NCBI GenBank assembly: GCA_913049535.1
Contig: CAJWYF010000007.1
Location: 1-64,000 of the forward strand
DNA: 64,000 nucleotides
Reading direction: 5' to 3'
From: an uncultured Synechococcus sp.
GTDB taxonomy: Bacteria > Cyanobacteriota > Cyanobacteriia > PCC-6307 > Cyanobiaceae
In this document: one piece after another, positions 1-64,000 of the stretch
Layout of the letters: every line of letters starts with the position of its first letter
Numbering within the stretch: position 1 is the stretch's first letter
The notes under the pieces: generated by a model
What the model saw: only the letters and a program-made list of their open reading frames with translations
The model's database searches: none
Told to the model about the DNA's origin: nothing
Made by a program: the position numbers and the translations under genes

Positions 1-29
1 CCGATGATGGCCACCACCGGCAGGGCCAC
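1..29 (-). CDS. der: GTPase Der (EngA), N-terminal fragment
   Basis: Only the first nine codons plus two bases of a tenth lie in the window; the gene runs off the left edge. Read on the minus strand from a GTG at 27-29, the peptide is MALPVVAIIG, which matches the canonical start of Der just before its first P-loop. A stop codon lies a short way upstream in the same frame, and a GAGG-like ribosome site sits about nine bases before the GTG, so this start is well bounded. Der is a double GTPase needed for 50S ribosome assembly. The call rests on ten residues and is therefore moderate. Confidence 0.5.
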
Positions 30-247
30 GGCGTTGTCCTCGTATTCAGCGTTGTCTTGACCCTACAGCTCAGTGGCATGGGGGCGATTGGGCCGCCGAT
101 ATTTTCCGCCGACAGGTGTATAAACAAGTCCCTATTTTGCTCTGTTCAGCCTTAATCAAGGCAAAGAGATTTGCGCCAGCAGCAGAAAAGCAAGCCACCT
201 TTTCGCTACCTCAGAAACAAATCCATGCGGCCCCAAGCCCTCTTCTG

Positions 248-628
248 ATGATCGATCTCATCATCACCAGCATCGTGGTCGACCTCTCCGACCAGAAGCT
301 CTACGCCTACAACGGCCCGCAGCTGGTGCGCACCATTCCGGTGAGCTCCGGCAAGGCCTCCACCCCCACCCCGATCTTCAAGAGCAAGGTGGACTCCAAG
401 CACACCTCGGTGACGATGCGGGGCCGTGGCTACGTCGCCCCGGGGGTGCCCTGGGCCATGTGCGTCCCCGGCGGCATGATCTGCATGCATGGCGCCCCCT
501 GGCAGGAGGCCGCCGGCCAGCCCTACGGCGTGCCCCGCAGCCATGGCTGCGTGCGCATGCCCACGGTGCAGGCCAAGTGGCTGTTCAAGCGCACCAAAAA
601 AGGCACGCCTGTTGCGATTCAAGCCTGA
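248..628 (+). CDS. L,D-transpeptidase (YkuD family)
   Basis: Encodes about 126 residues from the ATG at 248, which is immediately before the YkuD fold (IVVDLSDQKLYAYNG). The catalytic signature SHGCVRMP is near the C terminus, with the nucleophilic Cys and the upstream His (MHGAP) both present. Such enzymes form 3-3 or lipoprotein cross-links in peptidoglycan in the periplasm. The reading frame is open back to a GTG at 116, but that extension looks neither like a signal peptide nor like conserved protein. Without it the protein has no visible export signal, which is odd for this family, so an upstream start cannot be excluded. The 3' end overlaps the convergent downstream gene by ten bases. 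Confidence 0.8.
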   Translation: MIDLIITSIVVDLSDQKLYAYNGPQLVRTIPVSSGKASTPTPIFKSKVDSKHTSVTMRGRGYVAPGVPWAMCVPGGMICMHGAPWQEAAGQPYGVPRSHGCVRMPTVQAKWLFKRTKKGTPVAIQA

Positions 629-1014
629 GGGCCTGGGGCCTCAGGGCCCTGCTGCCGCCGCCAGGCCAGCAGCCAGCTGACGGCCGTGGCCCGGCGCGTG
701 CGCCGCGGCACCAGCTGATCGATGGTGTAACCCCCGAACTTGAGCTCCTGCTTGAGCAGTTGCTTCAGGGCGGGGGGAATCGAGCGCGTCAGCCGCACGC
801 TGGCGGGCCGCTCGGCGATGAACTCCGGCGCCTCGGGGTAGGCCTCCCCCCACTCCGCTGGGGTCTGGGGCCCGGCACGCCACGGATCAGCCGGCGAGGC
901 ACCCGGCGCAGGGCCATAGCCCAACCGCTGCCAGATCAGCTCGCAGACCTCCCGGTCGCTGAGCTCGTCATCGAGCACTTGCCACAGCAGCGCATCGCTG
1001 ATGGTCTGGCTCAT
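619..1014 (-). CDS. DUF1823 family protein
   Basis: A 131-residue protein with the pattern of the cyanobacterial DUF1823 family: an acidic N-terminal helix (MSQTISDALLWQVLDDELSD), a central WGEAYPEAPEFIAERPASV segment, and a basic C-terminal part with KFGGYTIDQLVPRRTRRATA. No enzyme motif is visible and the family function is unknown. It starts 12 bases downstream of the end of the histidine phosphatase-like gene on the same strand, so the two may be co-transcribed. Family assignment is from memory of conserved cyanobacterial proteins. Confidence 0.75.
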   Translation of the reverse strand: MSQTISDALLWQVLDDELSDREVCELIWQRLGYGPAPGASPADPWRAGPQTPAEWGEAYPEAPEFIAERPASVRLTRSIPPALKQLLKQELKFGGYTIDQLVPRRTRRATAVSWLLAWRRQQGPEAPGPQA

Positions 1015-1026
1015 CGCCCCCTCAGC

Positions 1027-1635
1027 TCAAGGCAAGGCGACAACGGGCAGCGGCGAGTCGGCATTGATGTAGCAGCTCTGCTGGAACCACTCACTCTGGC
1101 GTGAGACGCTCACCTCAGGCAGGAAATTGCCGGGGCTGTAGCGCAGGCGGTACAGGCCACCAAAGTCATTGGCGGCAATCGCTGCCATGCCATCCCAACC
1201 CAGGGACTGGGCCAGCGCCGGCATGCGCCGGTGCTCCCAGAACAACACCAGGCGCTGGCCCTGGGCCCAGGGTGCCTGCAGCAATTTGGCGCCGTCGTAG
1301 GGCGTGCTGCCCGCTGAATCGGTGAACATGACGATGTTGATCCCCGTGGCCACCGCCAGCGGCACCGCGGACTGGTAGCTGCGGGCGTTCTTCTGGGTGT
1401 TGACCGTGAACATGTACGAACCGATCCGATCGATCGGCCCCAGGCAGGCCGGCAGCAGCCGGCCGATGGCGATGGCGCGGCGCAGGCCCTTGGGCGAGAG
1501 GTTGTAGCTCCGGCGCGGCACCTGCTTGTCGCCATGGCGCAGCAGGATCACCTCCTTGGGCTGGGCCAGCCCTGCTGCGGGCAGCAGCAGGGCCAACACA
1601 GCAGCAGCACCACAGCCGGCAGAGCGGGACCACAT
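1027..1635 (-). CDS. Exported histidine phosphatase-like protein
   Basis: About 202 residues. The start ATG at 1635 gives a signal peptide (MWSRSAGCGAAAVLALLLPAAGLAQ). The mature part opens with EVILLRHGDK, the RHG phosphohistidine motif of the phosphoglycerate mutase/acid phosphatase superfamily. A second basic motif (NARSYQSAVPLA) and a late His (FWEHRRMP) fit the usual catalytic pocket. The protein is probably periplasmic; the substrate cannot be told. The open frame continues upstream into the divergent dus region, but that part has no protein-like character. Confidence 0.7.
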   Translation of the reverse strand: MWSRSAGCGAAAVLALLLPAAGLAQPKEVILLRHGDKQVPRRSYNLSPKGLRRAIAIGRLLPACLGPIDRIGSYMFTVNTQKNARSYQSAVPLAVATGINIVMFTDSAGSTPYDGAKLLQAPWAQGQRLVLFWEHRRMPALAQSLGWDGMAAIAANDFGGLYRLRYSPGNFLPEVSVSRQSEWFQQSCYINADSPLPVVALP

Positions 1636-1699
1636 CCGGTAGGCAGGCGCAGAGCCCTCAAGCTGCAGAGCGCCGGTTAAGGCCGAGCACAATGGACCT

Positions 1700-2707
1700 A
1701 TGGCCAGCGATCCACTGGAACTGCCGGGGCGGGGCTGCCCCCGACGCCTGCACTGCCGCGTGCTGCAATCACCGCTGGCGGGGGTGTCCGATCGCATCTT
1801 CCGCGCTTTGGTGCGGCGCTGGAGCGAGCAGGCGCTGCTGTTCACCGAAATGGTCAATGCCACCAGCCTGGAGCTGGGCCACGGCCGCGCCAAGGTGGAG
1901 GAACTGGGCCAGGAGACTGGGCCGATCGCTGTGCAGCTGTTTGACCATCGCCCCATGGCCATGGCGGAGGCGGCCCGGCGTGCGGAAGCCGCTGGTGCCT
2001 ATTGGATCGACATCAACATGGGATGTCCGGTCAAGAAGATCGCCAAAAAAGGGGGCGGCAGTGGTCTGATCCGCGATCCCCAGCTGGCCACGCGCATCAT
2101 CAAGGCCGTGACCGCTGCGGTGCAGGTGCCTGTGACGGTCAAGACGCGCCTTGGCTGGTGCGGCAGCGATGCCGATCCGCTCAGCTGGTGTTTGCAGTTG
2201 CAGGATGCCGGCGCCCAGCTGCTGACGCTCCACGGCCGCACGCGCGAGCAGGGCTTCAAGGGATCGGCCGACTGGGGCGCGATCGCGGCGGTCAAGCAGG
2301 CCCTGACCATCCCGGTGATCGCCAATGGCGACATCAACAGCCCCGATGACGCCCGCCGCTGCCTGGAGCAGACCGGCGCCGACGGGGTGATGGTGGGCCG
2401 CGGCAGCATGGGGGCCCCCTGGCTGGTGGGGCAGATCGATGCGTCCTTCAAGGGCCAGCCCATACCGCCCACACCGGGGCCGCTGGAGCGGCTGCTGCTG
2501 GCCCGTGAGCAGTTGCTGGCCCTGGTGGAGGCCCGCGGTGATCACGGCCTGCTGATCGCCCGCAAACACATGGGCTGGACCTGCACCGGCTTTCCCGGTG
2601 CTCCGCAGCTGCGGCAGCAGTTGATGCGCGCCCCCACCCCAGAAGCCGCCGTGGAGCTGCTCAACGCTGCAGCTGCATCAGTTGCAACTGCAGCCGCGGC
2701 TTGCTGA
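1700..2707 (+). CDS. dus: tRNA-dihydrouridine synthase (DusB-like)
   Basis: A 335-residue FMN enzyme that reduces uridines in the tRNA D-loop. The TIM barrel begins at LQSPLAGVSDRIFRALVRRW. The active-site Cys is in DINMGCPVKKIAKKGGGSGL, followed by the FMN-binding stretches VTVKTRLGW, LTLHGRTREQG, VIANGDI and VMVGRGSMGAPW. The residues before VLQSPLAGV look extra, so the true start may be slightly downstream. The Ala-rich C terminus overlaps the end of the convergent small gene by 47 bases. Confidence 0.9.
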   Translation: MASDPLELPGRGCPRRLHCRVLQSPLAGVSDRIFRALVRRWSEQALLFTEMVNATSLELGHGRAKVEELGQETGPIAVQLFDHRPMAMAEAARRAEAAGAYWIDINMGCPVKKIAKKGGGSGLIRDPQLATRIIKAVTAAVQVPVTVKTRLGWCGSDADPLSWCLQLQDAGAQLLTLHGRTREQGFKGSADWGAIAAVKQALTIPVIANGDINSPDDARRCLEQTGADGVMVGRGSMGAPWLVGQIDASFKGQPIPPTPGPLERLLLAREQLLALVEARGDHGLLIARKHMGWTCTGFPGAPQLRQQLMRAPTPEAAVELLNAAAASVATAAAAC

Positions 2708-2966
2708 ACAGCAGCAGCATCCCCTCCCCCTCCGGCACCGGCAGCATGGTTTCGCTGCGCAGCAGCTCACGCTCCACCAGTCCCACCCCGCAGGTCTCCA
2801 CCAGCAGCAGGGGCAGGCTCTGCTCACTGCCGCGCATGGCCTGCAGATCCAAGGCCTGGCGGCAGGCCTGGGAGGCCTTGCCCAGGCCAAGCCGCTCGAC
2901 CAGCTCAGCCCAGAGGCCGTTGACCGGGGTGGCCTCCGACAGGTTCAAGGCAATGAAGGACACCAC
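2661..2966 (-). CDS. Conserved hypothetical protein (101 aa)
   Basis: Unrecognised small soluble protein starting MVSFIALNLSEATPVNG. It has a helical middle (WAELVERLGLGKASQACRQALDL) and beta-like strands (LPLLLVETCGVGLVERELL, GEGMLLLFSKP). There is no signal peptide or membrane segment. It lies 35 bases before cobI on the same strand order and overlaps the 3' end of dus. Amino-acid composition and codon use look protein-like, and no alternative gene explains the interval. Confidence 0.6.
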   Translation of the reverse strand: MVSFIALNLSEATPVNGLWAELVERLGLGKASQACRQALDLQAMRGSEQSLPLLLVETCGVGLVERELLRSETMLPVPEGEGMLLLFSKPRLQLQLMQLQR

Positions 2967-3001
2967 ATCAGCGCAACCCCATCAGCATGCCCGCCGGCGG
3001 C

Positions 3002-3763
3002 TCAAGGCAGCACATCAGGCCAGCTGGGCCGCAGTAGCAGCAAGGAGAAGTAGGGCCGCACTTCTGCTGGCACCTGCTCGGCTGGGCAGAGCCGTTGCTG
3101 GGGCCAACCCACCCGTTCGCCATAGAGCGCCGAGCGCAGCAGTCCCAGCTCCTCGAGCATGGGTCGCACCCACAGCCAGCGGCGCCCCAGCTTGAGCAGC
3201 ACCAGCGGTTGACCGCTGCTGCGGCAGCTCAACAGCAACTGGCGCAACGGCTCGGGGGCATCGGGGGTGGGCTGGATCAGCAAGCGCTCCTGCTGCAGCG
3301 CCAGGGGCCAGGGCCATCCCAGGCTGGAGGCCTCGGCCGCAGCAGCTGCCGCTGCGGTGATGCCGGGCAGCAGGCGCACCGCATGTTGGGGATGGCGCTG
3401 CTGCATCGCCAGCAGCAGATAGCTGGCACTGGCATAGGTGGAGCTGTCGCCTTCGCAGAGAAAGACCACCGACTGCCCCTGCTGGAGGCAGGCGGCGACA
3501 GCATCGGCGGCGCCATGCCAGGCCTGACGTCTGGGGGCGGCCGCCTCCACCATCGGGAACAGCAGCGGCAGCCGCCGCTGCTGGGGTTGCAACCAGGGCT
3601 CTGCGATGCGCGCTGCCATCCCCTCACGGCTGAGCTCAGCCACGGGGTAAGCCACCACCTGGGCCGCCGCGATGGCACGCTGCGCCGCCACGGTGATCAG
3701 CTCAGGGTCCCCGGGGCCAACCCCCACGATCGTGAGGCCGCAGCTGCTGGCGGAAGCTGACAA
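3002..3763 (-). CDS. cobI: Precorrin-2 C20-methyltransferase
   Basis: A 253-residue SAM-dependent tetrapyrrole methylase. The N-terminal glycine-rich motif GVGPGDPELITVAA and the second motif LCEGDSSTYASASYLLLAM are diagnostic for the CobI/CbiL branch, which methylates C-20 of precorrin-2 (or its cobalt form) in corrin ring synthesis. Marine Synechococcus make pseudocobalamin, so the gene fits. It stands apart from other cobalamin genes here and is divergent from mtnD. Confidence 0.88.
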   Translation of the reverse strand: MSASASSCGLTIVGVGPGDPELITVAAQRAIAAAQVVAYPVAELSREGMAARIAEPWLQPQQRRLPLLFPMVEAAAPRRQAWHGAADAVAACLQQGQSVVFLCEGDSSTYASASYLLLAMQQRHPQHAVRLLPGITAAAAAAAEASSLGWPWPLALQQERLLIQPTPDAPEPLRQLLLSCRSSGQPLVLLKLGRRWLWVRPMLEELGLLRSALYGERVGWPQQRLCPAEQVPAEVRPYFSLLLLRPSWPDVLP

Positions 3764-3825
3764 GACCGGGACCGTGACAGCATTGAAGTATCAGGCAAGG
3801 GCGCCCCACCCCCCGCAGCGCTGCC

Positions 3826-4383
3826 ATGGGCCAACTGACCATCTATCCGCTGATCCAGGTAGGGGAGGGTCTGCCCCTGCCCCTGCTGCAGACCACGGAT
3901 CCCGCCTTGATCAGCCAGGAGCTGAGCCAGCGGGGGCTGGCGTTCCAGCAATGGCCCGCCCGCGGCGGCCTCGATCCGGCATCACCACCGGAGGCGATCC
4001 TGTCGGCCTACAGCGCCGAGATTGCCCGGGTGCAGCAGGGCGGGCTCTACCCGACGGTGGATGCCGTCAGCGTCGGGCCTGACCACCCCAAGCGCCAGCA
4101 GTTGCGGCAGCAGTTCCTGGCAGAGCACACCCACGCCGACGATGAGGTGCGCTTCTTTGTCGACGGGCGAGGGCTGTTCTGCCTCCACATCGGCGCAGAG
4201 GTGCTGCAGCTGCTCTGCGAGCAAAACGACTGGATCCGGGTCCCGGCGGGCACGCCCCACTGGTTTGACATGGGGGAGCGCCCCCACTTCACCGCCATCC
4301 GCTTTTTCAACAACACCGAGGGTTGGGTGGCGGCGTTCACTGGTTCAACACTGGCGGATCGCTACCCACGGCTGGAGCACTGA
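3826..4383 (+). CDS. mtnD: Acireductone dioxygenase
   Basis: A 185-residue cupin of the methionine salvage pathway. It oxidises acireductone to 4-methylthio-2-oxobutanoate and formate with Fe(II). The metal ligands are visible as His101, His103 and Glu107 in EHTHADDEVRFFV and His145 in VPAGTPHWFDMG. Its pathway partners mtnB and mtnC are about 11 kb to the right, so the route is split across loci. The protein ends six bases before the 3' end of the convergent phosphatase gene. Confidence 0.93.
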   Translation: MGQLTIYPLIQVGEGLPLPLLQTTDPALISQELSQRGLAFQQWPARGGLDPASPPEAILSAYSAEIARVQQGGLYPTVDAVSVGPDHPKRQQLRQQFLAEHTHADDEVRFFVDGRGLFCLHIGAEVLQLLCEQNDWIRVPAGTPHWFDMGERPHFTAIRFFNNTEGWVAAFTGSTLADRYPRLEH

Positions 4384-4389
4384 CGCCGC

Positions 4390-5115
4390 TCAATGACTCA
4401 ACAGCGGCAGCCCGCCTGGGGGCGGCTGCAGCAACGCTCGCCGCTCCGCTGCCACCTGGCGGCGGAAGGCCCGCCATTGGGGGGAAGCAACGATGTCCCG
4501 GCTGATGGCGCGGGCGAGGCGCTCGCTGGCGAGCACATCACTGGGGTAGTGCACCTGGCAGTAGGCGCGGGCATAGCCGCCCTGCAGCCCCAGCGCGAGC
4601 AGGCGTTGACGGCGCTGGGGCAGCAGATCAGCCAGCAACAGGCCAGCGGCGGCATACCAAGTGGAATGCCCACTGGGGAAGGAAAAGCTGGTCTCAAGCG
4701 GCAGACAGGGCTTGAGATCCTTGTGACTCACGAACGGCCGGGGCCGTTGGAAGCGATTCTTCAACACATTTTTGACCCGGTCCACTTCCTTGAGAAAGAA
4801 CGGCAGGCCCTTGGCCAGGGTCGGGGCCGCCTTGGCCAGGTTCGCGCCGATGGCGGTGTCAAACACGCCGACATCCCGGTTGAGGAAGCCCCAGGCATGC
4901 TCGACCGCCTGGGGGTATCGGGTGCGCTGATTCCAGCGCAGGATGGCCAGATCCTTGGCCTCCTCGGCACTGCCGGCAGCGGGGGGCTGGCCGACAACGG
5001 CGCTGTAAGCCTCGGCGTTGAGCGCCAGACCCGCGGCGGGGTTGGCCCGCAGCGCTGACCAGGGCGCCGCCACGAGGCTCAGCCCGGCAGCGATCAGGTG
5101 GATGCTCCGGTTCAT
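4390..5115 (-). CDS. Exported class A acid phosphatase (PAP2 superfamily)
   Basis: About 241 residues from the ATG at 5115, which gives a signal peptide (MNRSIHLIAAGLSLVAAPWSALRA). All three PAP2 phosphatase motifs are present: KNRFQRPRPF, FSFPSGHSTWYAAAG, and GYARAYCQVHYPSDV. The order and secretion signal fit bacterial class A non-specific acid phosphatases such as PhoC, which strip phosphate from organic esters in the periplasm. It is divergent from a PstS-like lipoprotein gene, a suggestive phosphate-related neighbourhood, but no Pho box was identified. Confidence 0.82.
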   Translation of the reverse strand: MNRSIHLIAAGLSLVAAPWSALRANPAAGLALNAEAYSAVVGQPPAAGSAEEAKDLAILRWNQRTRYPQAVEHAWGFLNRDVGVFDTAIGANLAKAAPTLAKGLPFFLKEVDRVKNVLKNRFQRPRPFVSHKDLKPCLPLETSFSFPSGHSTWYAAAGLLLADLLPQRRQRLLALGLQGGYARAYCQVHYPSDVLASERLARAISRDIVASPQWRAFRRQVAAERRALLQPPPGGLPLLSH

Positions 5116-5235
5116 GGGCAGACACGAGACCCATCCACCCTGGGCCAGGCTGATTAACAACAAAAAAACGCCAGAGCCTGGCCTTAAGTGAACGTTAATG
5201 CCAAAGGTTCAAGCTTTTTTTGCTGGGGAGTCTGC

Positions 5236-6378
5236 ATGGGCAGAGTGTTGCTGTTGGCCGTTCTTTGCTGCCTGGGAGTCTGTGGCTGCAGAAGCGATGT
5301 CCAAAGCAGCGGACCCTTCAGCACCGCAGCAAGGGTGAACCCCGATCTTGACAGCAAAGCCATTCAGCGCAGTTATCGCGATGGCTTTTCCAATGACTTC
5401 ATTGCACTCTCAGGCTCACAGCTGAATCAGGATCTGATCATCAGTTCGTTTGAACAACTCATGACCCTGCAACGGGCCTCCCTGCCGATTGAAGAACTGC
5501 GCGATAACTTCACATCCCTGGGATATTTTCAGCAAGCCAGCAGTGCCGGTATCGCCGGCATCTGCAACGCCAAGCGCAACTTTGTTGGACTTGTCGCTGC
5601 CCTGACGAAACAGCAAGCCCAGCAGCATGGACAGCCAACAGGTGAGCTGCCATGCGGCAACGGGCAGCGCATCAGTGCCCTCCCTCTAGGACACGATGCC
5701 AAGATCTTCGCGGTTTCAGCAGCCAACACATTCATCAACGCGATCAATCTTGCGCAATTGGCCAAAGCCTCTCAAGCGGCCAATGGCAACCTGCACTGGA
5801 GCGATCTCAATCCCGACTGGCCTCAACGGCGAGTGCAATGGATCGTCCCCGCACAAATGCCCTTCAGCGCACACCTGCAGGAGCTGGGAATCCAACTGCC
5901 TGCACAGTTCACGATCGCAGCCGATTACACAAAGATTTTTGAGGCTGCTGCATCCAACCCTGACGCCCTGATCTTCAGCTTTTACAGCCCGTCGCTGAAT
6001 GCCAGGTTGCAGGGCAACAACTTCAAACTGTTGGCCGCTCAAGCCAGTGCGCAAGAGCCTGCCATCAACCCAACTCCGCAGACCATCTCTTCGACCTACC
6101 CGGAGAGCCTGGAGACTGACATTGTTCTCTACATCAACGAAAGCAAGCCCAATGCCTGCATTGCCGTCTCATTGGCTGACTATTTGCTCTCGTTCAATCA
6201 ACGACTCCTGCTTGAGAACAACATGGCGCCGCTCGATCCAGATCAACGGCAACAGGCCCTCAAGAAATTAGATCAGCTTCTGGCACGAACAGCCTCCTCG
6301 ACCACACCATTTTGTCTTGATGATTTGCGCCGATCAGCGGAGTACCAAAACGCACGCTTGAGCCGCACTGCCCCATGA
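5236..6378 (+). CDS. PstS-like periplasmic binding lipoprotein
   Basis: About 380 residues from the ATG at 5236. It opens with a lipoprotein signal (MGRVLLLAVLCCLGVCGC) whose lipidated Cys is probably residue 18. The mature part resembles type 2 substrate-binding proteins of the PstS class. The clearest likeness is NLHWSDLNPDWPQRRVQWIV, which parallels the WSDINP-WP segment of phosphate-binding proteins, followed by an ADYTKIFEAAASNPDALIFS region and late hinge-like strands. No ABC permease or ATPase follows. Instead its stop overlaps by four bases the start of a ligand-gated ion channel homologue, implying translational coupling. The ligand is unknown. Confidence 0.65.
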   Translation: MGRVLLLAVLCCLGVCGCRSDVQSSGPFSTAARVNPDLDSKAIQRSYRDGFSNDFIALSGSQLNQDLIISSFEQLMTLQRASLPIEELRDNFTSLGYFQQASSAGIAGICNAKRNFVGLVAALTKQQAQQHGQPTGELPCGNGQRISALPLGHDAKIFAVSAANTFINAINLAQLAKASQAANGNLHWSDLNPDWPQRRVQWIVPAQMPFSAHLQELGIQLPAQFTIAADYTKIFEAAASNPDALIFSFYSPSLNARLQGNNFKLLAAQASAQEPAINPTPQTISSTYPESLETDIVLYINESKPNACIAVSLADYLLSFNQRLLLENNMAPLDPDQRQQALKKLDQLLARTASSTTPFCLDDLRRSAEYQNARLSRTAP

Positions 6379-7724
6379 CACGCCTCCCTTTCCCATGGCG
6401 GCGGCAGCGCCTCGGCCGGGTGTTGGCCCTGGCCAGCCTCATGATCACCCTGATCGCCGGGAGCTTCGGCCTGGGCCATCAAGGCCCCGGCACTGCGGCG
6501 AGAGCTGACGGCAGGGAAGCGCTGGAGATCATTCGAACCATCGATCCATCCTGCGAGGACTACGGGCGTTGCGATGCATCCTTCCAGTCGAGCTATGGCG
6601 GCATCACGATCCGTTCACTCAACGAAAGCCTGAATGACCCCGATGTTTTCACAGTCAGCGGAAACATCACATTCACCTGGAATCCTGCCGCCTACCCCGG
6701 CTGGAGCCCGCAACAGCTCTCGATTGCCTGCCGGACCAAAGACTGCGACTTCCCCGGCTGGAGCCTGGTCCAAAGCTTCAACAAAGACCACGCTCGGATC
6801 TGGTCAGCCAACTTCAATGTGGAAGCCAAAGAAACCACTTCACTGGCGTACTACCCCTTTGATCAACACTGGGTCCACCTGAAACTGGTCAGCATGGATG
6901 ACCAGTCTCAGCAGTTTCTGGATTATCTCAATGTCGCAAGTTTTGATATTGATATCTCCCAACGGGTCCTCAATGGCGAGAGCAGCAACTTCTACATCAA
7001 CTACGGAACGATCAGCTCAAGCATTGAGCCCCTGAACAATGACTTCGAAGCGACAAACACCAGCGAACCACTGCCTATGCCCAGCCGTATCAGCCGCGCA
7101 GGCAACCTCAGCACAGCTGATCAGTTCAGTGATAAGACACGGCTGCTGGATTCGTCGTCATTCATCGTGTCGCTGCAGATCGCCAGGCGAACACCTGCAG
7201 CCCTCTGGATGGTGATCATTCCCATGGGGCTGATCCTGCTAAACACCAACCTGGCGTTTCACTGGCGCGAAAACAGTCCCGCCAGCCGCTTTGGCTCATC
7301 AGGCCTCTTAACCGCAGTCAGCCTGTTCTTTGCATCCAGAGTGTTCCGCCCCGACGTGGACTACCTGGTGTTCACTGACATCTGGTTCCTGGTCACATTC
7401 ATCACCATCACCATCAACAATATCCTACTTATCTGGCTATTTCGTTTTTACAAACACCGCAAAGAGCTCAAGGCTCAAGGCCTGACGATCAAACCAGCAT
7501 TTTTCGCTGAAAACAGTCTCACCATCTGCTCAAGCCTCTTCATTACCTTGATCGTCGTGCTGTTGCTTATCACCGCTGCACGATTGTCTCAACCGCCTGA
7601 AATTCCATCAGCCTTTCTGGCTGGCAACTCTGGCTATGCCCCCATCGGAGCATCAGCAACCAAAGTGATGGATCGCGATTCTCTCTCCTCTGACCAGGGC
7701 GGCTTCCTCCCCTACAGGCCCTAG
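6375..7724 (+). CDS. Pentameric ligand-gated ion channel homologue (pLGIC, GLIC/ELIC type)
   Basis: A 449-residue membrane protein. A signal peptide (about residues 15-45) is followed by a beta-rich extracellular domain containing VSGNITFTWNP and YYPFDQHW (about 159-166), the prokaryotic version of the Cys-loop FPFD-Q motif. Four transmembrane helices follow: M1 about 274-296 with the conserved proline in MVIIPMGLILL, M2 about 304-324, M3 about 331-356 and M4 about 382-402. This topology and the M1 proline match GLIC. The canonical Cys-loop cysteines are absent, as in bacteria, but four other cysteines sit early in the ectodomain. Ion and agonist are unknown. The gene overlaps the upstream binding-lipoprotein gene (ATGA). 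Confidence 0.82.
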   Translation: MTRLPFPWRRQRLGRVLALASLMITLIAGSFGLGHQGPGTAARADGREALEIIRTIDPSCEDYGRCDASFQSSYGGITIRSLNESLNDPDVFTVSGNITFTWNPAAYPGWSPQQLSIACRTKDCDFPGWSLVQSFNKDHARIWSANFNVEAKETTSLAYYPFDQHWVHLKLVSMDDQSQQFLDYLNVASFDIDISQRVLNGESSNFYINYGTISSSIEPLNNDFEATNTSEPLPMPSRISRAGNLSTADQFSDKTRLLDSSSFIVSLQIARRTPAALWMVIIPMGLILLNTNLAFHWRENSPASRFGSSGLLTAVSLFFASRVFRPDVDYLVFTDIWFLVTFITITINNILLIWLFRFYKHRKELKAQGLTIKPAFFAENSLTICSSLFITLIVVLLLITAARLSQPPEIPSAFLAGNSGYAPIGASATKVMDRDSLSSDQGGFLPYRP

Positions 7725-7755
7725 TCACCAGCCCACGCCTGGCGCCGATCAGCGC

Positions 7756-8391
7756 TCAATCAGCAGCAACACCCACCGAGTGCATGCGCACATCCTCGGG
7801 GTGCTCCAGAGATCCGCAGAGGGCCTCCACTTCAACGGCAGCCAGCTGCTGGAGGCGCGGAATGATGACTTCGCGGGACCAGTGCTTCTCGCAGAGCACC
7901 CAGTACAGGCCAAAGTGACGGGCTTCGCTGGCCAGCAGCTCGCCGTAGAGCGCCCGCAGCTCAGGGTCCGGGCTGTGCTCGGCCAGCAGGGCCATGCGTT
8001 CATGGCTGCGGGCCTCAATCAGACCAGCGACCAGGAAACTATCGAGCTGCCGCAAAGGCTCCTGGCGCCGAATTTCACCGGCCAAGCGGGCGCCATAGGC
8101 CGGGGCCGGCAAGGGTCGCAAGGCGATGCCACGGCGCTGCAGCAGCTGCAACACCTGATCGAAATGCTCCAGCTCCTCCTGGGCCAGGGGACTGAGGGCC
8201 GCTGCCAGCACCTCACTGGAGGGGTAGCGGAACATCAGTTGCAAGGCGGCACCAGCAGCCTTGCGCTCGCAGTGGGCGTGATCGATCAGCAGCTCCTCGG
8301 GCCGTTCGATGGCCTGCTCCAGCCAGCGGGCGCTGCTGGGGGCGGCCAACCAACGAATGGCGGCCACCTCCTGACTCAGGGCAGCCGTCAC
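7756..8391 (-). CDS. miaE: tRNA 2-methylthio-N6-isopentenyladenosine hydroxylase
   Basis: A 211-residue ferritin-like diiron enzyme that hydroxylates ms2i6A37 in tRNA. The iron-binding Glu/His pattern is visible: [42 protein letters not shown] and [13 protein letters not shown]. Length and motif order fit MiaE. Its start overlaps the stop of aroQ by four bases (ATGA), so the two are co-transcribed. Confidence 0.9.
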
Positions 8392-8831
8392 AGCTCTTGA
8401 CTGCGCAGGTGGGCCACCATGCCTTCAAGGGCCAGGTAATAGCTGATGGGACCAAAGCCGCAAATCACCCCCACCGCCTGATCGGCCAGGAAGGAACGGT
8501 GACGGAAGCGCTCGCGGGCGTGCACGTTGCTGAGGTGCAACTCCACGTAAGGCAACGCCACCCCCAGCAGCGCATCGCGCAGGGCAATGGAGGTGTGGGT
8601 GAAGGCACCGGCATTGATCAAGATCCCCTGAACCTGGCCGGCGGCCTGGTGGATCCGATCCACCAGAGCCCCTTCATGGTTGCTCTGGAAGCAGTCGAGC
8701 TGGGCACCGAGACGCTCGGCCTGCTGGCGGAGCTCCGCATCGATCTCCGCCAGGGTGTCGCGGCCATAGACCCCGGGTTCGCGGCTACCCAGCAGGTTCA
8801 AGTTGGGGCCATGCAGCACCAGAATCCGCAT
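8388..8831 (-). CDS. aroQ: 3-dehydroquinate dehydratase, type II
   Basis: A 147-residue shikimate pathway enzyme that dehydrates 3-dehydroquinate. The N terminus [20 protein letters not shown] contains the conserved Asn-Leu-Asn loop, with the active-site Tyr in GVYGRDTL, and [16 protein letters not shown] and [17 protein letters not shown] complete the family pattern. It is first in a two-gene unit with miaE. Confidence 0.95.
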
Positions 8832-8909
8832 GGAGACAGAGCAATCACCCCGATCGTAGGGGCGCCGGACTAACCGCCCGCTGGCTGGTAAGTTCTTGGG
8901 GTGTGGTTC

Positions 8910-8991
8910 GGGTCGGTGCCCGAGTGGTTAATGGGGGCGGACTGTAAATCCGCTGGCTCTGCCTACGTTGGTTCAAATCCAACCCGGCCCA
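8910..8991 (+). tRNA. tRNA-Tyr (GTA)
   Basis: An 82-nt class II tRNA with a long variable arm. Acceptor halves gggtcgg (8910-8916) and ccggccc (8984-8990) pair with one G-U. The anticodon GTA is at 8944-8946 in loop ctgtaaa, and the T arm is gttgg-ttcaaat-ccaac. The full CCA is not encoded. Confidence 0.95.
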
Positions 8992-9001
8992 CCTTCCACA
9001 T

Positions 9002-9073
<72 letters not shown>

Positions 9074-9306
9074 TACTGAGCGAGGCGGGTGCACCACCCC
9101 TCGCCAGCAAGGCTTTGACATCGTCTGCTCTGCCGCTCTTCAGCGGGGCCATCGCTCGGGGTCAGTGCGCCTTCGATGGGCTTGCCTTGCAGCAAGCACC
9201 TGAGCAGCAAGGGTCTGTTGCAGCAGAGCCGGAGCACGCCGGCCCAGGCCCCATCCACGGCGAGGGAGCGCCAGGGTGCAGCATGCGCCCCAGTTGCCCC
9301 CAGACC

Positions 9307-10659
9307 ATGGCCCCGCTGAGCGCGATGCAGCAGCTGGTGCAGCAAGGCCACACCAGGCCCCTGAACTGGCGCCTCGAGCAGCTGGGACGCCTCGAAGCGC
9401 TGGTGGCGGAGCTGAGCGAGCCCCTGGAAGCGGCCTTGGCCGCCGATCTGGGCAAGCCCGCCCTGGAGGCCTTCTTTGAGGTGGCCGGCATCACCGGCGA
9501 GCTCAAGTTGGCCAAGCGGCAGCTGCGCCGCTGGATGGCCCCCAAACCGGTGCCACTGCCAGCTGCCCAGCGTCCCGGCCGCACCTGGGTGCAGTGCGAA
9601 CCCCTCGGCACGGTGTTGATCCTGGGGCCCTGGAACTACCCCTTCATGCTGCTGCTGCGGCCGCTGGTCACCGCCCTGGCTGCAGGCAACACCGCCATGC
9701 TCAAACCATCGGAGCATGCACCGGCGGTGGCGGACCTCTTGGCCCAGGCGGTGCCTCGGCATTTTGAACCGGAGGTGGTACAGCTGCAGCAGGGAGGTGC
9801 CGAGACCGCCCAGGCCCTGCTGCAGCAACCGTTTGACCACGTCTTCTTCACCGGGGGGACGGCCATCGGGCGCAAGGTGATGCAAACGGCGGCCCAGCAG
9901 CTGATGCCGGTGACGCTGGAATTGGGCGGCAAAAGCCCCTGCATCGTTCTCGATGATGCCGACCTGCAGGTGAGCGCGCGACGCATCGCCTGGGGACGCT
10001 TTCTCAATTCCGGCCAGAGCTGTGTCGCCCCGGACTACGTGCTGGTCACCCCTGCCATGCGCCAGCCGCTGGAAGCGGCCCTGGGCGAGGCCATCGATCA
10101 GTTCTACGGCCCCGATCCGCGTCAGTCAGAGGATTTCGGCCGCCTGGTGAACACGGCCCAGTTCGACCGCCTCGATGGCCTGCTGCAGAACGCCACCGTG
10201 CTCAAAGGCGGCGAGCGCGACCGGGAGCAGCGCTACATCGCCCCCACCCTGGTGGATGGGGATCCAGAGGGGGGACTGATGCAGGAGGAGATCTTTGGGC
10301 CGGTGCTGCCGCTGTTGACCGTGGAGGGCCTGGAGGAGGCCCTGGCGTTCATCCGCGCCAGGGCCAAACCGCTGGCGCTGTATCTCTTCAGCCGTGACAA
10401 GCAAGCGCGCCAGCGGGTGCTGCAGGCCAGCCAGTCCGGGGGGGTGGTCTTCAACGACGTGATCGTCCACGCCGGGGTGCCGGGGTTGCCCTTCGGTGGG
10501 GTGGGCCCCAGCGGCATCGGTCGCTGCCATGGCGAGACCGGCTTCATCGGCTTGTCTAACCAGCGGGCGGTCATGGAGCGCCCCTTTGCCCTGGACCTGG
10601 CCTGGCGTTATCCGCCCTACGGAAACAGGTTGTCACTCCTGCGTCGCCTGCTCAGCTGA
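9307..10659 (+). CDS. Aldehyde dehydrogenase, class 3 type (fatty aldehyde-like)
   Basis: About 450 residues from the ATG at 9307 (an ATG at 9283 is an alternative). The shorter ALDH3-type length lacks the N-terminal extension of class 1/2 enzymes. Visible motifs are ILGPWNYPFMLLLRPLV, FFTGGTAIGRKVM, the catalytic Glu in LELGGKSP, and the catalytic Cys in NSGQSCVAPDY, with EEIFGPVLP near the end. It oxidises aldehydes to acids with NAD(P), and in cyanobacteria related enzymes act on fatty or apocarotenoid aldehydes. The frame is open back through both tRNAs, but that part is not protein. Confidence 0.88.
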   Translation: MAPLSAMQQLVQQGHTRPLNWRLEQLGRLEALVAELSEPLEAALAADLGKPALEAFFEVAGITGELKLAKRQLRRWMAPKPVPLPAAQRPGRTWVQCEPLGTVLILGPWNYPFMLLLRPLVTALAAGNTAMLKPSEHAPAVADLLAQAVPRHFEPEVVQLQQGGAETAQALLQQPFDHVFFTGGTAIGRKVMQTAAQQLMPVTLELGGKSPCIVLDDADLQVSARRIAWGRFLNSGQSCVAPDYVLVTPAMRQPLEAALGEAIDQFYGPDPRQSEDFGRLVNTAQFDRLDGLLQNATVLKGGERDREQRYIAPTLVDGDPEGGLMQEEIFGPVLPLLTVEGLEEALAFIRARAKPLALYLFSRDKQARQRVLQASQSGGVVFNDVIVHAGVPGLPFGGVGPSGIGRCHGETGFIGLSNQRAVMERPFALDLAWRYPPYGNRLSLLRRLLS

Positions 10660-10730
10660 AAGAGGGGCACACAGGGACTGGCATCGCGGCCCTCGCTGCT
10701 TATGGTGCAGCCACTCATTATTCGCTGGTC

Positions 10731-11324
10731 ATGCGTAAATCCCTGCTGGCATTGCTGCTGGTTGCAGCGGCCCTGCCCCTGCGTGCGCAGGAGGCAGTTC
10801 ACGTCATGAAGCCCAAGCAAACCCTCTCGGCGGTTTCCCGCCTGTACGGCGTACCGCTCAAGACCCTGATCCGTATCAACGGGATCACCAACCCCAACAA
10901 GATCAAGATCGGCACCGCCATCAAGCTTCCCGCGGGCACCCAAACCGTGTCCACCTCCTCGAGCGATCTGGCCACCCGCAGTCGCACAGCACCTGAGACC
11001 AGCACCAACACCGCTGCAGCCAGCACCAGCGATGAGGCCAAAGAGCCCAAGGTGATGGCCAAGAAAACCGCCAGTGCGGACTGGCGCTACTACGGCCCGC
11101 TGCAGGTGGACTGGAACAACTGGCGCAGCATGGCCGGCAGCCTGGTGGCCCCCAGCCTGAACAAAGAAGGCCAGCCTCTTTATGTCGCCGTCAACTGCGG
11201 CGCCCGCAAGCTCAACGTCACCGGACCAGCCGGCGCTTGGAAGACCTGGGAAGCACCGTCAGAAGATTTCGAACGCGATCTGGTCAAGGCCGCCTGCCTC
11301 GATCCCGATCTCGCCAAGGGCTGA
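10731..11324 (+). CDS. Exported LysM domain protein
   Basis: A 197-residue protein with a signal peptide ([20 protein letters not shown]) and one LysM domain directly after it ([20 protein letters not shown] through [10 protein letters not shown]). A Ser/Thr/Ala-rich linker follows, then an unrecognised C-terminal domain with conserved-looking Trp residues ([20 protein letters not shown]). LysM binds peptidoglycan, so a cell-wall role is likely. Its last 145 bases overlap the 3' part of the convergent recQ frame. Confidence 0.8.
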
Positions 11325-12841
11325 TCCAGCAACCCTGCTGGCGGCTCAGGCCAACGCAAGGGCCTGGGCCGACGCAACCAGGCCTGTCCGGCTGAGGTGA
11401 TCCACAACCGCTTGCCGCTGTCATTTTCGTTGACGAGTTCGGCTTCCACCAGACGGCGCAGACGCCAGCGCCACAGCGGTGCTGGCGTCTGCTCATCGGC
11501 CAGATCGGCCGCCAGATCAGCCGCCTCAAGGCCTTGGCTGGCCTCAGCTAAAGACTCCAGCAGGGGGAGAACATCAGCCTGCGCGTCCTGCAGCAGCGGC
11601 GGGTTGAGGCAGCGGTCGCAACTGCCGCAGGGTTCGGCCAATTCACCGACAGCCAAGAGCAGGGCCTGCTGACGGCACCCCGCCCCCTCCGCCACCGACT
11701 CCATCAGCCTGAATTGATGCTGCGCTTGTCGTCCGCGCTGCTCCTCAGACGCATCACGGCTGGCGCGAATCGTCCAGGCCAGGCTGCCGCGATCGCCATC
11801 GCCGTAGAGCATCACCACCTCAGCCGGCTCACCGTCGCGGCCGGCACGGCCTGACTCCTGCAGATAGCCCTCCGGGCTGGAGGGCAGGTCCAGATGCAGC
11901 ACCAGGCCCACATCCGGTCGGTCCACCCCCATGCCAAAGGCCACGGTAGCCACCAGCACTGGGTTGGATTCCTGCTGAAAGCGCTGCAGCGCCTCAAGCC
12001 GGCTCTCCGCGTCCATTCCCGCGTGGTAGGCCAAGGCAGGCAAGCCGGCGTCCCGCAGCTGGGCGGCCCAACGCTCCACCCCGCGCCGGGTGCGGCTGTA
12101 TATCAGCACGGCCCCACGGGCGGTGCGCGCCTGCTCCAGCACCAGCGGCAGCGGTTCAGCCGGCCGCAGCTGCATGCGATAGCGCAGGTTGCGCCGCTGG
12201 GCCGAACGCACCTGGATCAACGGACGGCGCAGCTGCAGCAAGCGGATGATGTCAGCCCGCACCCGCGGTGGTGCTGTGGCGCTGAGTGCCACCAGCGGCA
12301 CGCCGGGGCAGAGGCGCCGCAAGCTGCCCAGGCGCCGGTAATCGGGGCGGAAGTCATGGCCCCAGGCGCTGATGCAGTGGGCTTCATCCACCGCCAGGGC
12401 CACCAACTGGCCTTGATCAATGAGGTCCTCGAGCAGGCGCTGGCTGGCCTCCCCCTGCAGCCGCTCTGGCGCCAAATACAGCAGGCGCAACTCACGCTTC
12501 TCAAGCCGCTGGCGCAACTGCAGCCGCTCCTGGGGATTCATGCCGCCATGCAGGCAGGCCGCTGCCACACCGCGGCGCGTGAGCTGGGCTACCTGGTCCT
12601 GCATCAGGGCAACCAGCGGTGAGATGACCACCACCACACCGCGGCGCACCACCGCTGGCAGCTGATAGCAAAGCGATTTGCCGGCGCCCGTGGGCAGCAC
12701 GGCCAAGCAGTCTCGTCCCGCCAGGAGGGCTTCCACCACCTCACGCTGCCCGGGGCGGAAGCCGTTGTAACCAAACCCCTGCTGCAGCGCGGCCTGCAAC
12801 AGATCCGTCTCAGCCTGCGGCGCGGCGTTGGAATCCTTCAC
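11180..12841 (-). CDS. recQ: ATP-dependent DNA helicase RecQ
   Basis: About 553 residues. It contains the DEAH helicase core: Walker [34 protein letters not shown] (RecQ DEAH and aromatic-rich loop), [13 protein letters not shown] and the C-terminal [19 protein letters not shown] Zn-type cysteine cluster (EPCGSCDRC) follows. RecQ unwinds forked and recombination DNA. A GTG at 12841 gives [14 protein letters not shown] and is the likely start, because codons upstream belong to the shadow of the neighbouring gene. The C terminus reads on past a normal end into the LysM gene, ending in low-complexity Arg/Ser-rich sequence. Confidence 0.88.
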
Positions 12842-12884
12842 GAACGGACGGTACCGGCTGTCGGGGGGCCGGCAAGGGGCAGCC

Positions 12885-13934
12885 TCAGGCGGCCTGCTGA
12901 TAAGGCGGCGCCTCGAGCTGATCGGCGTTCTCCTCCACCAGTTGCAGCCGCAGGCGCTTACCACCGGCCAGCTCGCCCAGTGAGACGCGCAGATTGCTGC
13001 CGCTGAGGCTCTCCAGGCCCTGCAGCAGGCTGCGCAGATAGGGGGTGCTGCTGCCGCTCTCGAGCCAGAGCCGTTCGTGCAGCCCCCCCAGACGGCGCCA
13101 GCTGGTGTGGAGCTTGAGCACCGCCTGTTCCAGCTGCTGCGCCTGGCCGACCACATCAGCCACCAGCCCGAGCATGTCCAGCCGTTGGGCCTCCTGCATC
13201 GCTTTTTCCAGATCGATGCTCTCGTGCTGCAACGCCCGCACCGCCATGCCTGCTTCTGATGCCTTGGTGAGCCAGCGGGCCGTGGAGGTCACATCCTTGA
13301 TGCGCTCGAGCTCAGGCTCCTCCTTCAGCACACGCCGCAGGTCGTCCTGCTGGGGCTCCGGCAGCTTGGCCAGCTCGCGCACCAGCGGTGCCACCGCCTT
13401 GGGGGGCAGCAGGTTCTGCTGGGTGCGCTCGCGGATCTCATCGGGCAGCAGGGGGCTGGTGGCCGCTGTGAATTCATCGGTGAGACGGCGCACCTGCTTG
13501 CGGGTGATCTGCTGGCCTTCATTGGCAGCCTCACTGATCAGTTGCTGCACCTCCGGATCGGCCTGGGCCGTTTCAACAAACGCGCGCTTGGAGAAGTTGT
13601 TGACGCAGGCTTCCTCCAGCAGTCCCTCCCCCACCAGGCTGTTGGCCGACTCCGCCAGCTGGATCAAGCTGTAGGCGCGGGTCTTGCTGATTTCACGCTC
13701 CCGCAGCCACTGCAGAAAGCCAGCACCACGGCCCTCCCCACCGCGTTTTTCGCGATCGCGCACCGCAGCCAGGATGCGGCCACGCCAGATCTCGGTCTGC
13801 AGATCAAAGCGGTCGCATAACTCCCAGGCCTGCTCCAGCCGGGCATGGAATTCCATGCTGCTGATGTCGTCCTGATCCGGGTCCGGCAGGTCGAGGTTGA
13901 GGGCCGGCGGTTCCAGAGCAGGAGAAACAACCAC
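12885..13934 (-). CDS. Conserved cyanobacterial protein with DUF3102-like N-terminal region
   Basis: A 349-residue soluble protein. Residues about 25-100 ([19 protein letters not shown] through [20 protein letters not shown]) resemble DUF3102/KilA-type DNA-binding helices found in plasmid and phage-related proteins: a long helix, then a short WL-x-fold and a helix-turn-helix. The rest is helical and acidic, with charged repeats ([39 protein letters not shown]) and a possible coiled coil. It precedes recQ by 43 bases on the same strand, so a DNA-related role is plausible. The likeness is by eye only. Confidence 0.6.
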
Positions 13935-14031
13935 GAAGGCGAAAGCATGGGCCGCGACGAATCATGACGGCCCACCGGCATGGTGCGATAGCGCAGGTAG
14001 GTTTCAAACCGTCTGATCCCTTCCGTCCGAG

Positions 14032-14241
14032 ATGGCGATTTCCCGCGGCGACAAGGTGCGCATCAAGCGTCCCGAGTCCTACTGGTTCAACGAAGTGGGC
14101 ACGGTGGCCTCCATTGACACCTCCGGCATCCGCTACCCCGTGGTGGTTCGCTTCGAGAAGGTGAACTACAACGGCTTCTCCGGCGTTGATGGCGGCATCA
14201 ATACCAACAATTTCGCGGAAGCTGAGCTGGATCCCGCCTGA
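14032..14241 (+). CDS. psaE: Photosystem I reaction centre subunit IV
   Basis: A 69-residue SH3-like stromal subunit of photosystem I that helps dock ferredoxin. The sequence [20 protein letters not shown], followed by [24 protein letters not shown], is unmistakable PsaE. It is transcribed alone, divergent from the DUF3102-like gene, and ends eight bases before mutM. Confidence 0.97.
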
Positions 14242-14248
14242 GCGCGGG

Positions 14249-15097
14249 GTGCCTGAGCTTCCTGAAGTTGAAACGGTTCGCCGCGGCCTGGAGCTGCAGG
14301 TGGGCCGTTTTTGCATTGAACGCGTTGAGGTGCTGCGCAGCCGTGCCGTGGCAGCCCCCAAAGGGGATCCCCTCGGCTTTGAAGCCGCACTGGCGGGCTG
14401 CACCCTGGCCGGCTGGCGTCGACGCGGCAAGTACCTCATTGCCGAGCTTGAACGCGATGGCGCTGCCGCCGGCGAGCTCGGGGCCCATCTACGCATGACC
14501 GGTCAATTCCAATGGCTCAGCGCAGGGGAGCGAGAGGCCTGCAGCCACACCCGCGTGCGCTTCCATGGCGCAGACCGAGAACTGCGCTTTGTCGATGTGC
14601 GCTCCTTCGGCGAGTTGTGGCATGTGCCCCTGGGCACGGCCACAGAACAGGTCATCACCGGACTGTGCCGGCTTGGCCCGGAGCCATTCAGCCCTGACTT
14701 CACGGCCAGTTACCTGCGCCAGCGCCTCAAGGGCTCAAGCCGGCCGATCAAAAATGCCCTGCTCGATCAGGCAATGGTGGCGGGAGCCGGCAACATCTAT
14801 GCCGACGAAAGCCTGTTCATGGCTGGGATCCGCCCGCACACACCAGCCGGGCGGCTGAGCCTGAGCCAACTGCAGACCCTTCGCGATGCCCTGGTGGAGG
14901 TGCTGGAGCAGAGCATCGGTGCGGGGGGCACCACGTTCAGCGACTTCCGCGACCTGACTGGCACCAACGGCAACTACGGCGGCCAGGCCTGGGTCTACCG
15001 CCGCGGTGGTCAGCCCTGCCGCCGCTGCGGCACCGAGCTGCGGCGGGACACACTGGGGGGACGCAGCAGCCACTGGTGCCCCACGTGTCAGAGCTGA
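14249..15097 (+). CDS. mutM: Formamidopyrimidine-DNA glycosylase
   Basis: About 282 residues. The start must be the GTG at 14249, because Fpg needs the mature N-terminal Pro-Glu (PELPEVETVRRGL) as catalytic nucleophile. The H2TH region (AGAGNIYADESLFMAGI) and the C-terminal zinc finger (CRRCG...CPTC) are present. The enzyme excises 8-oxoguanine and other oxidised purines, and follows psaE closely. The 3' end overlaps mtnB by 22 bases. Confidence 0.95.
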   Translation: MPELPEVETVRRGLELQVGRFCIERVEVLRSRAVAAPKGDPLGFEAALAGCTLAGWRRRGKYLIAELERDGAAAGELGAHLRMTGQFQWLSAGEREACSHTRVRFHGADRELRFVDVRSFGELWHVPLGTATEQVITGLCRLGPEPFSPDFTASYLRQRLKGSSRPIKNALLDQAMVAGAGNIYADESLFMAGIRPHTPAGRLSLSQLQTLRDALVEVLEQSIGAGGTTFSDFRDLTGTNGNYGGQAWVYRRGGQPCRRCGTELRRDTLGGRSSHWCPTCQS

Positions 15098-15705
15098 ACG
15101 AGCAGCTGGTCGCGGTGATCGCTGATGTGCACCGCCGCGGCTGGTGCGATGGCACCGGTGGCAACTTCAGCTGCGTGCAGCAGCGGCAGCCGTTGCGGTT
15201 GCTGATGGCTCCCAGCGGCGTGGATAAAGGCCAGGTGGCAACAGCTGATCTGATCGTGGTGGATGAGGGCGCCGCCGTGGTCGAGGGCCACGGGCGCGCC
15301 AGCGCCGAAACGCTGCTTCACCTCGCGATCGTGCAGCAGTGCGGCGCCGGCGCTGTCCTGCACAGCCACTCTCAGGCCGGCACGCTGCTGTCGCAGTGGG
15401 CCCTTGCCCAAGGCGAGCTTGGCCACCAAGGGCTGGAGATGCTCAAAGGCCTGGAGGGCATCACCAGCCATGCCTGCCGCGTGGCCGTGCCGGTGCTGGC
15501 CAATGACCAGGACCTGCAGCGCCTGAGTCAGGCCGCCAGGCCACAGCTGGCTGCGGCGCCCCATGGGTTGTTGATCGCCGGCCATGGCCTCTATGCCTGG
15601 GGCAGGGATCTCATTGCCGCCCAGCGGCATCTGCAGATCCACGAATTCCTGCTGGAGCAGCGCTGGAGACAGCTGCTGCTCCAGGGTTTTGGGCTGCAGC
15701 CATGA
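15076..15705 (+). CDS. mtnB: Methylthioribulose-1-phosphate dehydratase
   Basis: A 209-residue class II aldolase-fold enzyme of methionine salvage. Metal-binding motifs are LHSHSQAG and GHGLYAWG, and GTGGNFSCV is the substrate loop near the N terminus. Start codons are GTG at 15076 or 15085, both inside the end of mutM. Its stop overlaps the start of mtnC by four bases (ATGA), so mtnB and mtnC are coupled. Confidence 0.92.
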   Translation: MPHVSELNEQLVAVIADVHRRGWCDGTGGNFSCVQQRQPLRLLMAPSGVDKGQVATADLIVVDEGAAVVEGHGRASAETLLHLAIVQQCGAGAVLHSHSQAGTLLSQWALAQGELGHQGLEMLKGLEGITSHACRVAVPVLANDQDLQRLSQAARPQLAAAPHGLLIAGHGLYAWGRDLIAAQRHLQIHEFLLEQRWRQLLLQGFGLQP

Positions 15706-16442
15706 TCAGCTTTTCAGGCCTCAACGCCGTGGTGCTCGACATTGAGGGCACCACCTGCCCGGTGGATTTCGTGGCTGGCACCCTCTTCCCCTACGCCGCC
15801 GAGCAGCTGCCGCACTTTTTGCAGCGCCATGGCCAAAGCGATCCCGTGCAGCAGCAGCTGGCGCACGTGTGGAGCGCCTGGGAGCAGGAGAGCGATCCGG
15901 AGGCGCCAACGCCACCAGCTGGACGGATGCCAACAGAAGCGGTGCCCTACCTGCAGTGGCTCATCGCCCAAGACCGCAAGTTCACACCGCTCAAGGATTT
16001 GCAAGGGCAGATCTGGGCCGATGGCTACGGCAGCGGCGATCTGCAGGCCCCCCTGTTCCCCGATGTTGCCGCGGCCCTGGCGCGCTGGCAGGGCCTGGGC
16101 CTGCAGCTGGCGGTCTACTCCTCAGGATCGGTTCAAGCCCAGCAGCTGCTCTATGGCCACAGCAGCTCGGGGGACTTACGCCACTTCTTTGGCAGCTGGT
16201 TTGACACCAAGGTGGGCTCCAAGCGGGAGAGCACCAGCTACCGCAAGCTCTGCGCGGGGTTGGGCCAAACGCCAACGTCTGCGCTTTTCCTCAGTGACAG
16301 CAATGCTGAGCTGAGTGCAGCGGCAGCAGCGGGTCTGCAGGTCTGCGGCTGCCAACGGCTGGGCAATCCTGAGGCCATCGCTGCGCCCTGGCCTGTTGTC
16401 GAGCAATTTTCAAGCCTGGCGCTGAGCCCAGCTGCTGTTTAG
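15702..16442 (+). CDS. mtnC: Enolase-phosphatase E1 (acireductone synthase)
   Basis: A 246-residue HAD enzyme that enolises and dephosphorylates 2,3-diketo-5-methylthiopentyl-1-phosphate, feeding mtnD. HAD motif I is VVLDIEGTTCPVDFV, with the E1-specific IEGTT, and later motifs are VYSSGSVQAQQLL, KVGSKRESTSYRKL and FLSDSNAELSAA. It is coupled to mtnB. Confidence 0.94.
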   Translation: MISFSGLNAVVLDIEGTTCPVDFVAGTLFPYAAEQLPHFLQRHGQSDPVQQQLAHVWSAWEQESDPEAPTPPAGRMPTEAVPYLQWLIAQDRKFTPLKDLQGQIWADGYGSGDLQAPLFPDVAAALARWQGLGLQLAVYSSGSVQAQQLLYGHSSSGDLRHFFGSWFDTKVGSKRESTSYRKLCAGLGQTPTSALFLSDSNAELSAAAAAGLQVCGCQRLGNPEAIAAPWPVVEQFSSLALSPAAV

Positions 16443-16471
16443 CTTGAAAAGATCGCACAACCGACGGGGCG

Positions 16472-17992
16472 ATGGCCAGGATGCACCGCCCGCGCGCAAG
16501 AGGCGAGAACACGACCCGACCGAACTCCGGAGAAGCGGAGGTGGTCAGCCAGGCGGAAGCCCTGTTTGAGCAGACCCTGGTGCCGGTCAGGGGCCAGCTC
16601 GCCGGTGCAGTCGCTGCCCTCGAGAGCAACCTCAACAACAGCGAACTGAACTACGGCGAGATCTTCCTGCGCGACAACGTGCCGGTGATGGTCTACCTGC
16701 TGCTGCGGGGGCGCTTTCAGACCGTTCGACACTTTCTCGATCTCTGCCTGGAGCTGCAGAGCCGGTCGTACCGCACCCGCGGGGTGTTCCCGACCAGTTT
16801 TGTGGAGGAGGACGGCCAGATCCTGGCGGATTACGGCCAGCGTTCGATCGGTCGCATCACATCCGTCGATGCCTCGCTGTGGTGGCCGGTGCTGTGCTGG
16901 ATGTACGTGCGTGCCAGCGGTGATCGGGGCTACGGCGCCAGCCCCAAGGTGCAGCGTGCCGTTCAGCTGCTGCTGGATCTGGTGCTGCAGCCCAGCTTCT
17001 ACGAGCCGCCTGTGCTCTTCGTGCCGGATTGCGCCTTCATGATTGATCGCCCCATGGATGTCTGGGGCGCTCCGCTGGAGGTGGAGGTGCTGCTGTTTGG
17101 CTGCCTCAAGAGTTGCTGCCAGCTGATGGGTTTGGTGGACAGCCAGGGGCACGGCGGACCGCTGATCCAACAACGACTGGAACTCACCCGCACCTGGATG
17201 CGGGACCTGCGGGTCTACCTGCTGAACCACTACTGGGTCACCGGTAAGACCATGCAGGTGCTGCGCCGGCGGCCCACCGAACAGTACGGAGAGCACCAGT
17301 CACGCAATGAATTCAACGTGCAGCCTGAGGTGATTCCTCACTGGTTGCAGGAATGGCTCGATGACCGTGGCGGCTACCTGATTGGCAACATGCGCACCGG
17401 CCGGCCCGACTTTCGCTTCTACAGCCTTGGCAATGCCCTGGGCTCATTGTTTGGCCTGCTGACCGGACCCCAGCAGCTGGCCTTGTTCCGGCTGGTGATT
17501 CACAACCGCGATCACTTGATGGCGGAGATGCCGATGCGCATCTGCCATCCGCCGATGGAGCAGGACGAATGGATCACCAATACGGGCATGGATCCCAAAA
17601 ACTGGCCCTGGAGTTATCACAATGGCGGCCACTGGCCCAGCCTGCTGTGGCCCATGGCCGCAGCAGTGCTGATGCATCAGCGACTGCATCCCAACGACGA
17701 CATGCTGCTGCTGGGCCAGACCCGCACGATGCTGGAGGAGTGCTACTGGCAGCAGCTCAACCAGCTACCCAGGCAGCAGTGGGCTGAATACTTCGATGGG
17801 CCCACCGGCGCCTGGGTCGGCCAGCAGGCCCGCACCAACCAGACCTGGACCATCGTTGGCTTCCTGCTGCTGCATCACCTGATGCGGCGGGCGCCGCAGG
17901 ACGTCAAGCTGCTGGATCTCGATGAAAGCGGCAGCTTGAAGCTTTCCTTCCATGAGGAAGCCAAACAAAATGAAAGCCCCCCTGACGAGTAG
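16472..17992 (+). CDS. Alkaline/neutral invertase (GH100)
   Basis: A 506-residue cytosolic sucrose hydrolase. The family pattern is clear: NYGEIFLRDNVPVMVYLLL, GRITSVDASLWWPVL, MIDRPMDVWGAPLEVEVLLF, GYLIGNMRTGRPDFRFYSLG and TNTGMDPKNWPWSYHNGGHW. The acid residues in the first and third stretches are the expected catalytic sites. No sucrose synthesis gene is adjacent. The first 30 residues are variable, so a slightly later start is possible. Confidence 0.92.
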   Translation: MARMHRPRARGENTTRPNSGEAEVVSQAEALFEQTLVPVRGQLAGAVAALESNLNNSELNYGEIFLRDNVPVMVYLLLRGRFQTVRHFLDLCLELQSRSYRTRGVFPTSFVEEDGQILADYGQRSIGRITSVDASLWWPVLCWMYVRASGDRGYGASPKVQRAVQLLLDLVLQPSFYEPPVLFVPDCAFMIDRPMDVWGAPLEVEVLLFGCLKSCCQLMGLVDSQGHGGPLIQQRLELTRTWMRDLRVYLLNHYWVTGKTMQVLRRRPTEQYGEHQSRNEFNVQPEVIPHWLQEWLDDRGGYLIGNMRTGRPDFRFYSLGNALGSLFGLLTGPQQLALFRLVIHNRDHLMAEMPMRICHPPMEQDEWITNTGMDPKNWPWSYHNGGHWPSLLWPMAAAVLMHQRLHPNDDMLLLGQTRTMLEECYWQQLNQLPRQQWAEYFDGPTGAWVGQQARTNQTWTIVGFLLLHHLMRRAPQDVKLLDLDESGSLKLSFHEEAKQNESPPDE

Positions 17993-18039
17993 GAGAGCTT
18001 TCTCAAAGAGTATTGATTGAAATTGACTTCAGAAGCTGA

Positions 18040-18522
18040 TCAGAACAGGCCCAGGGTGAGGGACTTATCGATGGGCAGGCAGGCGCCAATGCCCAGATAA
18101 ATGGTGAAGGCTGTACCGAAGAGGAACACTCCCATGGCCACTGGACGGCGGAAGGGGTTCTGGAACTTGTTGAAGCTCTCGATGAAGGGAACCAACATCA
18201 GGCCCAGGGGGATCATGGTCTGCAGCGCGATACCCAGCAGCTTGTTGGGCACCACACGCAGGATCTGGAACACCGGATAGAGGTACCACTCAGGCAGGAT
18301 TTCCAGCGGTGTGGCGAAGGGATCAGCCTTATCGCCCAGCATGGCTGGATCCAGAACAGCCAGAGCGACCATGCAAGCGATGGTGCCCAGGATGACGACA
18401 GGGAAGATGTAGAGAAGATCGTTGGGCCAGGCGGGCTCACCGTAATAGTTATGGCCCATGCCCTTGGCCAGCTTGGCGCGCAGCTTGGGATCGTTCAGAT
18501 CCGGTTCCTTGAGGACGTGCAT
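18040..18522 (-). CDS. petD: Cytochrome b6-f complex subunit IV
   Basis: A 160-residue thylakoid protein with three membrane segments. The N terminus [20 protein letters not shown] and the PEWY quinol-site motif ([16 protein letters not shown]) are diagnostic. Start is the ATG at 18522. It is downstream of petB in a petB-petD unit with 57 bases between. Confidence 0.97.
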
Positions 18523-18579
18523 GACAGAAGATTCAGGGGTGGGAATGTGTTGTCCGAAGACTAGGCAGGACACCAGTAA

Positions 18580-19236
18580 TCAGAGGGGACCGGAGATGCC
18601 TTGCTTACGAATCATCAGGAAGTGGGCCAGCATGAACACAGCCAGCAGCCAGGGCAGCACAAAGGTGTGCAAGGAGTAGAAACGGGTCAGGGTTGATTGA
18701 CCAACGCTTTCGCCGCCGCGGAGCAGCTCAACCATGAAGTCACCGACAACGGGCACAGCAGCAGGCACACCCGAAACGATCTTCACAGCCCAGTAACCAA
18801 CCTGATCCCAGGGCAGGGAATAGCCCGTCACACCAAAGGACACCGTGATCACAGCCATGGTGACGCCGGTCACCCAGGTGAGCTCACGGGGACGCTTGAA
18901 GCCGCCTGTCAAATAGACGCGGAAGACGTGGAGGATCAGCATCAGCACCATCATGCTGGCGCTCCAGCGGTGAACCGAGCGGATCAGCCAACCGAAGCTC
19001 ACGTCCGTCATCAAGTACTGAACGGAGCTGTAAGCCTCGACAACAGTGGGCTTGTAATAGAAAGTCATCGCAAACCCGGTGGCGAACTGAATCAGAAAGC
19101 ACACCAGGGTGATGCCACCCAGGCAATAGAAGATGTTGACGTGGGGCGGGACGTACTTGGAGGAGACATCGTCGACGATGTCCTGGATCTCCAGACGTTC
19201 GTTGAACCAGTCGTAGACGGGGGAGGAGTTCGCCAT
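18580..19236 (-). CDS. petB: Cytochrome b6
   Basis: A 218-residue b6-f subunit with four transmembrane helices. Heme-ligand histidines lie in [20 protein letters not shown] and in [20 protein letters not shown]. The N terminus [20 protein letters not shown] is typical. It is divergent from ctpA with a 65-base shared promoter region. Confidence 0.97.
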
Positions 19237-19301
19237 TCGGGAGAGAAGGGTTGCCCGGGAGCGGGTGGTGGCGAGAGTCTAACGACAGTCCTGAGGTCGT
19301 T

Positions 19302-20534
19302 GTGATCCTGTTACGCGCTCGGCGCCGGCTGCACCAGACCCTGGGGGGGCTTGTGCTGATGGCGCTGATGGTCCTTCCGCTGGGCCACAGCGCCGGCGCC
19401 CTCAGTGATGACCAGAGCCTGGTGGTGGACGTCTGGCGCCTGGTGAACGAAAGCTATGTCGATCCCAGCTTTGAGGGCATCCCCTGGAGACGGCTGCGTC
19501 AGAAAGCGCTGGAGAAGCAGATTCAAAACCGCAGTGACGCCTATGACGCCATCGACGGCATGCTCACCCCCATCGGTGACCCTTACACCCGCCTGCTCAG
19601 GCCCGAGTCCTATGGCCAGCTGGAAGCGGCCACCAAAGGAACGGTCAGCGGCGTGGGGCTGCAACTAGGTCTCGATTCAGAGGATGGCGCTGTGGTGGTG
19701 ATCGCACCGGTGGAGGATTCGCCAGCGGCCGAAGCTGGCTTGATCGATGGCACGATCCTGCGCTCAATCAACGGCCAGGCCACCAGCGAGCTGGGGCTCG
19801 ATGCCAGTGCAGGTCTGCTGCGGGGCAGCCCCGGCAGCACGGTTCATCTCGAGGTGCTGATCCCAGGGGGCCAGGAGCGCAGTCTTGATTTGGAGCGGCG
19901 ACCCGTGGATCTCCGCCCCGTCCGCAGCCGCCGCCTGCGCAGCGGCGAACACACCTTTGGCTACCTGCGCATCAACCAGTTCAGCGAACCGGTGCCCGAT
20001 GCGGTCCGGGAGGCGATTGAAGCCCTCAAAGCCAAGGAGATTGAAGGCTTGGTGCTGGATCTGCGCAACAACAGCGGAGGGCTGGTCACCGCCGGCCTTG
20101 CCGTCGCCGATGACCTGCTGGCCGGGGAGATCATCGTCGAAACCCAGGACCGCAATGGCATCGCCGAGCAGCGACCCGCCAACCCCGGCACGCTCTACAA
20201 CGGTCCGATGGTGACCTTGATCAACGGTGGCACCGCCAGCGCCAGTGAAATCCTGGCCGGGGCTCTTCAGGACAACAGCCGCTCCCAGCTGCTGGGCAGC
20301 ACCAGCTTCGGCAAAGGGGAGATCCAGACCCTGATGCCCCTTGGCGATGGCAGCGGCCTGGCGGTGACCGTGGCCCGCTACCTGACCCCCAATGGCCGGC
20401 CGATCCAGGGACTCGGGCTCGAGCCCGATCAGCCCCTTGAAGGACCAGAACCCAGTGGCAGCACCATTGGCAGCGATGAGGACAACTGGTTGCGCACCGC
20501 CGTGGCTCGCCTGGAACGCCAGGTCACATCGTGA
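19302..20534 (+). CDS. ctpA: Carboxyl-terminal processing protease (CtpA-like)
   Basis: About 410 residues from a GTG at 19302 that has GAGG five bases upstream. A signal peptide (RLHQTLGGLVLMALMVLPLG) leads to a PDZ domain (GLQLGLDSEDGAVVVIAPV) and the S41 catalytic core, with the Ser in NGGTASASEILAGAL and the Lys in TSFGKGEIQTL. CtpA trims the C terminus of photosystem II D1 in the lumen. Location next to petBD matches marine picocyanobacteria. Which of the Ctp paralogues this is cannot be proved from one gene. Confidence 0.85.
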   Translation: MILLRARRRLHQTLGGLVLMALMVLPLGHSAGALSDDQSLVVDVWRLVNESYVDPSFEGIPWRRLRQKALEKQIQNRSDAYDAIDGMLTPIGDPYTRLLRPESYGQLEAATKGTVSGVGLQLGLDSEDGAVVVIAPVEDSPAAEAGLIDGTILRSINGQATSELGLDASAGLLRGSPGSTVHLEVLIPGGQERSLDLERRPVDLRPVRSRRLRSGEHTFGYLRINQFSEPVPDAVREAIEALKAKEIEGLVLDLRNNSGGLVTAGLAVADDLLAGEIIVETQDRNGIAEQRPANPGTLYNGPMVTLINGGTASASEILAGALQDNSRSQLLGSTSFGKGEIQTLMPLGDGSGLAVTVARYLTPNGRPIQGLGLEPDQPLEGPEPSGSTIGSDEDNWLRTAVARLERQVTS

Positions 20535-21787
20535 GTCGCCGCGCGTACCACGATCCGCTCCACGGTGAAATCGTGCTGGATCGCAGCGAGCCTGCCGAGG
20601 CGATGGCCATCGACCTGATCGATGCTCCCGCCTTCCAGCGGTTGCGCCGCATCCGCCAACTGGGGCCTGCCTTTCTCACCTTCCACGGCGCTGAATCAAG
20701 CCGGTTCACCCACTCGATCGGCGTGCTTCACCTGGCCCGCCGGGCCCTGACCCATCTGGAGCGCTTGCAACCTGATCTGGCCCAGCACCGCGGGCTGATC
20801 TACGGCGCTGCCCTGCTGCATGACGTGGGGCATGCCCCCTTGAGCCACTCCGGTGAGGAGATGTATGGCCTGCATCACGAAACCTGGTCAGCGCGACTGG
20901 TGCAGGAGCAAGGCGACCTCAGCGGTCCTTTGGAGCAGTGGGCACCCGGCACCGCAGCGGCGGTGGCTGAACTGCTGGAGCATGGCCGCTCCCCCCATCC
21001 AGCGGCCAAGGCCCTGGTGAGCAGCCAGCTGGACTGCGACCGCTTGGATTACTTGCGGCGGGATAGCTACAGCACCGGCACCAGCTATGGCCAGCTGGAT
21101 CTCGACCGGCTGATCGCGGCGTTGACCCTCGCCCCCGACGGCCAGGTGGCCCTGCATCCGCGCGGCCGCACGGCCGTGGAGCACTACCTGGTGGTGCGTT
21201 CATTGATGTACAGCTCGGTCTACAACCACCGGCTCAACATCGTTTGCAACTGGCTGCTGCAGCAGATCGTGGTGCAGGCGCGGCGCCTCAGTCCCAGTGC
21301 GCTGTTCGCCGACGGGGTGATGGAGCGTTGGATCTGGCACAGCGACGAACTCGACACCTGCACCTATCTGGCCAATGACGATCTGCGCACGGGGTATCAC
21401 CTGCTGCGTTGGCGCGAGGAGGGGCCGGCGCCCCTGCAGGAGCTTTGCGGCCGGCTGCTGGAGCGGCGACTGCTGCAGGCCACCGACGTCCGCGGCCTTG
21501 ATCGCGGCCAGCGCCTCGAAGTGCTGGCCTTAGCTCAGCGCCTGGCCCGCAGGGCTGGGATGGATCCGGAACTCTGCTGCGGCCTGAGGGAACGTCGCAG
21601 CACCGGCTACCGCCCTTACATCGGCGGCCTGCGCCTGTGGAACGGTCAGCAGCTGCAGGCGCTCGAGCAGGTCTCGCCGTTGGTAGAAAGCCTCAGCCAC
21701 CCCCAGGAGCTGGCTTGGGTGATGCACCCCCGGGAGGTGCGCGATCAGCTCAGGCAGCAGCTGCCGGCAGCAAACCCTCAGCCCTGA
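20531..21787 (+). CDS. HD-domain phosphohydrolase (SAMHD1/dGTPase-like)
   Basis: About 418 residues, starting with a GTG that overlaps the ctpA stop (GTGA). Metal-binding HD motifs are RFTHSIGVLHLARRAL, LLHDVGHAPLSHSGEE and LDCDRLDYLRRDSYSTG, followed by the YNHRLN region seen in dNTP triphosphohydrolase-like proteins. Likely a nucleotide phosphohydrolase; substrate unknown. Its 3' end overlaps the convergent HAD gene by 38 bases. Confidence 0.85.
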   Translation: MSRRAYHDPLHGEIVLDRSEPAEAMAIDLIDAPAFQRLRRIRQLGPAFLTFHGAESSRFTHSIGVLHLARRALTHLERLQPDLAQHRGLIYGAALLHDVGHAPLSHSGEEMYGLHHETWSARLVQEQGDLSGPLEQWAPGTAAAVAELLEHGRSPHPAAKALVSSQLDCDRLDYLRRDSYSTGTSYGQLDLDRLIAALTLAPDGQVALHPRGRTAVEHYLVVRSLMYSSVYNHRLNIVCNWLLQQIVVQARRLSPSALFADGVMERWIWHSDELDTCTYLANDDLRTGYHLLRWREEGPAPLQELCGRLLERRLLQATDVRGLDRGQRLEVLALAQRLARRAGMDPELCCGLRERRSTGYRPYIGGLRLWNGQQLQALEQVSPLVESLSHPQELAWVMHPREVRDQLRQQLPAANPQP

Positions 21788-22409
21788 GCACGGCACTGAC
21801 ATCCCCGAAATCCTCCCAGCGGTGATGGGCGATGCCGCGCTGCTCCAGCCAGTCGCACAGGGGCGCGCGGGCAAACACCAGATCAGCAGCTTCCGCCATG
21901 CGCAGATCGGTGATGGAATCACCGATGACGATGCTGCGGCCACAGCCGTAACGCTCCATCACCGCGGCCTTGGCCACCAGCTCCTCTTCACTGCTGAAAG
22001 GGCAGTGAAAGTCGAGACCACCGCTGGCGTGGGGCCGCACATCAGCCGCCACCAGCTGATGCAGGCGCTGCCGGTGGGGACCGAGGACCACCTCCACCAA
22101 CGGCACCAGGCCGCCGGACACCAGCACGAAGGGCAAGCCCGCGGCCTCGAGTGCATCAAGAAAGGGCAGAAAACCCGCCCGCGGCTCGATGCCCTGCATG
22201 CGTTGCACCATGGCCTCCAGGTCCTGGGGCGAGAGGATCTCTGCCAGGCGCGCCATGCCCTCACGCAGGTTGATTTCAAAGCCGAAGAGCTGGCGCTTGA
22301 GCTCAGCCCAGCGCTGCGGCGCCACCGCATCCACCACCAGATCAAAGGTGTCAACGCTGGTGACGGTGCCGTCGAAATCACAGAACACCGTGGCGGCGGG
22401 ACGATCCAT
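21750..22409 (-). CDS. MtnX-like HAD phosphatase
   Basis: About 219 residues from the ATG at 22409. HAD motifs are VFCDFDGTVTSVDTFDLV, VLVSGGLVPLVEVVL and SIVIGDSITDLRMAEAADL. The overall form resembles MtnX (2-hydroxy-3-keto-5-methylthiopentenyl-1-phosphate phosphatase) and phosphoserine phosphatases. Because MtnC in this window already does that step, a serine-phosphate or other substrate is quite possible. It is divergent from minC, with 47 bases between. Confidence 0.72.
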   Translation of the reverse strand: MDRPAATVFCDFDGTVTSVDTFDLVVDAVAPQRWAELKRQLFGFEINLREGMARLAEILSPQDLEAMVQRMQGIEPRAGFLPFLDALEAAGLPFVLVSGGLVPLVEVVLGPHRQRLHQLVAADVRPHASGGLDFHCPFSSEEELVAKAAVMERYGCGRSIVIGDSITDLRMAEAADLVFARAPLCDWLEQRGIAHHRWEDFGDVSAVLRAEGLLPAAAA

Positions 22410-22456
22410 GGCGCAGAGCAGCAGGAGCTCTAGTTTGTGCGCGGACCGATCCTGCA

Positions 22457-23137
22457 ATGGCCGCTCGACTGATCCCAGCACCTGCCAGCGGTTGGCCGCA
22501 CCGCCTGGTGCTGGGCCCCGTGCAGCGTGGCGGTGATGCCAGCGAGATGGTGCGCCATGCCCTCGGCGCTGACCCGCCATCCGGCGGCCTGGAATTGGAC
22601 TGCGGCGACTGGACGCTTGGGGTGACGCTGCTGGCGCGCATCACCCAGCAGCTGCAGGCCGCCGGCCTGATCCTCAGCCAGCTGCGCTGTCGTGACGCCT
22701 CCACCTATGTGGCCGGCAGCGCCCAGGGTTGGAGGTGCGTGCTCGATGAGCCGGCGACGGGGAGCGAACCAGCCGCAGCGCCCCCCGGCCGTCCGGTGCA
22801 TGTGCACCGCGGCACCATCCGCTCGGGCGAGCAGATCGAGGTGGAGGGGGCTCTGCTGGTGGTGGGGGATGTCAACCCTGGCGCCAGGGTGAGCGCCAGC
22901 GGCGATGTGTTGATCTGGGGCCGACTGCGGGGCATGGCCCATGCCGGCTGCCGCGGTGAGCGGGCTGCCCGCATTGTGGCTCTGCAGCTGCGTCCTGTGC
23001 AGCTGCGCATTGCCGATGCGGTGGCCCGCGGCCCGGAGGATCCGCCACCGCTTGGGGTGACCGAGCAGGCTCAGCTGGTGGAGAACGAGATCCACATCAG
23101 TCCTGCTGAGCTGGGGCGCCCTCTTATCGCTGGATGA
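22457..23137 (+). CDS. minC: Septum site-determining protein MinC
   Basis: A 226-residue FtsZ inhibitor. The N-terminal domain is divergent, while the C-terminal beta-helix domain is clear: VHRGTIRSGEQIEVEGALLV, VGDVNPGARVSASGDVLIWG, RLRGMAHAGCRGERAARIVA. MinC works with MinD, whose gene lies 2.2 kb downstream beyond three opposite-strand genes. The 3' ends of minC and the first chrA gene overlap by 14 bases. Confidence 0.92.
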   Translation: MAARLIPAPASGWPHRLVLGPVQRGGDASEMVRHALGADPPSGGLELDCGDWTLGVTLLARITQQLQAAGLILSQLRCRDASTYVAGSAQGWRCVLDEPATGSEPAAAPPGRPVHVHRGTIRSGEQIEVEGALLVVGDVNPGARVSASGDVLIWGRLRGMAHAGCRGERAARIVALQLRPVQLRIADAVARGPEDPPPLGVTEQAQLVENEIHISPAELGRPLIAG

Positions 23138-23693
23138 GTCCCAGCCCACCGAGCACGCCGGCCACGAGCATGAAATACAGCGGTGAGATGCGGGTGAACA
23201 GCATCAAGGCGCAGACCACCGCCGAGACGACGTAGGCGAGCCAGTGATGGTCCGCCGTGCGCAGCACCGTCAGCCCGACGGAAAAGAGAATGCCCAGGGT
23301 CACCGGACCAAGGCCCTTTTCAAACGCCACCCTCACCGGCGCATCCTTGAGCCTGTTCCAGCTCAAGGCCGCCATCACCATCACCACCGTTGATGGCAGC
23401 AGGATGGCCACCTCCGCACTGACACCGCTCACCAGGCCCCAGAGGGGTCCGTGATGCCAACCGGCGCCGAGTCCGAGCAGGCCAACGATCATCGAACTCG
23501 GACCAGGCGCGGCCTCCGCCAACGCGTAGATATCGGCGAACTGGGTGTTGGTGATCCAGTGGTATTTGTCGACCGAGAGGTGGTGATACTCCGCCAGCAG
23601 GGTGTTGCCACCGCCGAGGGAGAACAGCGACAGCCGCAGAAAGGTGACGATCACCTGCAGCAACGTCTCAAGGCCGGTGCCGGGATCAGCCAC
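23124..23693 (-). CDS. chrA: Chromate transporter, half-length subunit
   Basis: A 189-residue membrane protein of the CHR family. The family signature appears as SLFSLGGGNTLLAEYHHL, followed by ADIYALAEAAPGPSSMIVGL and hydrophobic segments. Short ChrA proteins occur as pairs encoded side by side, one with each orientation in the membrane. This is the second of two; its start overlaps the end of the upstream half by eight bases. Substrate could be chromate or sulfate-like anions. Confidence 0.87.
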   Translation of the reverse strand: MADPGTGLETLLQVIVTFLRLSLFSLGGGNTLLAEYHHLSVDKYHWITNTQFADIYALAEAAPGPSSMIVGLLGLGAGWHHGPLWGLVSGVSAEVAILLPSTVVMVMAALSWNRLKDAPVRVAFEKGLGPVTLGILFSVGLTVLRTADHHWLAYVVSAVVCALMLFTRISPLYFMLVAGVLGGLGLIQR

Positions 23694-24267
23694 GCTTGCC
23701 CCCCCGCGGCCAGTAGGAGAGCATTGCCACGGGCCCGAGGCAGAGCACCACCGGGATCAGGTGGATGTGAAACACCTCCAGGGCCACAAAGGTGATCGCG
23801 GCCAGCAGCAAGGCCAGGGGATCACGCCAGTACACATCAAGGATCTTGAAGCCCATCGAGAGGGCCAGACCTGCCGCCGCGGCCACGACCCCGGTCAGCA
23901 CCCGATCCACTGCTGGGACGGCATGAAATTGGAAATAGACCATGCCGATCAGCATCAGCAGGCTGAAGGGCACCAGCAGGATCCCGCTGACCGCAGCGAT
24001 CGCCCCAGCCAGCATCTGGAACTGGGCGCCGATGTAGACCGCCATGTTGATCTGGTTGGGTCCTGGAAAGAGCCTGGCCACCGTCAAACCGGTGATGAAG
24101 CTCTCGTTGCTCATCCAGCGCCGTTGTTCCACAACGATGCGCTGACTCCAGGCCGACATGCCGCCGCCAAACGACGACAGGGCCACCTGCAGCATCCCCC
24201 CGAAGAGGGCCTTGCGGCTTGGTGGCCGCGCCAGTTCCTGCTGCTGCGTCACCGCTGAAGGCCTCAA
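23686..24267 (-). CDS. chrA: Chromate transporter, half-length subunit
   Basis: A 193-residue CHR family half protein. The motif FGGMLQVALSSFGGGMSAWS near the N terminus and FITGLTVARLFPGPNQINMAVYI match ChrA, with five or six hydrophobic segments. It overlaps both its neighbours on the same strand (the phospholipase D-like gene by four bases and the second half by eight), so the three genes form one operon. Confidence 0.87.
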   Translation of the reverse strand: MRPSAVTQQQELARPPSRKALFGGMLQVALSSFGGGMSAWSQRIVVEQRRWMSNESFITGLTVARLFPGPNQINMAVYIGAQFQMLAGAIAAVSGILLVPFSLLMLIGMVYFQFHAVPAVDRVLTGVVAAAAGLALSMGFKILDVYWRDPLALLLAAITFVALEVFHIHLIPVVLCLGPVAMLSYWPRGGKRG

Positions 24268-25271
24268 TCGTGAATGAAGTGGGGATCAGGCGGCAGCTCA
24301 CCGTCTTCATGGCTGGCTGGATCCAACGGGTCGGGCGCGTTGTAGGGGGAGGCTTCCCCCCAGTCGTGTTTGAACAGCTCGACGCAGCGCTCGACCACCT
24401 CCGGAGCGTCGGTTTCGATGCCCAGCTCCCGGCGCAGATCAAAGGCACTGCGATCGATGTTCATCGAACCGACTAGCGCCCGGCTGCGATCCACCACGAT
24501 CAATTTGGCGTGGAGTTTGAGATGCTTCTGGCGCCGCACCTTGACCCCCGCGCGGCTGAGCATGCGCAGGCTGGCGAAGGTGTCGTAGACGTCCCAGTCC
24601 GAAATGCCGTGCTTGCCGCCGCAGAGCACCCGCACCTTGACGCCGCGCTCACGGGCGGCAATCAGCCGCTCGAGGATGACCGCATCCACGAATTTGGGGT
24701 GCTGCACCCACAACCGCTCTTTGGCGGTGTCGATCACCGTGGCCATCTGACCGCGGCTGTGAAAGCTGCTCCACACCAGGCCGACACTGAGATCCGGGTC
24801 AAAGAAGTGGCGGTGCCAATCGGCTTCAAAGCCATCAATGACCTGCTGCACGGCCGGCTGGGCGTAGGTGATGACGCCGTAGTCGCGGGTTTCGCTGAAG
24901 TACTTATCGGAGAGGTTGAAGGTGGCGATCAAGGCCGCCTCACCATCCACCACGATCGATTTTTCATGGGTGACAGGAAAGGCCTCACTGGTCCAGGCCA
25001 CCTCAATCCCCCAGCTCTGCAGCTTGGCGTAGGCCTCATCGTTCCAGCGATCACCCCCGGAGGTGTGGGGGTTGAGCATGGCCCGGATGCGCACCCCACG
25101 TGAACGGGCCTGACGCAGGGCCTCCTCAATGGTTTCGGACTGAAGTTTGAACTGCTTGAGCCTGAGCTCGTGGCGAGCACGGCCAATTAGATCCACCACG
25201 GACTGCGCGCCATCGTCCGGCATCACCAGCAGTTGCTGGCGGTGGCCCTGGCTGGTGACTCCCACCGTCAT
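24264..25271 (-). CDS. Phospholipase D-like (HKD) protein
   Basis: A 335-residue protein with two HKD phosphodiesterase motifs: THEKSIVVDGEAALIATFNL and LKLHAKLIVVDRSRALVGSMN. This is the PLD/cardiolipin synthase superfamily fold. No signal peptide or membrane helix is obvious, so a soluble phosphodiesterase is more likely than a lipid synthase. It is the first gene of the block inserted between minC and minD, translationally coupled to chrA. Confidence 0.85.
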   Translation of the reverse strand: MTVGVTSQGHRQQLLVMPDDGAQSVVDLIGRARHELRLKQFKLQSETIEEALRQARSRGVRIRAMLNPHTSGGDRWNDEAYAKLQSWGIEVAWTSEAFPVTHEKSIVVDGEAALIATFNLSDKYFSETRDYGVITYAQPAVQQVIDGFEADWHRHFFDPDLSVGLVWSSFHSRGQMATVIDTAKERLWVQHPKFVDAVILERLIAARERGVKVRVLCGGKHGISDWDVYDTFASLRMLSRAGVKVRRQKHLKLHAKLIVVDRSRALVGSMNIDRSAFDLRRELGIETDAPEVVERCVELFKHDWGEASPYNAPDPLDPASHEDGELPPDPHFIHD

Positions 25272-25381
25272 TCCCGACCGTTCGCATCACTGCCACCAAC
25301 GATGCGAACGGAAGGGCCAAAGGGCGGTAATTTTCTGATTCTTCCTCGATCTCTGGTCGCCGCCCGGCCGGCCCTGCCCCA

Positions 25382-26200
25382 GTGACACCCTCCTCCACTC
25401 GCACCGTTCTGATCTGCTCCGGCAAAGGCGGTGTGGGCAAGACCACCCTCACCGCCAATCTGGGCATCGCCTTGGCCTCCCAGGGCGTGCGCACGGCCGT
25501 GCTGGATGCTGATTTCGGCCTGCGCAACCTCGATCTGCTGCTCGGACTCGAGAACCGCATCGTCTACACCGCCCAGGAGGTGCTGGCGGGAAGCTGCCGA
25601 CTCGAGCAGGCCATGGTCAAGCACAAGCAGGAGCCCAACCTGGCCCTGTTGCCTGCGGGCAATCCCCGCATGCTCGAGTGGCTGCAGCCTGAGGACATGC
25701 AGAAGATTGTCGAGCTGATCAAGCCCCATTTCGACATCGTCTTGATCGACGCCCCCGCCGGCATCGAAGGGGGCTTTCAAAACGCCGCTGCTGCTGCAGA
25801 AGAGGCGATCGTGGTGACCACACCGGAGGTGTCGGCCGTGCGCGATGCCGACCGGGTGATCGGTCTGCTCAACACCCGCCAGGTGGAGCCGATTCAACTG
25901 GTGCTCAACCGGGTGCGACCCAAGATGATGGCCAGCCAGGAGATGCTGGGCGTCACCGATGTCACCGACATCCTGGCCTTACCGCTGCTGGGTCTTGTCT
26001 TTGAAGATGAGCAGGTGATCGTCAGTACCAACCGGGGTGAGCCGTTAACCCTCAATGGCTCCCAGTCCCCCGCAGCCTTGGCTTATCGCAATGTGGCCCG
26101 GCGGCTGCAGGGTGAGGAGGTGCCGCTGCCGGATCCCACCAAGCAACGCCGCGGCCTGCGCGCCACGGTGCGCCAACTGATGCAAACCAAGATTTTCTGA
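25382..26200 (+). CDS. minD: Septum site-determining ATPase MinD
   Basis: A 272-residue ParA-type ATPase with GTG start. The deviant Walker A is CSGKGGVGKTTLTANLG, then VLDADFGLRNLDLLLGLENR and the Walker B region IVLIDAPAGIEGGF. The C-terminal amphipathic membrane-targeting helix is RGLRATVRQLMQTK. It anchors MinC at the membrane and interacts with MinE, encoded three bases downstream. Confidence 0.97.
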   Translation: MTPSSTRTVLICSGKGGVGKTTLTANLGIALASQGVRTAVLDADFGLRNLDLLLGLENRIVYTAQEVLAGSCRLEQAMVKHKQEPNLALLPAGNPRMLEWLQPEDMQKIVELIKPHFDIVLIDAPAGIEGGFQNAAAAAEEAIVVTTPEVSAVRDADRVIGLLNTRQVEPIQLVLNRVRPKMMASQEMLGVTDVTDILALPLLGLVFEDEQVIVSTNRGEPLTLNGSQSPAALAYRNVARRLQGEEVPLPDPTKQRRGLRATVRQLMQTKIF

Positions 26201-26203
26201 GCC

Positions 26204-26536
26204 ATGCCCCTGCGCGACCTGATCGATCGTCTGCTGGGCCGTCAGCAGGCCAGTGCCACTACTGCCAAGCACCGGTTGCAACTGGTGCTGGCCCACGACC
26301 GCAGCGACCTCAACCCTGAGTTGATGGAGCAAATGCGCCGCGAAATCCTCGAGGTGGTGAACCGCTACGTGGAGCTTGACCTAGATGGTGGTGCGGTCAG
26401 CCTGGAAACCGAGGAACGAACCACCGCCTTGGTGGCCAACCTGCCGATCCGCCGCGTGCGCGACGGTGCCCCGATGCCAGCCAGCGAAGCGAGCAGCAGC
26501 GAAATCAAGCCGGTTCAAGAGGCGCCGGTAAGCTGA
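26204..26536 (+). CDS. minE: Cell division topological specificity factor MinE
   Basis: A 110-residue protein. The MinD-binding region ([20 protein letters not shown]) and the topological domain ([20 protein letters not shown]) are typical. Follows minD directly in an operon and ends just before a tRNA-Thr gene. Confidence 0.96.
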
Positions 26537-26542
26537 AGCCAT

Positions 26543-26614
26543 GCCGGCTTAGCTCAGCGGTAGAGCAGCGCTTTTGTAAAGCGAAGGCCATCGGTTCAAA
26601 TCCGTTAGCCGGCT
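26543..26614 (+). tRNA. tRNA-Thr (TGT)
   Basis: A 72-nt cloverleaf. Acceptor halves are gccggct (26543-26549) and agccggc (26607-26613). The anticodon loop tttgtaa gives TGT. The T arm contains ggttcaaatcc. One outer pair of the anticodon stem is a mismatch. It starts seven bases after minE. Confidence 0.93.
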
Positions 26615-26685
26615 GTTGAGTGCACCACCACCTGCAGTTTTTTTCGTTTCGCTGGGGCAGAATGCCAGCGATCGAAGAAACGGTG

Positions 26686-27438
26686 ATGGCCAGAGTTGGT
26701 GCTTCGTTACTGGCCTCCGTGCTTCTGGCCGGTGGGATCAGCGTCGTCAGCCAACCGTCCCTGCAGGCGGCGCCTGCCCAGTGGCTCGCCCAAGCCCCAA
26801 AAACGGCAGGCCTCAGTGATGCCGCTGCGCGCCAGGCTGCTGAGCGCATCCTCGAGGCTGTCAAAGCACGTGATGGCAAGCGGCGGTTCTCGCAATTCGC
26901 CACAGCACTACAGAAGACCAGCAGCCCGGCCATGGTCCAGGGGAGCTTGGAGCGCTGGCCTCAACTGCAGAGCTGGACGATCGAATCGGTGCGCCGCGGC
27001 CTCAATGACAACAGCTCCGTCGAGGTGACGCTCACCAACGAGAACGGCACCCGCAGGGGCACCTTGGTCATCAACCCCAAAGGCCAGCTGGTGGCGCAGG
27101 TGTTTGATTTCAAGGACAAAAAATCCACCCAGGTGGCCAGAGCCTTCATGGATGCGCTCACCGATGGCCAATTCGTCACGGCCCGCAGCCTGCTGACGCT
27201 CGATCTGCAGAAGGAAATCAGCCCTAGCGCCCTGCAGCGCAAGTGGCTCAAGCTGCAACGCAGCACTGGAAACTTCCAGAAAATCGACGATGTGATGGAA
27301 GCGGACCACGGCAGCGAGGGCACGCTGGTGCTGGTGGAAACCAGCTTCAACCGGATGACCGACAACATTTTCATCATCCTTAACAGCGCCAACGACATCA
27401 CCGGCGTGGACTTCCCTATCGACAGCAAGGTGCGCTGA
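26686..27438 (+). CDS. Exported DUF3887-like protein
   Basis: About 250 residues from the ATG at 26686, with a signal peptide (MARVGASLLASVLLAGGISV). Two alpha-beta repeats of about 90 residues follow. The first covers ERILEAVKARDGKRRFSQFA to LVINPKGQLVAQVFDF and the second ARAFMDALTDGQFVTARSLL to ILNSANDITGVDF. The repeats resemble DUF3887/NTF2-like lumenal proteins. Likely periplasmic or lumenal; function unknown. The stop overlaps the start of the next gene by one base. Confidence 0.7.
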   Translation: MARVGASLLASVLLAGGISVVSQPSLQAAPAQWLAQAPKTAGLSDAAARQAAERILEAVKARDGKRRFSQFATALQKTSSPAMVQGSLERWPQLQSWTIESVRRGLNDNSSVEVTLTNENGTRRGTLVINPKGQLVAQVFDFKDKKSTQVARAFMDALTDGQFVTARSLLTLDLQKEISPSALQRKWLKLQRSTGNFQKIDDVMEADHGSEGTLVLVETSFNRMTDNIFIILNSANDITGVDFPIDSKVR

Positions 27439-27776
27439 TGGCTCGCGCTGCTCTGCCGCTGTTGTTGCCCCTCAGCCTGGTGCTGACACCGGTGGTTGGG
27501 GCGCAACCCACCGAACAGCCCTGCAGGATCTGGAGCGTGCCTGAAGCCATGAGCTACAAGGGTCTCTGCAAGGTGACCCGTCAAGGGGCAAGCACGACGC
27601 TCAACGCACCCCATGCCCTCAGCGGCGAGCGCAAGACCATTGAGCTCAACCCCCGCGGACGGCGCAAGGTGGAGGTCATGGGCCGCAGTGACAATGGCGT
27701 TGACAACTCCTGGGGAGAAGCGCGCAAGGTGGGCAAGAGCTGCTGGGTCGGTCCGGATTTCGGGCTCTGCCTCTAG
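27438..27776 (+). CDS. Small exported hypothetical protein
   Basis: A 112-residue protein with a signal peptide (MARAALPLLLPLSLVLTPVVGAQ) and four cysteines in the mature part (PCRIW, GLCKV, KSCWVG, GLC), suggesting disulphides. The middle, ERKTIELNPRGRRKVEVMGR, looks beta-rich. Translationally coupled to the upstream DUF3887-like gene. No family recognised. Confidence 0.65.
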   Translation: MARAALPLLLPLSLVLTPVVGAQPTEQPCRIWSVPEAMSYKGLCKVTRQGASTTLNAPHALSGERKTIELNPRGRRKVEVMGRSDNGVDNSWGEARKVGKSCWVGPDFGLCL

Positions 27777-27788
27777 GGGCTCTCCAAG

Positions 27789-28043
27789 TCAGTTGGAGAG
27801 CAGCACGGACATGGGTGCTGCCACGATCACCTGCTCGCTGACCCGCTCGAGGGTGCCATCGAGGGACCAGACCGCACCAGCGAGAAAGTCAATAAAGCGC
27901 TGCGCCTGAGCTGCATCAAGCCGTTGCAGATCCACCACGACCGTGGCGTGCCCCTGGAGAAGGTGGACGGCACGCTCCATCTCCTCGGTCTTCTCAGGCC
28001 GAAGCAGAACAATCTCGAGCGGAACGTGGCGGGCCTGGAACAT
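27789..28043 (-). CDS. Stand-alone SepF-domain protein
   Basis: An 84-residue protein from the ATG at 28043. Nearly its whole length aligns by eye with the SepF (YlmF/Cdv2) core: PLEIVLLRPEKTEEMERAVH, VVVDLQRLDAAQAQRFIDFL, GAVWSLDGTLERVSEQVIV. SepF polymerises and ties FtsZ to the membrane. This version lacks the N-terminal membrane-binding helix and linker of full-length cyanobacterial SepF (about 190 residues), so it is either a paralogue with a different role or a remnant. It lies about 1.3 kb from minE. Confidence 0.72.
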   Translation of the reverse strand: MFQARHVPLEIVLLRPEKTEEMERAVHLLQGHATVVVDLQRLDAAQAQRFIDFLAGAVWSLDGTLERVSEQVIVAAPMSVLLSN

Positions 28044-28122
28044 GGAAGCACTGTGCTGCCGATCTCGGCTTTTCACGCGAAGCGCAGAATGATTCTGGTT
28101 TTTGTTTTTTGAAAGGATTACC

Positions 28123-28275
28123 TCAGCGCCGCGGCCTCGACACCACATCCCAGACCCAGCCGGCCCAGAGCAGCGGTTGACGTGATCGCCAGTCGCTGCG
28201 GCGCTTGGGCACCACATGACTCCAGCAGTAGCCACCGACCATGCTGATGGAGCCGTAGCGGGTCTGGACGATCAT
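28123..28275 (-). CDS. Small basic hypothetical protein
   Basis: A 50-residue frame from the ATG at 28275 with a Trp- and Arg-rich sequence (MIVQTRYGSISMVGGYCWSH, then VPKRRSDWRSRQPLLWAGWV). The frame is open further upstream, so the start is uncertain. It fills the gap between the sigma factor and the SepF-like gene, where no other gene fits. No family recognised; call is tentative. Confidence 0.35.
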   Translation of the reverse strand: MIVQTRYGSISMVGGYCWSHVVPKRRSDWRSRQPLLWAGWVWDVVSRPRR

Positions 28276-28345
28276 CACCAAGCAGCCGTTGATGATCGTC
28301 TTAGCGCGGATGTGATCCAGACGACACCACCAACGCTCGCTAGCT

Positions 28346-29191
28346 TCAGCTGGCCAACCGCAGGCGCAGGCGCAACAGGGCGCGCTGCTCGATTTGGCGG
28401 GCCCGCTCCCGGCTGCAGCCCAGGGTCTCCCCCACCACGCTGAGCTTGGTGCGCTCAGGGTTGAGGAAGCGCAGCTTGAGCACGGTCTGATCACGCACCG
28501 GCAGATGCTCCAGCTGGGTGTCAATGCGGGTGAGGTGATCAGACCGCTCGACGTGCTCCATGGGCGAGGGCTGCTCCGCAGCCAGAAGATGAATGAGGTC
28601 GGTTTCGCCGCCTGCCACCGGCGTGTCCAGGGACACGGTCGTCGGTGCCATGCGCAACGCCAGCGCTGCGGTAGCCGCGGGCAGACCCGCCTGATCGGCC
28701 ACCGCCTCCAGCGGCGCGGGCAGGCCCTGACGGGTCAGGGATTCGTGGGCGCGATGGAGGGCGCGCAGCTGTTGATTGACATGAATCGGCAGACGCAGGG
28801 TGCGTGCCTTGGTCTCCAGCCCCCTGGTGATGGCCTGCCGGATCCAGTTCCAGGCATAGGTCGAGAAGCGATACCCCAAGGTGGGGTCAAATTTCTCAAC
28901 CGCGCGGATCAGCCCCAGAGAGCCCTCCTGCACCAGATCCATCAGGTCAAGGCCACGACCCTGGTAGGACTTGGCCACCATCACCACCAGGCGCAGGTTG
29001 GATTGGATCATGCGTTCGCGAGCTCGCTCGCCTCGCCGCACCTCACGCCGTTGACGCGGGCTCAGCGGCTCATCACTGGCCTTGAGCTGCTGCATGCGCT
29101 GCACCAGACGCGCCAGTTCCACCTCCTGATCAGCTCGCAACAGCGCATAACGGCCGATCTGCTCCAGATAGGCCCTCACGGGTTCCGCCAT
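28346..29191 (-). CDS. RNA polymerase sigma factor, group 2 (RpoD-like)
   Basis: About 281 residues from the ATG at 29191. Region 1.2 (EPVRAYLEQIGRYALLRADQ), region 2 (MIQSNLRLVVMVAKSYQGRG, LDLMDLVQEGSLGLIRAVEK, GYRFSTYAWNWIRQAITRGL) and region 4 (LPVRDQTVLKLRFL, GETLGCSRERARQIEQRAL) are intact, while region 1.1 is absent. This is the pattern of the non-essential group 2 sigma factors of cyanobacteria used in stress and light responses. Confidence 0.92.
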   Translation of the reverse strand: MAEPVRAYLEQIGRYALLRADQEVELARLVQRMQQLKASDEPLSPRQRREVRRGERARERMIQSNLRLVVMVAKSYQGRGLDLMDLVQEGSLGLIRAVEKFDPTLGYRFSTYAWNWIRQAITRGLETKARTLRLPIHVNQQLRALHRAHESLTRQGLPAPLEAVADQAGLPAATAALALRMAPTTVSLDTPVAGGETDLIHLLAAEQPSPMEHVERSDHLTRIDTQLEHLPVRDQTVLKLRFLNPERTKLSVVGETLGCSRERARQIEQRALLRLRLRLAS

Positions 29192-29487
29192 CGATGCCGC
29201 TCTGCGCGCTCCTTCGATACCGAGTGACAGCTGCAGGAGCAATGGCCCGTGGCAAGCAGGAGAGCCGAGCGCTGAGCAGCAACATTTACAGACACGCGAG
29301 ATCGCCTCTGCCGCAATGCATCCCAGCACTGCTCAGAGTATCTTCCCCTTTCTGCGTTCTTTCTGAGCAGGCCACTCGGCGATGCCCCATGACATGGCAA
29401 CCATGCCGAGCCATGGGCCACGCAACGTCGGGTGGCCTAAGGACGCCCTTGAGCCAAGCAGAGCCTGATGGAGCGATGCGGCGGCCT
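29192..29487. other. Intergenic stretch upstream of the sigma factor
   Basis: About 300 bases without a convincing gene; the plus-strand open frame across it reads as low-quality translation. It contains one perfect 9-base inverted repeat, ctgctcaga (29329-29337) with tctgagcag (29362-29370), around a 24-base pyrimidine-rich loop. This could sit in the sigma factor 5' leader. Confidence 0.4.
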
Positions 29488-29664
29488 TTACCAACCGTTG
29501 TCGCCGCCCTGCGGGCGAGAGGCCAGCAGCCAGACCACGAGCAGCAGCGGCAGCCACAGCAGCAGTTTGAGGGTGAACAAACCCTGCAGCAGAAACATCA
29601 ACGGCTGCAGCAGCCAGTCAAAAAGGGCGAGCAGCAGGGCCACAAACAGCACGATTCCGGCCAT
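29488..29664 (-). CDS. Small membrane protein (58 aa)
   Basis: An ATG at 29664 opens a 58-residue frame ending at a TAA (29488-29490). It is two hydrophobic segments: MAGIVLFVALLLALFDWLLQ and LKLLLWLPLLLVVWLLASRP, with a short polar tail ending in GGDNGW. This is too regular for a chance frame in this GC-rich DNA. It follows arsR on the same strand after 42 bases. No family recognised. Confidence 0.6.
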   Translation of the reverse strand: MAGIVLFVALLLALFDWLLQPLMFLLQGLFTLKLLLWLPLLLVVWLLASRPQGGDNGW

Positions 29665-29706
29665 GGACCTTTGCAGTGCTCCGTCTCAAGTTATCCAGCT
29701 TCAGGG

Positions 29707-30039
29707 TCAACGGCAGGGGGGAGCCGGCTGATCACAGCGCTGCCTCAAGGCCATCAACCAGCCCGCGAGCTGCTCGATGGCTTGCGGCTCGAGGCGGTAG
29801 TAACTCCAGCGGCCGCTGGAGCGCTGGCTCACCAAGCCGGCTTCGCGGAGCACACGCAGGTGGAACGACAGCTTGGACTGGGCCAGATCCAGACCCTCCG
29901 TCAGATCACAGACGCAACGCTCCCCCTCACCCAGTGCTTCGAGGATCTGCAATCGCAGCGGATCCGCCAGGGCCTTGAGCAGTGAGCGGGCGACAAGAGG
30001 AGTCAGGGCCGGGGTGATCCCGGCACTGGATTCATCAAT
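29707..30039 (-). CDS. arsR: ArsR-family transcriptional repressor
   Basis: About 110 residues of a winged-helix metalloregulator. ALADPLRLQILEALGEGERC starts the DNA-binding fold; CVCDLTEGLDLAQSKLSFHL carries the Cys-Val-Cys arsenite-sensing motif and recognition helix, followed by LREAGLVSQRSSGRWSYYRL. It would repress the divergent gap-arsJ-acr3 genes until As(III) binds. The frame has no ATG, GTG or TTG in the expected zone. The ATT at 30037-30039 is shown as start for length reasons; CTG at 30004-30006 is another possibility. Confidence 0.82.
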   Translation of the reverse strand: MDESSAGITPALTPLVARSLLKALADPLRLQILEALGEGERCVCDLTEGLDLAQSKLSFHLRVLREAGLVSQRSSGRWSYYRLEPQAIEQLAGWLMALRQRCDQPAPPCR

Positions 30040-30061
30040 TTGACTTGATTTAGTCTGAATT
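30037..30061. promoter_or_regulatory. Candidate ArsR operator
   Basis: An imperfect AT-rich dyad, aatt-t-gact, six bases, then agtc-tg-aatt, lies between arsR and gap in an otherwise GC-rich region. It starts at the likely arsR initiation codon and ends 18 bases before the gap ATG. Position and symmetry suit binding by the ArsR dimer to control both directions. Inferred from symmetry only. Confidence 0.45.
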
Positions 30062-30079
30062 GTTCCCTTCGGCGCTGCG

Positions 30080-31102
30080 ATGAAAATAGGTGTTAACGGC
30101 TTCGGGCGGATTGGCCGTTTGGTGTTCCGCGCCCTGTGGGGCCGCCCCGGCATTGAGTTGGTCCACGTCAATGACAAAGCGGGCGATGCAGCGACCGCGG
30201 CCCATCTTCTGAGCTTTGATTCGGTCCACGGCCGCTGGGAGCGCGACGTGGTGGCCGACGAGGAAAGCTTCTGCATTGAAGGCTCGCGTGTCGGCTGGTC
30301 CCAGACCAGCGATCCGGTCGCCGTGCCATGGGATCAAGCCGGCGTCGAGTTGGTGCTCGAGTGCAGCGGCAAGATCAAGACACCCGAAACCCTCCAGCCC
30401 TACTTCGATCAGACCGGCGTCAAGCGGGTGATCGTCGCCTGCCCGGTGAAGGGAACCGTGGCCGGTGCCGATGCCCTCAACATCGTCTACGGCATCAACC
30501 ATCACCTCTACCAACCAGAGCAGCACCGCCTGATCACCGCAGCCTCCTGCACCACCAACTGCCTGGCTCCGGTGGTGAAGGTGGTGCACGAGAGCTTCGG
30601 GATCGAGCACGGCATGATCACCACCATTCACGACATCACCAACACCCAGGTGCCGATCGATGCCTTTAAGAGCGACCTGCGCCGGGCTCGCTCTGGGCTG
30701 GCCTCACTGATCCCGACAACAACGGGATCGGCCAAGGCGATCGGCATGATCTTCCCGGAACTGCTCGGCAAGCTCAACGGACACGCCGTGAGGGTCCCCC
30801 TGCTGAATGGATCCCTCACCGATGCGGTCTTTGAGCTCAAGCAAAGCGTGACGGCAGAAGAGGTGAACGCCGCGTTCAAGGCCGCTTCAGAAGGTCCCCT
30901 CAAGGGAATCCTGGGTTACGAGGAGCGCCCGCTGGTGTCCTGTGATTACACCAACGACAACCGCAGCTCGATCATCGATGCCCTCTCGACGATGGTGGTC
31001 GATGGCACCCAACTCAAGGTGTTCGCCTGGTACGACAACGAGTGGGGCTACAGCTGCCGCATGGCTGATCTGACCTGCCATGTGGTGAGCCTGGACGCAT
31101 GA
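30080..31102 (+). CDS. gap: Glyceraldehyde-3-phosphate dehydrogenase of the arsenate-detoxifying type
   Basis: A 340-residue GAPDH. The NAD-binding start is [20 protein letters not shown], the catalytic Cys is in [15 protein letters not shown], and [12 protein letters not shown] closes the domain. In ars operons such an enzyme joins arsenate to glyceraldehyde-3-phosphate, giving 1-arseno-3-phosphoglycerate for export by ArsJ. The four-base overlap with arsJ and the arsR next door strongly support this role over central carbon metabolism. Confidence 0.92.
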
Positions 31103-32358
31103 ACCTCTCTCCCCTGCAGCAGTACGGCATCGTCACGGCGAACTACTGGGCTTTCACGCTCACCGACGGTGCTCTGCGCATGCTTGTGGTCTTCCACTTC
31201 CATGAGCTCGGATACAGCACCCTCGAGATCGCCTTCCTCTTCCTCTTCTACGAGTTCTTCGGGGTGGTGACCAACCTCTATGGCGGCTGGATCGGCGCCC
31301 GTTATGGCCTGCGGCTGACCCTCTGGGTCGGCACCTTGCTGCAGATCCTGGCGCTGCTGATGCTGATGCCGGTGGCGGCCAGCTGGCCCAAGCTGCTGAG
31401 CGTGGCCTATGTGATGGTGGCGCAGGCCATCAGCGGCATCGCCAAGGACCTCAACAAGATGAGCGCTAAGAGCGCCATCAAGACGGTGGTTCCAGAAACG
31501 CCCGATGACGAGCAGCGGGGCCAGAAGCAACTGTTCAAATGGGTGGCGATCCTGACCGGTTCCAAGAACGCCCTCAAAGGGGTGGGCTTCTTTCTGGGCG
31601 GCGTGCTCCTGACGGCCTTCGGCTTCAACCAGGCCGTGGGGCTGATGGCAGCGGGCTTGGGGCTCGCCTTCGTGATGACGCTGGTGCTCCCCGGTGAGAT
31701 TGGCCGGATGAAACAGAAACCGGGCTTCAGCGCCCTGTTCTCGAAATCTGCTGGCATCAACATCCTTTCCATGGCCCGCTTCTTTCTGTTTGGAGCCCGG
31801 GATGTCTGGTTCGTGGTGGCCTTGCCGGTCTTCCTTGAGGCGTCCCTGGGATGGAACTTCTGGGAGATCGGCGGCTTCCTTGGCCTCTGGGTGATCGGTT
31901 ATGGCTTCGTGCAAGGCGGCGCCCCGGCCCTGCGACGGCTCTGGGGGCAGACCAGCACCCCTGGAGTGGGCGCTGTGCAGTTCTGGAGTGCCGTGCTCAC
32001 CGCGATCCCGGCCCTGATCGCTGTTGCTCTCTGGCGAGAAGTCGATGTGGCCACGGCCATCACCGCAGGCCTGGCGGCCTTCGGGGTGGTGTTTGCCATG
32101 AACTCCTCGATTCACTCCTACATGGTCCTGGCCTACACCGATGCCGAGAGCGTCAGCCTCAACGTTGGCTTCTATTACATGGCCAATGCTGCGGGACGGC
32201 TGATCGGCACCCTGCTCTCGGGCGCCGTGTTCATGCTGGGGCGCACCGCCAGTGGAGGTATGCAGGCCTGTCTTTGGGTGTCATCGCTGCTGGTGCTGCT
32301 CTCGTGGCTCAGCAGCCTGCGGCTGCCCCCCGTCCCCCGTCTGTCGGCAACCAACTGA
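31099..32358 (+). CDS. arsJ: ArsJ organoarsenical efflux permease (MFS)
   Basis: A 419-residue major facilitator with about 12 hydrophobic segments, starting [20 protein letters not shown]. The gene overlaps gap by four bases and acr3 by one base. ArsJ exports the unstable 1-arseno-3-phosphoglycerate made by the adjacent GAPDH, which then breaks down to arsenate outside. Identification combines MFS character with this diagnostic gene order. Confidence 0.88.
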
Positions 32359-33368
32359 TGGGCCTGTTTGAGCGTTACCTCTCCCTTTGGATCGCCCTGG
32401 CGATCCTGGCCGGTGTCCTGCTGGGCTGGCTTCTGCCTGGAGCCGCCAGCGCTGTTGCCGCCTTACAGCTCTCGGGCATCAACCTGCTGATCGCAGTGTT
32501 GATCTGGGGAATGATCTTCCCGATGATGCTGGCGGTGGATTTCTCCGCCATCGGCGGCATCGGCCGCCAACCCCGCGGTCTGCTGGTGACCGTGGTGGTG
32601 AATTGGCTGATCAAGCCACTGACCATGACAGCGCTGGCCTGGCTGTTCATCCGCGGCTTGTTCAGCGCCTGGATTCCTGCAGCCATGGGTCAGGAGTACG
32701 TCGCCGGCATGATCCTGCTGGGGGTGGCCCCCTGCACCGCCATGGTCTTTGTCTGGAGCCGGCTCAGTGATGGCGATCCGAATTACACCCTGGTGCAGGT
32801 GGCAATCAACGACCTGATCATGGTCTTCGCCTTTGCCCCGATCGCCGCATTGCTGCTGGGCGTCAGCGATGTGCTGGTGCCCTGGGACACGATGCTGGCG
32901 GCGGTGGGGCTGTTTGTCGTCGTGCCTCTGGCCGCAGGCTGGCTGACCCGACTCCTGCTCCGCTCAGACACCCGCATCCAGCGCCTGGAGGCCCAGTTGA
33001 AGCCCGTGGCCATCCTCTCGCTCATTGCCACGGTGCTGTTGCTGTTCATGGTTCAGGCCCAGGCGATCCTGGCCAATCCCCTGGCGATTGTGCTGATTGC
33101 CATTCCACTGATCCTGCAGACCTACCTGATCTTCTGGATCACAGCGCAGTGGATGCGTCTGTGGCGCCAACCACGCACCGTTGCTGCCCCCGGGGCCATG
33201 ATCGGCGCCTCGAATTTTTTCGAGCTGGCTGTGGCCGTGGCCATCAGCCTGTTTGGCCTCAACTCAGGCGCTGCCCTGGCCACAGTGGTCGGCGTTCTGG
33301 TGGAAGTGCCGGTGATGCTGAGCCTGGTCGCCATCGCCAACCGCAACCAGCGCTTATTTCCGGCCTAA
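32358..33368 (+). CDS. acr3: Arsenite efflux permease ACR3
   Basis: A 336-residue membrane carrier of about ten helices. The ACR3 signatures are [20 protein letters not shown], the essential Cys in [20 protein letters not shown], and the late Glu in [20 protein letters not shown]. It expels As(III) using the proton gradient. Its ATG overlaps the arsJ stop. No arsenate reductase gene is in the cassette, so As(III) must come from uptake or from a reductase elsewhere. Confidence 0.92.
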
Positions 33369-33953
33369 TCAGCCATCGGCAAGGGCCACAGAAACCGCCC
33401 CCTGCCGCAGCAGCTTCCAACGCTGGTTCTGCCAGGCCACGACAGTGCTGGCCTGACCCGATCCCGGCGGCCATGGCTCTGGGCCCAGCCGCATCAGCTC
33501 GGGGAACTCGGCTGCCACTTCCGCTGCTGTGGTGCAGGCCGCTTCCCCGGAGCGGTTGACGCTGGTGGTGGCAAGGGGGCCAGTCCAGGCCAGTAACTCG
33601 CGAGCCGGCCGTGCGGCAGGAACCCGCAGGCCCAGGCTGTTGCCCGCCGCGGGATTCAAAGCTTGAGCCACCGGACCTTGAGCCGGCAGCACCAGGGTGA
33701 GGGCACCGGGCCAGCCCAGCTGGGCCATGGCCCGCCAGCCCGGGGGGGGCTCCTGCTGCAATGCAGCGATCAGCTCATCAGCGCTGGCACCCATCAAGAT
33801 CAGCGGTTTGCCCATCGGCCGCTGCTTGAGGGCCCAGATGCTTGCAGCGTCCTGGGGGCGACAAGCCAGCGCTGGCAAGGTGTCGGTTGGAAACACCACA
33901 GGCTCTCCGGCCATCAGCCGGTCCACCAGCGGTTGGATGTCAATGCTGCTCAT
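33369..33953 (-). CDS. tsaC: L-threonylcarbamoyladenylate synthase (TsaC/YrdC)
   Basis: A 194-residue YrdC-fold protein that makes the activated intermediate for t6A37 in tRNA. VVFPTDTLPALACRPQDAAS, IWALKQRPMGKPLILMG, GALTLVLPA, LGLRVPA and TTSVNRSGE are the nucleotide and threonine-binding stretches. It overlaps prmC by four bases and ends immediately after acr3. Confidence 0.9.
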   Translation of the reverse strand: MSSIDIQPLVDRLMAGEPVVFPTDTLPALACRPQDAASIWALKQRPMGKPLILMGASADELIAALQQEPPPGWRAMAQLGWPGALTLVLPAQGPVAQALNPAAGNSLGLRVPAARPARELLAWTGPLATTSVNRSGEAACTTAAEVAAEFPELMRLGPEPWPPGSGQASTVVAWQNQRWKLLRQGAVSVALADG

Positions 33954-34834
33954 GGCCTCTCCCGCCGAGCGAGAGCAAAGCGAGCGTGACCCTCCAGATC
34001 AGCAGCGCTGCGGCAATCCACCAGCTCAGCCCGTTGCATCAGCTCCACGACCGCCTTGGCCTGATCGTGATGATGCTCCAGCAGCAGCCATCCTCCAGGG
34101 GCCAGCATTCGCGGAGCCTCGCCAATGATGCAGCGCAGGGCATCAAGGCCATCCACACCGCCGTCGAGGGCCAGGCGCGGCTCATGATCACGAACCACCG
34201 GTTCCAGAGCATCGACCACAGCACTGGGAATGTAAGGAGGGTTGCTCACCACCAGTTCCAGGCTGCCGGCTTGCGGCGCCAGCGGCGCCCACCAATCGCC
34301 GCTGCACCAATGCAGGCGTGCGCCCGGGAGGCCCCAGTGCTCTGCGTTGGCGCGAGCGATGGCAAGGGCCTCAGCAGAGCGATCAACGGCCCAGCCTTCA
34401 CTGCTGGGCCAGAGGCGAGCCAAAGCCAGCGCCAGACAGCCTGAACCGGTGCCCAAATCAGCCCAACGGCGTGGCGTCGAGCCTGTGGCCCGCACCAGAT
34501 CGCCAGCCAGCTCCACCAGGAGCTCCGTTTCTTGGCGTGGGATCAGCACCGCATCACTGACCGCCAATTCCAAGTCACGCCAAGGGCAACGTCCCAGCAG
34601 GTACTGGAGGGGCACCTGATCGCTGCAATGGCGGCGCCAGAGAGCAGCGAGATGGTCCAGTCCGCAGCGCAGCTGCAGCTCCCGCTCGGGGTGGAGCTGG
34701 CTGGCCTGCAGGAGCTGCCAGCTCAGACCTGCCTCGAGATCCAACAGCCAGTCCAGGCCACTGGAAGGGCCCGGCAGTTCAGCCAGCAGCTGCCGCCGCC
34801 ACTGGTGCAGCGCTGTCCCGCTCAGCCGCGTCAC
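33950..34834 (-). CDS. prmC: Release factor glutamine methyltransferase
   Basis: A 294-residue SAM enzyme that methylates the GGQ glutamine of peptide chain release factors. Motifs are VLIPRQETELLVELAGDLV, WADLGTGSGCLALALARLWP and the substrate-binding LVVSNPPYIPSAVVDALEP. It is coupled to tsaC, so both genes of this unit serve translation. Confidence 0.94.
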   Translation of the reverse strand: MTRLSGTALHQWRRQLLAELPGPSSGLDWLLDLEAGLSWQLLQASQLHPERELQLRCGLDHLAALWRRHCSDQVPLQYLLGRCPWRDLELAVSDAVLIPRQETELLVELAGDLVRATGSTPRRWADLGTGSGCLALALARLWPSSEGWAVDRSAEALAIARANAEHWGLPGARLHWCSGDWWAPLAPQAGSLELVVSNPPYIPSAVVDALEPVVRDHEPRLALDGGVDGLDALRCIIGEAPRMLAPGGWLLLEHHHDQAKAVVELMQRAELVDCRSAADLEGHARFALARRERP

Positions 34835-34915
34835 GGCAAAGGCCCTCGCAAGCTTGAGTCTGACGGAGACAGGCCCGGCAGCTGAGCGCTCTGCAAGGCC
34901 AGAGCAATCAACCCC

Positions 34916-35353
34916 TCATTCAGGACCTGAGCGAAGACGCTCCAGGGCCGCAGCCAGTTCAACCGGCTGCTGGCGCTGCACCCGCCCGCGCTGGCGATCC
35001 ACCAAGGCCAGGGTGACGCAGGCATGGGCTGCCGGCTCGGCGGTGGATCCAATGAACTCCGTGCGAAAGGGATGACGCACCCCTTGGGCCTGCTCCAGCC
35101 AGCTGCGCAGCTCCACAGACTCGCCATGCCGCAATGGGCGGCGGTAACTGAGCTCCAACTGCACGACCATCAATTCAAGCCCCTGCGACGACAGCTCGGC
35201 ATAGGCCAGGCCTGCAGCGGCCAAGGCCTCGACGCGGGCTTCCTCGAGCCAGGCCACATAGGCGCCATGCCAGAGCACGCCGGCATGGTCGGTGTGCTGC
35301 GGCAGCACCTGCTTACGGCAACGCCAGGGCCGTTGCGTTACATCAGAAACCAA
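34916..35353 (-). CDS. Hotdog acyl-CoA thioesterase (DHNA-CoA hydrolase-like)
   Basis: About 145 residues. The 4-hydroxybenzoyl-CoA thioesterase-type active site is visible as QHTDHAGVLWHGAYVAWLEEAR, including the catalytic Asp. In cyanobacteria the best known member hydrolyses 1,4-dihydroxy-2-naphthoyl-CoA in phylloquinone synthesis, and this is the likeliest role, though the sequence alone does not prove it. No ATG fits; a TTG at 35353 is the best start, with the open frame upstream antisense to the next gene. Confidence 0.75.
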   Translation of the reverse strand: MVSDVTQRPWRCRKQVLPQHTDHAGVLWHGAYVAWLEEARVEALAAAGLAYAELSSQGLELMVVQLELSYRRPLRHGESVELRSWLEQAQGVRHPFRTEFIGSTAEPAAHACVTLALVDRQRGRVQRQQPVELAAALERLRSGPE

Positions 35354-35409
35354 GGTGTCGCCGGGGCTGATGGACCGCCATAGGCTGCCGCCAACACGCC
35401 TTGAAGGCC

Positions 35410-36261
35410 ATGTTCCGCAACCTGCTGATCGCCGATTCCGGCAAGGGCCATGTCGAAGAAATGGTGCGGATGCTGCGTGACATTCCCGGCTTGGCTTCCG
35501 CACGGCTGAACCTGCTGCACGTGGTCCCCGACCAGAACAGCAGCAACCTGCAGGATCACTGGCAGCAAGGAGCTGCTCTGCTCGCTGATGCCGTGCAGCG
35601 CCTCGGCCTCAATCCCGGCGATGTCAACACGATTCTGCGGCAGGGCGACACCAAGCAGACCGTGCTCAAGGTCGCCGAGGAGCTTGATGCGGACCTGATT
35701 GTGATGGGCTCACGGGGCCTGGGTCGGCTGCAGTCGATCTTGGCCAACAGTGCCAGCCAGTACGTCTTCCAACTCTCGACCAGACCGATGCTGCTGGTGC
35801 GAGACGACCTCTATGTCCGTCACGTCAACCGCGTGATGGTGAGCATTGACGGCACCGGTGTGGGCGATGACGCCCTCAAACTCGCCTGTGAACTGGCCCG
35901 CGACATCCCAGGCTGCACCCTCACAGGGGTGCACATCACCCACCATGACCTGGCGCCGACGCGCTCGGGCCGCAGCCCGGTCGATGCCCTGCTGCAGGAG
36001 GCGACGCAACGGGCTCGCAGCTACGGCATCGAGCTCAAGACCCTGCACAAAAATGGCGATGTGGCACGGGAATTGTGCGCCGCCGCCCAAGAGGTGAACG
36101 CCGACCTGGTGGTGATCGCATCCCAGGACCGCAGGCCCCTTGTGGCCCGAGGCCTGGTGGACCTCGACAGGCTTCTGGGGGGATCCGTCAGTGATTACGT
36201 GCGCGTGCACGCCCCTGCTCCGGTGCTGCTGGTGCGCGAGCCAGAGCGGGGGGGCAGTTGA
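35410..36261 (+). CDS. Tandem universal stress protein (UspA)
   Basis: About 283 residues made of two Usp domains. The first runs from MFRNLLIADSGKGHVEEMVR to DLIVMGSRGLGRLQSILANS and the second from NRVMVSIDGTGVGDDALKLA to the nucleotide-binding end GGSVSDYVRVHAPAPVLLVR. Each has a G-2x-G-9x-G-like ATP-binding pattern, clearest in the first domain. Soluble stress protein, exact role unknown. The ATG at 35410 is preferred to a TTG at 35401. Confidence 0.88.
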   Translation: MFRNLLIADSGKGHVEEMVRMLRDIPGLASARLNLLHVVPDQNSSNLQDHWQQGAALLADAVQRLGLNPGDVNTILRQGDTKQTVLKVAEELDADLIVMGSRGLGRLQSILANSASQYVFQLSTRPMLLVRDDLYVRHVNRVMVSIDGTGVGDDALKLACELARDIPGCTLTGVHITHHDLAPTRSGRSPVDALLQEATQRARSYGIELKTLHKNGDVARELCAAAQEVNADLVVIASQDRRPLVARGLVDLDRLLGGSVSDYVRVHAPAPVLLVREPERGGS

Positions 36262-36265
36262 GGCG

Positions 36266-36370
36266 TCAGCCCTCGCGGCTGTTGGTCTGGATATAGAGAA
36301 CGATCAGGAACACACCTGGAACCAGCACAAACAGCAGGCTGGCCACAAAGCCGAGATCGTTGGTTTCCAT
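36266..36370 (-). CDS. psbM: Photosystem II protein M
   Basis: A 34-residue single-helix subunit at the photosystem II dimer interface. [20 protein letters not shown] followed by [14 protein letters not shown] is nearly the textbook sequence. It sits just after the universal stress gene (opposite strand) and 59 bases downstream of the ferredoxin gene on the same strand. Confidence 0.95.
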
Positions 36371-36429
36371 GACCACTGACGGAGACCCCGGGAGGGTATC
36401 ACCGCCAAACAACCGTTCTCAGCACTGAT

Positions 36430-36876
36430 TCACAGCTCGTCGTTCTCCTCGACGCCGGCCGGCTCGATCTCTTCTGCTGTTTCAGGGTCGGGTTCGGGCT
36501 CAGGCATACGCCCTTCTGGCAGTTGTTCTTGCTGGGCAGCGGCAATCGCGGCTGCCTGAGCATCCCGCCCGTTCTGGGGACGCGTCAGAACAGCGACCGA
36601 TTCCTGCACCAGGGCCTGACAGGCCAATCGCCAGCTCTCGGGACGACGACGCAGCTTCTGATCCTCCACCGGCGTGCGGGGCGTGAGCGCGGAGCTGCTG
36701 CGCTCGGCCACGACTTCGACAAAGCAGGTGATGCACTGGCCGCAACCACCACAGTTGCCAAGACGTCCTTTGAGGCCGTAAAGCTCCAGGCCCTCAGCCA
36801 GAGCCAGTTCCCGCAGGTTGGTGCCCACCGGGCAGAGAACATCGCGACCTTCCCGCACAAAACGCACGATGGGCAT
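36430..36876 (-). CDS. 2Fe-2S ferredoxin with acidic tail
   Basis: About 148 residues from the ATG at 36876. The cluster-binding region is GRLGNCGGCGQCITCFVEVV with a distal Cys in SWRLACQALV, a variant of the plant-type pattern. The C terminus is a long acidic, low-complexity tail rich in Glu and Pro. The gene lies between psbM and the divergent psbB, a conserved cyanobacterial neighbourhood that suggests a role around photosystem II, but its electron partners are unknown. Confidence 0.85.
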   Translation of the reverse strand: MPIVRFVREGRDVLCPVGTNLRELALAEGLELYGLKGRLGNCGGCGQCITCFVEVVAERSSSALTPRTPVEDQKLRRRPESWRLACQALVQESVAVLTRPQNGRDAQAAAIAAAQQEQLPEGRMPEPEPDPETAEEIEPAGVEENDEL

Positions 36877-37078
36877 GACGGCTGGTTGCGAAGGGCGCCA
36901 TTCTGCCCTGCAAGAGATTGCGATTTGTGACACCCGCTGCGCTTGCAGCCCCCCTTGCAGTGGATGCATCTCTATTTCCGTTTGAAACCTGAAACCGGTC
37001 TCCAGCGGAAACCCCCTACGATCTGCGGAACTTCGCAATCTCTGCGGAGCTCCTGTCTCGTTTCACCCCTTCGAACCA

Positions 37079-38638
37079 ATGGGATTGCCCTGGTACAGGG
37101 TTCATACGGTCGTCATCAACGACCCGGGTCGCCTCCTGGCGGTGCACATCATGCACACCGCTCTGGTGGCTGGCTGGGCCGGCTCGATGGCTCTCTATGA
37201 ACTCGCCATCTTTGATCCCTCTGACGCGATCTTGAACCCCATGTGGCGTCAGGGGATGTTTGTGATGCCCTTCATGGCACGCCTCGGCGTGACCGGCAGC
37301 TGGGGTGGCTGGAGCATCACCGGAGAAACCGGCGTTGACCCAGGTTTTTGGAGCTTCGAGGGCGTAGCAGCCGCTCATATCGTGTTCAGTGGCCTCATGT
37401 TCCTTGCCGCCATCTGGCACTGGACCTATTGGGACCTGGAAATTTGGCAAGACCCCCGCACCGGCGAGCCCGCGCTGGATCTGCCCAAGATCTTCGGCAT
37501 CCACCTGCTTCTCGCTGGTCTGGGCTGCTTCGGTTTCGGTGCTTTCCACCTCACCGGCGTTTTTGGTCCTGGCATGTGGATCAGTGACCCCTACGGCGTC
37601 ACTGGACACATTGAAAAAGTCCAACCGGCCTGGGGGCCTGAGGGATTCAACCCCTTCAACCCCGGTGGGATCGTTGCCCACCACATCGCCGCAGGCATCG
37701 TTGGCATCATTGCCGGTATTTTCCACATCACCACCCGTCCGCCGGAGCGCCTCTACAAAGCGCTGCGCATGGGCAACATCGAAACCGTGCTGGCCAGCGC
37801 GATCGCCGCGGTCTTCTTCGCCGCATTCATCGTTGCCGGAACCATGTGGTACGGCGCTGCAGCCACCCCGATTGAGCTATTCGGCCCCACCCGCTACCAG
37901 TGGGATCAGGACTACTTCAAAACAGAGATCGCCCGTCGCGCTCAAGGGGCGATTGCCCAAGGTGCAACACCCGCCGAGGCCTATGGGGCCATCCCCGAAA
38001 AGCTGGCCTTCTACGACTACGTCGGCAACAGTCCTGCCAAAGGTGGTCTGTTCCGCGTTGGCCCCATGGTCAATGGCGATGGCTTGCCCACCGGCTGGCT
38101 GGGTCACATCTCCTTCACGGATCAGGACGGCCGCGAACTGCAAGTGCGTCGTCTGCCCAACTTCTTCGAGAACTTCCCTGTGGTGCTCGAAGACAAGGAC
38201 GGCATCGTCCGTGCGGACATCCCCTTCCGCCGCGCAGAAGCCAAGTACTCCTTTGAGCAGACCGGCGTGACCGCCACGGTGTTCGGCGGTGAGCTTGACG
38301 GCCAAACCTTCACCGATCCCGCTGAGGTCAAGCGCCTGGCGCGTAAGGCCCAGCTGGGTGAAGCGTTCACCTTCGATCGCGAGACCTACAACTCCGATGG
38401 CACCTTCCGCAGTTCACCCCGCGGTTGGTTCACCTTCGGCCACGCCACCTTCGCGTTGCTGTTCTTCTTCGGGCACATCTGGCACGGTGCACGCACCCTC
38501 TACCGTGACGTGTTCGCGGGTATTGACCCCGATCTGGGCGAACAGGTCGAATTCGGTCTGTTCCAAAAGTTGGGCGACAAATCCACCCGTCGTCTGCCCG
38601 AGGGCTACACGCCCCCGGCTGGCACCCCCCTCAGCTGA
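37079..38638 (+). CDS. psbB: Photosystem II CP47 antenna protein
   Basis: A 519-residue chlorophyll-binding protein with six transmembrane helices and a large lumenal loop. [40 protein letters not shown] and the C-terminal [20 protein letters not shown] are diagnostic. psbT follows 21 bases later, and a terminator closes the unit. Confidence 0.98.
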
Positions 38639-38659
38639 CCACTCCGGAGATCACCACCG

Positions 38660-38755
38660 ATGGAAAGCTTCGCTTACATCCTCATCCTGGCTTTCACCCT
38701 GGGCACCCTTTTCTTTGCGGTTGCCCTACGCGATCCCCCCAAGATCGGCAAGTGA
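38660..38755 (+). CDS. psbT: Photosystem II protein T
   Basis: A 31-residue single-helix protein, [20 protein letters not shown] followed by [11 protein letters not shown]. Transcribed with psbB. It is too short for most gene finders but exact to the family. Confidence 0.95.
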
Positions 38756-38768
38756 CGCCAAGCTTCAA

Positions 38769-38796
38769 AACCCCTGCCATGGCAGGGGTTTTTTTG
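38769..38796 (+). terminator. Rho-independent terminator after psbBT
   Basis: A perfect 11-base inverted repeat, aacccctgcca/tggcaggggtt (38769-38790), followed by a run of seven T. It is the clear end of the psbB-psbT transcript. Confidence 0.9.
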
Positions 38797-38936
38797 TCTC
38801 AACCCATCAACCCCATCAGCGCAGTCTCATGGCGCAGAGGGGAGAGTTCATCACTCTCTGCCGAGACCCATGTGCAGCAGGCCCTTCTCAAAGGTCCTTA
38901 GCGTGTCTACACTCGGCACGCCCAACACTCAGGGTT

Positions 38937-39422
38937 TTGCAGTGTCCGTCCTGCCAGCACAGTGACAGCCGGGTGCTCGAGTCACGGGCAGCCGATGCCG
39001 GACGCAGTGTGCGCAGGCGCCGGGAATGCCTCAACTGCGAATTTCGTTTCACCACCTACGAACGGGTGGAGACGATGCCCATCTCTGTGGTGAAGCGCAG
39101 CGGTCACCGGGAAACATTCAGCCGCAGCAAATTGCTCACCGGCCTGGTGCGGGCGTGCGAGAAAACAGGCTTAGAGACCAGTCGACTGGAACTGCTTGTC
39201 GACGACATTGAGCTGCAGTTGCAGCAACGCAATCAAAAGGAGATCAGCAGCCAAGACCTTGGCAACCTGGTGCTTGACGAGTTGGGTGAGCTCAGTGAAG
39301 TGGCCTATGTGCGCTTCGCGTCGGTCTACGGCAAGTTCAGCGGGGTCAGTGACTTCATGAACACGCTTGAAGCCCTCAAGCAGCGTCAGAACGTCAAACG
39401 CCAACTGGCTGAGATCAGCTGA
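38937..39422 (+). CDS. nrdR: Transcriptional repressor NrdR
   Basis: A 161-residue regulator of ribonucleotide reductase genes. The TTG at 38937 gives [20 protein letters not shown], the expected zinc-ribbon start; the second Cys pair is in [19 protein letters not shown], and the ATP-cone domain runs from [20 protein letters not shown]. The open frame upstream of the TTG comes from psbB in another frame and is not protein. Confidence 0.94.
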
Positions 39423-39505
39423 TAAAGTGGCGGATTGACGTTTGGCCTCGGCGGGCACAGACGTTCATTCCCTTCTTCCTGCCCCAGGCAGGCCGCCGCG
39501 TCTCC

Positions 39506-40621
39506 ATGACCGTAACCCCTTCCTCTGAATCAGCTGCTCTTGAACAGGAGCAGGACCTGAGCGCCACGGCTGCACCAGCTGAAGCTGAGCAGGACAGCAG
39601 CCTTCTGGATGTTGAGCAGAGCCTCGATGCCATGGCCCAGGACCTCGCTGATGACATTCCAGAGGAGGTGCCAACAGCAGACGACGGTGACCGCACACCC
39701 AGCGCCAACAACGAAGACGTCGGTTTCACCATCGATGAATTCGCTGCGCTGCTGAGCAAGTTCGACTACCACTTCAAGCCTGGTGATGTGGTCAACGGCA
39801 CCGTGTTCAACCTCGAGCCCAAGGGGGCTCTGATTGACATTGGTGCCAAGACCGCGGCATTCATGCCCCTGCCTGAGGTGTCGATCAACAGGGTCGAGAC
39901 CCTCGAAGAGGTGCTCGAGCCAGGGGAAACCCGCGAATTCTTCATCCTCAGCGAGGAGAACGAAGACGGCCAGCTCTCCCTCTCGATCCGCAGGATCGAA
40001 TACCAGCGCGCCTGGGAGCGCGTGCGCCAGCTGCAGAAAGAAGACGCCACGATCTACAGCGAGGTCTTTGCCACCAACCGCGGTGGTGCCCTGGTGCGTG
40101 TCGAGGGTCTGCGGGGCTTCATTCCCGGCAGCCACATCAGCACCCGCAAGCCCAAAGAGGAACTAGTCGCCGAGTTCCTCCCACTGAAATTCCTCGAGGT
40201 GGACGAAGAGCGCAATCGTCTTGTGCTCAGCCATCGCCGCGCTCTGGTGGAGCGCAAGATGAATCGCCTGGAGGTGGGCGAGGTGGTGATCGGCACCGTC
40301 CGCGGCATCAAGCCCTACGGCGCCTTCATCGACATCGGCGGTGTCAGCGGTCTGCTGCACATTTCAGAGATCAGTCACGAGCACATCGAGACTCCGCACA
40401 CCGTGCTCAATGTCAATGATCAAATGAAGGTGATGATCATTGATCTCGATGCCGAGCGTGGTCGGATCTCCCTCTCCACCAAGGCCCTGGAGCCTGAGCC
40501 CGGCGACATGCTCACCGATCCTCAGAAGGTGTTCGACAACGCCGAGGAAATGGCGGCCCGCTACAAGCAGATGCTGATGGAGCAAGCCGATGAGGGCGAT
40601 CTGGGCGTCCATCTCGACTGA
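39506..40621 (+). CDS. rpsA: 30S ribosomal protein S1
   Basis: A 371-residue cyanobacterial S1 with an acidic N-terminal extension and three S1 RNA-binding domains. They begin at FKPGDVVNGTVFNLEPKGAL, at RGGALVRVEGLRGFIPGSHI, and at EVGEVVIGTVRGIKPYGAFI. It binds mRNA at translation initiation. Confidence 0.95.
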   Translation: MTVTPSSESAALEQEQDLSATAAPAEAEQDSSLLDVEQSLDAMAQDLADDIPEEVPTADDGDRTPSANNEDVGFTIDEFAALLSKFDYHFKPGDVVNGTVFNLEPKGALIDIGAKTAAFMPLPEVSINRVETLEEVLEPGETREFFILSEENEDGQLSLSIRRIEYQRAWERVRQLQKEDATIYSEVFATNRGGALVRVEGLRGFIPGSHISTRKPKEELVAEFLPLKFLEVDEERNRLVLSHRRALVERKMNRLEVGEVVIGTVRGIKPYGAFIDIGGVSGLLHISEISHEHIETPHTVLNVNDQMKVMIIDLDAERGRISLSTKALEPEPGDMLTDPQKVFDNAEEMAARYKQMLMEQADEGDLGVHLD

Positions 40622-40644
40622 TCCCTCTTCCTCCCACCGATGCG

Positions 40645-41343
40645 GTGCTGTTCGATAAGGACGGCACCCTCTGCCGCAGTGACGGTTACCTCTGCGCTCT
40701 GGCCCAGGCCAGGGCGCAGTCTTGTATTGAGCTTTGCGGCGATCCCGAGCTCCTGACGCCCTTGCTGCGAGCCCACGGCATCAGAGGAGGCCGCCTGGAC
40801 CCCGCCGGCGCCATGGCCGTGGCCAGCCGCCATGAGAACTTGATCTCCTGCGCCACGGTGGTGGCCGCAGCAGGCCACAGCTGGGGACAGTCCCGGCGCT
40901 GGGCGAAGGCAGCGATGGACCGCGCCGATGAACAACTGGCTGCGTTCAAGGCCGAGCGCACGCCTCCCACAGCCGGCTTGCCGGACTTGCTGGCGCGCCT
41001 CAGCAGCCGTGGCATCAAGCTGGCCGTCCTGAGCAGTGACACGGGCCCCAGCCTGGAAGCCTTCCTCAAGGCCCATCAGCTGCGTCATTGGTTCAGCGCC
41101 GTCCATGGTTGCGACCGCGAACCGCGCAAACCGGATCCAGCCGCCGTGCTGGCCCTGTGCGACACGCTCCAGGTCAGACCCGAGCGCTGCGGCCTGATCG
41201 GTGATGCTGATGATGACCTGGCCATGGCCAAAGCTGCTGGCCTGGCCTGGAGCCTTGCTTACACTTCAGGCTGGCAGAGCCCTTTGCCGCTCGAGGGCAG
41301 CCACGGCTCGCTGGCGTCCTGGGATGAGATGCCCGAGCTGTAA
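40645..41343 (+). CDS. HAD-family hydrolase (phosphoglycolate phosphatase-like)
   Basis: About 232 residues. HAD motifs are LFDKDGTLCRSDGYL, LAVLSSDTGPSLEAFL, REPRKPDPAAVLALC and GLIGDADDDLAMAKAAGL. The start is unclear: the GTG at 40645 falls inside the usual N-terminal strand (DAVLFDKDG), and no better ATG, GTG or TTG is in frame after the rpsA stop. The initial residues may therefore be decoded from a rarer codon upstream. Substrate unknown. Confidence 0.82.
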   Translation: MLFDKDGTLCRSDGYLCALAQARAQSCIELCGDPELLTPLLRAHGIRGGRLDPAGAMAVASRHENLISCATVVAAAGHSWGQSRRWAKAAMDRADEQLAAFKAERTPPTAGLPDLLARLSSRGIKLAVLSSDTGPSLEAFLKAHQLRHWFSAVHGCDREPRKPDPAAVLALCDTLQVRPERCGLIGDADDDLAMAKAAGLAWSLAYTSGWQSPLPLEGSHGSLASWDEMPEL

Positions 41344-41367
41344 CCTTCCCGCTGCTGCCAGAACCCA

Positions 41368-42591
41368 TTGTCTCGGTACGTCTTTACCTCCGAATCCGTC
41401 ACGGAGGGACACCCCGACAAGATCTGTGACCAGGTCAGTGATGCTGTGCTTGATGCGCTGCTCGCCCAGGATCCCGCCAGCCGCGTGGCCTGCGAGACCG
41501 TCGTCAACACGGGGCTGTGCCTGATCACCGGTGAGGTCACCACCACTGCGCGCGTGGACTTCAACACCCTGGTTCGCGGGGTGATTGAAGAGATCGGCTA
41601 CAGCGGCGCCCGCGCCGGCGGCTTTGATGCCAACAGCTGCTCGGTGCTGGTGGCATTGGATCAGCAATCTCCCGACATCGCCCAGGGCGTTGATGAGGCC
41701 GACGACCACGCCGGCGATCCGCTCGACAAGGTGGGCGCCGGCGATCAGGGCATCATGTTCGGCTACGCCTGTGATGAGACGCCCGAGCTGATGCCGCTGC
41801 CCATCAGCCTGGCCCACCGCCTGGCGCGCAAGCTCTCCGAGGTGCGCCACAACGACACCCTCAGCTACCTCCTGCCTGACGGCAAGACCCAGGTGAGCGT
41901 GGTCTATGAGGACGAGCGTCCCGTGGCCATCGACACGATCTTGATCTCCACCCAGCACGTGGCTGAGATCGATGGCATCACTGACGAACAGGGTTTGCGC
42001 GAGCGCATCGCCGCCGACCTGTGGACCCATGTGGTCGAGCCCGCCACCGCTGATCTGGCCCTCAAGCCCAGCAAAGACACCACCAAATACCTGGTGAACC
42101 CCACCGGCAAATTTGTCGTCGGTGGCCCCCAGGGCGATGCCGGCCTCACCGGTCGCAAGATCATCGTTGACACCTATGGCGGTTATGCCCGCCATGGCGG
42201 TGGCGCCTTCTCCGGCAAAGATCCCACCAAGGTGGACCGCTCAGCGGCCTACGCCGCTCGCTTTGTCGCCAAAGCCCTGGTGGCTGCTGGCTTGGCCCGT
42301 AAGGCCGAGGTGCAGCTCAGCTACGCCATCGGTGTGGCCAAACCGGTCAGCATCCTGGTGGAGAGCTTTGGCACCAGCGCCATGAGCAATGACCAGCTCA
42401 CCGAGCTGGTGCAGACCAACTTCGATCTGCGCCCCGGCGCCATCATCGAGAACTTCGGCCTGCGTCGTCAGCCGCAGCAGCGCGGTGGCCGCTTCTACCA
42501 GGACGTGGCCGCCTACGGCCACTTCGGTCGCAGTGACCTCAACCTCCCCTGGGAGGACGTTGCGCTGATTGCCGCCAAGCTCAAGGGTTGA
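41368..42591 (+). CDS. metK: S-adenosylmethionine synthase
   Basis: A 407-residue enzyme making SAM from methionine and ATP. TTG at 41368 gives [20 protein letters not shown]. The ATP-binding [12 protein letters not shown] and the P-loop-like [18 protein letters not shown] are intact. It links to the methionine salvage genes elsewhere in the window. Confidence 0.97.
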
Positions 42592-42607
42592 GCTAAGCAG
42601 AGCGGCC

Positions 42608-43885
42608 ATGGCAAGCCTCGAGCCGCTGGGTCTGGGACTTGACCTGGGCACCAGCGGATTGCGGCTGTCGGTGGTGGATCAGCAGCATCAACTGCTGCAT
42701 GAACAGGCCCTGGACTATCCAGGGCCATTTCGCGATCCCCACAGCTGGCGCCAGGGATTGATCAGCCTGGCCGCCACCATCCCCAGCCCGCTCAGATCAC
42801 AGGTGGGTGCCATCGCCATCGATGGCACCTCCGGCACCTTGCTGGCCTGCCGCCGCGATGGCACCCCGCTTGGGGAGGCCCTGGCCTACTGCGATGCCAT
42901 CAGCGATCAGGCCGCAGCTGCCCGTGATCTGGTGCCCAGCGGTGGCAGTGCCGCCAGTGCCAGTGGCAGCGTGGCGCGCGCTCTGGCGCTGCTGCAGCGT
43001 CACCACTGGAACGGCACCCCTGCTGATGTGCCTCTGCTGCGCCACCAGGCCGACTGGCTCATGGGCTGGTTGCTGGGGGACTGGCAGTGGGGGGAAGAGG
43101 GCAACAACCTGCGCCTGGGCTGGGATCTGCAGCAACAATGCTGGCCTGAAGCCATCGCTGCCGCGGCCTGGCACCAGGCGCTACCGCAGATCCGATCCAG
43201 CGGAAGCGTCCTGGGCACCCTGACTGCCACTGCGGCTGCCGCCCTGGATCTGCCGCAGACCGCAGCCGTCATCGCCGGCACCACCGACAGCAACGCCTCT
43301 GTCCTGGCCGCTGACCCTGGGCCTGGTGATGGGGTCGCGGTGCTCGGGACCACCTTGGTGCTTAAGCAGTTCCACCACAGTCCTCTCCAAGGAGCAGGCA
43401 TCAGCAACCATCGCCTGGCCGGACGCTGGCTGGTGGGGGGAGCCTCCAACGCCGGCGCTGGGGTTCTGCGCCAGTTCTATAGCGACGCCCAGCTCATCGA
43501 GCTGAGTCGTCAGATCGATCCGCGACGCCCCAGCGGCCTCAAGCTGCGTCCTCTGCCCAGGACCGGCGAGCGCTTTCCGATTGATGATCCCAAGCTGGAA
43601 CCCATCCTGGAGCCGCGACCCATCAGTGATGCTCTGTATCTGCAGGCCCTGCTGGAGGGGCTCTGCGACTGGGAAGCACGGGGCTGGCAGCGGCTGCAGC
43701 AGCTTGGAGCCGAGCCCCTGCAGCGCGTGCTGAGTGTCGGCGGTGGGGCACGGAATCCCCAATGGCGCCAGCTGCGCCGGCAGACCCTGGGTTTACCCGT
43801 GCTGGATCGCAGCCGCACCAGTGCAGCAGCAGCCATGGCGGGGCTGGCGCTGCAGGCGATCACATCGCCGACCACTCAATCCTGA
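42608..43885 (+). CDS. FGGY-family sugar kinase
   Basis: About 425 residues from the ATG at 42608. Phosphate-binding motif LGLDLGTSGLRLSVVD, substrate region VGAIAIDGTSGTLLACRRDG, and the late RVLSVGGGARNPQWRQLRRQ define the ribulokinase/xylulokinase family. Cyanobacterial relatives phosphorylate D-ribulose or D-xylulose. Follows metK by 16 bases and may be co-transcribed. Confidence 0.88.
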   Translation: MASLEPLGLGLDLGTSGLRLSVVDQQHQLLHEQALDYPGPFRDPHSWRQGLISLAATIPSPLRSQVGAIAIDGTSGTLLACRRDGTPLGEALAYCDAISDQAAAARDLVPSGGSAASASGSVARALALLQRHHWNGTPADVPLLRHQADWLMGWLLGDWQWGEEGNNLRLGWDLQQQCWPEAIAAAAWHQALPQIRSSGSVLGTLTATAAAALDLPQTAAVIAGTTDSNASVLAADPGPGDGVAVLGTTLVLKQFHHSPLQGAGISNHRLAGRWLVGGASNAGAGVLRQFYSDAQLIELSRQIDPRRPSGLKLRPLPRTGERFPIDDPKLEPILEPRPISDALYLQALLEGLCDWEARGWQRLQQLGAEPLQRVLSVGGGARNPQWRQLRRQTLGLPVLDRSRTSAAAAMAGLALQAITSPTTQS

Positions 43886-44046
43886 GAAGCACATGGTGGG
43901 GCAAAGCCATGGGAAAGGCCACCAGGTTGGTGATAAAAAAAGGTTCCGGTTCTTTGGCAAAAATTTTGTTGCAGGCCTGTCTCTTTGGGAGATCTCACAA
44001 GTGAATCGACGTAAGGTCCGACCATCAAGCCTCCCCTTGAGTAGCA

Positions 44047-44949
44047 ATGGTCGTCATCAAGCCGAAGCGCGATTTCACTGATCTGGATCGTGTTTCCTAC
44101 GCCGCGGACAACAGCAGCAAATCGCGTCCCGGCACGGCCATCAACAGATACAGAAAAGAGATCAGCCAGGGCCGGCTGGTGAGCGAGCCCGGCAAGGCGG
44201 CCACCAGCATCGCTGAGTACAAGGAAAACCTCTGTTCTGCGATGGGCATTGGCATTGGCCCTCGCCACCACGAGGAGTGTCCCTTCTCCGCCGTGAACGA
44301 CCAGTTTGCGTCCAGCGGCAGCGCTGCTCTTGAGGCCACCATTGCAGCGGCTTACAAGCAGGTCTTTGGCAACCTGGGCTTGAGCGACAGCCAGCGCTGT
44401 GTCGAATTGGAAGCCCAGCTCGGCAATGGCGACATCAACGTGCGTGACTTTGTGGCCGGTTTAGCGAAATCCGATGCATACAAGCAGAGTTACTTCTTCA
44501 AGGTGTCACCGATTCGCGGCATCGAACTGAACCTCAAGCACCTGCTAGGGCGTCCCCCGGTCAATCAGGCAGAAGTGAGCCGTTTCATCAGCCTGATTGC
44601 CGAGCATGGTTTTGATGCTTTGGTCGATCAGATCACCCGATCCGGTGAATACCTCGAGGTGTTCGGCACCGACACCGTGCCTTACTCCCGAGCCTTCAAG
44701 TCAGAGGCAGGGTTCTATTGCTCCACCTTTGTGAACATGGGCCAGGTCTGCCCGGGCAACGCCAGTTCTGACAGCACCACCCAAAGCCGCAGCCTGCTGG
44801 TTAAGGCCTTCAACGATGCCCGCAGTCTCTCCAATGGCACCGGCGGCTTTGACGTTGCAGCCTTCTCCTACTCCAAAGCTGTGACGGATCCCTCCTCCCG
44901 CGCGTTCCAACGGATGTACCAGTCGAAAACAGCCAAAACTTGGGGCTGA
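44047..44949 (+). CDS. Phycoerythrin-associated rod linker (MpeD/MpeE type)
   Basis: A 300-residue phycobilisome linker. The N-terminal extension carries two cysteines 15 apart (Cys63 in YKENLCSAMG, Cys78 in HHEECPFSAV) around GIGIGPRHH. The linker domain (Pfam 00427 type) covers about residues 92-230, with NVRDFVAGLAKSDAYKQSYF and RGIELNLKHLLGRPPVNQAE. There is no CpcD-type C-terminal domain. The cysteine extension matches PUB-carrying linkers of phycoerythrin II. It lies 4 kb outside the main rod cluster, with its own leader and terminator. Precise paralogue name not settled. Confidence 0.85.
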   Translation: MVVIKPKRDFTDLDRVSYAADNSSKSRPGTAINRYRKEISQGRLVSEPGKAATSIAEYKENLCSAMGIGIGPRHHEECPFSAVNDQFASSGSAALEATIAAAYKQVFGNLGLSDSQRCVELEAQLGNGDINVRDFVAGLAKSDAYKQSYFFKVSPIRGIELNLKHLLGRPPVNQAEVSRFISLIAEHGFDALVDQITRSGEYLEVFGTDTVPYSRAFKSEAGFYCSTFVNMGQVCPGNASSDSTTQSRSLLVKAFNDARSLSNGTGGFDVAAFSYSKAVTDPSSRAFQRMYQSKTAKTWG

Positions 44950-44998
44950 AGCTTCGAGAGCAGAGAGATCTCGCAACCCTGCTCATTGCCAACCACCC

Positions 44999-45033
44999 AA
45001 GCATCGTGACCGCTTCGGTCCGATGCTTTTTTT
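44999..45033 (+). terminator. Terminator after the isolated linker
   Basis: Inverted repeat aagcatcg (44999-45006) and cgatgctt (45021-45028), with inner gacc/ggtc pairing around a short loop, then a run of T. It ends the linker transcript about 50 bases after its stop. Confidence 0.85.
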
Positions 45034-45055
45034 GTTCTGATCACCCCAATCCGCT

Positions 45056-45169
45056 ATGCCCACCAAGCCCCAAGAGGTGCTGTCCCTGCTGCTGTTTGTC
45101 GGCTTGGCGTGCTATGTGGGGTTCAGCGCAGTCCGGCTGGGATTGCTGCTCTGGCATCGGTTCCTCTGA
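45056..45169 (+). CDS. Small membrane protein (37 aa)
   Basis: ATG at 45056 opens a 37-residue frame, MPTKPQEVLSLLLFVGLACY followed by VGFSAVRLGLLLWHRFL, with one hydrophobic helix. It lies between a terminator and the DUF2470 gene, where no other gene is present. Unrecognised; could belong with the next gene. Confidence 0.5.
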   Translation: MPTKPQEVLSLLLFVGLACYVGFSAVRLGLLLWHRFL

Positions 45170-45214
45170 GCCGCACCCCAGTCCACGCTGTCCATTCCTC
45201 AAGCTTCAATCCCC

Positions 45215-45484
45215 ATGGCGGCAGACCCCCTCACCCCCGACGTGAGCGCACGCATCTGCGCCCACATGAATGACGACCACGCCGATGCGGTGGTGGCCTA
45301 TGCCCGCCACTACGGCGGCGTCAGCGCACCCGTGCAAGCACGCATGCTCGAAGTGCAGAGCGACGCCATGCGCCTTGAGGTGGACGGCACCACCTTGAGC
45401 ATCCCCTTTGACCACCCCCTCAGCGACAGCGAAGACGCCCACCGCACCCTGGTGGCGATGCTGCGGGCCATGCCCCAGGGCTGA
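45215..45484 (+). CDS. DUF2470 (HugZ-like) protein
   Basis: An 89-residue protein with the DUF2470 pattern: VSARICAHMNDDHADAVVAY and ARMLEVQSDAMRLEVDG. The conserved MNDDHADA motif is also the C-terminal module of heme-degrading HugZ proteins. A link to heme or tetrapyrrole handling is possible, but the stand-alone domain has no established activity. Confidence 0.85.
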   Translation: MAADPLTPDVSARICAHMNDDHADAVVAYARHYGGVSAPVQARMLEVQSDAMRLEVDGTTLSIPFDHPLSDSEDAHRTLVAMLRAMPQG

Positions 45485-45571
45485 TCAGTGGGCAGGTCCT
45501 GCCCTGTCCCAGCGCCACCACCTCAGGTCCCATGGCCATGGCTTAAAGTCTGTGCTTGCCCAAAAGGGCTT

Positions 45572-45644
45572 GCCGGGATAGCTCAGTTGGTAGAGCAGGC
45601 GACTGAAAATCGCCGTGTCCCCAGTTCAAATCTGGGTCCTGGCA
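45572..45644 (+). tRNA. tRNA-Phe (GAA)
   Basis: A 73-nt cloverleaf. Acceptor halves are gccggga (45572-45578) and tcctggc (45637-45643) with one G-U. The anticodon loop ctgaaaa gives GAA. The last 19 bases overlap the 3' end of the convergent mscS frame. Confidence 0.95.
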
Positions 45645-46915
45645 TCGTTTTGAACCACAAGCCTTGGAAGCGCAATTGCGATTCCCGCCGCATCGAGGGC
45701 ATGCCAGGCCGCACTGCCCACCTCACTGGCAATGCTGATGCCATTCATCGGATCCTCAATCCAATAGCGGATGGCATAGGTGAGTCCTGAGGGGTCGTAG
45801 CGCAGCAGCAGGCCGCGAGGCGCTGGGTCGTTCAAGACGCGAGGGATGGTCAAGGCTGTGGTTTCAAGCAACTGGATCACGCGCTCCGGCGGCTGGCGGT
45901 GATCCACGCAGATCACGACCTCAGAGCGACGGCGCGAATCGCGCATGCCGTTGTAAGTCACCATCGACTGGGTGAAAAACGTCTGGTTGGGCACCAGCAG
46001 CTCGACGTTGTCACGATCGCGCCAGAGCGTGGTGGCGCGCATGCCCAGCTCCAGCACCTCACAGGGGTCCTGCTCACCGTCAGGCGCATCAAGCAACAGC
46101 ACATCTCCAGGTCGCACTGCACCCTCGAGTAGGAGCCAGACCCCACTGAGAAAGTTGCTGAACACCTCCTTGAGGCCAAAACCGAGGCCAACGGACAGTC
46201 CACCACCCACAGCGGCCAGCACCGTTGTGTTCACACCGACGTAGGCCAGGATCAGCACGGCCCCCATGGCGATGATCAGGTAGCGCATCACCAGGGCCGC
46301 CGCGCGATAGCCCGTTTCTGAGAGCCCGAACAGGCGTCGGCCCAGCCAGGCCAGACCCCAGGCCGGCAGTGCCGTGCCAGCGATCAGGAAATAACTGCCC
46401 AGCAGCAGCAGCAGCAGGTCCCCCACCGTGAAACTGCCTTTGCTGAAAGCCACCAGCACGAAGGACCAGATGGCGTTGAGGTTGCCGATCTGGGAAATCA
46501 AGGCAGCAACGCCGATCAGCGCCAGGAACGGCCTCAGCACGCGCATATCAAAGCGATTGACGATGTCCCGCGGCAATTGCAGCCGGAGCGGCACGATGAT
46601 GAATCGGCTCAGCAGGCACAAGCCGTAAAAACGGCTGATGAACAGGGCCAAGCCGCCAACACCCGTGGAGGCCTGCAAACCATTGGCAGCACTGCTGAGA
46701 GCCACAAACAACAGCAGTTCATTGGTCAGGGGCTTGAGGGCTTTGAGCAAGCGCCAACGCTGCTCCATAGGCCAGGTTCGCTGCTCAAGCTCAAGCAGCC
46801 GGGTCAGCACGAACCAAACCGCAAACGCCACCAGCAACACCTCCAGCTGCTGGAGCACCACAGGCCGGGTGAAGTCCGACAGCAACGCATCCAGTGAGGG
46901 AAGGAGCTCGTTCAT
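45626..46915 (-). CDS. MscS-family mechanosensitive channel
   Basis: A 429-residue membrane protein with about six hydrophobic segments before the pore. The pore helix and hinge are VGVNTTVLAAVGGGLSVGLG and FGLKEVFSNFLSGVWLLLEG, followed by the beta domain PGDVLLLD through VPNQTFFTQSMVTYN. It should gate on membrane tension or a bound signal. Its ATG overlaps the stop of an upstream solute-binding protein gene (ATGA). The C terminus runs into the tRNA-Phe gene on the other strand. Confidence 0.9.
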   Translation of the reverse strand: MNELLPSLDALLSDFTRPVVLQQLEVLLVAFAVWFVLTRLLELEQRTWPMEQRWRLLKALKPLTNELLLFVALSSAANGLQASTGVGGLALFISRFYGLCLLSRFIIVPLRLQLPRDIVNRFDMRVLRPFLALIGVAALISQIGNLNAIWSFVLVAFSKGSFTVGDLLLLLLGSYFLIAGTALPAWGLAWLGRRLFGLSETGYRAAALVMRYLIIAMGAVLILAYVGVNTTVLAAVGGGLSVGLGFGLKEVFSNFLSGVWLLLEGAVRPGDVLLLDAPDGEQDPCEVLELGMRATTLWRDRDNVELLVPNQTFFTQSMVTYNGMRDSRRRSEVVICVDHRQPPERVIQLLETTALTIPRVLNDPAPRGLLLRYDPSGLTYAIRYWIEDPMNGISIASEVGSAAWHALDAAGIAIALPRLVVQNDARTQI

Positions 46916-48132
46916 GGCTTGACCTCCTGCTCCAGCACCGCCATCAAGAGCGGCGCGATGACCTCTGGAGACTGGTTACCGCTGATGACCGCGTTCAGCA
47001 ACGGTTGCGCCGGCAGGTTGAGGCGCTCAAGAGCGGCAAATTGCTGCAGGTTCAACAGCGTGCCGCGTCGGTACTGCTGCTCCTGCAACGCAATCAGGGG
47101 GTAGGCCTTCAGGGGCAAGGCGATTCCGGGATTGACCGGAATCACCGACCCCAGCTTCAAGGCCAGCGTGCGCTGCTGCACCAAGTTGGTGCTGAAGGTG
47201 GCCAGCCGGCGGGCGAGCTCCCGCTGGCGATGGCTGGACTGACGGCCAAAAGTCCAGATCCGCATCTGCACGAGCGGCTGCGGCGGACCAGCCGGTCCGC
47301 TGGGCAGGACGCCCCGGCCCAGCCTTGGGCCCAACTGACTCTGCAGACTCGGCAACCAGCGGTTGTTGCAAGCAATCCATTGGTAACGGCCACTGCTCAG
47401 TCCACGGCGTAGCTGCTCGGCATCCGCCTCAAACGCGATGGCAGGTTGCAGGTTGGCCAGCCTCAGCCAACGCAGAAAACGCTTGAGGTTCTCGGGCGTC
47501 GGCAGCTCAATGGCATCTGAATCCTGGGGATTGAAGCCGGTGTAAATCCACCACAGCTCACTGAAGGAGCTGGGCAGGCCAATGGTGGTTTCCTGCTTGG
47601 CCAGATCGATGAGCGCATCAAGGCTCTGGGGCGCTTCTGGCAGATGCTGGCGATCAAAACAGGCCAGCCCCGTGAAAACCACATAGGGGATTCCCAACCC
47701 CAACCCATCCATCTCAAGCGCATTGACAAGGGCAGGCCGGATGTTGGCGCGCTCTTGAACCGTCAGCTCCACCGGCTCGATCTGACCGCGGGCGCGAAGG
47801 GCCAGCAGATCGGTATTCAGCACAAGCATCAGATCCGGAGCCAGGCCACGGCGCTGAAGAAAATCGAGCCGTTGGTCGAACTCTGAGGTGTGCACCATCG
47901 ACCAACGCACCTCGGCGTCGGGGTTGTAACGCCGAAAGCTCTCCAACACGTCAGCAATGGCCTGCTTGGCATTGCCCGAATCAGCGGAAGCGTCCTCAGA
48001 GAGCACTTCCACCAGCACAGAAATCGTGCCGCCAGCTGCCAGGCGAGCCATCACGTGACGCCGCAGACCCAGCGCCAGCACCACAACCAGAAGCAGACCG
48101 GGCAGGAGCAGCCAGTGGACCCGTTTCAACAT
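46912..48132 (-). CDS. Extracellular solute-binding protein (family 1-like)
   Basis: About 406 residues from the ATG at 48132 (ATG at 48150 also possible). An N-terminal signal anchor (MLKRVHWLLLPGLLLVVVLA) leads to a type 1 sugar-binding-like fold: ADVLESFRRYNPDAEVRWSM, FLQRRGLAPDLMLVLNTDLL, GLGIPYVVFTGLACFDR and a late region PVNPGIALPLKAYPLIALQE. No ABC permease is nearby. It is coupled by overlap to an MscS channel gene, which suggests a functional pair. Confidence 0.8.
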   Translation of the reverse strand: MLKRVHWLLLPGLLLVVVLALGLRRHVMARLAAGGTISVLVEVLSEDASADSGNAKQAIADVLESFRRYNPDAEVRWSMVHTSEFDQRLDFLQRRGLAPDLMLVLNTDLLALRARGQIEPVELTVQERANIRPALVNALEMDGLGLGIPYVVFTGLACFDRQHLPEAPQSLDALIDLAKQETTIGLPSSFSELWWIYTGFNPQDSDAIELPTPENLKRFLRWLRLANLQPAIAFEADAEQLRRGLSSGRYQWIACNNRWLPSLQSQLGPRLGRGVLPSGPAGPPQPLVQMRIWTFGRQSSHRQRELARRLATFSTNLVQQRTLALKLGSVIPVNPGIALPLKAYPLIALQEQQYRRGTLLNLQQFAALERLNLPAQPLLNAVISGNQSPEVIAPLLMAVLEQEVKP

Positions 48133-48183
48133 TGAGGGCCGATGAACCATGCCCCCTTCAGTGTGCTGACCTCAGAGAAGACG

Positions 48184-48777
48184 TCAGGCTGAAAGCAACG
48201 GCATCTGCGAATCGTCATCCTCAAACCCCTCATCGGAGGCGGGCTCGCCGTGACGTTCGTCGATGAAACCACCATCGTCGAACGTTTCCGGCTCGGCCTG
48301 CAGCTCCTCGGAGCCCTGATCGTCCATGGACTCAGCGACCGCTCCATCCTCATCGGTGGGGTCATCACTATCGGAGCAGGCGCCGTCATCCAACGCGTCC
48401 TGGCTGAGCGCCTCGCCCGCCTCGCCATCCTCTTGATCGCGCAGCCCGTCAATCACCGTCAGCTCTGGCGTTGAGGCGGAGGGGACAACAGCAAGCAAGG
48501 ACTGCAGCTCCTGCATCTGCAGATCGCCCTGCTCAAGCAGGGCTTCTGTGACGGCCCGCTCAGCCCCATCGTCGTGTTGGGGATCCGCTTCCAGTTGTTG
48601 CACCTTCTGCTCCAACTGCAGCAGACGTCGGGTCAGCAGTGTGGTGAGGTCGATCAGGCCGTGCAGTTGCTGGCTGAGCAGCTGCTCCATCGAGACGGTG
48701 TTGGCGGAATCGCCCATCGAGCCTCCAGCGGAGAACGCGCTGATGGTATCGATGCTGTTGCCGGTGTCCATCCCCAC
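48184..48777 (-). CDS. Hypothetical acidic protein at the edge of the rod region
   Basis: A 197-residue protein, or 177 from a second ATG at 48717. The N-terminal half is helical with heptad-like Leu spacing (MEQLLSQQLHGLIDLTTLLT, RRLLQLEQKVQQLEADPQHD), consistent with a coiled coil. The C-terminal half is strongly acidic and low complexity. It is divergent from cpcT and probably belongs to the set of conserved unnamed genes seen in marine Synechococcus rod regions. Function unknown. Confidence 0.65.
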   Translation of the reverse strand: MGMDTGNSIDTISAFSAGGSMGDSANTVSMEQLLSQQLHGLIDLTTLLTRRLLQLEQKVQQLEADPQHDDGAERAVTEALLEQGDLQMQELQSLLAVVPSASTPELTVIDGLRDQEDGEAGEALSQDALDDGACSDSDDPTDEDGAVAESMDDQGSEELQAEPETFDDGGFIDERHGEPASDEGFEDDDSQMPLLSA

Positions 48778-48818
48778 CGATCGAGCGTGGCAGCATCGCA
48801 GTGGGTCGCAGCGCCACG

Positions 48819-49448
48819 ATGGGAGAACACCAACAGGCCGACGCCCTCAATCAGCTGACCCGATGGCTGTGCGGCAGTTTCGACAACCGGCAGCAGGCCT
48901 TTGACAACCCGCCGCTCTATGCCCACATCCGGGTGCGGTACCGGCCCATCGCCCAGCTAGAGCCCCGATCGCTCCTGATCGAGCAGGCCTATGCCATCAC
49001 TCCCAAAGAGCCGTACCGCGTTCGCGTGGTGCGTCCAACCCTCACCGCTGATGGGGTCATCACCGTGCTGAATTTCAGCATGAGTGAGCCCGAGCGTTTC
49101 TTTGGTGCCATCGATGATCCTGAGCAACGCCGTCAGATCACACCAGGTGATCTGACGCTCCTGGAGGGCTGCAGCACCATCATCGAAGCGCACCAAGACC
49201 ACTTCAGCGGCCAGGTGGAACCAGGATGCCGCTGCCGCGTTAGCCGCAAGGGGCGCGCCAGCTACGTGGTCAGTACGTTCCGGCTGGATCAGCACAGGAT
49301 GGAGACCATGGACCGCGGCCATGACCCCATCTCCCATGCACAGATCTGGGGGTCGTTACCAGGGCCATTCATCTTTGAGCGTGTGGAGGACTGCTCTGAT
49401 GAACTTCTTCCCCTCTGGGGTGGCCTCATGCAGCGCACCCGGCCATAA
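48819..49448 (+). CDS. cpcT: Phycocyanin beta Cys-153 bilin lyase (CpcT)
   Basis: A 209-residue CpcT/CpeT-family protein from the ATG at 48819. Family stretches are LTRWLCGSFDNRQQAFDNPP, EPRSLLIEQAYAITPKEPYR and CRCRVSRKGRASYVVSTFRL, ending with DRGHDPISHAQIWGSLPGPF. A clear CpeT is encoded elsewhere in this window, so this one is more likely CpcT, which attaches the bilin to the C-terminal cysteine of CpcB. Confidence 0.82.
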   Translation: MGEHQQADALNQLTRWLCGSFDNRQQAFDNPPLYAHIRVRYRPIAQLEPRSLLIEQAYAITPKEPYRVRVVRPTLTADGVITVLNFSMSEPERFFGAIDDPEQRRQITPGDLTLLEGCSTIIEAHQDHFSGQVEPGCRCRVSRKGRASYVVSTFRLDQHRMETMDRGHDPISHAQIWGSLPGPFIFERVEDCSDELLPLWGGLMQRTRP

Positions 49449-49472
49449 AGTCATCATCTCGAAGCCGGGGCC

Positions 49473-49919
49473 ATGCCCAAGCCACTGGAGTCAGGGTTGC
49501 ATCAGCTGCTGCAGCGGGCCGGCAAGCAGCGCGAACTCCTGCTGGATTCAGGGCACGGGATGGTTCGCATTGACCTCAAATCGGACAACCTGGCGCTGTG
49601 GCAGGACACCCAGGCCAGCCGAGATCCATCCGACAATCTGCTCGTGGCCTGTGAGAGCCACGCCGGAGCGCTAAGCGAGACGAAATTGACCTGGGTGGTG
49701 GGCTCGGCCATCCGCTCGACCCAGATCCAAACAGCCGCAGAAGGCTTGAGCCTGCTGCTGCAGCTCGGCGTGAGCGATGCCCAGGCCAAAGTGCTCAAGG
49801 AGAATTCACCAGGACTGGGCGATGGATTGACTTGGGCTGTGTATCTGGACCGACACGGCTGGCTGAGCGCCTCACCGGTCCCGAAGCCCGGTGAACTGAG
49901 TGAATGGCTGGTGGCTTAA
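49473..49919 (+). CDS. Unknown rod-region protein
   Basis: A 148-residue soluble protein with no recognised domain. The N-terminal MPKPLESGLHQLLQRAGKQR is helical, the middle mixes strands and helices (HGMVRIDLKSDNLALWQD, ETKLTWVVGSAIRSTQIQTA), and the end reads WAVYLDRHGWLSASPVPKPG. Located between cpcT and a phycobiliprotein-like gene on the same strand with very short gaps, so probably co-expressed with them. Confidence 0.7.
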   Translation: MPKPLESGLHQLLQRAGKQRELLLDSGHGMVRIDLKSDNLALWQDTQASRDPSDNLLVACESHAGALSETKLTWVVGSAIRSTQIQTAAEGLSLLLQLGVSDAQAKVLKENSPGLGDGLTWAVYLDRHGWLSASPVPKPGELSEWLVA

Positions 49920-49922
49920 GTG

Positions 49923-50519
49923 ATGGCCGGCTCGTACACCGCAGCTGATCAGATCCAACAGCTGGCACAACGCTGCCGGGTGCTGGGCCTACCCCAGCGG
50001 CAGGACATCTGCCCTGAGGCTCGAGACGTGCTCCTCCAGGCTGATCGTGACAAGCGGCTGTTGCTCGAAGGGGAGATCTCAGTTTTATGCCGCACCTCAG
50101 GGGCTGATCCCGATGCGCTGTCCGAGCTTCAAGAGCACGTTCAACAGCTCGTGGATGCGACCAAAACCCACCTGATTAATGAACATCCCGAGCTGGTGCA
50201 ACCTGGGGGAGCGCTGCACCCAGAGCATCGCTCAGAGGCCTGCTGGCGCGACTGCTTTCACTTCCTGAGGGTGAGCTGCTATGCCGTCGCCGTTCGACAG
50301 CCCCTTCTTTGCGATGACGACGGCATGGCCAACCTCGGGCGGCTATACGCACTCATGGGCGTGCCGGTCGATGCCCTGCTGATGGCGCTCAGGGAGATGC
50401 GCCACCTGGCCGCCCTGACCTATGAGCCAATCGCTCCTGAACAGGACAGCGGCACCCTTGATGCAGCGCTTGGGGAACTCATCAGCAACATCGAGCACCA
50501 TCGGGTTACGAGCTGCTAA
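49923..50519 (+). CDS. Divergent phycobiliprotein-like protein
   Basis: About 198 residues from the ATG at 49923. The second half resembles the core of phycobiliprotein alpha and beta chains: EACWRDCFHFLRVSCYAVAV aligns by eye with the [20 protein letters not shown] region of MpeB, followed by NLGRLYALMGVPVDALLMAL, like the [11 protein letters not shown] stretch. The Cys that normally carries the bilin at position 82 is kept. The usual globin-like N-terminal pattern is much weaker. It may be an assembly or degradation factor with a phycobiliprotein fold. Function unknown. Confidence 0.65.
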   Translation: MAGSYTAADQIQQLAQRCRVLGLPQRQDICPEARDVLLQADRDKRLLLEGEISVLCRTSGADPDALSELQEHVQQLVDATKTHLINEHPELVQPGGALHPEHRSEACWRDCFHFLRVSCYAVAVRQPLLCDDDGMANLGRLYALMGVPVDALLMALREMRHLAALTYEPIAPEQDSGTLDAALGELISNIEHHRVTSC

Positions 50520-50583
50520 GAGGTCAAACCCTTCAGCCATTGGCCGGTGAAAATCCACTCTATTGCTGAATGAGCACTCAACA

Positions 50584-51357
50584 ATGACCATTCCTGTGCT
50601 GAGTTATCCATTGACCTCTCAGAACGCACGGGTGAGCGATCTGGCAGGAGATTTACAGACCAACGGGTTAGCCACAATTACATTTGCAGGCTCAGGTCAC
50701 GAAACCTACAACAGCGAAGTTGACGAGTTAATCAACAAGGCGTACCGCCAGATCTTCTTTCACGCAATGAAAAGCGATCGCGACGCATACCTTGAATCCC
50801 AACTACGGAACGGTGAAATCACTATTCGCGATTTCATCCGAGGCTTACTGCTGTCGCGCCGATTCAGCGAGGGATATTTCAATTGCAGCAGTAATTACCG
50901 CATGGTGGATCAAGTCGTTGGACGGATCCTGGGACGTCCTGTTCATGGAGATGCAGAGCGCCGGGCCTGGGCCATCGTGATCGCGGAGAAAGGCTTCAAG
51001 GCCTTCATCGATGAAATCCTGAACGGCGATGAGTACATGGCCTGTTTTGGCTACGACCGCGTCCCGCAGCAACGCGCACGGACGCTTCCAGGCCAGAGCA
51101 TCGGTGAGATCCCGATCTATCAACGCTTCCCCCGTTACGGAGCCGACTGGCGCGACAGCCTGCAAGAACGGGCCCCAAGTGCACAATTTGGCCTCCAGAA
51201 CGACACATCATCACAGGCGTCGGCTGTCTGGATTGGAGGCCAGCCTCCGGCATGGACCGTGAAGGTCTGGCTTGCCCTGTTTGCAATCGGTGGCCTTGAG
51301 CTCACCCGCGTGCTGCTGACCGTTGCTGGTGCGATGCTGAAGACAGGAGGGGAGTGA
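50584..51357 (+). CDS. cpcL: CpcL-type rod linker with membrane anchor
   Basis: About 257 residues from the ATG at 50584. A linker domain (DELINKAYRQIFFHAMKSDR, EITIRDFIRGLLLSRRFSEG, QVVGRILGRPVHGDAERRAW) is followed by a Pro/Arg spacer and a hydrophobic C-terminal helix (VKVWLALFAIGGLELTRVLL). The C-terminal helix is the hallmark of CpcL (also called CpcG2), which ties rods without a core to the thylakoid and favours photosystem I in other cyanobacteria. Confidence 0.85.
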   Translation: MTIPVLSYPLTSQNARVSDLAGDLQTNGLATITFAGSGHETYNSEVDELINKAYRQIFFHAMKSDRDAYLESQLRNGEITIRDFIRGLLLSRRFSEGYFNCSSNYRMVDQVVGRILGRPVHGDAERRAWAIVIAEKGFKAFIDEILNGDEYMACFGYDRVPQQRARTLPGQSIGEIPIYQRFPRYGADWRDSLQERAPSAQFGLQNDTSSQASAVWIGGQPPAWTVKVWLALFAIGGLELTRVLLTVAGAMLKTGGE

Positions 51358-51389
51358 GCAGGTGAGAATCGTTGCTGAGTAGCACGTCT

Positions 51390-52106
51390 GTGGTGACCCC
51401 CCATCCAGCGCATCTGGAGCTTGAGACCTGGAATCCACCCGAGAACGCCGAGGCAGCTTCTCAACCTGACGGGCGGGTGGATGCCAGGGGGGCCAACTGG
51501 AGCGGCTGCGCCCTCGGTTCTGCAGACCTAAGTGGTGCCAAGCTCTGCCGCACAGACCTGCGTGGGACTGACCTGAGCGGCAGCAATCTTGAAGATGCTG
51601 ACCTGCGGCTTGCCAGGTACGACACCAGCACGCGTTGGCCTGACGGCTTTGACCCATGCGGTTGTGGGGCGGTGGGACCGGGCGCACGACTGAGTGGAGT
51701 GTTTCTCAACAGCACTGACCTCAGAGGCATGGATCTACGAGGCGCTGTCCTGATGGGGACATACCTCAGCGGCGCAGACTTGAGCGGGGCCGTGCTCGAT
51801 GGCGTCCGGCTGGCCGGCGCCGATCTCAGACGGACCGTCATGCGAGGCGCCAGCTGCGTTGGCACACGATTCGGGAATGCCCAGCTTGATTTTGCGGATC
51901 TTCGCGGAGCTCAACTTCAGGACGCACAGCTTGACAGCGTGGAATCCATTCGGGGAGCGGACTTCAGCGCAGCCGTTGGTCTTGAGTCAATCCGAGCGCA
52001 ACTGCTGGGCCGCGAGGCCCATGAGCTGGACTGCTGGAACCCGCTAACCCGCAGCACGACGCGGGAGAGCCTCTCGGAAGACTCTGTCGGTAGCGCCATG
52101 AACTAA
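51390..52106 (+). CDS. Pentapeptide-repeat protein
   Basis: About 238 residues; start is one of two adjacent GTG codons (51390, 51393) or a TTG at 51372. The repeat A(D/N)LXX runs through most of the protein, for example LSGAKLCRTDLRGTDLSGSN and LSGADLSGAVLDGVRLAGAD, split by a 35-residue insert containing FDPCGCGAVGPGA. The fold should be a right-handed square beta-helix. It lies between cpcL and cpeC in the rod region; role unknown. Confidence 0.8.
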   Translation: MVTPHPAHLELETWNPPENAEAASQPDGRVDARGANWSGCALGSADLSGAKLCRTDLRGTDLSGSNLEDADLRLARYDTSTRWPDGFDPCGCGAVGPGARLSGVFLNSTDLRGMDLRGAVLMGTYLSGADLSGAVLDGVRLAGADLRRTVMRGASCVGTRFGNAQLDFADLRGAQLQDAQLDSVESIRGADFSAAVGLESIRAQLLGREAHELDCWNPLTRSTTRESLSEDSVGSAMN

Positions 52107-52221
52107 CAAGCCTCATCCCAGCTGCTGCAAGGGATGCAGAGGTTGAGCTTTATAAACAAATGCCTGGTCCTGCAGACATTTGTTCGACGATACGTCGGCG
52201 CGTCGGGTTGAATCAGTCTCA

Positions 52222-53100
52222 ATGCCTTTTGGTCCTGCTTCGCTTTTGGGGGTAGAGCGCTTCGACAGCGAAGCCCCTGTTGAACTCATCCCAGGCGATA
52301 CTGACGCCGAGAAAGAGCAGATCATCAAGGCGATTTATCGCCAGGTGCTCGGGAACGCCTATGTGATGGATAGCGAGAGGCAGCTCGTTCTCGAATCGCA
52401 ATTCAAGCTCGGCGAAATCAGCGTCCGTGAGTTTGTGCGCCGTCTTGCCAAGAGCGACTTATATCGCGGGCGCTTCTTTGAGAGCTGCGCTAGGTATCGC
52501 TACATCGAGCTGGCTTTCCGACACCTGCTTGGAAGGGCACCAGCTGACTTCGAGGAAATGCGCTGTCATGCCGAGCGCTTGGACGCCAAAGGCTATGAGG
52601 CTGATATCGACAGCTTCATCGACAGCGATGAGTACCAAGATTGCTTTGACGAGTGGACAGTGCCCTACCAGCGGGGCTGGAAAACGGAAAGCTGCAAAAC
52701 CCTGCAGGAATTCACCTGGAGTTTTCAACTTCTGCGTGGCAATTCCAGCAGCAGCCTCAAGGGCAGCCTCTCGGGGATTCGCTCGAAGCTCGGCGGCTCG
52801 GTTTACCAAAACAATCCGATCCCAGTTGTTCCACCTTCATCTGAAGAGTCTCAAGGCTGGAGCTTCAGACCTGCAACAAACATGCAGGAAGCCGCAACAC
52901 GTCTTGGCGCATCCTCTGGCGACGAAGGTCGTACATATCGCGTCGAGGTGACCTCCTACAAGGCCAACAACGTCAGACGGATTTCTCGTTATGTGAAATC
53001 CAACCGTGTGTATTACGTACCCTTTGAGAAACTCTCTGAGCAGTTCATTCGAATCCACAGAGAAGGGGGGAAGATCTCCAGCATTACACCTGTCACGTAA
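52222..53100 (+). CDS. cpeC: Phycoerythrin I rod linker CpeC
   Basis: About 292 residues from the ATG at 52222. Linker domain at about 40-180 (IIKAIYRQVLGNAYVMDSER, EISVREFVRRLAKSDLYRGR, LLGRAPADFEEMRCHAERLD) and a C-terminal CpcD-like domain (RTYRVEVTSYKANNVRRISR to FIRIHREGGKISSITPV). It is first in an operon with the order of cpeCDESTR known from other cyanobacteria. Confidence 0.87.
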   Translation: MPFGPASLLGVERFDSEAPVELIPGDTDAEKEQIIKAIYRQVLGNAYVMDSERQLVLESQFKLGEISVREFVRRLAKSDLYRGRFFESCARYRYIELAFRHLLGRAPADFEEMRCHAERLDAKGYEADIDSFIDSDEYQDCFDEWTVPYQRGWKTESCKTLQEFTWSFQLLRGNSSSSLKGSLSGIRSKLGGSVYQNNPIPVVPPSSEESQGWSFRPATNMQEAATRLGASSGDEGRTYRVEVTSYKANNVRRISRYVKSNRVYYVPFEKLSEQFIRIHREGGKISSITPVT

Positions 53101-53161
53101 CTCAGGACATTCGACAGGACACCACTCACCGCCCAAACAGCACACCTCACTGAACTGAACC

Positions 53162-54811
53162 ATGACTGGCAACCAACCTTCCTCCCTGGGCTTTGGGGCT
53201 ACCAACAAGTGGAGCAACCCCGTTTCGTTCCAGCGCAAAGGAGCGCCAGCAAAAGGCGCCGCACTCACCAGCGGTGAATACCTGAAGCAGTCTTGCGACC
53301 AAATGAAGATTGGCGTGGGGCCTCGCTCTCACGAAGACTGCCCTCACCGCGTCACAGCGGAGTGCTACAGCCCAGAAGACAATGGTTCGCTGGATCAAGC
53401 CATCACGGCCGCGTATCGCCAGGTCTATGGCAACGCCCACGTGATGGACTTTGAGCGCTCACCCGAGTTAGAGGCTCAACTGAGAAACGGTGATCTTGAT
53501 ATTCGAGATTTTGTACGAAACCTAGCCAAAAGCAGCTTTTACAAGGGGCGCTTTTTTGAATCAGTTGCCCCCCAACGCGGCATTGAGTTGAATTTCAAAC
53601 ATCTTCTGGGCCGTGCACCTCAGAGCCAAGCTGAGGTATCGGCCAAGATCAGCATGCTTGCCGAACATGGCTATGAGGCTGTAATCGACAGCTTCATTGA
53701 CTCTGCAGAGTACTTGGAAGTCTTTGGAAGTGACATCGTCCCTTATGCCCGTGCCTGGAGCTCACCAGCTGACCTGGCAACTGCAGCCTTCCCAATGCTG
53801 GCGGCTCTACAGAAAAGCTTTGCAGGTAGCGACAGTGCTCGTGGCGGCAGCAGCACGCTGACACGAAGCCTGGCAAGCAACACTGCGCCACGCATCAGTA
53901 TTCCTACGCAGGTTGTGGGCGTGCGCCCCACAGCTGGCTACACCGCGGGACGATTCAGCAGCAAAGCGCCAGGCGTCACAAGCGGTCAGGACACTGCACC
54001 AATGCGCGGTGATACCTACGTGACATTCGGCCTTGGCCAGAGGGAGCAGGAGACTTACCAACGCTGCCCAGGTGATAGCGCTGATGAAATCAATGGTCTG
54101 ATCAGGGCCACATACAAGCAGGTCATGGGTAATCCTCATCTGATGGAGTTTGAACGCGCGATTTCTGCAGAAAGCAAGTACATCGACGGTTACCTCAGCA
54201 CACGTGAGTTTGTTCGTGCGATCGGCTTGTCAGCTGAGTACAAGCGACGTTTCTTTGAAACGAATGCCCCCTACCGTTTCATTGAACTGAACTTCAAACA
54301 CTTCCTAGGTCGGGCCCCGCAATCCCAAGCCGAAATCAGCGAACATACGAAGATCTTGGCTGAAGGTGGTTACGAAGCCGAAATTTGCAGCTATGTCGAT
54401 TCTGAAGAATACCAATCAACCTTTGGTGAGGATACGGTTCCCTTTGCACGCATCCTCACGGAGAACGGAAGGGCTCAAGTTGCCTTTAACCGCCATCTGA
54501 GCCTTGCCGAAGGATTTGCTGCCAGCGACACCGTTCTGAGCAGCTCTTCATTGGTGAATTCTGTTGCAACAGGAATGGTGCCAAGCGGTTGGAGCAGCAC
54601 GACAAGCCGAATCAACCGAACGGGCACGCAATCCGGAGCTCCTGACCCAACCAAAAAACGCTTCCGTATTGTTGTGGCAGCACAGACAGCTCGTTCCCGC
54701 CAGCGCACAGCCAACTCAACGTATTTGGTCTCTGGTAAGGACATGAGCTCCCAGATGAAGTACATCCACGCACGTGGGGGACGGATTCTGTCGGTGACAG
54801 AGGTGATGTGA
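53162..54811 (+). CDS. Two-domain phycoerythrin linker
   Basis: A 549-residue protein with two complete linker domains and a C-terminal CpcD-like domain. Domain 1 (about 75-215) follows a cysteine extension (Cys45 and Cys60, CDQMKIGVGPRSHEDCPHRV) as in phycoerythrin II linkers. Domain 2 (about 300-440: LIRATYKQVMGNPHLMEFER to YEAEICSYVDSEEYQSTFGE) lacks that extension. The end (KKRFRIVVAAQTARSRQRTA to YIHARGGRILSVTEVM) is CpcD-like. It occupies the cpeD position. It could join two phycoerythrin hexamers, possibly one of each type; it may be what is called MpeD or CpeE in marine strains. Confidence 0.85.
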   Translation: MTGNQPSSLGFGATNKWSNPVSFQRKGAPAKGAALTSGEYLKQSCDQMKIGVGPRSHEDCPHRVTAECYSPEDNGSLDQAITAAYRQVYGNAHVMDFERSPELEAQLRNGDLDIRDFVRNLAKSSFYKGRFFESVAPQRGIELNFKHLLGRAPQSQAEVSAKISMLAEHGYEAVIDSFIDSAEYLEVFGSDIVPYARAWSSPADLATAAFPMLAALQKSFAGSDSARGGSSTLTRSLASNTAPRISIPTQVVGVRPTAGYTAGRFSSKAPGVTSGQDTAPMRGDTYVTFGLGQREQETYQRCPGDSADEINGLIRATYKQVMGNPHLMEFERAISAESKYIDGYLSTREFVRAIGLSAEYKRRFFETNAPYRFIELNFKHFLGRAPQSQAEISEHTKILAEGGYEAEICSYVDSEEYQSTFGEDTVPFARILTENGRAQVAFNRHLSLAEGFAASDTVLSSSSLVNSVATGMVPSGWSSTTSRINRTGTQSGAPDPTKKRFRIVVAAQTARSRQRTANSTYLVSGKDMSSQMKYIHARGGRILSVTEVM

Positions 54812-54835
54812 AGCCGATCGAACATTGCAAGGTAA

Positions 54836-54859
54836 GCCCCATGGGAAAACCCATGGGGC
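54836..54859 (+). promoter_or_regulatory. Intercistronic RNA hairpin
   Basis: A perfect 10-base stem, gccccatggg/cccatggggc, with an aaaa loop lies between the two-domain linker stop and the next linker ATG at 54893. No T-run follows, so it is not a classical terminator. It probably sets an mRNA 3' end or protects the upstream message, as hairpins do in other phycobilisome operons. Confidence 0.8.
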
Positions 54860-54892
54860 GGAGATGAAGATTCCAACACCACAACAACCCCC

Positions 54893-55630
54893 ATGGCTGA
54901 CATCAAGACTCTCGCAACACAAGCCAACGTGGACATCACCCATGCTGGCGATGTAATTCAGCAGATCTACAGGCAGGTCTTCGGGAACAAGCACTTGATG
55001 GAGCTCGATATCAATCCATCACTCGAAGCGCTGTTCATGAATGGAGACATGAATGTGCAAGAGTTTGTCTACGCATTGGCTCAATCCGAGAGCTACAAAA
55101 GAATGTTTCTTGAGCCCAACAGTCAATATAGATTTGTCGAGCTGAACTTTAAGCATTTACTAGGCAGGCCGCCTAGGGACCAGTCAGAGCTCATGAAACA
55201 CGTCAGATTGTTCGCCGAGGAAGGTTATGAATCTGAAATTGCTAGTTACATCTACAACGAAGAATATCTCTCAGTATTTGGACTTGATAAAGTCCCCTAC
55301 AACAGAGCATCTGAAAGCATTAAGGGCGGCACAACCATTGGCTATACACGTGCTGCAATCTTGGATCCAGGCTATGCCGGATTTGATGGCGGCACTCAGA
55401 AGGGAAAGCTGACCAACAGCCTCGGGACTGCGACATCACCGTCCATTGTTGAGCGGAAAGCCATTGGAACGGCCAATAGCTTCACCATTGTCTGGACCTC
55501 AAGGATTCAGGTTGGACCCAACCGTCGTGCTGTACAGAAGTCGGTGGTGACTCAGAGTTCGATGTCGTCCACCATCAGGGGAATCCAGTCCCAGGGTGGC
55601 AGCATCCAATCAATCCGAGCCAACGCTTAA
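54893..55630 (+). CDS. cpeE: Phycoerythrin I rod linker (CpeE position)
   Basis: A 245-residue linker. Linker domain at about 15-150 (VIQQIYRQVFGNKHLMELDI, NVQEFVYALAQSESYKRMFL, HLLGRPPRDQSELMKHVRLF) and CpcD-like C terminus (NSFTIVWTSRIQVGPNRRAV, IRGIQSQGGSIQSIRANA). It has no cysteine extension. The name follows gene order just before cpeS; the naming of these linkers differs between strains. Confidence 0.8.
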   Translation: MADIKTLATQANVDITHAGDVIQQIYRQVFGNKHLMELDINPSLEALFMNGDMNVQEFVYALAQSESYKRMFLEPNSQYRFVELNFKHLLGRPPRDQSELMKHVRLFAEEGYESEIASYIYNEEYLSVFGLDKVPYNRASESIKGGTTIGYTRAAILDPGYAGFDGGTQKGKLTNSLGTATSPSIVERKAIGTANSFTIVWTSRIQVGPNRRAVQKSVVTQSSMSSTIRGIQSQGGSIQSIRANA

Positions 55631-55656
55631 ACTGGAGCTCCAACAGACTCAGGTGC

Positions 55657-56190
55657 ATGGATATCGGCAAATTTGTCGATCTTAGTGAGGGGACGTGGCG
55701 ATCCATGCGAAGTGGCCACTCCCTCGCTTTTCAGCATTTTGAAGAGGTTCTCAGCGAAATTAAGATTGACAAGCTAAAAGTTGATGACGAGTCTGTCCAA
55801 GAACTAATCAATTCAGTTGAAATGCCAATGGGGATGGTGACATCGCCATTTCGGATGCAATGGGAAGCCGAAAGCGATTGGGAGCCAGAGGATTCAACTG
55901 CTGTATCAGCTGGATCCTGCATATTGCTTCCCGTACAGCGCAGTGAAAGCAGCGGTTGGGTTGTACGCAGCGTCGGCTACGCAGAAGCTGAACAAGCAAA
56001 TTCAAAATATGAGTTCAGCTCGGATGGGACACTATTACTGAGCACGACATACGGACAATCCATAGCAGAAGAAAGAATCTGGTTTGCAAGTGAGAATGTG
56101 CGCTGTCGCTCATCAGTGGTCAGGACATCCGAAGGGAGCGGCATCTTGCAGACATCATTTGCATCTGAAGTCCGACGAATTAAGGCGTAA
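55657..56190 (+). CDS. cpeS: Phycoerythrobilin lyase CpeS
   Basis: A 177-residue lipocalin-like CpcS/CpeS lyase: MDIGKFVDLSEGTWRSMRSG, SPFRMQWEAESDW, LLPVQRSESSGWVVRSVGYA and YEFSSDGTLLLSTTYGQSIA followed by EERIWFASENVRCRSSVV. CpeS attaches phycoerythrobilin at the Cys-82 position of phycoerythrin beta chains. It lies 26 bases after cpeE in the operon. Confidence 0.92.
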   Translation: MDIGKFVDLSEGTWRSMRSGHSLAFQHFEEVLSEIKIDKLKVDDESVQELINSVEMPMGMVTSPFRMQWEAESDWEPEDSTAVSAGSCILLPVQRSESSGWVVRSVGYAEAEQANSKYEFSSDGTLLLSTTYGQSIAEERIWFASENVRCRSSVVRTSEGSGILQTSFASEVRRIKA

Positions 56191-56204
56191 AGAACTATTC
56201 AACA

Positions 56205-56825
56205 ATGCAGCATAATATTGACCTTTTGGAATTCACTAGTACCCTTGCCGGGGCTTATGACAATCTTGAACAATCTCAGGCAAATCCAAAGGACTTTGCA
56301 AGGATAAAGATCTTTTTCCGTCCACTACCTTGGTCTGTCTTCAATGCACCAGGCTTTTATTCTGAACAGTGCTACGACTACGCGCCATGGGATCCATACC
56401 GTCAAGGGCTACATCGAGTTTCAACGAAAGAAGAAGTCTTCGTCGTTGAAAACTTTGGTTACCCAGATTTCCCGAGGCTTGCAGGTGCTGGACAGGACAA
56501 ATCACTTTTAAGATCGCTGAGGCCAGACCTGCTAGAGACAAGATGTGGATGCTCGATGCATTTTAGAGCCAAAGGACACAAACAGTTTATCGGAGAAGTT
56601 GAGCCAGGAAAGAAATGCTTTGTACCACGAGATGGCTGCATTACTTATCTAGTAAGCGAAGTAGAACTCAACGAGACAACATGGGTTAGCAGAGATCGGG
56701 GATATGACCCAGAGACCGATCAACAGATCTGGGGCTCTGAGCATGGAAAACTAGAATTCGTGCGGACTCATTCATTCGCCAATTTCATTCAGCGAGATTG
56801 GGTAGATCGATCATCAGTGAAATGA
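56205..56825 (+). CDS. cpeT: Bilin lyase CpeT
   Basis: A 206-residue CpcT/CpeT-family lyase: TLAGAYDNLEQSQANPKDFA, NAPGFYSEQCYDYAPWDPYR, GCSMHFRAKGHKQFIGEVEP and VSRDRGYDPETDQQIWGSEH. Position between cpeS and cpeR marks it as CpeT, thought to act on the C-terminal beta cysteine of phycoerythrin. Its stop overlaps the cpeR start. Confidence 0.9.
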   Translation: MQHNIDLLEFTSTLAGAYDNLEQSQANPKDFARIKIFFRPLPWSVFNAPGFYSEQCYDYAPWDPYRQGLHRVSTKEEVFVVENFGYPDFPRLAGAGQDKSLLRSLRPDLLETRCGCSMHFRAKGHKQFIGEVEPGKKCFVPRDGCITYLVSEVELNETTWVSRDRGYDPETDQQIWGSEHGKLEFVRTHSFANFIQRDWVDRSSVK

Positions 56826-57127
56826 ATGATGCTGATAAACAAATGAAAGCTTGGATTCGCTCGCAGCATTTGGTCTGCGAGGGGAGTGACTTTATTTTTG
56901 AAACCGTTGATCAGACACAGCTGGAGAAATTTGAATCATGCCTGGAAGTTCTGGGAGGCAGAGTGCGGCTGATCAAAGCCGTTGGAAACTGGCCCATGGG
57001 ACCAAGAAGATCATTTAAAATTTTGCGTGCAGTCGCAAGTGTTCCCAGACCAGGAGGAGAAGAACTCGTAACGTACTGGGCCAAGCGAGGTTCTAAAGCC
57101 ACACGCTATTCAGAAATTTCCAACTAG
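56822..57127 (+). CDS. cpeR: Phycoerythrin gene activator CpeR
   Basis: A 101-residue protein from the ATG at 56822, overlapping the cpeT stop (ATGA). WIRSQHLVCEGSDFIFETVD, LGGRVRLIKAVGNWPMGPRR and FKILRAVASVPRPGGEELVT followed by YWAKRGSKATRYSE match CpeR, required for phycoerythrin gene expression. It resembles PP2C-derived fragments rather than a classic DNA-binding fold. Last gene of the cpe operon. Confidence 0.87.
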   Translation: MNDADKQMKAWIRSQHLVCEGSDFIFETVDQTQLEKFESCLEVLGGRVRLIKAVGNWPMGPRRSFKILRAVASVPRPGGEELVTYWAKRGSKATRYSEISN

Positions 57128-57134
57128 AGGGAAC

Positions 57135-57368
57135 TCACTCTGAAAACCACCCCATCCATGTTGACTCGGTGAAATCAGTATGCTTGCTCCAACGACGAAG
57201 AATCGTCAAAGAGTCAAAGGCATATCCACGAGAAGCGGCTATTTCAATCACTTGATCTTGGTTTAAGGCTGCTTTGATTTCATCACGCAAACCCTGGTCA
57301 GATTTCGCGCATGCGATGAAAGCTTCAAGAATTGAGTCCTTATCGGAATCAGAAGCTGAAAGCGACAT
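57135..57368 (-). CDS. Nif11-like small protein
   Basis: A 77-residue protein from the ATG at 57368. The Nif11 fold pattern is clear: ILEAFIACAKSDQGLRDEIK, then QDQVIEIAASRGYAFDSLTI, with a Trp-rich tail (LRRWSKHTDF, STWMGWFSE). Nif11 domains occur as stand-alone proteins of unknown function and as leader peptides of ribosomal natural products. It is the last of three minus-strand genes lying between cpeR and mpeY. Confidence 0.75.
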   Translation of the reverse strand: MSLSASDSDKDSILEAFIACAKSDQGLRDEIKAALNQDQVIEIAASRGYAFDSLTILRRWSKHTDFTESTWMGWFSE

Positions 57369-57426
57369 AGATCTACACCAAATGCGCAACCCTCATTGTA
57401 AGCATCAAAAGCCAATCTTGAAAATG

Positions 57427-57708
57427 TTAAGCACCCGACATTAACATTGCCCTTAATTGAGCGACCTGCCGGAACGCCCAAGACCAGTGCTTGGGATCAA
57501 TGGCAGCAATCTTTTCCTGATCTGACGTGGAAAGACAAGAAAAATCGGACTGAACTTGACGATTCCAATTCTCAAGAGAAAAAGAAAATCCCTTGGATGC
57601 CGCATATTGAACAATTTCCTGGTGTGTTGTACAGGATTTCAATCCGGTGGCAATGGAATGATCCTGAACAACAATATTGAGAAATTGGGTAAGTGCCAAA
57701 TCAGACAT
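57427..57708 (-). CDS. Nif11-like small protein
   Basis: A 93-residue protein. LALTQFLNIVVQDHSIATGL and THQEIVQYAASKGFSFSLEN fit the Nif11 domain; the C-terminal part (LSTSDQEKIAAIDPKHWSWA, FRQVAQLRAMLMSGA) has no recognised core-peptide features. It starts two bases after the upstream Nif11-like gene ends, so they are coupled. Confidence 0.75.
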   Translation of the reverse strand: MSDLALTQFLNIVVQDHSIATGLKSCTTHQEIVQYAASKGFSFSLENWNRQVQSDFSCLSTSDQEKIAAIDPKHWSWAFRQVAQLRAMLMSGA

Positions 57709-57710
57709 AT

Positions 57711-58031
57711 TCAGCAGCTTTCAATCCAGAGTGCAAAGCTAACATTCTTGCAAATCATCTGAAGCACAAGGGGGCCGCCGGGACAACGCAGCAGTCTCCA
57801 TGGGATGTTGGCGGCCATAATGCCAGAATCGATGGTGATTTTTGGCGGACTCGTCGCTTGCTCATAGGGAATCAAAGCTGAACCTGTCAATGTTGGCTCA
57901 AGACTCTTGACTATTTGCTTGAGCTCATTGAGATCGGCGATGCGATGCAATGTGTCCTGGTAAGCGGCATTGGCCTCAACGGTCTTGACGAATCGAGGGA
58001 GGGCCTGCTCTTGCTCGGATGAAACAGGCAT
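57711..58031 (-). CDS. Nif11-related protein with Gly-Gly near a Cys-containing tail
   Basis: About 106 residues from the ATG at 58031. The first 45 residues (EQALPRFVKTVEANAAYQDT, LHRIADLNELKQIVKSLEP) resemble Nif11 weakly. The rest is unlike its neighbours: it ends RCPGG followed by a 20-residue hydrophobic tail with two Cys and two Ser (PLVLQMICKN, VSFALWIESC). The arrangement recalls leader-core precursors but is not proof. First gene of a three-gene minus-strand unit divergent from mpeY. Confidence 0.55.
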   Translation of the reverse strand: MPVSSEQEQALPRFVKTVEANAAYQDTLHRIADLNELKQIVKSLEPTLTGSALIPYEQATSPPKITIDSGIMAANIPWRLLRCPGGPLVLQMICKNVSFALWIESC

Positions 58032-58332
58032 GATGATCGACAGGAGACACTGAATATTATCAGCAGGTGCAAAGCAACGAAGTAAAGGGTGCTGGGAGAT
58101 CAAGTCAGGCATAGAGCTCAGAGCTGGAGCGAAGACCAGGGAAATTCTTGAACCGAGCAAACACGACACCACTGAATTGGAGCAGACGTGAAGGAAAACA
58201 GAGGGAACCAGAATCGAGGTGGCCAAGCAATGGTAAGATTTGGATACTCCTGACGCTTTGGAGCTTTGAGGCTGAAAGGCATCACGGGTTCATGCGATCA
58301 AGGAGAAAGTTAATCGCCAATGAGCGTTGAGA
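58032..58332. other. Divergent promoter region between Nif11-like genes and mpeY
   Basis: About 300 bases with no convincing gene. It should hold the promoters for the leftward Nif11-like unit and the rightward mpeY. I saw no strong repeat or terminator in it. Confidence 0.4.
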
Positions 58333-59529
58333 ATGGCCGAGCGATTTGACAACTTAGTTGAAGGATTATCAGAGGCTAAGGCCATAGAAATCATCCTGGC
58401 AGATCCAGATACTTTAGAAAGACCAGTTGACAAATACATGGCCGCCACAAGACTTGGCGCCAGCAGTAGTCAAGAATCACTTGACATTCTGATTGAAGCT
58501 GCACAGCTCAGTCCTGAACATTTATTTGATCGGATCACACGACGCAAGGCCATTGAGGCACTTGGCAGGAGAAGGAGTTCAAAAGCGGTACCTGTTCTTT
58601 TTTCGGCGTTGCAATGCAAGGACGAAGCTGCCGTCATCAATGCCGTGGATGCCATCACCAAGATTGGGGCGCCCATGTCGAAGCTTGAGGAAGATCAGTT
58701 ATTGAACGCATTGGAGGGAGAAGACATTCAAAGACGTGCGGTTATCCAGGCGCATGCCCGTATGGGGATTGAAGCAGCAGCAGCGTTCATCGTGCCTTTG
58801 ATTAATGATTCCAATCCTCTGGTATCAGGAGCTGCACGGGCCTATGGCGCGAAAATCCTAGGCAAAAAGGATGAACTCGATCCGCTGGTTCCGCAACTGA
58901 CTGACGCAATCGCCGGCAGAAGAAGGTCGGCAGTCATTGATTTAGGTGATGCAGGCGACATCTCAAGGCTGAACGACCTCGTCTCAGCTCCTGTATCGAT
59001 GTCACTCAGGGCACGGAGCGCATTCCAGTTGGTCGATCCGCACAAAACGTGCGAAGTGCCTCAACAATACGAGTCACAAATCAAACAATTACTACAAGAC
59101 AATCCTCAAAACTTAAAACTCAGGCCCGAATGGATGTGCCCGATTGAAGCGCTTGAGATTGAAAATAATCTTCAACATCGCGACGAAGCCAAGCAGTACG
59201 GCGGCGCATTCAGCCTGATGGCGATGGAGGGAGAGGTCAAATTGCAATTGATCGATCTGATCAAGGAAAAACTCTGGAGTGATTACGTCACGCATTACTA
59301 CCTCACGGCTGTCGTCGGACTCCAAGCCATCGAGGAGCGCGGCGAGTTGATACGTCTGGCCTTAGCGGAAACCATTCCTCAATACACAAAGTCACGCATT
59401 GCTGCTGCGTGGGGCTGCCTAGCCCTAGGGCTCGTTGACCAAAAGCAATTAATTGAGGATTTGGCAGAACAGGCCCAATGGATACCATTGAAATGGACAT
59501 GCCGGCAGGTGCTTCAACAGTTGTCATAG
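58333..59529 (+). CDS. mpeY: Phycoerythrin II alpha-chain bilin lyase MpeY
   Basis: About 398 residues from the ATG at 58333. It is an all-helical HEAT-repeat lyase of the CpcE/CpeY clan: [60 protein letters not shown], and the C-terminal [20 protein letters not shown]. Immediately upstream of mpeBA, the place where MpeY is found in marine Synechococcus. MpeY attaches phycoerythrobilin to Cys-83 of MpeA. CpeY is the close alternative, but the gene neighbours favour MpeY. Confidence 0.82.
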
Positions 59530-60232
<703 letters not shown>

Positions 60233-60260
60233 GCCAGAGATTGAATTTCTGCACATCTGA

Positions 60261-60776
<516 letters not shown>

Positions 60777-60816
60777 TCACATCCTCCAACGCTGAGTCTT
60801 GATCAGTCTGAACAAT

Positions 60817-60845
60817 GGGGTGGGCAATGCCCACCCCTTTTTTTA
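60817..60845 (+). terminator. Terminator after mpeBA
   Basis: Stem ggggtgggc/gcccacccc (60817-60837) with an aat loop and a T-run to 60844. It lies about 40 bases after mpeA and may end most transcripts, with partial read-through to mpeC. Confidence 0.9.
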
Positions 60846-61108
60846 GACATCGCTCGGAGTTAGATCAATAGCACAAAGAATAGATAGTTTTGCAGACAAT
60901 GATCCGTCAAATATTTGCCTCGTCCGATCAGCTAGTGATGAATAGCAGTGGCCAGAGGTAAACCACAGGTCCACCCATAGGCGATCTGAGAATATTGATT
61001 CTCCATAGAAGTTCATCATCCAAATTGGCTGTCGAGTGCCCTTCAGACCAATGACATGGCCTGCATGCTGAGGTGGCACAACATAGCCAAACTACCCCAT
61101 CCCTCATC

Positions 61109-61990
61109 ATGCTCAGTACGCAAACAAGTCCTGAAGGTCTCGCTAGTGCCAATCGCACCAGACCAGCCTCCTATGCAATGCCAAGCAAGGCGGGCAAAAA
61201 CACCATGACCAGAACTGTTGCTGGATCCATCGCGGAATTCAAGCGAAACAGCTGTGGTGCCATGGGTCTAGGCATTGGTCCCCGACTTCACAGCGAATGT
61301 CCCTTTGGCTCTGTCTTTGACGAGTATCACCCCAGCGATTCAGCAGCACTTGAGCGCACCATCATTGCGGCATACCGGCAAGTATTCGGTAACTTGCCTC
61401 CAACAGACAACGAACGATGCACTTCTCTTGAGGCACGTCTGCTCAATGGTGAGATCACGGTGCGTGATTTCGTCAATGGATTAGCCAAGTCACAGTTCTA
61501 CAAAGATAACTATTTTCATGCTGTTGCCCCTCAGCGAGGGATTGAGCTAAATTTCAAGCACATCCTTGGCAGGGCACCTCTGAATCAGGCTGAGGTACAA
61601 AACAGCATCAAGCTACAGGCAGAGGCTGGTTTTGACGCACTGGTTGACAGCATGACGGACAGTGCTGAATATACAGAAGTCTTTGGCTCTGACATTGTGC
61701 CTTATGCACGCACCGCAGATTCATTCGCGGGTATGTACACTTCCTCATTCAACATGATGAGGGAATTGGGCATCAACAAAGTCGCGATTAGTGACAATGC
61801 CCAGGGCAGAAAGAGCCGTACAACAACACCGTTAGCCATGGCTGCCGCCAAGGCCATTCAGCCTGTTACATTTACCTATCGCGCCCTAACAAAGACACCT
61901 GTGAAGCTGCCAGAACAGCAATACAGCGGCCACAATCCACCAAAGGTGACCAATTATGTGCCGTTCCGTCCATTTGGTGTTCATTTCTAA
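61109..61990 (+). CDS. mpeC: Phycoerythrin II linker MpeC
   Basis: About 293 residues from the ATG at 61109. With this start the N-terminal extension places a Cys at position 49 (FKRNSCGAMG), the residue I recall as the phycourobilin site of MpeC, and a second at 64 (HSECPFG). Linker domain about 80-220 (IIAAYRQVFGNLPPTDNERC, EITVRDFVNGLAKSQFYKDN, HILGRAPLNQAEVQNSIKLQ). The C terminus is basic, without a CpcD domain. Directly downstream of mpeBA, as expected. Confidence 0.87.
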   Translation: MLSTQTSPEGLASANRTRPASYAMPSKAGKNTMTRTVAGSIAEFKRNSCGAMGLGIGPRLHSECPFGSVFDEYHPSDSAALERTIIAAYRQVFGNLPPTDNERCTSLEARLLNGEITVRDFVNGLAKSQFYKDNYFHAVAPQRGIELNFKHILGRAPLNQAEVQNSIKLQAEAGFDALVDSMTDSAEYTEVFGSDIVPYARTADSFAGMYTSSFNMMRELGINKVAISDNAQGRKSRTTTPLAMAAAKAIQPVTFTYRALTKTPVKLPEQQYSGHNPPKVTNYVPFRPFGVHF

Positions 61991-62034
61991 TTCATAAGGA
62001 TATTTCAGATCAGTTTGAATAGACTGAACTTCTC

Positions 62035-62070
62035 AATGTGCTCCTGTTTCTAACGGGGGCACATTTTTTT
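62035..62070 (+). terminator. Terminator after mpeC
   Basis: Stem aatgtgctcc/ggggcacatt (62035-62065) with one G-U pair, followed by a T-run. It separates mpeC from the lyase gene downstream. Confidence 0.85.
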
Positions 62071-62212
62071 GTGAGACAACGATTGGGTGAGCGGAGCCGG
62101 AGAGTCAAAAAGACCTGATGAAGAGAGGGCAATGAACTCGCCCGTCGCGTAGATTACGAAAGTTGCACAGCACAGACTAGGCGTGGAAGCAGAAACACTA
62201 GGGCCATCCAGC

Positions 62213-63085
62213 ATGAATGAGCATGAGCTCAGCGAAGATGAAGCACTGCAGCTCGCAGAAGAGCTCAGATCACGACTAAATGATGGTGAAATTCTAGAAG
62301 CTGATCAGACTTCGCTGCAGCGGATGATGGCAGGGCTAGGGGACAAACGAGGCTCACTCAGATTGACTTTTGCAAAAAGCCTTGGTTCTGTGGGAGATGA
62401 AGCAATACCTATCCTTTGCCATGCTTTACGTCATCACGAGAATGTTGTTGTCCGCAGAGCCTCAGCGAAAACACTCAACATCATCGGCAGCAAAAAGGCT
62501 TTGCCTTTCCTTTTAGATGCCTTTAAGCATGACCAGGACCCAGTTGTGCTTGGATCCTCTGCAGGAGCCATGGCAACAATTGGGCCCGACGCGATGGATG
62601 ATCTTTTTGAAATACTGATCCATCCAGACTCAACTGCATTTCAAGTGGGCCTGATCAACCTTGCACTTTCATTCATCGGATCTAAAGCACCAGAAGCGAT
62701 ATTAAAGGCTGCGGACTCTCCACATGCAGAAATAAGAGTTGCTGCCATCGCTGCGCTCGGCGAACAGATCCAGGCCCTTGACGATGCAATGGCAAAAGAT
62801 AGGCTCATTCAAGCATTGAATGATATCAGTAGCGAAGTTAGAGCAGAAGCAGCAACACTTATTGGAAAATCATATGATGCTGACGATGTACAGCACTTAC
62901 TCGTAGAAATGCTATCTGACGATGACACTCAAGTGAGAAAGAATGCAGCACTATCATTGATGAAGCTTGAAGCCATTGACGCAATCGAGCCTCTCACCCT
63001 GGCCAAGACTACAGAAGAGGATGAAGGAGTCCTAAAAGTGTTTAAAGTCGCCATTCAGATCCTGCAGAGGGCATCAAACGAATAA
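62213..63085 (+). CDS. mpeU: HEAT-repeat bilin lyase (MpeU-like)
   Basis: About 290 residues from the ATG at 62213 (GTG at 62183 possible). All-helical HEAT repeats: SLRLTFAKSLGSVGDEAIPI, VVVRRASAKTLNIIGSKKAL, VVLGSSAGAMATIGPDAMDD, AEIRVAAIAALGEQIQALDD and TQVRKNAALSLMKLEAIDAI. It belongs to the CpcE/F lyase clan. The MpeU lyase or lyase-isomerase has this length and lies downstream of mpeBA-mpeC in marine Synechococcus. CpeF/MpeV are alternatives. Base composition is markedly lower in GC than the left of the window. Confidence 0.75.
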   Translation: MNEHELSEDEALQLAEELRSRLNDGEILEADQTSLQRMMAGLGDKRGSLRLTFAKSLGSVGDEAIPILCHALRHHENVVVRRASAKTLNIIGSKKALPFLLDAFKHDQDPVVLGSSAGAMATIGPDAMDDLFEILIHPDSTAFQVGLINLALSFIGSKAPEAILKAADSPHAEIRVAAIAALGEQIQALDDAMAKDRLIQALNDISSEVRAEAATLIGKSYDADDVQHLLVEMLSDDDTQVRKNAALSLMKLEAIDAIEPLTLAKTTEEDEGVLKVFKVAIQILQRASNE

Positions 63086-63218
63086 AAGTCATGAGACCCG
63101 TCTTGAGTCATGAATGCCAGAAAAGAACGCCATTGGCAAATCAAGAATAGTTGAGCTTGACACATGCATCATCAGAAACCAGGAGTAAACTACATGAAGA
63201 TAGGATTGATGGAAGTTC

Positions 63219-64000
63219 GTGCTTAAAAAGCCGTTCACCCACTACAGCTTTTCAAACACCCTGGAGATGGAGGAGTGCTGCAAAGAGCATTTCTCCGAAT
63301 ATTACCAAGGCTCAAAATTCAATTGCAACGTAACACAACTAACAACAGGAAGACTTGAGACTAACACGATATGCGCACCTGTAAAAGATGTCCATCTTGA
63401 GGTGTTCTCTTCTAATCAAGCGCTGCTCTACGAAGAAGAAGCCAATATCAACTCCATTTCTTTTTGCTGGATCAAAGGGCAAGAAAAAGGCGTAAGGAAA
63501 AGTGAGACGATAATCAGCGGTCATCGAATGAATTCTTCTAGCATTGCAGGGTTCAATCGAATCAGCAAAACAGGTGGAAATGCATGGAACATTCTTGGCG
63601 CAAATGACACTCTTTACTGCATGAGCCTGCGCTGGGAGCGCATGAAAGAAAGAATACAATCACTAAATGCATATAATGCTTATGCAAAGATAGAAGAGTG
63701 TATTGGCATTGATTGCGAAACAAAATCGTCAACACAACTGAAAGAATTGGTCATAAGACATTTCAACGGACAACAAATCAAACAACCCAGCAAAGCTTTT
63801 GACTTGGCCATCGCCTGTTTAGAGATCGACGACTACAGCACAGACACACGAACAAGTCGATCAACGTCGACAGATTTAATTGAAGACATTGTCAAACTAA
63901 TTCACCAAGATCGCAATGGAATGTCCCCAATATCTCTTGCAGAGATTAGTGAGCATCTTGACTCAAGCAAAACGTCCCTGAATAGAGCTTGCAAATCAAT
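63219..64000 (+). CDS. AraC-family regulator, FciA/FciB-like (partial)
   Basis: A 260-codon frame from a GTG at 63219, preceded by a GGAAG ribosome site and an in-frame stop just upstream, runs without a stop off the right edge. The long N-terminal domain (MLKKPFTHYSFSNTLEMEEC, GNAWNILGANDTLYCMSLRW) is not recognisable by motif. The last residues (MSPISLAEISEHLDSSKTSL, NRACKS) are the start of an AraC helix-turn-helix domain. Size, AT-rich composition and position after mpeU fit FciA or FciB, the regulators of type IV chromatic acclimation. Which one, and whether the gene is intact, cannot be seen. Confidence 0.7.
   Translation, partial: MLKKPFTHYSFSNTLEMEECCKEHFSEYYQGSKFNCNVTQLTTGRLETNTICAPVKDVHLEVFSSNQALLYEEEANINSISFCWIKGQEKGVRKSETIISGHRMNSSSIAGFNRISKTGGNAWNILGANDTLYCMSLRWERMKERIQSLNAYNAYAKIEECIGIDCETKSSTQLKELVIRHFNGQQIKQPSKAFDLAIACLEIDDYSTDTRTSRSTSTDLIEDIVKLIHQDRNGMSPISLAEISEHLDSSKTSLNRACKS

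Follow-up and report, generated by a model that had tools for sequence, protein, structure and literature searches.

Bacterial pentameric ligand-gated ion channels (pLGICs) are relatives of the animal nicotinic, GABA-A and glycine receptors. Neither their biological role nor their natural stimuli are known, even in the case of GLIC (Jaiteh et al., PMC4795631). In a window of 64,000 nucleotides from an uncultured Synechococcus sp. (contig CAJWYF010000007.1, the whole stretch of DNA analysed here), the gene for a pLGIC subunit lies directly behind that for a lipoprotein, and this arrangement raises the question of whether such a channel can be switched by a separate periplasmic protein. The answer towards which we lean is that the two genes form one unit, consisting of a homopentameric channel and a periplasmic lipoprotein that docks on it and controls its opening. 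The question of what bacterial pLGICs do becomes narrower with a periplasmic partner that is strictly linked to the channel, and the lipoprotein and the tail of its channel are specific handles for biochemistry.

Organization of the gene pair

The first gene (5236..6378, + strand) codes for a PstS/SphX-derived lipoprotein of 380 aa with the PBP-II fold, and the second (6375..7724, + strand) codes for a pLGIC subunit of 449 aa. As the original prediction had described, the two reading frames overlap by four bases, an ATGA (6375..6378, + strand) in which the TGA of the lipoprotein gene meets the ATG of the channel gene. This overlap is found in four of the six pairs known to us, and gaps of 3 and 9 nt separate the genes in the remaining two. 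The absence of an ABC transporter was also described correctly, as no such gene adjoins the pair, and no transporter genes, pstCAB included, were present in the flanks examined in the window and in the other pair-bearing genomes. Linkage and overlap speak for co-inheritance and coupled expression of the two genes, not for binding between their products.

Linkage and distribution

A search of 400 Cyanobiaceae genomes with the channel gave a match of any kind in 58 and close relatives, at 28-53% identity, in five, the window's own genome included. The five genomes hold six channels of this clade (one each in the window, G283, G294 and G398, and two in G217), and in all six cases the lipoprotein gene lies directly 5' of the channel gene on the same strand, with an overlap or a gap of at most 9 nt. 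The same picture emerged from the other direction, since a profile of the lipoprotein scored 446-586 bits in exactly the five channel-bearing genomes of the 400, compared with 86 bits or less for ordinary PstS/SphX proteins. A full-length lipoprotein or a clade channel on its own was found in none of the 400 family genomes. In one further genome (G240, L118:6927-8018) a frame-broken fragment of the lipoprotein gene scored 334 bits without a visible channel. This case is uninformative, as the sequence is broken and lies at the very end of its contig. If the two genes were distributed independently, the chance of the same five of 400 genomes carrying both would be about 1e-11, a value that serves as a guide only, because the genomes share ancestry and genes in linkage are inherited jointly.

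The pair also behaves as a unit in duplication. G217 carries two copies in tandem (L056:8027-14093), each with both genes, and the copies are separated by a DUF1823 gene in the opposite orientation. Adjacency in six of six cases, confinement of both full-length clades to the same five genomes and duplication as a pair support the view that lipoprotein and channel belong together, and an outcome that had been named as refuting it, homologues found mostly apart, did not materialize. Pairwise identities of the two proteins correlate across pairs (r = 0.98), a correlation that is also expected from common descent alone, and the lipoprotein is the faster-diverging protein of the two.

It could still be argued that the two genes share no more than a transcript and that their products act separately. 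Only six pairs are known, all from one bacterial family in which history might hold them together, and ordinary cyanobacterial pLGICs function with no neighbor of this kind. However, the linkage survives flanks that are mostly unrelated between genomes and persists down to 23% identity of the lipoprotein and 31% of the channel, and neither full-length gene stands alone in the family, so that we regard mere co-transcription as very unlikely.

The clade was found in a small group of Cyanobium-type cyanobacteria, and even there it occurs patchily, for instance in 2 of the 42 genomes that represent the genus of G294. When the GTDB species collection was scanned with the channel, two records only were returned, both Cyanobium and both among the five, and a survey of 386 cyanobacterial genomes showed the clade nowhere except in the window's own genome. 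Searches of viral contigs and plasmids returned no relatives.

The channel

The product of the second gene is, judging by its motifs, profile matches and model, a pLGIC subunit, and the landmarks attributed to it in the original prediction are present. The Pro-loop YPFDQHW (residues 160-166; 6852..6872, + strand) contains the F/YPxD signature as YPFD at residues 160-163, with P161, F162 and D163 invariant in six of six paired channels. The M1 helix (residues 274-297; 7194..7265, + strand) includes P283, invariant in the paired channels, and is followed by the pore-lining M2 helix (residues 303-324; 7281..7346, + strand). In the AF2 model an extracellular beta-sandwich precedes four transmembrane helices.

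Sequence comparisons became clearer with the family than with the single protein. Neither the channel nor the lipoprotein sequence alone gave a Pfam family above cut-off, the NCBIfam ligand-gated channel model NF033918 LGIC_1 matched the channel with an E value of 3e-6, under its curated cut-off, and the channel alone matched DeCLIC with an E value of 0.012 (phmmer). The channel family profile reached GABA-A and glycine receptors at 2e-6 and weaker, with GABA-A alpha6 at 2e-6. With the model as query, all 50 of the matches listed by Foldseek were pLGICs (ELIC, GABA-A/RDL, GluCl and DeCLIC among them; best E value 1e-11), and the concern that the second protein might lack a pLGIC fold was not borne out by this model, weak as it is (4 sequences, mean pLDDT 50). 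Because this model and that of the lipoprotein are both of low confidence (pLDDT 50 and 54), we claim the fold only and no structural detail.

Three features set the paired channels apart. In the first, beta9 and beta10 are separated by a long, variable insertion (residues 215-262; 7017..7160, + strand), modeled with low confidence and located at the position of loop C, which in pLGICs closes over the classical agonist site. The second is a conserved tail 3' of M4 (residues 405-449; 7587..7721, + strand), 44-51 aa long past M4 in paired channels versus 6 aa in 17 of 17 partnerless cyanobacterial pLGICs, from which it is absent. It follows the pattern PPxIPxxFLAGNS...G.S..V...EL, with P408, P411, S419, V431 and L437 invariant in all six. 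The C terminus of pLGICs is extracellular, which would place the tail in the periplasm, the same compartment as the lipoprotein. The paired channels form one clade, so that tail and partner may share a history without a mechanical link.

The third feature is PASRFG at the start of M2 (7278..7295, + strand), which aligns with the PAR motif of anion-selective receptors. The M1-M2 loop of the paired channels reads SPA(S/T)RFG and is invariant except for the S/T position, and its alignment with PAR(T)VFG of GABA-A (the glycine receptor also has PAR) carries a register ambiguity of one residue. A conserved arginine after Pro-Ala at the cytoplasmic mouth of M2 suggests, with moderate confidence, that the pore is anion-selective and the channel probably passes anions. 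It should be considered that the A-R motif is insufficient to predict selectivity in prokaryotes (Jaiteh et al., PMC4795631). A narrower form of our reading, in which the lipoprotein is the obligatory periplasmic subunit of a two-component ligand-gated anion channel, docks on the tail and gates the channel, is put forward here as a tentative possibility. It would make the lipoprotein the first binding protein with a demonstrated role in gating a pentameric channel.

The lipoprotein

The lipoprotein starts with a signal peptide and lipobox (..VCGC18; 5236..5289, + strand) that run up to the lipidated Cys18, a residue shared by all family members. Its PstS-like segment, already pointed out in the original prediction, is best kept in WSDLNPDWP (5797..5823, + strand). 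The resemblance is weak in the single sequence, which matched the PstS structure 4jwo with an E value of 0.03 (phmmer), and strong in the family, whose profile matched the same protein at 1e-7 (hmmsearch) and aligned with cyanobacterial PstS/SphX over 279 columns at 1e-19 (hhalign), indicating full-length homology. The best 19 Foldseek matches of the AF2 model were all phosphate-binding proteins (E value 8e-12), for a model of low confidence (mean pLDDT 54, from an alignment of 4 rows). By these profile and model comparisons the lipoprotein is a protein of the PBP-II fold, nearest to the PstS/SphX phosphate-binding proteins.

The segments GSST, SGTSGG, NASRP and DSGT make up the phosphate site of PstS, and we compared them between 45 PstS/SphX proteins of these cyanobacteria and the 6 lipoproteins. 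DSGT occurs in 44 of 45 PstS proteins and in none of the lipoproteins; in the window the site of its deletion reads PAQMPF (5848..5865, + strand). At the position of GSST(V) the window's protein has GSQLN (5413..5427, + strand), where Gly-Ser is retained and the remainder replaced, and in the family the motif has become GS(Q/E/T).., with the column residues replaced in six of six. SGTSGG is found in none of the six and NASRP is missing behind an insertion. What is retained relative to PstS/SphX is the Gly-Ser of the first motif, N164, L175, W188 and P196. The lipoprotein thus descends from PstS/SphX, but the loss of these motifs makes it unlikely that it binds phosphate in the manner of PstS.

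Phosphate or an organophosphate had been proposed as the ligand, in part because of an acid phosphatase gene next door. The neighbor exists, as a gene for a PAP2-superfamily protein (4390-5163, - strand; E value 4e-16) adjoins the pair in the window, but no PAP2 homologue was found in the regions around the pair in other genomes. The host genome moreover has a pst locus on another contig, with pstB, pstA, pstC, a PstS and a SphX-like protein (names assigned by reading the sequences). With the site motifs gone and the PAP2 neighbor not conserved, phosphate as the ligand is unsupported and the stimulus is probably not phosphate. Pho-box regulation was likewise considered and rejected. A TTAA-N7-TTAA site, the sole one in the window, lies at 5184-5198, about 50 bases 5' of the lipoprotein start, and a similar site precedes one of the G217 copies. 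The other pairs have no such site in front of them and neither does the host pst locus, and the whole genome has 4 such sites versus 2 in a reversed control, so the site was not used as evidence.

The lost motifs bear on two further explanations. Given this loss, the lipoprotein could bind no ligand at all, and the strongest rival to our reading is an auxiliary subunit that has given up solute binding and serves only in the assembly, anchoring or stabilization of the channel, roles for which animal receptor channels have auxiliary subunits. Each of the four PstS/SphX motif segments has degenerated, in the case of DSGT by deletion of the loop, the lipoprotein evolves faster than the channel, and the extra tail of the paired channels could be the docking element of such a subunit. 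Yet the Gly-Ser of the first motif and a PBP-II framework (W188, P193, W195, P196 and N164) are common to all members, which suggests that the fold is maintained, perhaps for a new ligand, and we consider a ligandless subunit unlikely, though by no means negligible.

The other explanation draws on the PstS ancestry of the lipoprotein and the anion-channel-like M2 motif. The lipoprotein might concentrate an anion that the channel then admits, as a passive counterpart of an ABC importer. This uptake role, like mere co-transcription, is less likely than a ligandless subunit, and it is the least probable of the readings weighed here: the phosphate-site motifs of the lipoprotein are lost, the genome already owns a pst operon, and passive flow through a channel cannot bring anions into a cell whose interior is electrically negative.

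Proposed mechanism

Control of the channel by the lipoprotein remains our preferred reading. The channel would be a ligand-gated homopentamer in the plasma membrane, and the lipoprotein its membrane-anchored periplasmic partner, a former PstS/SphX-type binding protein that has departed from phosphate transport. The partner most likely docks on the periplasmic face of the channel, through the extracellular domain, the long loop C and/or the C-terminal tail, and a change in its state would shift the balance between the closed and open channel. The trigger could be the binding of a solute other than phosphate, or the lipoprotein could act as a modulatory subunit, and the opened channel would probably pass anions. 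The two genes and their families, the strict linkage, the lost phosphate motifs and the tail peculiar to paired channels are observations; physical binding, control of gating, anion selectivity and the nature of the stimulus are inferred. If the reading is true, binding proteins switch ion channels as well as chemoreceptors and kinases.

Comparison with known systems

Bacterial pLGIC genes have been reported in conserved neighborhoods with stand-alone PBP-II genes, and other pLGICs as fusions to PBP-I or Cache domains, with cooperation in chemoreception proposed (Tasneem et al. 2004, PMC549065, in the accessible text). The present pair is like those systems in having a pLGIC and a separate PBP-II gene in a conserved neighborhood or predicted operon. 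It differs in that the partner is a lipoprotein from the PstS/SphX line that lacks the phosphate motifs, and in the tail of the channel, whereas the PBP-II subfamily is not stated in the accessible text of that work. The general idea of a pLGIC working with a PBP-II protein is therefore not new, and the earlier assertion that no partner was known for such channels was too strong. What appears to be new, as far as our searches of the open-licence literature reach, is a PstS/SphX-derived partner without phosphate motifs, strict linkage in both directions, the tandem duplication and a tail limited to the clade.

The paired channel shares with GLIC, ELIC and DeCLIC the extracellular Pro-loop beta domain and the four transmembrane helices, and ELIC and DeCLIC are among its closest folds in Foldseek. 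Identity to the three is about 15-18%, and unlike them it has a long loop C insertion, the PASRFG entry to M2 and a conserved tail past M4. DeCLIC carries a fused N-terminal domain (PMC12664993), whereas the partner here is a separate protein. The lipoprotein shares with PstS/SphX its PBP-II fold, secretion and a full-length profile match (E value 1e-19), but it adjoins a channel gene and lacks the four phosphate motifs and any accompanying pstCAB genes. Solute-binding proteins are known to dock on and activate chemoreceptors and sensor kinases (PMC9602780). A periplasmic binding protein acting on a membrane receptor is common to those systems and to ours, where the interaction is putative and the receptor belongs to the ion channels, which that work does not list.

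Closer at hand, a commoner family of Cyanobiaceae pLGICs occurs in about 50 genomes without a partner (loci L002, L003, L005 and L098-L117). These channels belong to the same bacterial family and have a homologous transmembrane domain (E value 6e-5, hhalign), with about 24% identity to the paired channels in that domain only, and they have DAR at the entry of M2. No same-strand binding-protein gene was found beside them in 20 regions examined. In one genome (G028, L059:6602-10237) a partnerless pLGIC is followed by an ordinary PstS-type gene in convergent orientation, the sole binding-protein neighbor seen among these channels. In L002 and L005 the partnerless pLGIC adjoins a convergent gene resembling a UbiB/ABC1-type kinase, and in L113 and L115 two copies of this family lie a few kb apart.

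Flanking genes

The flanks of the pairs, without an ABC transporter among them, are mostly unrelated between genomes. The window has PAP2 and miaE beside the pair, G283 an L,D-transpeptidase gene and one of the glycogen-synthase type, G217 a gamma-glutamyltranspeptidase and DUF1823, and G294 an aminotransferase gene together with a PDZ-protein/gcpE pair. Some memory of the locus is visible, as the cupin and tetrapyrrole methylase genes of the window recur a few kb upstream in G398, and homologues of genes at window positions 619-2707 occur in G217. In L057 (3696-13279) a PDZ-protease-like gene followed by gcpE is present in two copies, which enclose the pair and an aminotransferase gene. One of the protease copies is short (248 vs 448 aa), and the region looks as if it had been duplicated around an insertion.
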